This document shows positions 1-35,345 of a stretch of DNA of 35,345 nucleotides, piece after piece (position 1 is the first letter of the stretch; every line of letters begins with the position of its first letter). The stretch is from positions 1-35,345 of the IMG/VR virus record IMGVR_UViG_3300042015_000142. One strand, written 5' to 3'. The notes under the pieces are model-generated. The model saw only the letters and a program-made list of their open reading frames with translations. It had not been told where the DNA came from and searched no databases. The DNA is from a virus. Position numbers and translations under genes: made by a program.

Positions 1-142
1 GGGAGCCACGGCCACTACAGCCGCACCACGGAACCTAGACCCGCCCTCCGTGGATCGTCAAGCGTGGGGCGTGGTGCGTGTCGGTGGGGTCCGCTACGCT
101 CGCACCATCCGTTAGCCCGGATCGCGGCCTAACTACCCGCGC

Positions 143-184
143 GGACGGCCCGACTTGCAGGGGTTCCCCCTCGTCGGGCCGTCC
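143..184. promoter_or_regulatory. 12-bp perfect inverted repeat upstream of the first gene
   Basis: The arms GGACGGCCCGAC (143-154) and GTCGGGCCGTCC (173-184) are perfectly complementary. The 18-nt loop contains a second short hairpin, AGGGG/CCCCT (159-163 and 167-171). No T-run follows. It could be a terminator for a gene entering from the left, or a structured leader or operator for the gene at 263. The rest of 1-262 holds no convincing gene. TANNNT-like boxes lie at 95-100 (TACGCT) and 212-217 (TACCGT). Confidence 0.6.
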
Positions 185-211
185 GTCATTCCCCGCCGGC
201 GCAGCTCGTGC

Positions 212-217
212 TACCGT
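212..217 (+). promoter_or_regulatory. Putative -10 box (TACCGT) for the left-end operon
   Basis: TACCGT fits the TANNNT pattern and would give a leader of about 40 nt containing GAGGA (246-250) before the ATG at 263. Just downstream, GCGACCGTCCC (230-240) differs at one position from the palindrome GCGAC-N-GTCGC found in other promoters of this window. No good -35 box is visible. Confidence 0.35.
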
Positions 218-262
218 GGTCTACGAACCGCGACCGTCCCACCACGAGGAGACCCGCCCCGC

Positions 263-523
263 ATGGCGACCACCGACCAGCTCGCAGGAGCCGCAGACCG
301 ACGCGTCGCGACCCTGGAGTTCATCAAGGCGCACATCACGTCGAAGGGATACCCCCCGACCCTCACGGAGATCGCCGACTCGACCGGCGTCGACCGGGCG
401 ACCGTCGTCGTCGACGTCCGCGTCCTGGCGAAGGCTGGCGTCCTCGAGGTGGACCAGCACGTCACCCGCGGCATCCGCGTCGCGAACCACGACATCGTCC
501 TCGTCCCGAGGCCCACGCCGTGA
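263..523 (+). CDS. LexA-type winged-helix DNA-binding protein
   Basis: The 86-residue product is almost entirely a winged helix-turn-helix like the N-terminal domain of LexA. The segment from about residue 15 (VATLEFIKAHI) through GYPPTLTEIADSTGVD to VLAKAGVLEV follows the LexA pattern of helix, GYPP turn, recognition helix and wing. The C-terminal autoprotease domain of LexA is absent, so this is a DNA-binding module only. I chose the ATG at 263 because GAGGA lies 12 nt upstream and the residues added by the longer frame resemble no domain. The stop overlaps the next GTG. As the only recognisable transcription-factor fold here, it is a candidate regulator of the palindromic promoters, but nothing proves this. 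Confidence 0.8.
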   Translation: MATTDQLAGAADRRVATLEFIKAHITSKGYPPTLTEIADSTGVDRATVVVDVRVLAKAGVLEVDQHVTRGIRVANHDIVLVPRPTP

Positions 524-756
524 GCATGGGCCTCGAGGACGCCGGGCGCCGGATCGAGGAGGACCCCGATGTCCTCGAGGTCGCCGGGGCGATCTACCGC
601 GCCACACACCCCCCGTTCGTCCCGTGCGTCATCCTCGTCGCCGCGGAGGACGCGAAGGTGTGGCGCGAGCACACGTGGAACCTCCGCCCGCGTGGCGCCG
701 TCACGATCGTCGAGACGGCCCTCATGCTCCCCGGGTGCGCGAGGGTCGGGTCATGA
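520..756 (+). CDS. Hypothetical protein, 78 aa
   Basis: Not recognised. The GTG start overlaps the preceding stop (GTGA) and the end overlaps the next ATG, so it is translationally coupled on both sides. The product is a small soluble alpha/beta protein with an acidic start (EDAGRRIEEDPDVLE) and a hydrophobic stretch around VPCVILVAAED. It has no catalytic motif or membrane segment. The first Met is at the third codon, so initiation there is also possible. Confidence 0.6.
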   Translation: MSMGLEDAGRRIEEDPDVLEVAGAIYRATHPPFVPCVILVAAEDAKVWREHTWNLRPRGAVTIVETALMLPGCARVGS

Positions 757-995
757 GCACCCGCACGAAGCCGCCGACGGTGATGCCCCGCCTCGCGGAC
801 GGCAGCATCCCGCAGCAGGGCATGACCGTCGAGCACCCGGACGGCGTCCGCGGCCCGCTCCTCTACACGGTCCCCCGGCGCGGTCTCGACGACACCGTCG
901 TCCGCAACGTCGACGACTGGCAGACCCTCATCCGCACCACGACCGGCCGCGCCGTGCGGCGCACCACCCGCGAGCTGCACCCGGTGCGCTCATGA
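753..995 (+). CDS. Hypothetical protein, 80 aa
   Basis: Not recognised. The ATG overlaps the preceding stop (ATGA) and the stop overlaps the next ATG, placing it in the same operon. The protein is basic, with an Arg/Thr-rich C-terminus (TTTGRAVRRTTRELH). It has no Cys pairs, membrane segment or recognised motif. Confidence 0.6.
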   Translation: MSTRTKPPTVMPRLADGSIPQQGMTVEHPDGVRGPLLYTVPRRGLDDTVVRNVDDWQTLIRTTTGRAVRRTTRELHPVRS

Positions 996-1180
996 GCTGG
1001 TGGGTGGTGTTTACCGTCGCGCTCCTGGGCGTCCTGGCGGCGTGGTGGAACCTCGTCCGTCTCTGCGAGCATGACCACCCCCCCGCCGCCGCTGTCGTCG
1101 TGACGATCGCGTCGGCGTTCACGTCCACGACCGTCCTGTCGGTGTCGATCCTCGCCCTCCTGCGCCTCGCGGTGGCGTGA
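992..1180 (+). CDS. Small membrane protein with two transmembrane helices, 62 aa
   Basis: The product begins with a hydrophobic helix (VVFTVALLGVLAAWW, about residues 4-18), has a short polar hairpin (NLVRLCEHDHPP), then a second hydrophobic helix (residues about 32-60). This is an inner-membrane hairpin. The lysis genes are about 31 kb away, so a holin role is unlikely. A host-interaction or exclusion role is possible but cannot be read from the sequence. Overlapping starts and stops couple it to both neighbours. Confidence 0.6.
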   Translation: MSWWVVFTVALLGVLAAWWNLVRLCEHDHPPAAAVVVTIASAFTSTTVLSVSILALLRLAVA

Positions 1181-1524
1181 TGCTGACCGCCGATGAGTAC
1201 CGCGCACAGGTCGCCGCGTCCATGACGGAGGCCGACCTACAGGCCCGCGTGATCCGCCTCGCGAAGATCACCGGGTGGCGCTACTACCACACCCACGACT
1301 CCCGGCGCTCCGTCGGGGGGTTCCCCGACCTCGTCCTCGTCCACCCCCGGCAGCGGCGCATCCTGTACCGCGAGCTCAAGCGCCGGACGGGCAGGGTGAG
1401 CCCGGAGCAGACAGCATGGATCGCAGCCCTCGCCGCCGCCGGCGCGGACGTCAGGGTGTGGCGCCCCATGGATCTCCTCGACGGCACGATCGCCGCCGAG
1501 CTCTCACGAGAGGTGAACCGATGA
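1180..1524 (+). CDS. VRR-NUC domain nuclease
   Basis: The 114-residue protein matches the compact VRR-NUC fold of the PD-(D/E)xK superfamily. It shows the N-terminal TEADLQ motif (residues 16-21), HTHDSRRSVGGFPD with Asp50, then YRELKR supplying Glu65 and Lys67, followed by the typical SPEQ-WI-AL-AAGA-V-VW ending. The metal-binding and catalytic set appears complete, so it should be active. Stand-alone VRR-NUC proteins are common in phages and are thought to act on branched or nicked DNA. The ATG at 1180 overlaps the previous stop; a GTG one codon upstream (1177) is an alternative. Confidence 0.85.
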   Translation: MLTADEYRAQVAASMTEADLQARVIRLAKITGWRYYHTHDSRRSVGGFPDLVLVHPRQRRILYRELKRRTGRVSPEQTAWIAALAAAGADVRVWRPMDLLDGTIAAELSREVNR

Positions 1525-1742
1525 CACCGCAGCTCCCGTGGCTTCCCCCGCGTACGTACCCGCCGCGCACGTACGCCGGCGCCGCGCCCCTGCCCCACGA
1601 CCGCATGGCGCCCGCGCACCGCCCAGCCGTGCCGGTGTCGCCGGACTGCGCCGCGGGCAAGTGCCGGCCGTGCGCCGGGTCCGCGATGGACGACGAGACG
1701 GACGAGATCGTCGCCTGTCAGCACGAGTGCCACAACCACTAG
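1521..1742 (+). CDS. Small Cys/His-rich protein, 73 aa
   Basis: The ATG overlaps the previous stop. After a Pro/Tyr/Arg-rich start come CAAGKCRPC and, near the C-terminus, CQHECHNH. Together these give five Cys and several His able to bind one zinc ion. The function is unknown. The TAG stop merges with the start of the promoter motif at 1740. Confidence 0.6.
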   Translation: MTPQLPWLPPRTYPPRTYAGAAPLPHDRMAPAHRPAVPVSPDCAAGKCRPCAGSAMDDETDEIVACQHECHNH

Positions 1743-1768
1743 CGCGACCGTCGCGGTACGTGTACGAT
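1740..1768 (+). promoter_or_regulatory. Palindrome-type promoter before the zinc-finger gene
   Basis: TAGCGC (1740-1745) occupies the -35 position, 17 nt before a TACGAT -10 box (1763-1768). The spacer contains the 11-bp palindrome GCGACCGTCGC (1744-1754), then GGTACGTG directly before the -10 box. The same layout recurs at 7100, 13754 and 33588. A 17-nt core, ACTAGCGCGACCGTCGC, is identical here and at 33586-33602. The transcript would carry AGGAG (1796-1800) ahead of the GTG at 1806. Confidence 0.65.
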
Positions 1769-1805
1769 TGGGCTGCACGCCCCACCCGCCGAACTAGGAG
1801 CCACC

Positions 1806-2000
1806 GTGCCCACCACCCCCGCCCCGGAGCCCGTCCTCGACCAGCTCCACCACGGCCACGAACACCCCCTCGTCGCCTGCACCGACTGCGGATGCCTCGT
1901 CATCCCGGAGTACATCCGCACCCACGAGCGTGTGTGCCCCGGCGTCCCTGCGAAGGGCCTCACCGCACTCGCCCGCCGCATCCTCGGGATCAAGCCGTGA
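1806..2000 (+). CDS. C2HC zinc-finger protein, 64 aa
   Basis: The sequence CTDCGC, a 10-residue helix-forming stretch, then THERVC makes a CxxC...HxxxC zinc finger around residues 25-44. It is followed by a basic amphipathic tail (LTALARRILGIKP). The GTG start has AGGAG 5 nt upstream and is the first gene after the palindrome-type promoter. DNA or RNA binding is plausible. The stop overlaps the next GTG. Confidence 0.65.
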   Translation: MPTTPAPEPVLDQLHHGHEHPLVACTDCGCLVIPEYIRTHERVCPGVPAKGLTALARRILGIKP

Positions 2001-2386
2001 GCGACGCCCTGCGGGACCGCATCCGCGAGGACGCCATCGAGCACGCCGCACAGGCAGCGTGGGACCGCGAGCCGCACGAAATGCCCTGGGAACGGATGCC
2101 CGCCTCCGTGCAGGAGTCCATGCGTGCCCTCGTTCGGGACGACGTCGAGGCCGTCCTCGAGCACCTCGACGCCCGGTGCCTCCTCGACCTCGACGCGGAG
2201 CCCGACACCTACCCGCCCGGCACCCCGTTCGACGGAGTCATCGGCGCGGCCGGACGCCACGCGAAGGCGTGCACCGTCCCCGTCCGAACCGTCTATCAGG
2301 GCGTCGGATTCATGGCTTACCCCGGTGACACGTTCTCCGAGATCGCCACCCGTTACGCGCAGGCCGCGGACGAGGCCCCCCGGTGA
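1997..2386 (+). CDS. Hypothetical protein, 129 aa
   Basis: Not recognised. The GTG overlaps the previous stop. The first half is helical and acidic (ALRDRIREDAIEHAAQAAWD), and the second half carries short beta-like segments (TVPVRTVYQGVGFMAYPGD). There is no signal peptide, membrane helix or catalytic motif. It sits in the zinc-finger operon and is coupled to the next gene by a GTGA overlap. Confidence 0.6.
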   Translation: MSDALRDRIREDAIEHAAQAAWDREPHEMPWERMPASVQESMRALVRDDVEAVLEHLDARCLLDLDAEPDTYPPGTPFDGVIGAAGRHAKACTVPVRTVYQGVGFMAYPGDTFSEIATRYAQAADEAPR

Positions 2387-2679
2387 CCGCCGTCACCGCC
2401 GTCCGCCCGAACGGCAAGCCCTACCGACGTCGCGCCCCCGTGCGGGTCGAGCAGTTCGAGACATACGACGAGGGAACCGGCATCGTTGTCGTCGGGACTC
2501 ACGACGTCGAGCTCGCCCGGCACCTCGCCGCCGGCATCATCGTCGAGTACGACCTCACCGACGTGGAGCCGCGGCCGTTGTGGTGGCGTCTGGTGCCGTG
2601 GGATGGGACAGGCCAGTTCGACCAAATATGGATCGACGACCCTGTCCGCGGGGTCCCCGTCGTGGTGTGGCAACCGTGA
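2383..2679 (+). CDS. Hypothetical protein, 98 aa
   Basis: Not recognised. The GTG overlaps the previous stop. The N-terminus is basic (RPNGKPYRRRAPVRVEQFE), followed by a beta-rich, Trp-rich half (PLWWRLVPWDGTGQFDQIW). It looks like a small beta-barrel, but no family can be named. The stop overlaps the next GTG. Confidence 0.6.
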   Translation: MTAVTAVRPNGKPYRRRAPVRVEQFETYDEGTGIVVVGTHDVELARHLAAGIIVEYDLTDVEPRPLWWRLVPWDGTGQFDQIWIDDPVRGVPVVVWQP

Positions 2680-3020
2680 GCGCCCCGCAGGCATGCACCA
2701 CCTGCGGGCACCGCCCCACCCGCCGCCGCAAGGCCCGCCCCACCGGCGTCATCGCCGACGCGTTCCAGACCTGGCGCCGCATCCGCCTCGACTTCGACGA
2801 CCACATCGAGGCGCAGCTCACCCGCGCCGAACACGACACCCGCGGCATCCTCCTCAACCCCGCCGGCCGCGCGAAAGGCATCGACCCCCGCACCCTGTTC
2901 TACGGGCCCCGCGCCCGCGTCAACGCCTACGCCTCGGAGGAGCTCCTCGACTGGTTCCACGAGCACGGACGCACCACCTTCGCCACATACGAACGACACC
3001 ACCCGGAGGCCCGACCATGA
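2676..3020 (+). CDS. Hypothetical protein with N-terminal Cys pair, 114 aa
   Basis: Starts at a GTG overlapping the previous stop. CTTCGH near the N-terminus, followed by the basic run RPTRRRKARPT, resembles half of a zinc ribbon. The rest is a charged helical protein (RIRLDFDDHIEAQLTRAEHD). Nucleic-acid binding is possible. The family was not recognised. Confidence 0.6.
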   Translation: MSAPQACTTCGHRPTRRRKARPTGVIADAFQTWRRIRLDFDDHIEAQLTRAEHDTRGILLNPAGRAKGIDPRTLFYGPRARVNAYASEELLDWFHEHGRTTFATYERHHPEARP

Positions 3021-3226
3021 CCGCAGGACCCGTTAACGCCACCCCTGTGTGGGTGGGCATCCCTGAGCCCGTCGTCACCCACGACACCAGCACCCCGGAC
3101 TACCCGGTCCAGCTCGTCATGGGGGTCCCCCCGCAGGAGTTCGGGTTCACCCCGGAGGAGGCCCTCGACCTCGCCGTCCGGCTCATGGAGGTCGCGAACG
3201 ACGCCCGCGGGGTGCCCCGTGGCTGA
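3017..3226 (+). CDS. Hypothetical protein, 69 aa
   Basis: The ATG overlaps the previous stop. It is a small acidic protein with two beta-like segments and a C-terminal helix (PEEALDLAVRLMEVANDA). This resembles the small effector-like proteins common in actinophage accessory operons, but no function can be assigned. Confidence 0.6.
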   Translation: MTAGPVNATPVWVGIPEPVVTHDTSTPDYPVQLVMGVPPQEFGFTPEEALDLAVRLMEVANDARGVPRG

Positions 3227-3965
3227 CGACCTGGCACGGGCTGAGGCTAAGGCACGGTACCCGGACCGCAGCCTCTCGATAGAGGATGGCGTGACGCCTG
3301 ATCCCCGCAGTGCTCCGTTTGTCGAAGGTGCCCGCTGGCAGCGTGAGCAGACCCCCGCACCGACCGTGCCCGAGGCGTGCGACGGCGGCGCGAACCCATC
3401 GCTCAACCACGAGGGGCACCGCTGGCCGTGCGGCGACGCGACCTCCGCACCGACCGACGAGGACCGGGAAGCGCTGATCGTAGCGGCCATCGCACCGGCG
3501 CTCGACCGGGCCCGGGAGCAGTCCGTCCCGGACCTGACGAGCCGTGAGTGCATGCTCGTCGGCCACGGAGCACAGGCCGCAGCAGAGTTCGTCCTCGCTG
3601 CGGGGTTCCGCCGTCAGCCCACCGTCACCGCCGAGCAGATCGCGCGGGCGATTGCGGATTGGGCCAACGATGGGCGACACATCCCGGCCAACCTGGTGAC
3701 CATCGACGGCGGTCCGAGCGTCGAGGCCCGTGAACTAGCCGAGCAGGTCGCCGCCCTGGGCATCCCCGTGGAGGAGTCATGTGGCGGCATCCTGCGCGAA
3801 GCGCTGGCGCAGGCGAACGAGCGAGCGGACGCCGCTGCCCGTGAGGCGGCAGCGCTGCGGGCGGTTGTGCGAGCCGAGGTGGACGGATGGAAGCCGCCGG
3901 ACACCGTTCATGGGGGCGCACTGCTGGCACTCCTTGCCGACCCCACACCGGAGGCCGACCGATGA
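3219..3965 (+). CDS. Hypothetical mosaic protein, 248 aa
   Basis: The GTG start gives an 8-nt overlap with the previous gene. The protein is a string of short segments: a helical start, the phrase APFVEGARWQRE seen in various phage accessory proteins, a Cys/His cluster (CDGGANPSLNHEGHRWPC), a helical middle and a long Ala/Arg helix (ANERADAAAREAAALRAVV). Codon choice is slightly less GC-biased than in its neighbours, with more GCT, TTC and mixed third positions, which suggests recent assembly from other sources. The function is unknown. Confidence 0.6.
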   Translation: MADDLARAEAKARYPDRSLSIEDGVTPDPRSAPFVEGARWQREQTPAPTVPEACDGGANPSLNHEGHRWPCGDATSAPTDEDREALIVAAIAPALDRAREQSVPDLTSRECMLVGHGAQAAAEFVLAAGFRRQPTVTAEQIARAIADWANDGRHIPANLVTIDGGPSVEARELAEQVAALGIPVEESCGGILREALAQANERADAAAREAAALRAVVRAEVDGWKPPDTVHGGALLALLADPTPEADR

Positions 3966-4144
3966 CGAACCGCGGGGACCGCAACCGCTCCAAGCCCGGC
4001 CGCGACCGTGGCGCACGCACCGAACGCCGCCACCCCGAACCCATCACCGCCGAGGAATGGGCCCTCCTGGAGGACATGAGCATCGGCGAACGTGAGGCGT
4101 GGCTCGCCGACCGTGACAGACTGCGACCACCGCGCCGCGGGTAA
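3962..4144 (+). CDS. Small basic protein, 60 aa
   Basis: The ATG overlaps the previous stop. The N-terminal half is very basic and probably disordered (RGDRNRSKPGRDRGARTERR), followed by a short helix (ITAEEWALLEDMSIGEREAWL). It is the last gene before the terminase promoter. A nucleic-acid-associated role is possible. Confidence 0.55.
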   Translation: MTNRGDRNRSKPGRDRGARTERRHPEPITAEEWALLEDMSIGEREAWLADRDRLRPPRRG

Positions 4145-4170
4145 GGTGGGACCGAGATCCTAGGAGGTGA
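4142..4170 (+). promoter_or_regulatory. Promoter and strong ribosome-binding site for the terminase operon
   Basis: TAAGGT (4142-4147) is a TANNNT -10 box at the end of the preceding gene. AGGAGGTGA (4162-4170) is a full complement of the 16S rRNA 3' end, placed 7 nt before the GTG at 4175. This is the strongest Shine-Dalgarno sequence I see in the window. Confidence 0.55.
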
Positions 4171-4174
4171 GACG

Positions 4175-4705
4175 GTGGGCAAGGCAGTCGCCCGGCACAA
4201 CAAGACAAAGGCGGCACGCCTCCTCGAGGCGCAGCGGGCCCTAGAGCTGCACGCCTCCGGGGTCGAGGACGTCATCATCTGCGAGGAGCTCAAGATCAGC
4301 AGGGCGACCCTGTACCGGCGGATGGAGTGGGCTCGCAGCATCGTCCTCGACCCGACCGTCGAGCAGTACCGGCAGGAGGCCGCACTCCGGATCCGCGAGT
4401 CCCGCCGGCGGATCTACGCGAAGCTCGAGGAGCGCCGGCCCGTGCAGACGATCGTCGGGCCGATCATGGACCCGGCCACCGGTGAGTGGATGACGGAGCC
4501 CGTGTGCGGCCCGGCGGAGGTCGCCGCCCTCACCGGGCAGCTCGTGCGCCTGGAGGACATCGAGGCGAAGCTCCGCGGTGGGTACGCCCCGACGCAGGTG
4601 AACGTGAAGCACACGGTAGAGAACGCGTTCGATCAGCTCATCGCGGAGCTGGCGCAGAACGACCCCCGCCCCGCCGAGACACAGGAGACGACCGATGCCC
4701 GGTAA
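4175..4705 (+). CDS. Terminase small subunit
   Basis: Recognises the packaging site and loads DNA onto the large terminase. The N-terminal part has a helix-turn-helix (about residues 22-52: ALELHASGVEDVIICEELKISRATLYRRM), as in many small terminases. A helical oligomerisation region and an acidic C-terminal tail likely to contact the large subunit follow. The length of 176 aa is usual for the family. The GTG start is fixed by the AGGAGGTGA site 7 nt upstream. It lies 681 nt before the large subunit, separated by three small genes. The last 11 nt overlap the next gene. Confidence 0.75.
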   Translation: MGKAVARHNKTKAARLLEAQRALELHASGVEDVIICEELKISRATLYRRMEWARSIVLDPTVEQYRQEAALRIRESRRRIYAKLEERRPVQTIVGPIMDPATGEWMTEPVCGPAEVAALTGQLVRLEDIEAKLRGGYAPTQVNVKHTVENAFDQLIAELAQNDPRPAETQETTDAR

Positions 4706-5051
4706 GCCGCCGTGGGACCATGAGGGGCACCACCCGGTGCAGCACCGCGACGGGAAGCCGCCATGGTGCAACGCCTGTGGGTGGCCGTCGCCCGACCCCC
4801 TCGTCGTCGCTGTCGCCGAGAGTGAACGTCTCCGCCTCCTCCTCACAGGCGCCGCGAATGTTATTGAGGCGGTCCGCACCCTCCTCGTCGACCGTCACCA
4901 GCTCTACGCGCAGGCCGTCGCCGCCGGGCAGATCCCGCCCGGCGCCCCGGAGCTCATCCGCATAGACGAGGTCATGGCCGTCCTCGTCGCCGGCGCGTCC
5001 GTCGGGCTCGACGAGGCACCTGCGGTGACCACGGAGGGCCCTCGTGAGTGA
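4695..5051 (+). CDS. Hypothetical protein with zinc-ribbon-like N-terminus, 118 aa
   Basis: The first 35 residues contain DHEGHH and WCNACGW, possible zinc ligands. A helical segment (LRLLLTGAANVIEAVRTLLVDRHQLYAQAV) and an acidic tail follow. It overlaps both neighbours and lies between the two terminase genes. A packaging accessory role is possible but unproven. Confidence 0.6.
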   Translation: MPGKPPWDHEGHHPVQHRDGKPPWCNACGWPSPDPLVVAVAESERLRLLLTGAANVIEAVRTLLVDRHQLYAQAVAAGQIPPGAPELIRIDEVMAVLVAGASVGLDEAPAVTTEGPRE

Positions 5052-5265
5052 CTACCGGTACGCCGCCGCGGCTGACCTGTGGGTGCAGGACGACCACGTC
5101 ATCGACGGGAGGGACATGCCCGACGAGCTCAAGCCCGACGACGCCGCCCCCGCACAGGTCGTCCTAGTGCGCGACGACGCCGGGCAACTCATCGGCGCGG
5201 AGGTGTGGGAGTACAGCGGCGCCCCCCGCGGATGGTCCCTGTCCCGATGGGTGCCCGTCGAGTGA
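5044..5265 (+). CDS. Hypothetical protein, 73 aa
   Basis: The GTG start lies 8 nt inside the preceding gene. A small acidic protein with an aromatic C-terminus (WEYSGAPRGWSLSRWVPVE). No family recognised. The stop overlaps the next GTG. Confidence 0.55.
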   Translation: MSDYRYAAAADLWVQDDHVIDGRDMPDELKPDDAAPAQVVLVRDDAGQLIGAEVWEYSGAPRGWSLSRWVPVE

Positions 5266-5390
5266 TCCCCCCGCCGCCTCCGCCCCCTGTCCGCCTTGAG
5301 TGCGGCCGGTGCTACGGCTCCGGCCGCATCTGGCTCCGCCTCCTCACGTGCTACGCGTGCGCCGGCGTCGGGTGGGTGTGGTCCGAGTGA
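5262..5390 (+). CDS. Mini zinc-binding protein, 42 aa
   Basis: The GTG at 5262 overlaps the previous stop and the end overlaps the large-terminase start. After a run of seven prolines it carries CGRCYGSGR and CYACAGVG, two CxxCxGxG-like motifs as in the DnaJ zinc domain, so it should bind one zinc ion. Its small size and tight coupling suggest a chaperone-like or regulatory peptide, but this is inference. Confidence 0.6.
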   Translation: MIPPPPPPPVRLECGRCYGSGRIWLRLLTCYACAGVGWVWSE

Positions 5391-7099
5391 GCGTGCTGAC
5401 CGAGGGCGCAGTCGAAGCCCTCCGCGTGATCTACACCCAAGGGTCCGACGCCGACCGTGAACGGGCCCGCCTCGAGCTCGTCGCCCGCGGCCTCATCGCC
5501 GACCCCGCCGGGGAACTCCGTGCCGAGATCCGCGCCGGCGGGCCCATGCTCCTCGGTGAACGGCTCATGCCCGACACCGTGTACGGGGCACGCTCCCCCC
5601 TGCACGACTTCCTCAACGACTGGCACCTCCGCGAAGCGGCCGGCCGACCCGGCGCCCGGTCCGGGTGCGCCGCCCCCCGCGGGCACGGCAAGTCGACCGC
5701 GGCCGTCGAGCTGGGCGCCCTGTGGCACGCCGCGAACTGCACCCGCCGCTTCCAGGTCATCATCAGCGACACGTACGAGCAGGCCGTCGGCCGCGTGCAG
5801 GCCATCAAGGGGGCCGTCGAGACGAACGACGAACTCCGCGACACGTACCCGAAGCTCCGGCCAGCGTTCGGCCGTGGCGAGCCCGGCACGTGGCGGGAGA
5901 ACGACCTCGTCTTCGCCTGCGGATGCCGCATCATCGGCCTCGGTGCAGGGACCTCCATCCGTGGCCTCAAGCACCGTGACGCCCGGCCCGACCTCGTGTA
6001 CCTCGACGACCTCGAGGACGAGACGTCCGTGTCGACGCCCCACCAGATCGAGAAGCGGCTCAAGTGGTTGACCCGGACCGCCCTCAACCTGGGGTCGCCC
6101 ATCAAGGGCCTCTCCGTCCTGTGGGTGGGGACGATCCTGTCGCGCGACGCCCTCCTCAACCTCGTGACCGGGGCCGCGCTCGACGAGGGGCAGACCCGCC
6201 CCCGGTGGGCGCAGATGTGGTCCCCGACCGTGTTCCGTGCGGAGATCGAGGGGTCGGAGCGGATCTCCACCACGGCGACCGTCGAGGACCCCATCACGAA
6301 GGCCCTGTTTCAGGTCACGTACGACGTCGGCGAGCCGATGTGGTCGGAGCTCACTCGTGAGGACCTCGCGAAGATCCGCGGCGGTGTGGGCGATGCCGGG
6401 TACGCCGCGGAGTACATGGCCGACCCCGTGGACGGCAAGGGCGGGATGCTCGTCGCACCGCAGCTCGCGTCGTGGGTGAACCCGCAGTACCCGCCCCGGG
6501 ACCGCCTCATCCGGTGGTCGCGCACGGACGGGCCGGGCCGTACTGCGGCGTCGGGTGTCGCCGCGGTGGCGAACCTCACCATCGCGGCAGCGCTGGACCC
6601 GCAGTTCGCGGAGGTCACCGGGAGCAACGACCCGGACCTCGCAGCGATCGTCGTCGTCGGTCAGCTCGGGGCGGAGTCGTTCATCCTCGACGCGTGGATC
6701 GGCCGGGACAAGGTCGGGCAGGCGCAACGCCTCGTGACGATGGCGCTCAAGTGGGGGGCGTTCGCCGCCGGCGTCGAGGTCGTCGCGGCACAGGTGCTCG
6801 TCGCGGACGAGGCAGCGCAGCTCGCGGCCATCCCGATCATCCGGGAGCCGGCGACGGACGGGAAGGAGGTGCGGGCCCTGTCGGCGTCGGTGCGGTTGAC
6901 GCAGGGGCGCGTGCACCTCCTCGCGACGGAGGGGGATGCGGCGGACCTGCCGAAGTACCTGACGGCGTTCCCGAACGGGCGGTACAAGGACCCGGTCGAC
7001 GCGTTCGTGATGGCGCAGAACATCGCGGCGCGGGCGACGCCGGTGCAGACGGGTGGGGTGTCGTCGGGTCCGTCGGTGGGTGGTCCCCGTTCGGCGTAG
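5387..7099 (+). CDS. Terminase large subunit
   Basis: ATP-driven DNA packaging motor and nuclease. The 570-residue protein has a Walker A motif (APRGHGKST, residues 96-104) and a Walker B motif with following acidic residues (LVYLDDLED, residues 203-211). A coupling-like segment (LSVLWVGT) follows, and the C-terminal RNase H-like nuclease starts near IAAALDPQFAE with the late acidic motif DPVDAFVMAQN. The GTG at 5387 overlaps the preceding stop; a longer upstream reading only extends into the mini zinc protein in another frame. The protein appears intact and of normal length. Confidence 0.93.
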   Translation: MSVLTEGAVEALRVIYTQGSDADRERARLELVARGLIADPAGELRAEIRAGGPMLLGERLMPDTVYGARSPLHDFLNDWHLREAAGRPGARSGCAAPRGHGKSTAAVELGALWHAANCTRRFQVIISDTYEQAVGRVQAIKGAVETNDELRDTYPKLRPAFGRGEPGTWRENDLVFACGCRIIGLGAGTSIRGLKHRDARPDLVYLDDLEDETSVSTPHQIEKRLKWLTRTALNLGSPIKGLSVLWVGTILSRDALLNLVTGAALDEGQTRPRWAQMWSPTVFRAEIEGSERISTTATVEDPITKALFQVTYDVGEPMWSELTREDLAKIRGGVGDAGYAAEYMADPVDGKGGMLVAPQLASWVNPQYPPRDRLIRWSRTDGPGRTAASGVAAVANLTIAAALDPQFAEVTGSNDPDLAAIVVVGQLGAESFILDAWIGRDKVGQAQRLVTMALKWGAFAAGVEVVAAQVLVADEAAQLAAIPIIREPATDGKEVRALSASVRLTQGRVHLLATEGDAADLPKYLTAFPNGRYKDPVDAFVMAQNIAARATPVQTGGVSSGPSVGGPRSA

Positions 7100-7128
7100 T
7101 TGCGCGACGGTCGCGGTACGTGTAACGT
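7100..7128 (+). promoter_or_regulatory. Palindrome-type promoter after the terminase gene
   Basis: TTGCGC (7100-7105), a 17-nt spacer and TAACGT (7123-7128) form a -35/-10 pair. The spacer contains the palindrome GCGACGGTCGC (7104-7114) and GGTACGTG. The ATG of the next gene is 7 nt after the -10 box, so the mRNA would be leaderless or nearly so. Confidence 0.65.
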
Positions 7129-7135
7129 CTCCCGC

Positions 7136-7336
7136 ATGGCAACCATCCGCATCCGCGCCGACCGGGTCCGCGTCGGCGACATGGCTCTCCACAAGTCCAA
7201 CACTCTCGACCCGCGCCCCGTCGCAGAGGTAGACCATGCGGCCCGCACCGTCCGCCTCGCCATCGGGAGCGTCGTCACCGCCCCGATCCCGCGCTCGAAC
7301 TACACGTACACCCGCCGCGCCGAGACAGGAGCCTGA
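7136..7336 (+). CDS. Hypothetical protein, 66 aa
   Basis: A small, basic, beta-rich protein (MATIRIRADRVRVGDMAL...ARTVRLAIGSVV). I chose the ATG at 7136 because the -10 box TAACGT lies 7 nt upstream; a longer frame from 7100 would start inside the promoter. There is no Shine-Dalgarno sequence, consistent with leaderless expression. The function is unknown. Confidence 0.6.
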   Translation: MATIRIRADRVRVGDMALHKSNTLDPRPVAEVDHAARTVRLAIGSVVTAPIPRSNYTYTRRAETGA

Positions 7337-7338
7337 CC

Positions 7339-7977
7339 GTGTCCGAGATCATCGACACCCCCGCCGAGGGATTCCCCCTCCCCACCATGACCCCACCCAC
7401 CCGCACCCTCCGCGACGTCGTCGCGCAGCTCACCGCCGGCGGCAAGGTCCGCGCCGCGCAGCGTGCCGGGTGGACCCCGCCGAAGTGGTTCGCGGACGAG
7501 GTCCGTAGCACCCCCGCCCTCGCCGTCACGGGTCCCGACCCGGAGGTGAACGCGTTCGTCGAGGGCGTCATCAACGAGCCCGGCGCCCCGGAGCGCATCA
7601 CCCACGCCGCAGTCTCCGGCCTGTTCGACCGCGAGGTCGGCATCGGGCGGTCCTCCGTCCTCGACGGGGAGATCGCCCGCAGGCTCTCCCGCGTGCCCGA
7701 CCACGTCACGATCCCATCCGTCGCCCGCATCACCCCGACCGAGATCGGCGCAGTCTGGCGTGATCGGGTCGCCCGCGAAGCATTCGCCAACGGCCGCGCG
7801 TACGAACGTGGTGCCACCCTCCGCCGCGGAGCCTCCGGCAAGTCCCTCGGATCCCGCCGCGTCCAGGCGCAGGGCATCGCCACCGACTACCTCCGTGACG
7901 ACCCGCAGGACGGGGCACGGCTCGCCGCGCTCGTCCTCGCCGGGTTCGCAGGGGCCGACCCGGAGACGGTCCGATGA
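7339..7977 (+). CDS. Hypothetical protein, 212 aa
   Basis: Not recognised. The GTG is 2 nt after the previous stop, with AGGAG in the end of that gene (7328-7332). The sequence has a disordered start, a helical region (RDVVAQLTAGGKVRAAQRAGW), and a basic C-terminal half rich in Arg (NGRAYERGATLRRGASGKSLGSRR) that could bind nucleic acid. The stop overlaps the next ATG. Confidence 0.65.
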   Translation: MSEIIDTPAEGFPLPTMTPPTRTLRDVVAQLTAGGKVRAAQRAGWTPPKWFADEVRSTPALAVTGPDPEVNAFVEGVINEPGAPERITHAAVSGLFDREVGIGRSSVLDGEIARRLSRVPDHVTIPSVARITPTEIGAVWRDRVAREAFANGRAYERGATLRRGASGKSLGSRRVQAQGIATDYLRDDPQDGARLAALVLAGFAGADPETVR

Positions 7978-8321
7978 CCGCGCCGCTTCTCGCCCGTGCC
8001 GTGCACGTGGTGCACCGCTCGAAGTCCGCCATGCGCCGCCAGTACGGCAGCATCGTCGGCGACCGGTTCACGGTCCGCGCCCACCCGGACACCGTCCGGG
8101 CGATGATGCTCGAGGAGGGCGTCGATCCCGATCACTACCTCAAGCTGGCTGGGCACCGTCTCGCCGGGTGCGACCTCATCGTCGACGCCGCAGTCGCGGC
8201 CGGGTCGATCGCGCTCGAGTCGGAGCCGTACGTCACGGAGGTCGCGACGGGTGACCCGGAGTACCCGGACCGCATCCGGGTCGAGCAGCTCGTCATGTTC
8301 CGCGCGACGGTGACCCTGTGA
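7974..8321 (+). CDS. Hypothetical protein, 115 aa
   Basis: Not recognised. The ATG overlaps the previous stop. An alpha/beta protein with an N-terminal basic part (VHVVHRSKSAMRRQYGS) and an acidic C-terminal half ending in beta strands. No catalytic motif is evident. Coupled to the next gene by a GTGA overlap. Confidence 0.6.
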   Translation: MTAPLLARAVHVVHRSKSAMRRQYGSIVGDRFTVRAHPDTVRAMMLEEGVDPDHYLKLAGHRLAGCDLIVDAAVAAGSIALESEPYVTEVATGDPEYPDRIRVEQLVMFRATVTL

Positions 8322-8593
8322 GCGGCGAGACGACCGGACATGCGGCGAAGGCCCGCACCCTGCTCCTCGACGCCGCCGCTCCGAACGCGGTGTCACCCGC
8401 GCGTGAGTTGCTCGTCGCCCGGGCGCAGGCTCACGCGACGATCGCGCTCGCGGAGGAGCAGCGCACCGCGAACCTCATCGCCCTCCTCGCCGCAGCGCAG
8501 GCCCCCGCCGCCCCCGGACAGGTGGGGCCGTCCCTCCCTCCCGCGCTGGCGTCGGAGATCGTCGCGACCGTCGCGGAACGGCTCGGACTGTGA
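8318..8593 (+). CDS. Hypothetical alanine-rich helical protein, 91 aa
   Basis: The GTG overlaps the previous stop. Composed of Ala-rich helices (ARAQAHATIALAEEQRTANLIALLAAAQA) with a Pro/Gly linker and a final helix. Likely oligomeric. The function is unknown. The stop overlaps the GTG of a 32-residue ORF. Confidence 0.6.
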   Translation: MSGETTGHAAKARTLLLDAAAPNAVSPARELLVARAQAHATIALAEEQRTANLIALLAAAQAPAAPGQVGPSLPPALASEIVATVAERLGL

Positions 8594-8688
8594 ACCGCGA
8601 CGAGCTGGACCCGCTCGACCGGTTCGTCGCGTGGGCCCTCGTCACCATCAATCTCAACCCGACCACCCGACAGGAGCTAGGCCGATGA
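8590..8688 (+). CDS. Very small ORF, 32 aa
   Basis: The GTG at 8590 overlaps the preceding stop (GTGA), and its TGA (8686-8688) overlaps the next ATG (8685). This is the same coupling used by all its neighbours. The peptide begins VNRDELDPLDRFVAWAL and contains the AGGAG that serves the following gene. It may be translated mainly to carry ribosomes across this gap. No function can be assigned. Confidence 0.45.
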   Translation: MNRDELDPLDRFVAWALVTINLNPTTRQELGR

Positions 8689-8942
8689 CCCCGTACCGCA
8701 CCATGAGCGCGACCGGCAGCGCATACACCCTGGACCTGACAGAGGCGATCCGCCGGGCCCACGAGGCGGCGACCGCGGGCCTCGAGGAGGTCCGTGGGAC
8801 GAACACCCTGCGGCCCTACGCGGTCGACGTCACGGTCGACGTCGTCCTCGCCGGCATCGCCAACCCGCGCACGGAGTACCGCGTCACGGTCGTCGTGACG
8901 TCGGAGATCGTCGCATGGCGGGTGCCGGAGGTCGACCAGTGA
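8685..8942 (+). CDS. Hypothetical protein, 85 aa
   Basis: The ATG is preceded by AGGAG (8672-8676). A helical first half (LTEAIRRAHEAATAGLEEV) and a beta-rich second half (YAVDVTVDVVLAGI...YRVTVVVTSEIVAW) suggest a small alpha/beta fold. The stop overlaps the next GTG. No family recognised. Confidence 0.6.
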   Translation: MTPYRTMSATGSAYTLDLTEAIRRAHEAATAGLEEVRGTNTLRPYAVDVTVDVVLAGIANPRTEYRVTVVVTSEIVAWRVPEVDQ

Positions 8943-9355
8943 CCCGGTCGCCGCTCACCCTCCCCCTGGGAACCCGGGTGCACGTCGCCCGATACCTGCG
9001 ACGCGTCGCCACGCAACGCGGGCGCACGTCGCCCGACCAGGCGTTCGGCGACACGAAGCGGTGGGAGCCGACGTCGGTCGGGTGGGGCCTCGCGTCGGTC
9101 CTGTTCCGCGCACCGTCCGTCGAGGGAATCGTCGTCGGGCGCCGCACGCTGTCGAACGGGCGCACCTCATGGAACGGGGATGATCCCACCAGCTATGAGG
9201 CGACCGAGAGCATCCCGGCCTACCTCGTGGCGTGGCATGTCGACCATGACCTCATCCGGGTTCGCCCGGAGGATCTCGAGGTGCTCGCCCTGCCCCCGGA
9301 GCTCGTGGTCGTCGACGACGACCACGAGCCTGACCCGCGGGATGTGCTCCTGTGA
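8939..9355 (+). CDS. Hypothetical protein, 138 aa
   Basis: Starts at a GTG overlapping the previous stop. It has a basic first third (RVHVARYLRRVATQRGRT), a beta-rich centre that includes EGIVVGRRTLSNGRTSW, and an acidic end (VVVDDDHEPDPRDVLL). It resembles a small beta-barrel of the kind found in phage accessory operons. No function is assigned. Confidence 0.6.
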   Translation: MTRSPLTLPLGTRVHVARYLRRVATQRGRTSPDQAFGDTKRWEPTSVGWGLASVLFRAPSVEGIVVGRRTLSNGRTSWNGDDPTSYEATESIPAYLVAWHVDHDLIRVRPEDLEVLALPPELVVVDDDHEPDPRDVLL

Positions 9356-9747
9356 GGCGCCGCCGGCCGCGCGTGGGCCCGACGCCGCTCACCCGGCAGG
9401 AGTCCACGGATCAGCTCCCGATCTCCCTTGCCCTGTATGGGGCGTGGACGCATCCGGGTCGGAACACGGTGGAGGAGCTGGAGGCGGTGAAGGCCGCGGT
9501 GCGTGAGCTGCACCCTGACCTGGGCGTCGCGCTGGACCGGGCGGTCGCGGCGAACCGTTCCGCGGCACAGGCGCAGGCCGCAGCGGCACCGCGTGAGGAG
9601 GTGCCGACTCCGCGGCCGGCGTTCGCGGCCCTTGCCGCAGCTACCGCGAGGTGCAAGCGGGGGGATCACGCGTGGCGGGGCATCGCGGGCATGGGCGTCG
9701 AGCAGTGTGACACGCCGGGGTGTCGGGAGATCCGCACGGTTGCTTGA
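9352..9747 (+). CDS. Hypothetical protein with C-terminal zinc ribbon, 131 aa
   Basis: The GTG overlaps the previous stop. The N-terminus is Arg-rich, the centre is an Ala-rich helix, and the C-terminus carries CKRGDHAW then QCDTPGCREI. That CxxxxH...CxxxxC arrangement could bind zinc. It is the last gene before the methyltransferase promoter. Confidence 0.6.
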   Translation: MRRRRPRVGPTPLTRQESTDQLPISLALYGAWTHPGRNTVEELEAVKAAVRELHPDLGVALDRAVAANRSAAQAQAAAAPREEVPTPRPAFAALAAATARCKRGDHAWRGIAGMGVEQCDTPGCREIRTVA

Positions 9748-9768
9748 CCCTCCCGCAACGTGTATGGT
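9740..9768 (+). promoter_or_regulatory. Promoter for the DNA methyltransferase
   Basis: TTGCTT (9740-9745), a 17-nt spacer and TATGGT (9763-9768), with CAACGTG before the -10 box as at 33604-33610. The palindrome position (9744-9754, TTGACCCTCCC) is degenerate, keeping only GAC and TC. The leader is about 40 nt and contains AGGAG (9797-9801) before the ATG at 9811. Confidence 0.6.
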
Positions 9769-9810
9769 CTACCTACTGCACCACCGCCGACCGACAGGAG
9801 CCACGCCCCC

Positions 9811-11082
9811 ATGACCACCCTGCCCCTCGGGCCCTACGTCGACCTGTTCGCAGGCCCCGGCGGATGGGACACTGGCATCCGCGACCTAGGCGTCATCCCC
9901 CTCGGGATCGAATGGGATGACGCCGCCTGTGAGACGGCACGCGCGGCCGGGCACTCGCGGATGCGTACCGACGTCGCCGCCGCCAACCCTGCCGGGGTAG
10001 CCCGTCTCCTCGGGCACGGTGGCGTGCGTGGCCTCATCGCCTCCCCGCCGTGCCAAGGGTTCTCCACCGCCGGCAAGGGCAAGTCCCGCGACGACTCCGA
10101 GCACCTCCTCAAGCGGCTCGCCGACGTCCACACCCGCACCGACCTTGAGGACGCCATCCGCGACCTCACACCCACCATGACCGACCCCCGCACCCTCCTC
10201 GTCCTCGAACCCCTCCGGTGGGCCCTCGCCCTCACCCCGTCGTGGCTCGCGTGGGAGCAGGTCCCCGGCGTCCTGCCCCTGTGGGAAGCGTGCGCGGACG
10301 TGCTGCGCCGCATCGGGTACACCGTCGCGACCGGGGTCCTGTCCGCGGAGCAGTACGGCGTGCCGCAGACGCGCCGTCGCGCGATCCTCGTCGCCCGCGC
10401 CCCGTGGTTCACCCGCGAGCACGGGCCCGCGACCCTGCCCCCGGCGACGCACTCCCGGTACTACTCGCGTGACCCGCAGCGCCTCGACCCGGGCGTCCTG
10501 CCGTGGGTGAGCATGGCGTCCGCCCTCGGGCGTGGCATGACTGCACGCCCGTCCATGACCGTCACCGGCGGCGGCACGGGCGCCGGTGGTGCGGAGCCGT
10601 TCGGGCACGGAGCCCGTGACGGGATGCTCCGTGAGCTGGAGGCGGGCCGGTGGGTGCAGCGGTCCAACTACTCGACGGGCTCCTCCGACGGCAGCACCGC
10701 AGCGGAGAGGGGCCGGACGGAGCGGGCCCTTGACCTGCCCTCGACGACGGTGACGTCAAAGGGGTTCCAGTGGCGCCCGGAATTCAACGACCAGTCGGGG
10801 ACCCCGTTCGACCCGACTTGGCCGGAGCAGCCCGCGACCGCCGTCGCCGGGCGTGGGCTCGTGCAGAACCCGGGCGCGACCGCGAACCGGTACAACGGGT
10901 CGACGAAGTCCCGTAACGACGGAGTCCGCGTCACGGTGCAGGAGGCCGCGATCCTCCAGTCGTTCCCCGCCGACTACCCATGGCAGGGGAAGTCGGGGGC
11001 GCAGTACCGGCAGGTCGGCGACGCCGTCCCGCCCCTCCTCGCACGGGCGATCGTGAAGCACGTCGCCGCGATCGACGACTGA
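9811..11082 (+). CDS. DNA (cytosine-5)-methyltransferase
   Basis: Transfers methyl from S-adenosylmethionine to cytosine C5. Conserved motifs in order: I, DLFAGPGGWDTG (residues 11-22); IV, SPPCQGFS with catalytic Cys81; VI, WEQVPG (Glu149 in the ENV position); VIII, QTRRRAILVAR (from residue 186); IX/X, EAAILQSFP and VGDAVPPLLA (residues 402-411). The 423-residue length is normal and all key residues are present. I chose the ATG at 9811, which has AGGAG 9 nt upstream and begins just before motif I. No restriction enzyme gene is adjacent, so it is an orphan enzyme, likely used to protect phage DNA. It has its own promoter and terminator. Confidence 0.95.
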   Translation: MTTLPLGPYVDLFAGPGGWDTGIRDLGVIPLGIEWDDAACETARAAGHSRMRTDVAAANPAGVARLLGHGGVRGLIASPPCQGFSTAGKGKSRDDSEHLLKRLADVHTRTDLEDAIRDLTPTMTDPRTLLVLEPLRWALALTPSWLAWEQVPGVLPLWEACADVLRRIGYTVATGVLSAEQYGVPQTRRRAILVARAPWFTREHGPATLPPATHSRYYSRDPQRLDPGVLPWVSMASALGRGMTARPSMTVTGGGTGAGGAEPFGHGARDGMLRELEAGRWVQRSNYSTGSSDGSTAAERGRTERALDLPSTTVTSKGFQWRPEFNDQSGTPFDPTWPEQPATAVAGRGLVQNPGATANRYNGSTKSRNDGVRVTVQEAAILQSFPADYPWQGKSGAQYRQVGDAVPPLLARAIVKHVAAIDD

Positions 11083-11092
11083 CCCCCACGCC

Positions 11093-11129
11093 ACGGCCCG
11101 CGCTCCGACTGACACGGAGCGCGGGCCGT
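11093..11129 (+). terminator. Strong 15-bp hairpin after the methyltransferase
   Basis: ACGGCCCGCGCTCCG (11093-11107) and CGGAGCGCGGGCCGT (11115-11129) pair perfectly over 15 bp with a 7-nt loop. No T-run follows, as is common in actinobacteria. The last arm touches the next -10 box. Confidence 0.75.
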
Positions 11130-11135
11130 TAGTCT
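11130..11135 (+). promoter_or_regulatory. Leaderless promoter -10 box (TAGTCT) of the portal gene
   Basis: TAGTCT lies exactly 6 nt before the ATG at 11142, so transcription should start at or next to the start codon. There is no Shine-Dalgarno site. CTGACA (11109-11114), in the loop of the preceding hairpin, could act as a -35 box, with a short 15-nt spacing. Confidence 0.65.
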
Positions 11136-11141
11136 GCACAC

Positions 11142-13688
11142 ATGGCAATCCTCGACAAGCTCCGCGGCCGGCGTCCGGCGCAGGAGCTCGCAGCGAACCC
11201 CCGCCCGCAGGCCGTCGACGGCGAGAAGCCGGAGATTGGCGAGCAGCTCGGAGAGTACGGCGGACCCACGTCCGGCGCGTTCGCCGGCGTCACGACCATC
11301 GTCGACGCCCGCGGCCGACAGGTCGCGCAGCTCCTCAACGCGTCCAAGCTGACCCCGCAGATCATCCGCGCCATGCGCGACCACCCGCAGGTCACCGCGT
11401 GCCTCGCCGCGCAGTCCCTCCCGCTCCTGCGGGCAAAGTGGACGATCGAGTGTGAGGACGACGCGCAGCGCGACACCCTCACGACCCTGTACGAAGCGAT
11501 CCACGCCCGGGTGATCCGGTCCGGTGCCCGGTCCCTGTGGGCCGGGTACTCGCCCAACGCCCTTGAGTGGGACATCGACCCGGAGACGGGTGCTCTCACC
11601 GTCGTCGGCATCCGTGACCTCGACCCGTACACGTGCACCGCGACCGTCGACGACGCCGGCGACTACGAGGGGTTCGAGCAGAACGCCCGCGGCCGGAAGA
11701 TCCCCGTAGGTGCCCTCGAGTCCCTGTGGATCGTCGAGGGGATGGAGTCCGGGAACCTCTACGGGCGCCCGCTCCTGACGCCCGCGCGGGAGCCGTGGCA
11801 GGCGCAGCAGGCCATCGCCCTCTACCACCTGCGCTACCTCGAGCGGTTCGGCGAGCCTGCCGTCAAGACACGCGCCCCGGAGGGCACGACAGACCTCAAC
11901 GCGCAGGCCCGGCAGGCGGCGATGGTCTGGAACGCGGACCACCCGGACGACCTGCACGAGGTGCCCGACGTCAACCTCGTCTCGAACGTCGACCTCGCCG
12001 TCGACCTCGGGACGAACCTGCGTCACCACTCCGTGATCGGCCTCCCTTCGACACAGGCCATCGGCCCGGACGGCAAGCCGGTCGGGTACGCGTGGGACCT
12101 GGAGTACCTCACGGCCGGCGGCAACGGGGAGGCGTTCCTCGCCGCCATCGCCGCGCAGGACCGCAGCATCGCCCGCGCGATGCTCGTGCCGTCCCTCCTC
12201 ATCGAAGGTGGCGACACCGTCGGGTCCAACGCCCTGGGGGAGTCGCACCGGGACACATTCACACAGAACGTTGAGGCCCGCCTCGCGGACTACGCGGCGC
12301 AGATCACGGAGCACCTCCTCGACCGCATCGTCGATTTCAACTACGGCACCTCGGCGCCGCGGGCCCGGCTCGTGTTCGCGCCCGTGTCGGACGAGGCCAT
12401 CGAGAAGCTGTGGGGCATCGTCACGACCCTCGTCGCCGGGAAGGGCATCGCCCTGGACGTGCCCGCCATCGCGGCCCGCCTGGGCCTGCCCGTGGCGTTC
12501 TCCGAGGACGACGAGCCGGACCCCGTCGAGGCGTCCCCGTTCACGTCCGTCGGCCTGCCCGCGCTCGTCGCCGCAGGCATCATCAGTGCGGAGGAGGCCC
12601 GCATCCTCATCGGTGTCGAGGGGCCCGCTCCTGCGCCGGCGGAAGTCGACGCGGCCCTCGCGGCCGGGCGCACGGGGAACGTGATGCTCGCCCGCGCCAT
12701 CCTCGGACTCGACGACGTAACGGTCCTCACCTCCGCGCACGCGCACGGGCCCGGGTGCCGTCACGACGACGCCGCGCAGCTCGCCGCCGCACCCCCGGAC
12801 GTCGAGGGGATGCCGGAGTGGAAGCTGCCCGCGTCCTACGACCCGTCGGGGTTCGCCCGTGAGCTCAACGCCCGCGAGCGCCGGGTCGACTTCCTGTCCC
12901 TCGAGCGGGACCTCAACACGTTCGAGGCGCAGACCATCGACGAGCTCGTCGCCCTCCTGGAGAAGTCCCGCGACGCGGTGTCCCGGCAGGTCGCCGGCGT
13001 CATGCGCAAGGGCGGGACGGTCGCGGAGGTCGTCGCCGGGCTGTCGACGGTGAACGTGGGCCCGGTGGCGCCGTGGGTGACGGCGTGGCTCGACCTCCAG
13101 ACCGAGGTGTGGGGCACGGGCCTCGCGTCGGTCACCCGGGAGCTGGAGGCGTTCGCGGACGTCATCCCGGGGAAGATCGGCCGCGACGGCATGGCGCTCG
13201 TGAAGGCGTACGCGCAGACCTCCGCGGAACGGACCCTCGTCGACCTGTCGACCCGGGTGCAGCTCGAGCTCGTCGCCGCGTTCCGGTCCGGGGTGTCGAC
13301 GGTCGGCCTGCAAGCGACGGTCGCGCAGCTCTACGACGAGGAGATCCGCGGGGAGAGCAAGCCGCCCCGGTTGACGACGCGGATGCTGTCGAGCAAGGCC
13401 CTCAACGCGTCCCGCGCGGATGCCATCGAGCGGGGCGGGATTCAGCTCGCGGGTGCGCAGTACTCCGCGATCCTGGACAAGCGGACGTGCGCCCTGTGCG
13501 AGCGGCTCGACGAGCAGCTCATCGGGATCGCGGACCGCGACTTCGAGAAGTACACGGCGCCGGTGCACTTCAACTGCCGGTGCGTGTGGGTGTACGTGAC
13601 GGCGGAGGAGGAGGGGTTCGTGCCGAACTGGTCGAGCCCGCCGCGGTCGATGGTGGAGCAGTACGGGGGCCTCGTGTTCGGGTCGTGA
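11142..13688 (+). CDS. Portal protein fused to a MuF-like minor capsid domain
   Basis: Forms the DNA-entry ring of the capsid. Residues about 50-430 resemble Mu gp29-type (DUF935) portals, with ASKLTPQIIRAMRDHPQV, YSPNALEWDI and NLYGRPLL motifs. After a linker with an HAHGPGCRHDD cluster, the C-terminal region is helical and ends in a MuF signature, LDKRTCALCERLD (Cys783, Cys786) followed by PVHFNCRCVW (His809, Cys812, Cys814), probably zinc-binding. Portal and MuF are usually separate genes; here one 848-residue frame encodes both without a break. It starts as a leaderless mRNA. Confidence 0.9.
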   Translation: MAILDKLRGRRPAQELAANPRPQAVDGEKPEIGEQLGEYGGPTSGAFAGVTTIVDARGRQVAQLLNASKLTPQIIRAMRDHPQVTACLAAQSLPLLRAKWTIECEDDAQRDTLTTLYEAIHARVIRSGARSLWAGYSPNALEWDIDPETGALTVVGIRDLDPYTCTATVDDAGDYEGFEQNARGRKIPVGALESLWIVEGMESGNLYGRPLLTPAREPWQAQQAIALYHLRYLERFGEPAVKTRAPEGTTDLNAQARQAAMVWNADHPDDLHEVPDVNLVSNVDLAVDLGTNLRHHSVIGLPSTQAIGPDGKPVGYAWDLEYLTAGGNGEAFLAAIAAQDRSIARAMLVPSLLIEGGDTVGSNALGESHRDTFTQNVEARLADYAAQITEHLLDRIVDFNYGTSAPRARLVFAPVSDEAIEKLWGIVTTLVAGKGIALDVPAIAARLGLPVAFSEDDEPDPVEASPFTSVGLPALVAAGIISAEEARILIGVEGPAPAPAEVDAALAAGRTGNVMLARAILGLDDVTVLTSAHAHGPGCRHDDAAQLAAAPPDVEGMPEWKLPASYDPSGFARELNARERRVDFLSLERDLNTFEAQTIDELVALLEKSRDAVSRQVAGVMRKGGTVAEVVAGLSTVNVGPVAPWVTAWLDLQTEVWGTGLASVTRELEAFADVIPGKIGRDGMALVKAYAQTSAERTLVDLSTRVQLELVAAFRSGVSTVGLQATVAQLYDEEIRGESKPPRLTTRMLSSKALNASRADAIERGGIQLAGAQYSAILDKRTCALCERLDEQLIGIADRDFEKYTAPVHFNCRCVWVYVTAEEEGFVPNWSSPPRSMVEQYGGLVFGS

Positions 13689-13705
13689 GGGCCCTACCCT
13701 GGGAC

Positions 13706-13750
13706 TGAACCGGCCGCGCGTGCACCCCCCTGCCATGCGCGGCCGGTTCA
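13706..13750 (+). terminator. 14-bp hairpin after the portal gene
   Basis: TGAACCGGCCGCGC (13706-13719) and GCGCGGCCGGTTCA (13737-13750) are perfectly complementary with a 17-nt loop. It lies between the portal stop and the promoter of the surface-protein gene and should separate the two transcripts. Confidence 0.7.
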
Positions 13751-13753
13751 CCC

Positions 13754-13783
13754 TTGTCGGGACGGTCCCGGTACGTGTACGGT
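13754..13783 (+). promoter_or_regulatory. Palindrome-type leaderless promoter of the surface-protein gene
   Basis: TTGTCG (13754-13759), an 18-nt spacer and TACGGT (13778-13783). The spacer carries the palindrome GGGACGGTCCC (13759-13769) and GGTACGTG, the same layout as at 1740 and 7100. The palindrome is preserved although its outer bases changed on both arms, from C to G at position 2 and from G to C at position 10. The ATG follows 6 nt after the -10 box. Confidence 0.7.
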
Positions 13784-13789
13784 GACGCC

Positions 13790-14359
13790 ATGAGACACCT
13801 CACCCGCGCACTCGCGCTCACCGCCGCACTCCTGCTCGCCCTGTTCGCCCTGTTCGCCGGCGTCACCGCCGCCAGCGCCACGGGCGGAGGCCACGGGCAC
13901 GACCCCGTGACCATCTGCCACAACGGCCACACGATCACCGTCGACGACGACGCCGTCCCCGGGCACCTCGAGCACCACGAGGGCGACACCCTCGGCGCGT
14001 GCCCGGTCATCCCGACCGAGGAGCCCGCACCCACCGACGAGCCGACCGAGACTCCGACCGAGGAGCCCACGGAGACGCCCACGGAGGAGCCCACACCGAC
14101 CGAGGAGCCGACCCCGACGGACGAGCCCACCGACCCGACACCCACGGACACCCCGACTATCCCCCCCACCACCGTCCCGCCTGTCACCACGCCCCCTGCG
14201 GCCGAACCCGCACCCGTGACCGAGATCCACACCGCCGCCGCACGCACGACCCTCGCGTCGACCGGACCAGCCGATGGCGTGTGGTGGCTCGTGGGCCTGA
14301 TCGCCGTCGTCGCTGGCGTCACCCTCGTCGCGATCTCCCGCAGGCGCACCCGCGCATGA
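13790..14359 (+). CDS. LAxTG-anchored cell-wall surface protein
   Basis: Residues 1-30 are a signal peptide ending ASA. Residues about 39-72 form a small domain, VTICHNGHTITVDDDAVP then HLEHHEGDTLGACP, that recurs in bacterial surface proteins and may hold a disulfide (Cys43-Cys71). Residues 74-140 are a Thr/Pro/Glu stalk of degenerate TEEPTETP repeats. LASTG (155-159), a hydrophobic helix (about 164-183) and SRRRTRA complete a sortase sorting signal. The product should be exported and covalently anchored to the host wall. It is not a virion protein type, although it sits between portal and protease. The ATG at 13790 is set by the -10 box 6 nt upstream. Confidence 0.85.
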   Translation: MRHLTRALALTAALLLALFALFAGVTAASATGGGHGHDPVTICHNGHTITVDDDAVPGHLEHHEGDTLGACPVIPTEEPAPTDEPTETPTEEPTETPTEEPTPTEEPTPTDEPTDPTPTDTPTIPPTTVPPVTTPPAAEPAPVTEIHTAAARTTLASTGPADGVWWLVGLIAVVAGVTLVAISRRRTRA

Positions 14360-14499
14360 CCGGCCGTCGGTTCGTCGGGTTCTGCCTCCTCGTCGCAGGG
14401 GTCGCCGTCATCCTCGGATGGGGTCCCGACCACGGTGCCAACGGGGCGACGTTCCTCGGCATCGCCCTCGCCCTCGGAGGCATCGTCCTCGCGGACTGA
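14356..14499 (+). CDS. Small two-helix membrane protein, 47 aa
   Basis: The ATG overlaps the stop of the surface-protein gene (ATGA), so the two are co-translated. It is two hydrophobic helices (FVGFCLLVAGVAVILGW and ATFLGIALALGGIVLA) joined by a short turn, with a basic N-terminus. It is probably a partner of the surface protein. No family recognised. Confidence 0.6.
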   Translation: MTGRRFVGFCLLVAGVAVILGWGPDHGANGATFLGIALALGGIVLAD

Positions 14500-14511
14500 C
14501 CGCGCCACGCC

Positions 14512-14547
14512 CTGCGCCCCGGCCGCACCTACGCGACCGGGGCGCAG
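14512..14547 (+). terminator. 11-bp hairpin after the surface-protein pair
   Basis: CTGCGCCCCGG (14512-14522) and CCGGGGCGCAG (14537-14547) pair perfectly with a 14-nt loop, immediately upstream of the tailspike promoter. Confidence 0.7.
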
Positions 14548-14556
14548 CCGTGTCGG

Positions 14557-14562
14557 TACGAT
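14557..14562 (+). promoter_or_regulatory. Leaderless promoter -10 box (TACGAT) of the tailspike gene
   Basis: TACGAT lies exactly 6 nt (CCCCCC) before the ATG at 14569. There is no Shine-Dalgarno site and no palindrome. Confidence 0.6.
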
Positions 14563-14568
14563 CCCCCC

Positions 14569-16863
14569 ATGACCCTCCCCGCTGGCGTCGTCACCGCACA
14601 CCTCACGTTCGCGCCACCGACCGACGACACGGGCGACCTCGTCGAGAAGGGCCGTGTCACCCTCCTCGCCTCGACGGATCGTGTGTGGGAAGCGACCGGG
14701 GAGCTCATCCTCAAGCGGAACGTCGTCGTGAAGCTCGACGGCGCCCCGCAGGTCATCCCCTTCGCCGCGACCGACCAGCCGGGAATGGTGAACGGCGCCG
14801 GCGAGCCCATCATCGATTGGACGATCGACGCCGTCATCGACTACGGCAACGGGCGCCCCCGGCAACTCGTCACGTTCGCCCTCCCCACGGGCGGGGTCGA
14901 CGGCCTCGTCGTGGACTTCTGGCGCCTCGTCCCGGTGGAGCAGTCCGACGGCAGCACGATCGCCGTCACTACGGTCACATCCGTCGGGGGACTCGTCGGT
15001 CCTGTCGTCGCCGACCAGCTCGCCGGGAAGCTGAACCGGGTCGACCTCCGGGCCTACCTCGAGCCGTTCGAGCTGTTCCCGAACGACGGCATCGCGGACG
15101 CGGCACCCCTGTTCCGTCGCGCGGTCGACGCGATCGGCGCCGCCGCGGGCATCATGGGGCCTACCGCTATCAGCGTCCCAGCGGGCCGCTACCGGATCGA
15201 CTCTACGATCTACTGGAAGTCCGGGGTTGGCGTCATCGGGCAGGGGTACGGGAACACCGTCATCGCCCCCACAGGTCAGGTCGTGTTCGGGGCACAGTCG
15301 GGCACCACGTTCGCGCAGATCGGATGGTTCGACGACGTCGTTTTCGCCGACCTCACGATCGACTGCACCGCGCAGACCGGGCCCGCCAACCAGGTGGGGA
15401 TCAAGGGCGTCGCCCTGCGCTACCTGCGGGACTCCCGCTTCGAGAACGTGTGGATCATCAACTCGTGGGCCACGTCGTTCGGGTGCGACTACCTGCAAGA
15501 GACAAAGTTCATCAACTGTGTCGCCATCAACGCGGGCCGCGGTGTCAACGTCGGGTCGTGGTCGTTCGGGTCCGGGTTCGGCATCGGTGTCGGGGAGTTC
15601 GCGAACGAGTCCGTCGCGATCCTCGGGTGCACCTCCCTCGGGGCACAGTCGGCCGGGGTGTTCATCGAGCGCCTCCCGATCATCGACACCCCCGCGGAGG
15701 GGAACGGGTTCATCGTCGCCAACTTCACGGCCCGCGGGAACTACAACGGGGCACTCCTCGCCGGCGGGCACAACGTGCAGATCCTCGGCGGCGACTACTC
15801 CGAGAACGTGTTCTCGGGCATCGCGTTCAACGGCCCGAACGGGGGCCGCACCGGGGACAAGGGCGCCCTCATCACAGGTGTGAAGGTCCGCGGCAACGGC
15901 ACCAGTGGGGAGGCCGGGTGCGGCGGCATCGTCCTGCGGCACGCCGGGGAGGGCGGGTCGACGATCGCCGATTCCGACATCATCGGCAACACCGGGCCTG
16001 GGATCTACGCCCCCGCGACCGCGCAGCTCGGCCCGGGGTGGGCGTTCAACGACCTCCGGGTCGAGGGGAACACCGGGGGTGGCATCATCCTCGACAACAA
16101 CCTCTGTGTGGGCGTCCGCATGGCCGGCGGGGTGGTGCGCAGCAACGGCGACGGCGACGGCATCCGACTCTCCGGGGACCTCGTCGAGCCAGTCATCCGC
16201 AACATGGTCGTGCAGGGTCACACCGGGTGGGGCATCAACCTGCCTGGGCCGACCCTGACGTGTGCTCGCCCGTGGATCGAGGGGAACGTCGTCTCGGAGA
16301 ACCGGGCCGGGGGGTTGCAGAACCTCAAGGACACCCCCGACACGTCGCGCATCCTGTCGAACTGGTCGGGCCCGGCCCTGTCGACGGCGAATCAGACGGA
16401 GCACCCGACGAACGCCGGCAGCGTCGCTCATGTTGTCGTCGAGTCGGGGTTCACCGTCGCTTCGGTGGCGGGTGCGTGCCCGTCCGGGTCGGGCACGTTC
16501 ATCCGGGGCACCGCGACGGCGAACGGGTCGATCACCCTTCGACCGGATAAGAAGTCCGACGCCGCGCTCTCGACTAAGACGGTGACGTATTCGTGTTGGC
16601 TGAGGGTGTCGAATCCTCTCGCCGTCATCCGCGTCGGTGGCACCGCGTACTACGGGGCAGGCACGGATCAGCGGACGTGGATGAACGGTGGCGTCCGGCC
16701 AACGCTCGACTGGCAGCGGGTGAGTATCACGATCCCGATGCCGACGACGGGCAAGCGGGCGAACCTCGTGATCGCCCTGGACTCCGCGACCATCGGCGAC
16801 ACGCTCGATGTGGACGCCATTGCGCTCACGGAGGGTACGTGCCTGTGGCCGTGGACGGCCTGA
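14569..16863 (+). CDS. Tailspike or receptor-binding protein with pectate-lyase-like beta-helix
   Basis: The 764-residue protein has an N-terminal beta domain (about 1-150), likely for virion attachment. Next comes the usual entry of a right-handed beta-helix: FPNDGIADAAPLFRRAVDAI, then ISVPAGRYRIDSTIYW and VGVIGQGYGNTVI near residues 200-235. The helix runs to about residue 570 with repeated Gly/Asn turns. The C-terminal 150 residues form a jelly-roll-like module (RVGGTAYYG, DWQRVSITIP, LDVDAIALTEG) resembling carbohydrate-binding domains. It probably binds or degrades a host surface polysaccharide. Its place between portal and capsid protease is unusual, since spikes normally follow the tail genes. 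Confidence 0.8.
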   Translation: MTLPAGVVTAHLTFAPPTDDTGDLVEKGRVTLLASTDRVWEATGELILKRNVVVKLDGAPQVIPFAATDQPGMVNGAGEPIIDWTIDAVIDYGNGRPRQLVTFALPTGGVDGLVVDFWRLVPVEQSDGSTIAVTTVTSVGGLVGPVVADQLAGKLNRVDLRAYLEPFELFPNDGIADAAPLFRRAVDAIGAAAGIMGPTAISVPAGRYRIDSTIYWKSGVGVIGQGYGNTVIAPTGQVVFGAQSGTTFAQIGWFDDVVFADLTIDCTAQTGPANQVGIKGVALRYLRDSRFENVWIINSWATSFGCDYLQETKFINCVAINAGRGVNVGSWSFGSGFGIGVGEFANESVAILGCTSLGAQSAGVFIERLPIIDTPAEGNGFIVANFTARGNYNGALLAGGHNVQILGGDYSENVFSGIAFNGPNGGRTGDKGALITGVKVRGNGTSGEAGCGGIVLRHAGEGGSTIADSDIIGNTGPGIYAPATAQLGPGWAFNDLRVEGNTGGGIILDNNLCVGVRMAGGVVRSNGDGDGIRLSGDLVEPVIRNMVVQGHTGWGINLPGPTLTCARPWIEGNVVSENRAGGLQNLKDTPDTSRILSNWSGPALSTANQTEHPTNAGSVAHVVVESGFTVASVAGACPSGSGTFIRGTATANGSITLRPDKKSDAALSTKTVTYSCWLRVSNPLAVIRVGGTAYYGAGTDQRTWMNGGVRPTLDWQRVSITIPMPTTGKRANLVIALDSATIGDTLDVDAIALTEGTCLWPWTA

Positions 16864-16880
16864 CGTTCCGACACGCGGCC

Positions 16881-16916
16881 TCCGCCCGCGCCCGCATCCT
16901 CGCGGGGGCGGGCGGA
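16881..16916 (+). terminator. 15-bp hairpin after the tailspike gene
   Basis: TCCGCCCGCGCCCGC (16881-16895) and GCGGGGGCGGGCGGA (16902-16916) pair with one mismatch and a 6-nt loop. It ends 7 nt before the protease -10 box. Confidence 0.7.
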
Positions 16917-16923
16917 GTGCGTC

Positions 16924-16929
16924 TAGTCT
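16924..16929 (+). promoter_or_regulatory. Leaderless promoter -10 box (TAGTCT) of the protease gene
   Basis: TAGTCT lies exactly 6 nt before the GTG at 16936 and is identical to the portal and tape-measure boxes. The -35 region is inside the preceding hairpin, with no obvious TTGAC. Confidence 0.65.
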
Positions 16930-16935
16930 GAGGCC

Positions 16936-18192
16936 GTGAGCACCGACACCGCACTCGCGCCGTGGGCGCCGACGCAGCACGACCGCGACGCGTTCGGCCG
17001 CGTGACCGCCGCCGCCCGCAGCATCGACGCCGCAGACGAAACGGGTGCCGTCACCCTCCGTGGCGTGTCGGAGGCGAACCTCGCCGCCGGGTCCGACATC
17101 CTCACCGGGATCTCCCTCGTCAAGATCGGCACCTTCAACGGGTACTTTGAGGTCAACCGCGAGAACCTCGACGCGTGGGTGTCCCGGTTCGGCGAGCTGT
17201 ACCCCGACACCTTCGAGCCGCCCCTCCGCCTCAACCACTCGTGGGACATCGAGTCCGTCATCGGGTGGTTCACGAACCTCCGCGTCGAACTGCGCCCCGA
17301 CCTCGCGGCTGGCGGGAAGGACGTCCCGATGCTCGTGGGTGACGTCCGTCTCTGCGGCACCGCGGCGGAGAACGCGCAGATCCGGGCGTGGATCAAGTCG
17401 GGGAAGCTGTCGAAGGTGTCGTCGGAGTTCTGGCCGTACCACACGAACGCCGGGGTCGAGTACCCGTCGGTGTTCGCGGGCGCCGCCTTCGTCGACATCC
17501 CGGCAGCGGAGGGCCTCGGCCCGATCGCGCTTCGCCGTGCCACACTGGACCGCAGCAGCACCGACACCCCGGAGGGGACCACCGTGAGCGACACGACCGC
17601 AGCACCCGCACCTGTCGAGGGCGACGCCCCTGTCGTCGAGGAGACGGCGCCGGCGCCGGTCGTCGAGCAGGAGCCCACCGCCGACCCGGCGCCCGTCATC
17701 GGCGACGAGCCGGAGCCGGAGCCCGCCGCGGACCCCGAGCCCGAGCCGGACCCCGTCGACGAGGTGCCGGCCGACCTCGCCGCCGCCCTGTCGTCCCTCG
17801 GCGTCAACCTCGACGCCCGGCAGGGTGCCGCGCTCGCCGCGGAGCTCGACCGCCGGGTCGCCCTGCGGGTCGAGGCCGACACCCGCATCGCGAAGTTCCG
17901 CAGCAAGGGCGTCATGCCCCTCAAGGTCGCCGACAAGCTCGAGGCCCTCCTGCGCCACGACGACGCGGACGTCCGCGACACCCTCGCGGAACTCCTCGAG
18001 ATCGCGCAGCCGCCCGTCACCCTCCGCTCCCCCGCGGGCGTGCACGGCGTCGAGCCGTCGAACGAGGACGGCACCCCGACCCCCTCGGAGCTCCGCGCGA
18101 TGGACTTCGAGGAGTACACGGAGGCGTGGGCCGCGCTCACCTCCGAGCAGCGCAAGTCCCCGGAGTACAAGGCCGTGTACCGCGAGTCCTGA
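16936..18192 (+). CDS. Capsid maturation protease with C-terminal scaffold (Mu I-like)
   Basis: Residues about 40-210 match the Mu gpI-like prohead protease pattern: PPLRLNHSWDIESVIGWFTNL with His101, a MLVGDVRL strand, then SGKLSKVSSEFWP with Ser162/Ser163 as the likely nucleophile. From about residue 215 the protein becomes an acidic Pro/Glu linker (EPEPEPAADPEPEP), followed by helical segments typical of scaffolds (about 275-418). The enzyme should cut the scaffold during head maturation. A second start at 17584 would produce the scaffold part alone. It is followed directly by the major capsid gene, as expected. Confidence 0.82.
   Translation: MSTDTALAPWAPTQHDRDAFGRVTAAARSIDAADETGAVTLRGVSEANLAAGSDILTGISLVKIGTFNGYFEVNRENLDAWVSRFGELYPDTFEPPLRLNHSWDIESVIGWFTNLRVELRPDLAAGGKDVPMLVGDVRLCGTAAENAQIRAWIKSGKLSKVSSEFWPYHTNAGVEYPSVFAGAAFVDIPAAEGLGPIALRRATLDRSSTDTPEGTTVSDTTAAPAPVEGDAPVVEETAPAPVVEQEPTADPAPVIGDEPEPEPAADPEPEPDPVDEVPADLAAALSSLGVNLDARQGAALAAELDRRVALRVEADTRIAKFRSKGVMPLKVADKLEALLRHDDADVRDTLAELLEIAQPPVTLRSPAGVHGVEPSNEDGTPTPSELRAMDFEEYTEAWAALTSEQRKSPEYKAVYRES
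17584..18192 (+). CDS. Probable nested scaffold protein (internal in-frame start)
   Basis: GGAGG (17571-17575) lies 8 nt before an in-frame GTG (17584, codon 217 of the protease gene), exactly where the protease domain ends. Initiation here gives a 202-residue acidic, helical protein with no protease domain. Lambda Nu3 within gene C, and Mu Z within I, use the same in-frame arrangement. The second product is inferred from the ribosome-binding site and domain border. Confidence 0.55.
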   Translation: MSDTTAAPAPVEGDAPVVEETAPAPVVEQEPTADPAPVIGDEPEPEPAADPEPEPDPVDEVPADLAAALSSLGVNLDARQGAALAAELDRRVALRVEADTRIAKFRSKGVMPLKVADKLEALLRHDDADVRDTLAELLEIAQPPVTLRSPAGVHGVEPSNEDGTPTPSELRAMDFEEYTEAWAALTSEQRKSPEYKAVYRES

Positions 18193-18251
18193 CCCCGGGT
18201 AGGTCCCCCCACCCCCGTGCACCACCTGACCTGAAAGGTAGGGCCGTCACC

Positions 18252-19091
18252 ATGGCGACCACCGCAACGACCGACGTGACCGCGTGGATCCCGGCGCTCA
18301 TCAGCTCCGCCGTCTACGACACGACCCTCGCCCCGCTCAACCCCCTGTCGGTGTGGGCGGAGAACTACGGCGAGCTCGAGGGGCGCCCCGGCAGCTCCGC
18401 GACCATCCCGACCCTCTCCCCGACGACCCCTGCCGACAACCTCGCGGAGACGGTCGCGGCCGTCGACGACAAGATCGCCGGCGCCGGCGTCACGGTCACC
18501 ATCAAGGAAGCCGTGAAGTCGATCGCGTACACGGACCGCGTCAAGGTGCAGTCGGGCCCGAACGTGAACCAGATCGCCGGGCAGCGCGTCGGGCAGGCCA
18601 TCAACGACCGCATTGAGCTCGACCTCGGCGCCGCCGCGGTCGCCGGCCGGACGATCGCTTCCGACACGGCGGCGGCGTCCCTCACGCCGACCGTGTTCCG
18701 TACGATGCGCTCGAAGATCGCCCCGGCGCTGCGCCGCCGTGGCGTCACCCTGTTCGCGCCGGCCGCGGCCCTCGACGGCCTGTACTCCGACGCGACCTTC
18801 CAGTCGGCTGCGACGTGGGGCAGCACGGAGGGCCTCCGCGAGGGCACGGTCGCCCGCTACCAGGGCATCGACATCGCGGAGATCGACGACGCCACGCTCC
18901 CCGTCATCACCGCGACGAAGGTCACGGTCATGATGATGACGAAGGGCGCCCTCATCCGGGCCGTGCAGCGTGGCCCGCAGGTCGAGACGGAGCGGGACGC
19001 CCGCGCCCGCATCACCCGCATCGTCGGCACCGTGTTCCACGGTGAGGGTGTCGTCGACGCCCGCGGCATGGTCGCCGGGATCATCGGCTGA
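18252..19091 (+). CDS. Major capsid protein
   Basis: The 279-residue protein follows the protease-scaffold gene and has the features of an HK97-fold capsid protein of the N4-gp56-like type. The N-terminal arm has VWAENYGELEG, then PGSSATIPTLSP, the segment TVTIKEAVKSIAYTDRVKVQ, a helix with QRVGQAINDRIELDLG, and a C-terminal beta region ending HGEGVVDARGMVAGIIG. The ATG at 18252 has AAAGG (18234-18238) upstream; the frame is open further upstream but only as a shadow of the scaffold gene. No cleavable delta domain is present, which fits a separate scaffold. Confidence 0.85.
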   Translation: MATTATTDVTAWIPALISSAVYDTTLAPLNPLSVWAENYGELEGRPGSSATIPTLSPTTPADNLAETVAAVDDKIAGAGVTVTIKEAVKSIAYTDRVKVQSGPNVNQIAGQRVGQAINDRIELDLGAAAVAGRTIASDTAAASLTPTVFRTMRSKIAPALRRRGVTLFAPAAALDGLYSDATFQSAATWGSTEGLREGTVARYQGIDIAEIDDATLPVITATKVTVMMMTKGALIRAVQRGPQVETERDARARITRIVGTVFHGEGVVDARGMVAGIIG

Positions 19092-19120
19092 CCTCCGAGC
19101 ATCACCGGGCGCCCCGGAGT

Positions 19121-19126
19121 AGCGTG
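19121..19126 (+). promoter_or_regulatory. Putative -10 box (TAGCGT) downstream of the capsid gene
   Basis: TAGCGT lies between two arms of an 8-bp inverted repeat (CGCCCCGG 19111-19118 and CCGGGGCG 19145-19152). The leader of about 70 nt ends with AGGAG (19188-19192) before the ATG at 19201. The hairpin could be a terminator or an RNA structure. Confidence 0.4.
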
Positions 19127-19200
19127 GTCCTCGACCGCACTACCCGGGGCGTCCCGCTACCCGGACCGACCAGACCCCGCACAGACCAGGAGAGCAGACC

Positions 19201-19821
19201 ATGACGTACACCGTGACCAACCCCGGTGAAAACGCCGTCATCATGCAGGCGTTCGAGGGGCAGGACTACTACATCGAGCCGGGAGGCTCGCTCGAGGTCG
19301 AGTCCGAGCGTGCCGCGCTCACCCTCGTCGACTACGGCGCCCGCCTGTCCTCGCAGGAGCGGGCCGCAGCGATCGACACGGAGGGGAACCGCACCCCGGA
19401 GGAGCGGGAGGCGATCGTCCGGGCCCGTGAGGGACGCGAGAAGGGCGTCACCACGTCGGAGGACCTGTCGGGCCGCAGCCTGACGGACAAGGTCGACCCG
19501 CTCTCCCTCAAGGGCAAGGCGCTCGACGAGGCCCTCACGAACGCGGGCCTCGCGAAGTCGGGCAGCGTCGACGAGAAGCGGGCCCGTCTGTTCGAGCACC
19601 TCAACCCCGTCGAGCCGGTCGTCGTCGACGACGAGCACGGTGGGCCCGTCGAGAAGCCGGTCGACCCGGACGGCGTCGCGGAGGACGGCGAGCCCGCCAC
19701 CCCCGGCGGCACCATCGTCGAGGGTGTCACCGCCGCCGGCAACGTCGCCCCGTTCGACGACCAGAACGCCCCGGTCGTCGTCGAGGACGCCGCGGAGGGC
19801 ACCGAGGTCGACAACCGCTAG
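19201..19821 (+). CDS. Head-associated protein with SAP-like motif
   Basis: The 206-residue product has a beta-rich start (NAVIMQAFEGQDYYIEPGGS) and a helical middle. A SAP-like helix-extended-helix motif (residues about 103-133, LKGKALDEALTNAGL then SGSVDEKRARLFEH) comes next, followed by a long acidic Val/Glu/Asp tail. SAP motifs bind DNA or mediate protein contacts. Position right after the capsid gene suggests a capsid accessory, decoration or completion protein. A paralogue with the same domain order lies at 21464. AGGAG 8 nt upstream supports the ATG. Confidence 0.65.
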   Translation: MTYTVTNPGENAVIMQAFEGQDYYIEPGGSLEVESERAALTLVDYGARLSSQERAAAIDTEGNRTPEEREAIVRAREGREKGVTTSEDLSGRSLTDKVDPLSLKGKALDEALTNAGLAKSGSVDEKRARLFEHLNPVEPVVVDDEHGGPVEKPVDPDGVAEDGEPATPGGTIVEGVTAAGNVAPFDDQNAPVVVEDAAEGTEVDNR

Positions 19822-19833
19822 GCCGCACGGCGC

Positions 19834-19865
19834 GACGGCCCTCACCTCTCACGGTGGGGGCCGTC
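19834..19865 (+). terminator. 13-bp hairpin after the SAP protein gene
   Basis: GACGGCCCTCACC (19834-19846) and GGTGGGGGCCGTC (19853-19865) pair along 13 bp, one of them a G-U pair in RNA, with a 6-nt loop. Confidence 0.65.
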
Positions 19866-19872
19866 GTCGTGG

Positions 19873-19878
19873 GAGCAT
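19873..19878 (+). promoter_or_regulatory. Possible leaderless -10 box (GAGCAT)
   Basis: GAGCAT lies exactly 6 nt before the ATG at 19885. It keeps the A at position 2 and T at position 6 of TANNNT but not the first T. Position and the preceding hairpin match the stronger sites. Confidence 0.35.
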
Positions 19879-19884
19879 GAGCCC

Positions 19885-20385
19885 ATGACGACCACGACCG
19901 CACCGACGGAGCCGTTCGCATCCGACGAGGACGTCCGGCTCGTCCTGGGCCCGATGGGCAGTACCACGCCCTCGGACATCCTCACCGAGGCAGGCATCGA
20001 CGTCGAGGAGCAGATCCCGCGGGCGCACGCGGAGACGCTCGACAAGCTGACCGAGGTGTACGGGCCCGTCCTGCCCACCATCGCAGGTGACGCCCTGGAG
20101 GCGGCACGGTGGGCGGAGGCGTCCCTGTGCGCCGCGAACATCCTCGACATCCTGCGGGCGTCCCTGGACACGGATTCGGAGATCCCGGAGCGGCTCCGAC
20201 GCACCGCGTGGGACACCCTCGGTCGCTACCTGCCGGGCCTGCGCCCTGGCGACCCGGAGGACCCCGGGGCGGGTGCGATCCTGACGCGGCCCGTGCACTC
20301 CAGCTCGACGCCGGTGTCGAACTTCCCGAACCCGTACGGGGACGACGAGCCCGTCGACATCACGGGCGGGTGGTCGTCCCTGTGA
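19885..20385 (+). CDS. Head-tail connector protein
   Basis: The 166-residue protein is mostly helical, with EPFASDEDVRLVLGP at the start and helices around ALEAARWAEASLCAANILDIL and RLRRTAWDTLGRYLPGL. This pattern, and the position after capsid genes and before the morphogenesis and tail-terminator genes, fits the gp6-like head-tail adaptor family. No Shine-Dalgarno site is evident, consistent with leaderless expression. The stop overlaps the next GTG. Confidence 0.6.
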   Translation: MTTTTAPTEPFASDEDVRLVLGPMGSTTPSDILTEAGIDVEEQIPRAHAETLDKLTEVYGPVLPTIAGDALEAARWAEASLCAANILDILRASLDTDSEIPERLRRTAWDTLGRYLPGLRPGDPEDPGAGAILTRPVHSSSTPVSNFPNPYGDDEPVDITGGWSSL

Positions 20386-20993
20386 CTAGCGGGTCGACAC
20401 CGAAGCAGCGCGGGAAGGCCGTCACGAAGGCCGTCCGGAAGTTCAACGCGACGCAGGCGCCCGGCGGGGGGTTCGTGCGGGTGTCGTTCAACGACGACGA
20501 CGGTGCGGACACCCGCGGCATGGATCGTGTGTTCGTGGGCCTCGACGTGACCCTCGCTGGCATGGCGTCCGTCCTGTCCGACGCGTCGGTCCTGTCCGCG
20601 ATCCGGAAGGCGTTCGCGCAGAACTTCACCGACGAGGGTGCCCGCAAGCCGTGGGCGCAGCTCGCCCCGTCGACGGTGCAGGAGCGCATCCGGAAGGGGT
20701 ACGGGGGGCGTCACCCCATCCTCAAGCGCACCGGCGCCCTCGAGCGGCACGTCGTGACGGCGCCGGCGAAGGTGACGACGACGGCGCGGGGGGCGACCCT
20801 CAAGATCGCACCATCCCCCTCCGTGGGTGGTGTCCGTAAGTACGCGTTCCTGGCGAAGGGTGGCACCACCCCGACGGGTGGGAAGGTCCCCGGCCGTCCC
20901 ATGGTCGTGATCACGCCGGGGTCCGCGACGAAGGTGTCGTCGGCGATCTCGCGTGCCCTGCGGGCCCGTGCCGCAGCGAACGGGATACGGTGA
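20382..20993 (+). CDS. Virion morphogenesis / tail completion protein
   Basis: The centre and C-terminus match the Mu gpG / P2 gpS virion-morphogenesis pattern: EGARKPWAQLAPSTVQERIR, HPILKRTGALERHVV, then a KYAFLAKGGTT segment and VPGRPMVVI near the end. These proteins join the head-neck region to the tail. The GTG start overlaps the previous stop and gives 203 residues; reading further upstream would only add shadow sequence. Its final codons contain the -10 box of the next gene. Confidence 0.7.
   Translation: MTSGSTPKQRGKAVTKAVRKFNATQAPGGGFVRVSFNDDDGADTRGMDRVFVGLDVTLAGMASVLSDASVLSAIRKAFAQNFTDEGARKPWAQLAPSTVQERIRKGYGGRHPILKRTGALERHVVTAPAKVTTTARGATLKIAPSPSVGGVRKYAFLAKGGTTPTGGKVPGRPMVVITPGSATKVSSAISRALRARAAANGIR
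20986..20991 (+). promoter_or_regulatory. Leaderless promoter -10 box (TACGGT) inside the end of the preceding gene
   Basis: TACGGT overlaps the last codons and TGA of the morphogenesis gene and lies 6 nt before the ATG at 20998. Confidence 0.55.
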
Positions 20994-20997
20994 CGGC

Positions 20998-21462
20998 ATG
21001 ATCGGTGGAGTGCTCGACGCGATCCGGACGCATGTCCTGGCGCCGCAGACGGCCGCGCCCACACCCGCGGAGGAGCGGGTCTACCCGGACCCGCAGCGGG
21101 CGCCCCTCAAGGTGCAGCGGGCAACCGGGCAGGTCGTCGGCCTCACGTCGACCCCGATGAACCCACAGATCGGGTCCGGGTTCGGTGGGGTTGCCGGCGG
21201 GACGATGACCCTGCGGCACATCGCCGCGCTCGTCCTGACCGTGCAGGGCGCGAACCGCAGCAACCCGGAGGCCCTGCGGGACACGATCACGACGTCCCTC
21301 GTGCGCCGCGCCCTTGAGGTGGATTGGGTGAACGTGTACGTCGCGGCCGACCAGACCATCGACAAGGTCGGCGTCACGATCGAGTACGCCGACCTCGAGG
21401 AGGGCAACCTCGCGGCGTACGCGACCGTGGTGTTCACCATCGACACGGAGTGGACGGTCTAG
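20998..21462 (+). CDS. Tail terminator protein
   Basis: The 154-residue alpha/beta protein lies in the standard tail-terminator position, after the morphogenesis gene and before the major tail gene. It has an N-terminal helix (IGGVLDAIRTHVLAP) and several beta strands (IAALVLTVQG, VGVTIEYADLEEG, YATVVFTIDTEWTV), a fold typical of gpU/gp17-like terminators that cap the tail tube. Assignment is by position and predicted fold, not by a signature motif. Confidence 0.6.
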   Translation: MIGGVLDAIRTHVLAPQTAAPTPAEERVYPDPQRAPLKVQRATGQVVGLTSTPMNPQIGSGFGGVAGGTMTLRHIAALVLTVQGANRSNPEALRDTITTSLVRRALEVDWVNVYVAADQTIDKVGVTIEYADLEEGNLAAYATVVFTIDTEWTV

Positions 21463-21465
21463 CAT
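21460..21465 (+). promoter_or_regulatory. Possible -10 box (TAGCAT) formed by a stop codon
   Basis: The TAG stop of the tail terminator gene is the first half of TAGCAT, 7 nt before the ATG at 21473. It overlaps the alternative ATG at 21464. Confidence 0.4.
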
Positions 21466-21841
21466 GGCGACCATGAGCGAACGTGCGACCCTCCGGTACC
21501 TGGGCCCGGGCCCTGTGCAGCTCCCCGACTCCGCGGAGCCGAACCTCTTCACCGTCGAGTCGGGCGGGGAGGTCGAGCTCAACGCCGACGCCGCCGCGTG
21601 GCTCGTCACGAACGACGGCGAACGCTGGACGACGGTCGGCACCGTGCCGGACGGTGTCCTCAAGGGCCGCGAGCTCGACGAGGCGCTCGAGGCCGCGGGC
21701 CTGCCCACCACGGGCAAGGTCGCGGAGAAGCGGGCCCGCCTCGCGGAGCACGAAGCCGCGCAGCTCGCGGAGAAGCAGGACCCCCCGGCCGACCCGCCGA
21801 CCGGCGACGGTGACGACGACGACCAGGAGAAGGACGCATGA
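21464..21841 (+). CDS. SAP-motif protein before the major tail gene
   Basis: The 125-residue protein has a beta-rich start (RYLGPGPVQLPDS...LFTVESGGEVEL), a SAP-like motif (about residues 66-96, LKGRELDEALEAAGL then KVAEKRARLAEH) and a very acidic tail. Its SAP segment matches the protein at 19201 in 21 of 31 positions, and both follow the same domain order. Initiation may be at 21464 or, if leaderless from TAGCAT, at 21473, which removes three residues. The stop overlaps the next ATG. It probably assists tail or neck assembly. Confidence 0.65.
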   Translation: MATMSERATLRYLGPGPVQLPDSAEPNLFTVESGGEVELNADAAAWLVTNDGERWTTVGTVPDGVLKGRELDEALEAAGLPTTGKVAEKRARLAEHEAAQLAEKQDPPADPPTGDGDDDDQEKDA

Positions 21842-22869
21842 GCGACACCGCACAGGAAGGCTACTTCGCGCTCGCGAAGCAGACCGCACAGGGGACCGTG
21901 AACACGGCCACCACGAACGGCTACCGCGTCACGTCCAGCGACGTCGGATCCGTGTCCGACCTCCTCGAAATGGACCCGGAGATCGGCGGCGGGCGCGACC
22001 TCGACACCGCCGGCGTCGCGTTCGGGTCCGTGCACGTCGAGGGGTCCATCGACGCCTATGCGCGGTACGACCTGTTCGGGCACTTCCTCCTCGCCCTCGG
22101 GTTCACGGAGTCGCCGGCGCCCGTGCAGGACGGCGTCACCGGGGCGTGGACGCACACGTTCATCCCGGGGACCGCGCTCACGTGGTACACCCTGGAGACG
22201 AATTGGGGTCGGAACCGGGCGATCCGCCGGTACATCGACGCCGTCATCAACTCCCTCGAGGTGTCCGTCTCCGCAGACGATTGGGTGACCCTCACACAGG
22301 AGTGGCTCGCCCTCACGGAGACGTGGCAGGCGTCCCCGTCGGTTCCGACGTACGCGGCGATCGACCCGGCCGGCACCGCCCTCGGGTCGAAGATCACCCT
22401 CGACTCCCTCGGCACGTTCCGCCTGTCGGAAATGGCGTGCACGATCGCGAACAACTTCACGAACGACGAGGCCGTCATCGGGCAGCGATCCCTCGTGGAC
22501 CTCACCCCGAAGCGTCGGGACGTGACGTTCTCCGGTGGCCTCAAGATCAACCCGGCGTCGCCCGCGGGCCTGACGGACCTGTACCGCGCGGCCCTGTGGG
22601 GCAGCAAGACAGCGACCGCGGTGTCGGACGTCGCGGAGCCGTACCACACGTCGGCCGTGCTGACGTTCGGGTCGCCGAAGCTCATCGGCACCTCCACGAC
22701 GGTCCGGTACGGCATCGAGATCACCCTCCCGGACGTCGTCCTGTCCGCGTTCCCCCTGGAGGGGTCCGGTGACGACGTCACGGAGGCCACCATCGAGGGC
22801 CGGGCGCTCAAGGGTGCCGCCGCGGTGTCGACGATCAAGGTGTTCAACGGCCGCAGCACGGCGTACTAG
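21838..22869 (+). CDS. Major tail (tube) protein
   Basis: The 343-residue beta-rich protein has the long-tube-protein layout. It has an N-terminal strand with QEGYFALAKQTAQGTVNT, a central HVEGSIDAYARYDLFGHFLLALGF region, repeated beta strands, and a C-terminal strand set (TVRYGIEITLPDVVLSAFPLEG). It sits directly before the tail assembly chaperones and is followed by a strong hairpin, both typical of the major tail protein. The ATG overlaps the preceding stop. Confidence 0.82.
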   Translation: MSDTAQEGYFALAKQTAQGTVNTATTNGYRVTSSDVGSVSDLLEMDPEIGGGRDLDTAGVAFGSVHVEGSIDAYARYDLFGHFLLALGFTESPAPVQDGVTGAWTHTFIPGTALTWYTLETNWGRNRAIRRYIDAVINSLEVSVSADDWVTLTQEWLALTETWQASPSVPTYAAIDPAGTALGSKITLDSLGTFRLSEMACTIANNFTNDEAVIGQRSLVDLTPKRRDVTFSGGLKINPASPAGLTDLYRAALWGSKTATAVSDVAEPYHTSAVLTFGSPKLIGTSTTVRYGIEITLPDVVLSAFPLEGSGDDVTEATIEGRALKGAAAVSTIKVFNGRSTAY

Positions 22870-22877
22870 TCACAACC

Positions 22878-22918
22878 CACCCCGGGCCCGTCTCATCCCT
22901 CGTGGCGGGCCCGGGGTG
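22878..22918 (+). terminator. 13-bp hairpin after the major tail gene
   Basis: CACCCCGGGCCCG (22878-22890) and CGGGCCCGGGGTG (22906-22918) pair perfectly with a 15-nt loop. A leader with repeated ACGAGG units and AGGAG then precedes the ATG at 22957. Partial termination here would make the tube protein far more abundant than the chaperones. Confidence 0.75.
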
Positions 22919-22956
22919 CACCACGAGGGAACGAGGGGACGAGGAGACGAACAGTC

Positions 22957-23457
22957 ATGGCATGGGACCCGACCGCAAGTAAGCCGCCCGTGTGGGTGGA
23001 GCTCGAGAGCTCGAGGGGTGACGACGGTGTCGCCGTCGCCGCCGTCGAGTGCACCCCGTGGAACGCCGGCAGGCGTCTCGCGTACGAGAACCGCGTCACG
23101 TCCGAGGCAATCAAGATCGACTTCGACGAGAAGGGCGGCAAGATCCGGAAGGTTCTGCCCGGCAACCTGCGCCGCCTCATGGTGCAGCTCACTGTGACGG
23201 CCGTCCGCGGGCCGTTCCCGGAGGGGTTCGACCCGTCGGACGCCGACCACCTCGCCATCTTGGACGCGGACGTGTTCGAGGAGATCGCCGCAGCGGCCCT
23301 CAAGGTGCAGCCCCTCCCGTCCCTGGCGGCGAAGCGGCCGGCGGACCACAAGGCGCCCGCACCGATGGAGTCCGGCCCGGAGCCCGCCGACGACGTCGAG
23401 GAGGGGGACGGTGACGAGCCGGACCCTTTCCCGACGCCATCGACGCGGGGGGCCTAG
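22957..23457 (+). CDS. Tail assembly chaperone, short form
   Basis: Occupies the G position between the tube and tape-measure genes. The 166-residue product has a mixed N-terminal domain (PVWVELESSRGDDGVAVAAVE...KVLPGNLRRLMVQLTV), then an acidic disordered tail (EEGDGDEPDPFPTPSTRGA). The ATG has GAGGAGACGAAC upstream. The slippery heptamer CCCTTTC at 23424-23430, near the end, allows part of the ribosomes to move to the -1 frame. Confidence 0.8.
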   Translation: MAWDPTASKPPVWVELESSRGDDGVAVAAVECTPWNAGRRLAYENRVTSEAIKIDFDEKGGKIRKVLPGNLRRLMVQLTVTAVRGPFPEGFDPSDADHLAILDADVFEEIAAAALKVQPLPSLAAKRPADHKAPAPMESGPEPADDVEEGDGDEPDPFPTPSTRGA

Positions 23458-23762
23458 GGGTACGGCGCACACGGGGACGCCCCGGGTCGACGGTTGGCGG
23501 CAGGTTCGCCGACGTCGACCCGGGTGTCCTCGAGGCCGTTGACGCGTGGGCGCACGGGCGCCCCACGCAACCGCCCCCATCCCTGCGGGTGTACCTCGTG
23601 TCGAAGTCCCTCGGCGGGCCCATCGTGGACGTCCTGTCGCAGGACTATGCCCTGTTCCGTGAGCTGGAGTGCATCGCGGACGCGGACCGGCGGGCGAAGG
23701 CACGGGCGAACGCGAAGGCGAGCAAGGCGAGCCGACCCGGCACCGGTCGACGGCGCCGCTAG
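23415..23762 (+). CDS. Tail assembly chaperone, -1 frameshift extension
   Basis: This frame has no start of its own and is entered by -1 slippage from the preceding gene. Slipping at 23424-23430 yields a fusion of about 268 residues (158 from the first frame, 110 from this one). The extension reads as real protein: GRFADVDPGVLEAVDAWA, SLRVYLVSKSLGG, SQDYALFRELECIADADRRAK, ending in a Lys/Arg/Ala helix. This is the usual GT-type chaperone that guides the tape measure. The TAG stop at 23760 also forms the next -10 box. Confidence 0.75.
   Translation, partial: RAGPFPDAIDAGGLGVRRTRGRPGSTVGGRFADVDPGVLEAVDAWAHGRPTQPPPSLRVYLVSKSLGGPIVDVLSQDYALFRELECIADADRRAKARANAKASKASRPGTGRRRR
23424..23430 (+). 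other. -1 ribosomal frameshift site CCCTTTC
   Basis: In the phase of the upstream gene the heptamer reads C-CCT-TTC, an exact X-XXY-YYZ slippery site. Ten nt downstream, CGACGCGGGG (23441-23450) can pair with CCCCGGGTCG (23480-23489) with one mismatch, a possible stimulatory stem. The -1 frame is closed before 23412 and open from 23415, so a shift must occur after that point. Confidence 0.7.
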
Positions 23763-23765
23763 TCT
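23760..23765 (+). promoter_or_regulatory. Leaderless promoter -10 box (TAGTCT) of the tape-measure gene
   Basis: TAGTCT begins with the stop codon of the chaperone extension and lies exactly 6 nt before the ATG at 23772. There is no Shine-Dalgarno site. Confidence 0.65.
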
Positions 23766-23771
23766 GAGCCC

Positions 23772-26015
23772 ATGACCGACAAGGCAACCCTCGAGTTCGT
23801 CGCGAAGCTCGATGACGAAGCGTCGAAGGCCGCGACCGTCCTCAAGGGCAACCTCGACGAGCTCGGCGGGCCGCTCAAGCCCATGACGGGTGAGGTCGAC
23901 ATCGATGTCGACGAGGCGTGGTTCCGGGAGCTGGACGCCCTGTCGGAGAAGGCGTTCGACGAGGTCGAGGAGGACGCGAAGGAAGCCGGCGAAGAGTCTG
24001 GTAGCGCGTTCGGGGCCGGACTCAAGGGGGCCCTTGCCGGGGGAGCCATCGCCGCCGTCGGGACCGCGGCGGGGGCGATGCTCGCCGCGTCGTTCGCGTC
24101 TGCACTACAGCAGGAGAACGACCTATCGAAACTGTCCGCGTCGCTAGGCCTGTCCCCGCAGGAGTCCGAGCGGATCGGTGGGGTCGCCGGCGCCCTGTAC
24201 GCGGACGCCTACGGGGAGTCCCTCGCGGACGTCACGGGCGCCGTCGAGGCCGTCGTCTCGTCCATCGACGGCATCCGCGACGCGTCCGACGAGGCCCTCA
24301 CCGCGGCGTCGGAGGATGCCCTCAACTTCGCGTCGGCATTCGAGGTCGACACCGCCCGGTCCGTGCAGATCGTCGGGCAGATGATCCGCACCGGGCTCGT
24401 CGCCGACGCGGAGGAGGGGTTCGACCTCCTCATCGCAGGGGCGCAGGGTGTGCCGAAGGCGATCCGGGAGGATCTCCTCGACGCCGTCGACGAGTACGGG
24501 CCATTCTTCGCGGCCCTCGGGTACTCCGGGGAGGAGGCGTTCAAGCTCCTGACCGACGCATCCGAGAAGGGCATGTACGGCATCGACAAGACGGGCGACG
24601 CCCTCAAGGAATTCGGCATCCTCGCGACGGACGTGTCGTCGAAGGATGTCGTCGGGCTGTATGAGGCCCTCGGGTTCGGTGCGCAGGACATGGCCGACAA
24701 GCTCCTCGCCGGTGGTGACTCCGCGAAGGAAGCGACCGGGCAGATCATCGACGGCATCCTCGGCATCACGGACCCGGCGCAGCGGGCGTCGGCAGCGATC
24801 ACCCTGTTCGGGACCCCGCTCGAGGACCTCGGTGTGAACGAGATCCCGACGTTCCTCGCGTCCCTCAAGGGCGGAGAGGACGGCCTCGGCGACTTCTCGC
24901 AGGCGTCCGAGGAGCTGTCTGACACCCTCAACGACGACGCGTCGGTCGCCCTCACGGAGCAGACCCGGATGCTCCAGCAGATGGGCACGGACGCCCTCGC
25001 GACCCTCATGCCGTACCTCATCGACTTCCTCACGTGGGCGAAGGAGACGCCGGGGTTCCTGACGGCCCTCACGGTGGGCCTGGGCCTCGCGGCGATCGCG
25101 TGGGCGGCGGTGACCCTCGCTGCGTCGCCGTGGCTCGCCATCGCCCTAGGTGTCGCGGCGGGCATCGCGCTCATCGTGTTCGTCATCAAGAATTGGGGTC
25201 CAATCATGGATTGGATCGGGCAGAAGGTCGCCGCCGTGGGCGACTGGATCGCCGGGGTGTTCGACAAGGTGCGGACGTGGATCTCTGACCGGGTGCGGGC
25301 CATCATCACGTGGGTGAAGGCGAACTGGCCTCTCCTCCTGGCGATCCTGACGGGGCCGATCGGGCTCGCGGTCCTGTGGATCTCCCGGCACATGGACCAG
25401 ATCAGGGCGACCGTCTCGGATAGGATCACCGCGGTCATCAGGTTCTTTCGGGAGCTCCCCGGCAAGATCCTGTCCGCCGTCGGCAACCTCGCGGGGACCC
25501 TCGTGGGGACCGGGCGGGACCTCGTCGAGGGGATCTGGTCGGGCATCAAGGGTGCCGGGCGGTGGCTCATGGACAAGCTGTCCGGGTGGGCGTCGTCGGT
25601 GATCCCTGGGCCGATCAAGAAGGCCCTTGGGATCGCGTCGCCGTCGAAGGTCGGCACGTGGATCGGGCAGATGTTCGGCCTCGGCGTGGGAGGCGGGGTC
25701 GAGGACGAGGCGGACTATGTCGCCGGCGCCGCGGAGCAGCTCGCGGAGTCCGTCCTCGCGCCCATGAACGACCTGTCCGCCGGGATCGACCGGTTCGCCG
25801 CCCCGACCGTATCCGTTGCGGGACGGTCCGATGTGGCGACGGTCGTCGAGATCCGGCACGTCGTGACCTCCCCCGATGGGTCTGTGACGACCATGACCGC
25901 GGAGGAGCTCGCCGTCCTCCTGACAGACCCGGTCGCCGCAGCCGCCACGGAGAAGGCCGTCCGCAGCACCGTCGCACGACGTGACTCCCGCACCCTCGCC
26001 GCTACCACCGTCTAG
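23772..26015 (+). CDS. Tape measure protein
   Basis: The 747-residue protein follows the chaperones and is mostly helical. It has an N-terminal segment (MTDKATLEFVAKLDDEASKAATVLKG), Ala/Gly-rich helices, a TMP-like central region, and hydrophobic helices in the second half (FLTALTVGLGLAAIAWAAVTLAA and WLAIALGVAAGIALIVFVI). Trp-rich repeats (WIGQKVAAVGDWIAGVFDKVRTWI) follow, and the end contains the common PGPIKKALGIASPSKVGTWIG motif. It sets tail length. At about 0.15 nm per residue the tail would be near 110 nm. Confidence 0.9.
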   Translation: MTDKATLEFVAKLDDEASKAATVLKGNLDELGGPLKPMTGEVDIDVDEAWFRELDALSEKAFDEVEEDAKEAGEESGSAFGAGLKGALAGGAIAAVGTAAGAMLAASFASALQQENDLSKLSASLGLSPQESERIGGVAGALYADAYGESLADVTGAVEAVVSSIDGIRDASDEALTAASEDALNFASAFEVDTARSVQIVGQMIRTGLVADAEEGFDLLIAGAQGVPKAIREDLLDAVDEYGPFFAALGYSGEEAFKLLTDASEKGMYGIDKTGDALKEFGILATDVSSKDVVGLYEALGFGAQDMADKLLAGGDSAKEATGQIIDGILGITDPAQRASAAITLFGTPLEDLGVNEIPTFLASLKGGEDGLGDFSQASEELSDTLNDDASVALTEQTRMLQQMGTDALATLMPYLIDFLTWAKETPGFLTALTVGLGLAAIAWAAVTLAASPWLAIALGVAAGIALIVFVIKNWGPIMDWIGQKVAAVGDWIAGVFDKVRTWISDRVRAIITWVKANWPLLLAILTGPIGLAVLWISRHMDQIRATVSDRITAVIRFFRELPGKILSAVGNLAGTLVGTGRDLVEGIWSGIKGAGRWLMDKLSGWASSVIPGPIKKALGIASPSKVGTWIGQMFGLGVGGGVEDEADYVAGAAEQLAESVLAPMNDLSAGIDRFAAPTVSVAGRSDVATVVEIRHVVTSPDGSVTTMTAEELAVLLTDPVAAAATEKAVRSTVARRDSRTLAATTV

Positions 26016-26023
26016 GAGTCCTC

Positions 26024-26377
26024 GTGCCCCTCGCTCTCGCGCCCGTCCTCGACGGCGTCACCATGCCGCGCCCGTCGCAGTACCGGCGCACCCCCGTCGC
26101 TGTCGCGCAGGACAGGGAGCTGTCCGGGGGGACCATCGCCCGGTACTCCCGCGGGCACCGGTTTCAGCACGTGATGTCCTGGGAGCTCGCACAGGAGACG
26201 GCCGCACTCCTCCTCGAGCAGCTCGGGCGCATCCGTGGCGTCACACAGTTCGTCGACATGGACGGCACGCCGTACGTCGTCCTCGTCGACGACTTCGACG
26301 GGCTCGAGCCGATCGCGGGCACGGCGCCGGTGCGGTACAAGGTGAGTCTCAGCCTCAAGGAACGTCGACCCAGATAG
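26024..26377 (+). CDS. Distal tail / minor tail protein, 117 aa
   Basis: A small beta-rich protein directly after the tape measure gene. AGGAG overlaps the tape-measure stop and lies 5 nt before the GTG. The LAPVLDGVTMPRPSQYRRTP start and GTAPVRYKVSLSLKERR end suggest a distal-tail-like beta domain that joins the tube to the tip. Assigned by position and predicted fold. Its TAG stop forms part of the next -10 box. Confidence 0.6.
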   Translation: MPLALAPVLDGVTMPRPSQYRRTPVAVAQDRELSGGTIARYSRGHRFQHVMSWELAQETAALLLEQLGRIRGVTQFVDMDGTPYVVLVDDFDGLEPIAGTAPVRYKVSLSLKERRPR

Positions 26378-26380
26378 GCT
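26375..26380 (+). promoter_or_regulatory. Leaderless promoter -10 box (TAGGCT) of the large minor tail gene
   Basis: TAGGCT starts with the stop codon of the previous gene and is exactly 6 nt before the GTG at 26387. Confidence 0.55.
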
Positions 26381-26386
26381 CGCGCC

Positions 26387-29300
26387 GTGAGCGTACGAGC
26401 GACGACCCGCCGGGAGCAGATCCGCCGGCCGAACGGTGACCGCGTCATCCTGCCGGGTGCGCAGGATGCGACGGGCCTGTCCGCGCTCGCGGCGGTGTCG
26501 GCCGGGGCGGACACGATCACCGGTGCGGCCCGTCACGCGACGCAGGCCGACGTGATCGAGCCCGCCGCGGAGGCCCGCATCCTGTTCGAGTCCCTCAAGG
26601 GCACGGGTGCGGCCCTGTCGAACGACGCCCTCCCGGTCGGGGTGACGAAGGTGTACGGGTACATCAACACGGATCTCGGCGACCGCCGCGACAACTCTGG
26701 GTGGGGTGTGTGCCGGTGCGACGTCGACCTGTGTGATGACCCGCAGTCGCAGGCCGGCACGGACGCCACGGCGGGGAACGCGGAGCTGAACGCGACGGAC
26801 GCCCCGGCGATCTACACGTTCACGACGGCCCTCGACCGTGCGCTCGCGAACGCGCAGGCCGACCCGGCGCTCACGCCGTGGGCCCTGTCGTCGGCGCCCC
26901 TGCGGGTGAACATGTTCCCGTCCCCCTCCTCGGAGGTTGCCGGTGTGCCGGTGGCGTGGGTGGCGCCGTTCGGGGCGACCCTCACGGACGTCGCCGCGGC
27001 AGGGTTCGCCGGGTCCCGGCACCTGCGCCTTACGTCCACGGCTGGCGGGTTCGTCGGGGTCGACTCTGACCCGTTCGGGTGGGTGGAGCCGGGGCAGTCC
27101 GTGACGGCGCAGATCCACGCGAAGGGCACGGCGCCCACGGTCCGGGTGTCGTTGACGACGACGGCCGGCGGGGGGTTCGTCGACGGTACGGCGCTCGCGC
27201 TCACGGCGTCGTGGTCGACGTCGCCCGCCACCGTGACTTATACACACCCTGTGGATAAGCCTGCGGCGCGGCTCATCCTGTCCGTGAGCGCCGTCGGCAC
27301 CACGGCCGCGCAGACCGTCGACTTCGACGCCGTGCTCGTCGAGGCGGGATCGGCCGTCGGCGCCTACTTCGACCCGACGTACGGGTCCGGTAACCCCGTC
27401 CTCAACGCTGGGCTCGACGCGGGCGTGACGAGCTGGGCGGGCAGCTTGTCCACCCTGTCGTGGCTGTCCACGGGCGGGCGGCGCGGAGGTGGTGCGGGGC
27501 GGATCACCTCGACCGCCGGTGCGAACGTCGCGTACGCCGTCAACGGCACCGCTTTCCCCATCGTCGCAGGCACCCCGTTCGCGCTTCACGCGTGGGTGAA
27601 GGGGTCCCGCGTCGGTGTCAACGTGAGTTTGCGGGCGACGTACACAGGGGCAGCCGCGGTCACCTTCCCCACCGTCGCCCTGACTGGTGACTGGCAGCTC
27701 ATCACGGCCGTCACCGTCGCACCCGTCGGAGCGACCGCCCTGCGGCCGGACATCCGGGTTGCGAACTCGGGGGTCGCCCCACAGACCGGGGATACCCTCG
27801 ACTTCGATGACGTGGTCGCGAACGTCGGGGCGCAGGGAATCCTGCCGTACGTCGACACGGTCGCGTGGGTCCGCGGAACGGAGGTCGGCCCGTCCGCCGC
27901 GTACGCCGCCGGTCCCGCCGGGGCCTACTCCCGGCCGATCGACGCGGGCGCCCCGCAGCTCGACCTCCCCGGGTCGACGTGGGTGCACCGCCGCACGGGC
28001 ACCCTCACGGCGGGTGACCGAATCTCGTCCCCGTGGCAGGCGTGCACGTACGGCCTCGTCTCGGGGCGCACGTTCACCGTCGCGGCGTGGCTCGCAACGA
28101 CCCCGACGGTGGGCACCCTGCCCGCCCTGCGGTGGGTGCTTGAGCTCGCGCTCGACCCGGGTGCGCAGGGCTCCGCGTTCATCATCGCGACATCCCCGCC
28201 GTTCTCCCCGGCGGACGTGTACCAGCGGTTCGCCGCGGTCCTCACCCCACCGATCCCGTCCGACTTGTTCGGTGCCCCCGTGACGGCCGTCCGGGCACAC
28301 CTGGAGGTGGTCAACCCGGGCAGCATCGGCGCGGGCGCGACCGTGTCGATCCGCGGGGCGCACCTGTACGCCGGCGCGGACCGTGGCGACGCGGCCGGGC
28401 TCGACGCGGTCGTCCTGACGGCGCCCGTGCGGTGGACCGTGGACATCGACGACGACGACGCGTTCCTCGCGACCCGGGTCGACGTCCACGGCAACGACCG
28501 TGTCACCCACATCACGGCCGCGTCCGGTGCCGTGAACTACCTCGGGGGAACCTCGCAGCAGATCCACGGCGCCTCCGCGGGTCGCCTCACCATGCGAGTC
28601 CCCGACCCTGACGCGGCGGGCCTCCTGGACTCCGTGTTTGTGCTCGCGGAGGAGATCAACGGTGGGCCGGGGGCGTCCCTGTCGTTGCAGAACGTCCGCG
28701 TCTGGCATGAGGTCGACGCGACCGCGGACGTCGTCAGCCTCACCGTGGACCGATCCACGGACGCCGACCCGGGGTCGTCGACCGTGCCCATCGGGAACTA
28801 CGCGGCGACGACGATCGACGTCGAGCTCGACGACTCCGAGGGGACATGGTCCCTGTTCGGGCGCCGGTACATCGACCTGGGGCACCGCATCGAGGCCGCG
28901 ATCGGGGTGACGTACACGAACCGGTGCGACGACCCGTTGGGCATCGACGCGGATCTCCTCGGGTCGGCCACTCTCACGTGGCCGACGGCCCTGCCGGGGG
29001 ACTCCCCGGTGGTGCAGACGACCGCGGACAGGTTCGGGCAGATGCCCCCGGCTCCGTTCGTGGGGCACGCGACGGCGCAGCTCGCGTACGACACGTTCAT
29101 GAGGACGATGACGCCGGCGCTGGAGGGGTCGTCGATGCGTGGTCAGGTGTGGGTGCGGTACACCGGGGACACCGTCCCGACCCTGTACGCGGCGGCGGTG
29201 CGCCGCTACGAGGTGCCCGGTGCAGGTGTTGCGGTGTCGGTGGACCCTGCCACGGTCACGCCCCTCACGGTGCCGGACGGGCCGAACGTGTGGCGCCTCG

Positions 29301-30754
29301 TGAAGGTGCCTACCCTGACCATCCCGCTCGGGTCGAACGCGATCGCGGTGTCCGGGTCGTTCGGCCTGTCCGACCCGGACCGGTGGCTCGAGCTGGGCGC
29401 CCCCGACTTCGAGCGGCTCGACCCGGCCACGGGGGACCTCATCGAGGTCGTCGAGACGGCGCCCGCGGGGGTGTTCACGTCGACGAGCTGGGACGGCGGG
29501 ACCGGTGGGGATGCGGTGCAGGTGTCCGGGATCGACGTCCTGGCCACGGCCGGCGCGGGCGATCTGGGCGGGACGATCCACGTCGACACCACCGTCGAGG
29601 CGGAGCTCCGTGACGTCGCCCGCCGTTACCTGGACCTCGGGGCGGATCAGGTCGTCATCGTCGACCAGGGGACCCCGGTCCCGTACGCGATCCCTGCGTC
29701 GAAGGTGTCGACGCAGATCGCGGACCTCGCGAAGGTCGCGACCCTCACGGCGTTCACGGACGGTGCCGGACGGTTCACGGCACTCCTGCGGCAGGAGGTC
29801 GACCCGAACCTCGCGGCCCGCTACCTGGGTGACCGGAACCTCGTCAAGGCGGCGTCGTCGATCGCCCCGGACGTGGTCAAGAACGACGTCCGGGTGACCG
29901 CTCACCCCATCGCTCGGGCGGTGGGGATCATCGGCACGGCGGGCAACTCCACCGCGACGGACACCACGGTCGCCGGGTGGACGTTGACCGGGCAGGAAAT
30001 CTACGTCCCGCCCGGGGAGACGGTGACCGAGGTCATCATCGGGTGGCAGGTCGACGGTGCCCTCGACGGGGTCGTCGTGAACCCTGTCGGGTGGTTCTCC
30101 TGGCAGGTCGGCGCCGCGAACCCGTACAACGTGTTCAACGCGCCCGGCGGCACGTACCCGATGCCTCCCGGGTCGACCTGGACGATCGGGTCGGGCCTGC
30201 CGTGGGTTGAGGTAGAGCTCGAGGTGTACGCGACGTTCGGTGTCGTCCGGTTCATCAATCACGAGGTCGCCGCACCGGTGGGGCAGACACCGGACCCGTA
30301 CGCGCCGGCCGTGTGGGTGGACCACATCGAGGTGTCCGGGTCGGGCCTGACCGTCACGTCGATCGCGCAGCGGTTCATCCGGGAGTCGTCGGTCGAGGCG
30401 TTCGGTGTGCAGGGTGTCGACGTCGACGTCCGCCTCGCACAGTCGTCGATCCTCCTGCCCGGCATCGGCGCGGACGTCCTCGACAATTTCAGCCTCCGCG
30501 ACCCTGACGGGGAACGGTGGCTCCCCGACCTGGAGGCGACCGTCCTCGCGGACCCGTGGCGCGAGCTCGGGGATCGTGTCCTCATCGGGGACGTCGATTC
30601 GTCGATCTCCGGGGAGTACCGGGTCCTGACCCACACCCTCACGGTGGGCGTCGGCGCGGAGTCCGAGCTATACCTGCGGCGCGTCCCGGTCGGGGTCGAC
30701 TTCGCCGTCACAGACATCAGCCTCGCCGACGACGGCAAGGTCGCGTCCTACTGA
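26387..30754 (+). CDS. Large minor tail protein with carbohydrate-binding-like modules
   Basis: The largest protein here, 1455 residues, is in the tail-tip hub position. The N-terminus has a Cys cluster (CRCDVDLC, residues 109-116). Four or more jelly-roll modules follow (roughly 175-345, 345-490, 500-780 and 845-1030). Each has the pattern PGQSVTAQIHAKG or similar, later followed by TVDFDAVLVEAG or DFDDVVANVG, as in CBM-like sugar-binding domains. A conserved hub-like block follows near 785-845 and again near 1065-1145. The C-terminal 120 residues resemble the hub end (GERWLPDLEA, SGEYRVLTHTLTVG). It probably binds host wall glycans and completes the tip. Confidence 0.8.
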   Translation: MSVRATTRREQIRRPNGDRVILPGAQDATGLSALAAVSAGADTITGAARHATQADVIEPAAEARILFESLKGTGAALSNDALPVGVTKVYGYINTDLGDRRDNSGWGVCRCDVDLCDDPQSQAGTDATAGNAELNATDAPAIYTFTTALDRALANAQADPALTPWALSSAPLRVNMFPSPSSEVAGVPVAWVAPFGATLTDVAAAGFAGSRHLRLTSTAGGFVGVDSDPFGWVEPGQSVTAQIHAKGTAPTVRVSLTTTAGGGFVDGTALALTASWSTSPATVTYTHPVDKPAARLILSVSAVGTTAAQTVDFDAVLVEAGSAVGAYFDPTYGSGNPVLNAGLDAGVTSWAGSLSTLSWLSTGGRRGGGAGRITSTAGANVAYAVNGTAFPIVAGTPFALHAWVKGSRVGVNVSLRATYTGAAAVTFPTVALTGDWQLITAVTVAPVGATALRPDIRVANSGVAPQTGDTLDFDDVVANVGAQGILPYVDTVAWVRGTEVGPSAAYAAGPAGAYSRPIDAGAPQLDLPGSTWVHRRTGTLTAGDRISSPWQACTYGLVSGRTFTVAAWLATTPTVGTLPALRWVLELALDPGAQGSAFIIATSPPFSPADVYQRFAAVLTPPIPSDLFGAPVTAVRAHLEVVNPGSIGAGATVSIRGAHLYAGADRGDAAGLDAVVLTAPVRWTVDIDDDDAFLATRVDVHGNDRVTHITAASGAVNYLGGTSQQIHGASAGRLTMRVPDPDAAGLLDSVFVLAEEINGGPGASLSLQNVRVWHEVDATADVVSLTVDRSTDADPGSSTVPIGNYAATTIDVELDDSEGTWSLFGRRYIDLGHRIEAAIGVTYTNRCDDPLGIDADLLGSATLTWPTALPGDSPVVQTTADRFGQMPPAPFVGHATAQLAYDTFMRTMTPALEGSSMRGQVWVRYTGDTVPTLYAAAVRRYEVPGAGVAVSVDPATVTPLTVPDGPNVWRLVKVPTLTIPLGSNAIAVSGSFGLSDPDRWLELGAPDFERLDPATGDLIEVVETAPAGVFTSTSWDGGTGGDAVQVSGIDVLATAGAGDLGGTIHVDTTVEAELRDVARRYLDLGADQVVIVDQGTPVPYAIPASKVSTQIADLAKVATLTAFTDGAGRFTALLRQEVDPNLAARYLGDRNLVKAASSIAPDVVKNDVRVTAHPIARAVGIIGTAGNSTATDTTVAGWTLTGQEIYVPPGETVTEVIIGWQVDGALDGVVVNPVGWFSWQVGAANPYNVFNAPGGTYPMPPGSTWTIGSGLPWVEVELEVYATFGVVRFINHEVAAPVGQTPDPYAPAVWVDHIEVSGSGLTVTSIAQRFIRESSVEAFGVQGVDVDVRLAQSSILLPGIGADVLDNFSLRDPDGERWLPDLEATVLADPWRELGDRVLIGDVDSSISGEYRVLTHTLTVGVGAESELYLRRVPVGVDFAVTDISLADDGKVASY

Positions 30755-30766
30755 CCGGGGGGCGGG

Positions 30767-30772
30767 TACGCT
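30767..30772 (+). promoter_or_regulatory. Leaderless promoter -10 box (TACGCT)
   Basis: TACGCT lies exactly 6 nt before the ATG at 30779. It is in a 24-nt gap after the large tail gene. There is no Shine-Dalgarno site. Confidence 0.55.
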
Positions 30773-30778
30773 CGCGTC

Positions 30779-31267
30779 ATGGCATTCGTTAGCGTGACGT
30801 GGGCGTATCAGGAAGTCGTGTCCTCGTCGAAGCTCCAGCAGATGGCCGACAACGACGAGTGGCTCAAGGATCAGGTCGAGGCCCTCGCGGGGGTGTCGGG
30901 GATCACGACGGCCGGGTCGTACGCGTCGGCGTCGGCGTCGGAGGTCGCCATCACCGGGTGCACGGTGACGTTCACCGCGGACGGGGTGTCGAGCTACGAG
31001 ATCCTGTGGACCGGGCACGTGCAGTGCTCCGTCGCGAACGACCGGCTCGGCATCCGCATCAAGCGTGGTGCGACAACCGCGGGGGATGCCGTGTTCATCC
31101 TGCCGTTCATCGGGGTCGGGGTCGCGTCGGCGACCCGCATCGTGGACGCACCGCCGGCCGGGTCGGTGACGTATCAGGCGGTCGTCCTCCTGTCCGGTGG
31201 CACGGGAACCGCGACGGTCCCGGTGGCAGCGACGAAGCCCGCGATCCTGACCGCGCGGAAGATTTAA
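30779..31267 (+). CDS. Small tail or fibre-like protein, 162 aa
   Basis: The N-terminus (FVSVTWAYQEVVSSSKLQQM, then a helix DEWLKDQVEAL) is the common phage pattern of a strand followed by a trimerising helix. A beta-rich C-terminal domain (ASEVAITGCTVTFTADGVSSY...IRIKRGATTAGDAVFIL) resembles a small receptor-binding or fibre head. Position after the hub and before the endolysin supports a minor tail role. Confidence 0.6.
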   Translation: MAFVSVTWAYQEVVSSSKLQQMADNDEWLKDQVEALAGVSGITTAGSYASASASEVAITGCTVTFTADGVSSYEILWTGHVQCSVANDRLGIRIKRGATTAGDAVFILPFIGVGVASATRIVDAPPAGSVTYQAVVLLSGGTGTATVPVAATKPAILTARKI

Positions 31268-31278
31268 GGGGGAGCGAC

Positions 31279-32154
31279 GTGACCGCATGGGTCTACCCGA
31301 CTGCCGTCCCTGTGGTGACGAGCTCTTTCAACCCTGCCCGGCGGCACCCGGTCACGAACGTCGTGCAGCCGCACACCGGGACGGACTTCCGCGCCCCGAC
31401 AGGGACCCCCCTGCGGGCGGTGACGTCGGGCCGGGTCGTCGTGTCGACGGACGTCGGCGGGGTCGCCGGTAAGTACATCCGCATCGACGTCGGCGGGGGG
31501 GTGTGGGTGGGGTACTCGCACCTGTCACGCCGTGACGTCGCCGTCGGGCAGTTCGTCAGCACGGGGCAGATCATTGGCCTCGCCGGCGCAACGGGCGGCG
31601 TGACCGCGGCGCACCTGCACTTCGAGGTGTGCGTCAACGGGGTGAAGGTCGACCCTGTGCCGTACCTCGCAGCTCGGACCGGCGTGGACTTCGCCGGCAA
31701 CCCCATTGGTGGGAGCGGGGGAGGGTCGTTGCCGACGGCGCCGACGTCCCCCGACATCGCACCGCCCGCACTCGCAACGAAGGAGCCCACCATGAAGGTC
31801 ATCCAGGGATTCGGACAGGCCGCGATCTGGTCCACCGACAGCGTGTGGAAGCTGCACCTCACGACGCAGAGCATGGTGAACGACATGCTCAAGATCTGCG
31901 ACCAGACCGCACCCATCGTCGTGGGCGGGGAGACGATCAACGCCCTCCGCACGTACGTCGCGCCGCCGACCGCGGAGGTCATCGCCGGTGAGGTGTGGAC
32001 CCGGCCGATCGGGCAGGTCGACGGCGTGAACCTCACCGTCGGGCAGGGCGTGCAGAAGGCCGCGCTTGCCGCCGTCGTCACGGACGACATCAAGACCGAC
32101 ACGAACGTCCTCAAGGCCGGCGTCGCGACTCTCATCGAGCGCCCTCAGGACTAG
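31279..32154 (+). CDS. Endolysin, M23-family metallopeptidase
   Basis: Cleaves peptide cross-links in host peptidoglycan at lysis. The N-terminal catalytic domain has the M23 zinc motif HTGTDF (His32, Asp36) and HLHFE (His112, His114), plus SHLS (His81) as a likely catalytic residue, so the site is complete. There is no signal peptide, so export needs the holin. After a Gly/Ser/Pro linker (about 145-170) comes a 120-residue C-terminal domain of unknown family. An internal start within the gene could make that domain alone. The GTG has a purine-rich AAGGGGGAG upstream. Total 291 residues. Confidence 0.88.
   Translation: MTAWVYPTAVPVVTSSFNPARRHPVTNVVQPHTGTDFRAPTGTPLRAVTSGRVVVSTDVGGVAGKYIRIDVGGGVWVGYSHLSRRDVAVGQFVSTGQIIGLAGATGGVTAAHLHFEVCVNGVKVDPVPYLAARTGVDFAGNPIGGSGGGSLPTAPTSPDIAPPALATKEPTMKVIQGFGQAAIWSTDSVWKLHLTTQSMVNDMLKICDQTAPIVVGGETINALRTYVAPPTAEVIAGEVWTRPIGQVDGVNLTVGQGVQKAALAAVVTDDIKTDTNVLKAGVATLIERPQD
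31792..32154 (+). CDS. Possible separate C-terminal endolysin domain from an internal start
   Basis: GAAGGAG (31779-31785) lies 6 nt before an in-frame ATG at codon 172, exactly at the linker-domain border. Translation from it would give a 120-residue protein, KVIQGFGQAAIWSTDSVW onwards, without the peptidase. Several known endolysins make their binding domain this way to build mixed complexes. The site is better than the gene's own start. Confidence 0.6.
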   Translation: MKVIQGFGQAAIWSTDSVWKLHLTTQSMVNDMLKICDQTAPIVVGGETINALRTYVAPPTAEVIAGEVWTRPIGQVDGVNLTVGQGVQKAALAAVVTDDIKTDTNVLKAGVATLIERPQD

Positions 32155-32165
32155 GAGAAACCATC

Positions 32166-32501
32166 ATGAGCACGAATCGGAGCCTCGTCGCACAGGAGCC
32201 TGTCGCGGCGGTCGGACTGGTCGTCGCCCTCGTGGGTGCCACGATCACCCTCGCCATCGCGTTCGGGGTCGCCATCACGGACGAGCAGCGTGACGCCCTC
32301 CTCGCGTGGGTCGCCGTCGCGGCCGCGATCGTCGCGCCCATCGTGACGGCGTGGATCGCCCGGCGGAAGGTCACCCCCACGATCAACGGGGTCGTCCTCG
32401 TCGACGGCAAGTCGGGGGAGATCGTCGCCGGTGAGGCGTCGAGTCAGCCGACGGGCATGATCCTCGAGCCCGGCGCGACCGTTGAGGACGTCGCCCCGTA
32501 G
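32166..32501 (+). CDS. Holin, two transmembrane helices
   Basis: Forms membrane lesions that release the endolysin. The 111-residue protein has two membrane helices (VGLVVALVGATITLAIAFGVAI and LLAWVAVAAAIVAPIVTAWIA) separated by a short polar loop, a basic stretch (RRKV), and a polar tail. AGGAG is present upstream of the ATG. Directly follows the endolysin. Confidence 0.75.
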   Translation: MSTNRSLVAQEPVAAVGLVVALVGATITLAIAFGVAITDEQRDALLAWVAVAAAIVAPIVTAWIARRKVTPTINGVVLVDGKSGEIVAGEASSQPTGMILEPGATVEDVAP

Positions 32502-32512
32502 ACGGGGCGACG
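32489..32512 (+). terminator. 11-bp hairpin spanning the holin stop codon
   Basis: CGTCGCCCCGT (32489-32499) and ACGGGGCGACG (32502-32512) are perfectly complementary around AG; the holin TAG stop lies in the turn. Inner pairs would open to form a loop. It could attenuate transcription between holin and the next gene. Confidence 0.5.
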
Positions 32513-32526
32513 GCAGGGGGTAGAGC

Positions 32527-32925
32527 ATGGCGGAGGAGTCGCGTACACCCACGGCGTGGGAGTTGCTTCGAGCGATCGAGCAGGCGACGAAGGCGATCGA
32601 GAACGTCCGGGACGCGATGCTCACCCGTGACCAGTTCATCGAGTACCAGCGTGGGACGGACCGTCGCTTCGAGGCTCTCGAGAAGCGTCAGGCCGATTGG
32701 GAGGCGAAGTCGGAGCGGGCGCACGGCGAGCTGCACGGGGAGATCCTCGCGGTGCAGACGGAAGGGGCGACGAAGGTGAAGGCGGTCGAGGACGCGATCG
32801 ACGTGCGGGACGAGAAGGCCCGCGACTCCCGGGGGCGGGTGTGGCTCGCGATCGGCCTCCTCGTGGCCGGCATCCTGGCGCCGCGCGTGTGGGATGTCCT
32901 GCGCTCGACGGGGGCGACCCCGTGA
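32527..32925 (+). CDS. Coiled-coil membrane protein next to the holin
   Basis: The 132-residue product is a long charged helix ([61 protein letters not shown]) followed by one membrane helix ([18 protein letters not shown]) near the C-terminus. This layout resembles XhlA-type or second holin proteins. GGGGG lies upstream of the ATG. Confidence 0.6.
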
Positions 32926-33590
32926 CGATGGATCTCCCTCCGCGCAGGCGCCCGACAGTCGCGTCGATCCTGGCGACTCTGGTCGGGGTGTGTCTCGTGC
33001 TCGCGGTGACGTGGGTTGTGCTGACGGCGCAGGATCTCGCCGCGGCGGGTCGCGCCCGGCAGGCGATCCTTGACGAGCAGTCGGAGCAGCTCACGGAGCT
33101 CGTGGCGCAGTACGCCGACCTGTACGAGCAGGCGATCGAGGCCGGGGTCGACCCGGACACACCGGCGCCGACGTCCCTGCCGACGCCCCTGCCGGGGGCG
33201 AAGGGGGATCGGGGCCCGGTCGGCGAGCAGGGCCCGCCGGGGTTGCGTGGCGTGGACGGTCTAGACGGGCAGGATTCGACGGTGCCGGGTCCGCAGGGGC
33301 CGACGGGTGCGCAGGGCGCCCCTGGGGCGGCAGGGGCGATGGGTCGGGTGGGGCCGCAGGGCGAGCCGGGGCCGGTCGGTCCGGCGGGTGCCCCTGGCGC
33401 GACGGGTGCACAGGGTGAGCCTGGGCCGCAGGGCCCTCCTGGGCCGCAGGGTGAGCCGGGGCCGGCGGGGGCGCCGGGGGGATGCCCGGAGGGGTCGACG
33501 TTGCGGCAGACGTTCGTGCAGACCCGGACGGACCCGCTCGACCCGTTCACGCAGGCGTGGACGTTCGCGTATCTGTGCGCCATCAACTAG
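32922..33590 (+). CDS. Membrane-anchored collagen-like protein
   Basis: The GTG overlaps the previous stop (ATG at 32928 is an alternative). Residues about 16-36 form a membrane helix ([18 protein letters not shown]), then a helical segment and a Pro-rich stretch. About 30 Gly-X-Y triplets follow in two blocks (9 and 21) separated by STVP, rich in GPQ, GEP and GAP. The C-terminal 40 residues, with two Cys ([11 protein letters not shown] and AYLCAIN), may cap the triple helix. It is probably a trimeric stalk projecting from a membrane. Collagen-like repeats are common in phage fibres, but with an N-terminal membrane anchor a lysis or surface role is also possible. Confidence 0.7.
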
Positions 33591-33616
33591 CGCGACCGTC
33601 GCACAACGTGTATGGT
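33588..33616 (+). promoter_or_regulatory. Palindrome-type leaderless promoter at 33.6 kb
   Basis: TAGCGC (33588-33593) includes the stop codon of the preceding gene, as at 1740. A 17-nt spacer with palindrome GCGACCGTCGC (33592-33602) and ACAACGTG leads to TATGGT (33611-33616), 6 nt before the ATG at 33623. Confidence 0.7.
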
Positions 33617-33622
33617 GGGTGC

Positions 33623-33982
33623 ATGACCCGCCGACACCAGCTCACCACCCCCGCCGGGAAGCTCCGCCTCCTGCGCTTCGCAGGACAGCAGCTCGCCGAC
33701 CTCCTGCCCGACGAGGCCGACAACCTCCCCGCCTTCGCCCTCGCCACGTCCGGGCGCCTCAAGCGCGTCGGGATCACCCACGCCACCCCCGGCATCCTCG
33801 AGCAGTACGCCGCCGCGCTCGACTCCCTCGACGGCCTCAGCACCGGTCGCTACGACCTGCCCCTCCTCCTCCCGGACCTCACGTCGTTCCACGATTGGGA
33901 GGGTGCCCGCGACTCCCTCGAGAACCGCCTCACCGGGGACATCCGGTTCTATGAGGACCTCGTCACCGTCCGCCTGTCCTGA
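33623..33982 (+). CDS. Hypothetical protein, 119 aa
   Basis: Not recognised. A helical protein with a basic N-terminus (TRRHQLTTPAGKLRLLRF), then ADLLPDEADN and a C-terminal helix. I start at 33623 because of the -10 box 6 nt upstream. It is the first gene after the late region, probably the beginning of a new transcript. Confidence 0.6.
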   Translation: MTRRHQLTTPAGKLRLLRFAGQQLADLLPDEADNLPAFALATSGRLKRVGITHATPGILEQYAAALDSLDGLSTGRYDLPLLLPDLTSFHDWEGARDSLENRLTGDIRFYEDLVTVRLS

Positions 33983-33984
33983 CC

Positions 33985-34272
33985 ATGCGCGACGAGCGAT
34001 ACGACCCCGACCGCCTCCCGGCCCTGTACCGGGAGCGGTTCGGCAGTGTCGCACCCTCGCGATATGGTGAAGGTCTGCACGAACCCGCCGAACCGACCAG
34101 CAGCACCGACAGGAGCGACACCGATGACCACCTCGACCCCGAAGCCGGACGACACCGCGCCGATCTCTGGCGAGCCCTCTCCGAGCACGACGGAGAAGCC
34201 GCAGCACGACGCGCCCCCGTCCGACGCCACGACCGACGAGACGCCCGCGGATGGTGGACCCCCCGGCCGTGA
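33985..34272 (+). CDS. Doubtful overlapping ORF, 95 aa
   Basis: The ATG is 2 nt after the previous stop and the first 30 residues (MRDERYDPDRLPALYRERFG) look protein-like. From 34124 on, it runs through the start of the RecT-like gene in another frame, where it is low-complexity (GRHRADLW, AARRAPVRRHDRRDARG). It may be a genuine short gene with a long overlap, or only its first part may matter as leader. Confidence 0.3.
   Translation: MRDERYDPDRLPALYRERFGSVAPSRYGEGLHEPAEPTSSTDRSDTDDHLDPEAGRHRADLWRALSEHDGEAAARRAPVRRHDRRDARGWWTPRP
34063..34068 (+). promoter_or_regulatory. -10 box (TATGGT) before the RecT-like gene
   Basis: TATGGT is followed by a leader of about 50 nt with ACCGACAGGAG (34105-34115) ahead of the ATG at 34124. 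The methyltransferase leader has a very similar ACCGACAGGAG. No palindrome is present here. Confidence 0.5.
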
Positions 34273-35345
34273 CCTCGCCGTCATGCCGGCCGGGTCCCTC
34301 GACGAGCGCATCCGGTACGCGAACGCCCTCGCCACCGCCGGGGACCTCATCCCCGCAGGCCTGCGGGACGGCCGCAACGCGAACCCCGGGAAGGTCCTCC
34401 TCGCCGTCGAGACGGGCGCCATGCTGGGCGTGCACCCCGTGGCCGCGATCAACGGCGTCAACATCATCGACGGCAAGGCGACCCTCTCCCCTGCGCTCAT
34501 GTCTGGGCTCGTGCGCCGCGCCGGGCATAAGCTTCGCGTCACGTCCGTCGGGACCGTCGAGGCGGGCGACATCGCCGTCACGGCGACCCTCGTGCGCTCC
34601 GACGACGCGGAGTACCCGTTCACCGCGACGTGGACGCCGCACCGCGCCGCCCGGGCGGGCCTGTGCACGTACGCCGAGAAGGGGGGCCGGTGGGTCGTCA
34701 CGGCCCGCAGCAACTCCGGGAAGGTTCTGCCGTGGGAGGCGTACACGGAGGCCCTCCTCAAGGCCCGCGCGATCGGTGAGGTGTGCCGTGAGGGTGCGGA
34801 GGATGTCCTCATGGGTGTCCACTACACCCCGGAGGAGCTCGGGGCGACGGTGAACGCCGACGGCGAAATGGTTGAGTCGACCGTCGTTTCGATCACGCCG
34901 AACGCCCCGGCGGAGCCGACCGCGGAGCAGATCGCAGAGCAGGCCGTTGCCCGTGCGAAGGCCATGCCGGACGTGGCGTCCGTCGTCGGGGTGTGGAAGG
35001 CCCTCCCGGAGAAGGTCGCCGCGCAGTCGTGGGCCCGCGGGTACACGGACCTCATGGACTACGCGAAGCGCACCGTCGTCGCCCACCCGTACGGCGCCGT
35101 CGACCGGCCCACGCTCCTCGAGGCGTTCGGCATCATCCGCACCCACCTCGAGGGTGGGGGGGAGCAGGGCGCCACGCCGCCCCCTGCGGGCCCGAACGGG
35201 ACACCCGCGGCCGACGACACCGTCGACGGGGAGATCGTCCACGACGCGCCCGCGCAGGAGCCCACGGCGGGCACCGAGGAGATCCACGACGCGGAGGTCG
35301 TCGCCGCACCCGACGAGGCCGGCGGGGACGTGCGCGGCACCGATG
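34124..35345 (+). CDS. RecT-like single-strand annealing protein (partial, runs off the window)
   Basis: The frame is open from the ATG at 34124 (AGGAG 8 nt upstream) to the window end, 407 codons, with no stop. After a 50-residue disordered Thr/Pro/Asp start, residues about 58-150 show the RecT/Bet-like pattern: NALATAGDLIPAGLRDG, NPGKVLLAVETGAMLGVHPV, AAINGVNIIDGKATLSPALM, LVRRAGHKLRV. Next, YPFTATWTPHRAARAGL and SGKVLPWEAYTEALLKARAI resemble the second half of these recombinases. The C-terminal part is acidic. RecT-like proteins anneal single-stranded DNA in phage recombination. No exonuclease gene is visible beside it. Confidence 0.65.
   Translation, partial: MTTSTPKPDDTAPISGEPSPSTTEKPQHDAPPSDATTDETPADGGPPGRDLAVMPAGSLDERIRYANALATAGDLIPAGLRDGRNANPGKVLLAVETGAMLGVHPVAAINGVNIIDGKATLSPALMSGLVRRAGHKLRVTSVGTVEAGDIAVTATLVRSDDAEYPFTATWTPHRAARAGLCTYAEKGGRWVVTARSNSGKVLPWEAYTEALLKARAIGEVCREGAEDVLMGVHYTPEELGATVNADGEMVESTVVSITPNAPAEPTAEQIAEQAVARAKAMPDVASVVGVWKALPEKVAAQSWARGYTDLMDYAKRTVVAHPYGAVDRPTLLEAFGIIRTHLEGGGEQGATPPPAGPNGTPAADDTVDGEIVHDAPAQEPTAGTEEIHDAEVVAAPDEAGGDVRGTD

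Follow-up and report, generated by a model that had tools for sequence, protein, structure and literature searches.

Between the portal and head maturation protease genes of the phage analysed here lies a gene for a 189-residue protein with the successive parts of a sortase substrate, which is very likely to be anchored on the host cell wall. The best explanation of the gene as a whole, to which we give not quite an even chance on the strength of its sequence, would be a mobile accessory gene (moron) for a host-surface protein that alters phage adsorption. The window, that is, the whole stretch of DNA analysed, is the complete IMG/VR virus record of 35,345 bases (GC 71%). Because of this GC content, the Microbacterium-like capsid protein and the Gordonia/Rhodococcus-like portal, the phage was placed among the actinophages; its closest portals are those of Rhodococcus and Gordonia phages (28% identity) and its closest capsid proteins those of Microbacterium phages (28%). 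A scan of the genome collection by portal alignment returned one unrelated MAG contig and nothing else, and a scan of the viral contig collection with the capsid protein gave no matches. The features of the region are as follows.

9760-11082, + strand: DNA methyltransferase gene
11142-13688, + strand: portal and Mu-F-like fusion gene (Portal_Mu, E 6e-35; Phage_Mu_F, E 9e-10)
13706-13750, + strand: hairpin with a 17-bp stem between the portal and LAxTG genes (-40.8 kcal/mol, z -7.9)
13778-13783, + strand: leaderless -10 box TACGGT, six bases before the ATG
13790-14359, + strand: predicted LAxTG surface protein gene, 189 aa (ATG at 13790, stop at 14359)
13790-13879, + strand: predicted signal peptide, residues 1-30, cleavage ASA|TGGG (sequence, hydropathy)
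13880-14005, + strand: small domain TGGGHGHDPVTICHNGHTITVDDDAVPGHLEHHEGDTLGACP, residues 31-72, with Cys43 and Cys71 (conserved in viral contigs)
14006-14251, + strand: Thr/Pro/Glu-rich stalk, residues 73-154 (82 residues)
14252-14266, + strand: LASTG sorting motif, residues 155-159
14279-14338, + strand: C-terminal membrane helix, residues 164-183 (20 residues; hydropathy)
14339-14356, + strand: basic tail RRRTRA (sequence)
14356-14499, + strand: 47-aa two-helix membrane ORF, overlapping the stop of the LAxTG gene by ATGA
14512-14547, + strand: hairpin with a 15-bp stem closing the cassette (-32.9 kcal/mol, z -4.8)
14569-16863, + strand: beta-helix (tailspike-like) gene (Pfam Beta_helix, E 1.5e-5, just below the cut-off)
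16936-18192, + strand: head maturation protease gene (phrog_976, E 1.9e-10)
18252-19091, + strand: capsid protein gene

The portal and the Mu-F-like head morphogenesis domain form one protein of 848 aa; the Gordonia and Rhodococcus portals examined have ~570-590 aa.

The earlier note had described the gene product as a complete sortase substrate, and our analysis confirmed each of its parts, namely a signal peptide, a small domain, a stalk, LASTG, a helix and a basic tail, with LAFTG in an independent homologue. By inspection and hydropathy, the predicted signal peptide shows a basic start, a hydrophobic core and a TAASA end, and the protein is hydrophobic at residues ~3-33 and ~161-185. The Cys43/Cys71 domain reads VTICHNGHTITVDDDAVPGHLEHHEGDTLGACP and comprises 42 residues with two cysteines. 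When all ORFs of the window were scanned for [LIVM][PASGE]x[TS][GASN] together with a hydrophobic stretch and a basic tail, this ORF was the only one found, and L[AP]xTG at the correct distance from the C-terminal helix has a chance of ~1e-3. LAXTG has been shown experimentally to be a class E sortase signal in soil and freshwater Actinobacteria (PMC5148588). The curated sorting-signal models TIGR01167 (12.8 versus a cut-off of 15.9 bits), NF058582 (16.2 versus 27 bits) and NF058583 'LAXTG_small_WW' (22.1 versus 65 bits; E 8.5e-5) all scored the protein below their cut-offs, so that its assignment as a sortase substrate rests on the ordered motif architecture and on conservation. No sortase gene was found in the 35,345-base record, as is expected if the host supplies the enzyme. 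A Pfam PARP match of the LAxTG protein (E 2.8e-4) was discarded as a low-complexity artefact, since a Glu/Pro-rich stretch of the head protease matches the same model.

The overlap with a gene for a 47-residue membrane protein also held up: the two ORFs are joined by ATGA, and the GC contents at the three codon positions are coding-like in both (0.70/0.61/0.90 for the 189-aa ORF, 0.74/0.51/0.87 for the 47-aa ORF). Profile searches gave no family match for the 47-aa ORF. A function as holin is unlikely for it, since the region at 30.8-33 kb carries an M23 peptidase gene and encodes a membrane protein with a holin-like sequence.

Scanning viral contigs with the whole LAxTG protein revealed a homologue of 320 aa in a 21.5-kb virus contig (L065, with L067), and this homologue carries the main argument. 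It has a signal peptide, the small domain and two stalks, the first of them T/P-rich, with an additional domain between the two, and it ends in LAFTG, a helix and a basic tail; identity to residues 1-71 (signal peptide and domain) is 59% in the best segment of the match and reaches 73% over 33 aa of the domain. At 15 identical codons of the domain, the two genes differ by four synonymous changes and no amino-acid change. The curated sortase-signal models gave no match to the homologue. The contig encodes its own GP7-type capsid protein, tape measure and CHAP-like lysin, and the LAxTG gene is the only gene common to it and the window phage, the other window proteins being unmatched; in particular, the 47-aa ORF has no homologue there. 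Its copy is encoded past the structural and lysis genes and runs convergent to them; it has a leadered start with a ribosome-site-like sequence and no same-strand tailspike gene beside it. A sole shared gene at a different position argues for transfer of the gene between unrelated phages, and retention of the LAxTG anchor in both copies while X changes (S, F) argues that anchoring matters. Taken together, these comparisons of sequence mark the LAxTG gene as a probable mobile accessory gene in which selection maintains the wall anchor.

The small domain itself is conserved in this contig and in five other viral contigs. An AlphaFold model based on six sequences gave a domain core at pLDDT 90-93, consisting of a beta hairpin and a helix, and a structure search with the domain returned no significant PDB or BFVD match; endonuclease-associated modules were rejected as relatives, their structural matches being weak (E about 1). 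Other viral contigs, most of which have a lower GC content, encode the domain without an anchor. In four of them (L051, L052, L054 and L055, near position 6000; GC 0.43-0.48), a VxxCHNG...GDTLGPCP domain stands in proteins lacking a sortase signal, with Gly-rich proteins nearby. A tblastn search of the phage database with the full protein, its domain, the L001 domain and a self-written consensus-like probe yielded no genuine match, the matches in Amgine (wrong strand) and Kowalski (a different protein) being spurious. The plasmid collection likewise gave no match, and a match in L066 was set aside as that of a low-complexity, low-GC contig.

The position of the gene within the head module is not supported as something special, as the portal-protease interval varies in related Gordonia phages. 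Among 38 portal-related viral loci and five phage records, no gene-like ORF with a signal peptide, sortase-type motif, helix and basic tail was found. The gene is thus absent at the portal-related loci and present in an otherwise unrelated phage, which is the distribution that marks a moron. The gene that occupies this variable slot in Gordonia phages has a conserved start of ~140 aa, whereas its rear part varies and is beta-helix-like in Monty. At the slot loci L006, L007, L008 and L033-L046, the swapped C-termini (beta-helix and others) belong to proteins annotated as tail or minor tail protein. The beta-helix gene of the window, which adjoins the LAxTG cassette and is putatively tailspike-like, fills an equivalent slot; no relationship was detectable between its N-terminus and that of the Gordonia slot/fibre proteins, and its structure model (pLDDT 35) was unusable.

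Regarding expression, the gene had been credited with a palindromic promoter of its own; what precedes it is the leaderless -10 box TACGGT, of a type shared by seven phage genes. In seven of 28 genes (starts at 11142, 13790, 14569, 16936, 23772, 26387 and 30779), a TANNNT motif is found precisely 12 bases upstream of the start codon; its background frequency is 0.0008 per position (P about 3e-16). TANNNT ~12 bp upstream of the start is a recognised mark of leaderless genes in Actinobacteria (PMC3160421; PMC3898074). The genes with this box are mostly structural and include those of the portal, protease and tape measure; the box of the beta-helix gene is at 14557. Four of the seven boxes directly follow strong U-tract-less hairpins, and the hairpin at 13706-13750 is likely to be a terminator of this kind. 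The flanking hairpins noted earlier are real, as their z values indicate, but they are not specific to the cassette, since similarly strong ones lie upstream of the portal, LAxTG, beta-helix and protease genes alike. In its box and hairpins, the LAxTG cassette follows the pattern seen across the late region, and the type of promoter suggests that the gene is expressed with the structural genes.

Several known systems resemble parts of this arrangement. Llp of phages T5 and BF23 hinders further phage adsorption, and llp adjoins the gene of the receptor-binding protein (PMC9586334, PMC4728585). The window protein is similarly a candidate surface protein of the infected cell whose gene lies beside a putative host-recognition gene, but Llp is a periplasm-facing outer-membrane lipoprotein of Gram-negative hosts, whereas the window protein is a Gram-positive-type sortase substrate. 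The two have no known sequence relation; receptor blocking is a property of Llp and would be a putative one of the window protein, and the neighbouring gene in the window is tailspike-like. Gram-positive Sie proteins such as lactococcal Sie2009 are also phage-encoded envelope proteins of a Gram-positive-type host (PMC4737114); by description they are membrane-associated and block DNA injection, whereas the window protein is predicted to be a wall-anchored stalked domain. Another phage-borne sortase substrate is that of Javan536, which has a signal peptide and C-terminal anchor but differs in its size (582 aa), SIALI-17 repeats and LPSTG motif (class A type), and in its location near an antirepressor gene, outside the head module. 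Its gene (L057:1420-3165) is annotated merely as a truncated hypothetical protein. On the host side, the Streptomyces long chaplins ChpA-C and Actinoplanes CwpA/CwpB are class E sortase substrates as well (PMC5148588, PMC13251363); these belong to the bacteria themselves, carry either hydrophobic chaplin regions or disordered ones, and have a domain unlike that of the window protein.

In the mechanism that we propose, a leaderless transcript would arise from the same kind of promoter as those of the portal, protease and tape-measure genes, and the protein would leave the cytoplasm by the Sec route, its signal peptide being removed behind ASA. With its C-terminal helix and the residues RRRTRA it would stay in the membrane until a class E sortase of the host cleaves LAST|G and attaches the protein to peptidoglycan, so that the small disulfide domain could reach through the wall on the Thr/Pro/Glu stalk; the membrane protein of the overlapping 47-aa ORF would probably help with this display or take part in it. 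On the cell surface thus altered, further phage, and after lysis sister virions, would fail to adsorb productively. The idea of such a surface role derives from the llp-oad precedent of T5, the adjacent beta-helix gene and the late-type leaderless promoter. Exclusion or receptor masking is the most plausible role, although we give it somewhat less than an even chance. The second copy, with its leadered start and without a same-strand tailspike neighbour, weakens the pairing with a receptor-binding gene and fits a general-purpose moron, lysogenic conversion included. A mobile actinophage gene family that hijacks the class E sortase as a wall-anchored counterpart of Llp, placed beside the tailspike and expressed with structural genes, is in this specific form rather unlikely. 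From its sequence features, we file the gene as encoding a putative moron-like, sortase-type surface protein and withhold a superinfection-exclusion class, whose defining feature is an effect on phage plating.

Lysogenic conversion, in which a prophage-made wall protein would benefit the host through adhesion, surface properties or metal/ligand binding with no anti-phage role, is a real possibility that we nevertheless think less than probable. The mobility of the gene, independent of phage type, speaks for it, as do the second copy, which has a ribosome-site-like sequence of its own and borders the structural module on the other strand, a common location of morons expressed in lysogeny, the large LPSTG surface protein encoded by the Streptococcus prophage Javan536, and the occurrence of the same small domain in anchor-less proteins. 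Against this stands the promoter type, which in the window is that of the portal, protease and tape measure, and the gene content of the 35-kb record, possibly incomplete, where a LexA-type DNA-binding domain was found but no integrase or repressor.

A protein packaged in the virion or displayed on the capsid would be consistent with a gene that lies between portal and protease and shares their promoter type. This reading is very improbable, as a signal peptide and a LAxTG-helix-basic tail are the wrong anatomy for a virion assembled in the cytoplasm, related phages lack the gene, and the homologue lies outside the head module of its phage. The claim that the protein is not a virion part is thus probably correct, since the parts of the protein recur in an unrelated phage although X is another residue there and the gene stands elsewhere. 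Competition for the sortase, whereby the protein would flood the host class E enzyme and strip or dilute host proteins used as receptors by other phages, draws on the ~50-aa proteins of other actinophages that consist of a LAxTG-like motif, a helix and a basic tail; no signal peptide is present in these, which could be ordinary membrane proteins, and the window protein retains a conserved folded domain and a stalk that competition would not need, which makes this an improbable account. It is hardly credible that a bacterial gene without function for the phage was accidentally assembled into, or carried by, the record: as far as can be detected, the domain type appears not to be phage-specific, but the gene is embedded on the same strand between portal and protease with phage-style hairpin and leaderless promoter, and a second phage has a homologue.

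To return to the preferred reading of a moron for a host-surface protein, the phage products known to remodel Gram-positive surfaces are for the most part membrane proteins, lipoproteins and enzymes that modify sugars, and a phage protein anchored by class E sortase and kept in unrelated actinophages would, if true, add a covalent, wall-level change of the infected-cell surface. The statement that the arrangement has no standard name was wrong in kind, since this is a moron-type accessory gene with a precedent in the LPSTG protein of prophage Javan536. Prophage LPxTG proteins such as the latter are already known, and Arthrobacter and Microbacterium phages have small membrane proteins of LAxTG type. 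Neither the phage database nor the open-licence literature searched showed a complete wall protein of class E type common to unrelated actinophages, and the text searches of open-licence papers yielded none on LAxTG proteins in phages. A scan of the viral contig collection for the small LAxTG proteins gave no matches. These small proteins, gp78 of SilentRX and gp66 of Ajin and Sparcetus, share with the window protein a C-terminal signal (40-43% identity) made up of a LAxTG-like motif, a helix and a basic tail, but are ~50 aa long, lack a signal peptide and domain and are encoded beside a glycosyltransferase gene; they are possible minimal sortase-type substrates. Arthrobacter phage SilentRX gp78 (L056:2980-3132) has LAYTG and scores above the curated LPXTG-anchor cut-off, and gp66 of the Microbacterium phages Ajin and Sparcetus (L058:2441-2590, L059:1432-1581) has LAATG with a different spacing after the motif. 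All share a MYG... start, one helix and a KVKP tail.
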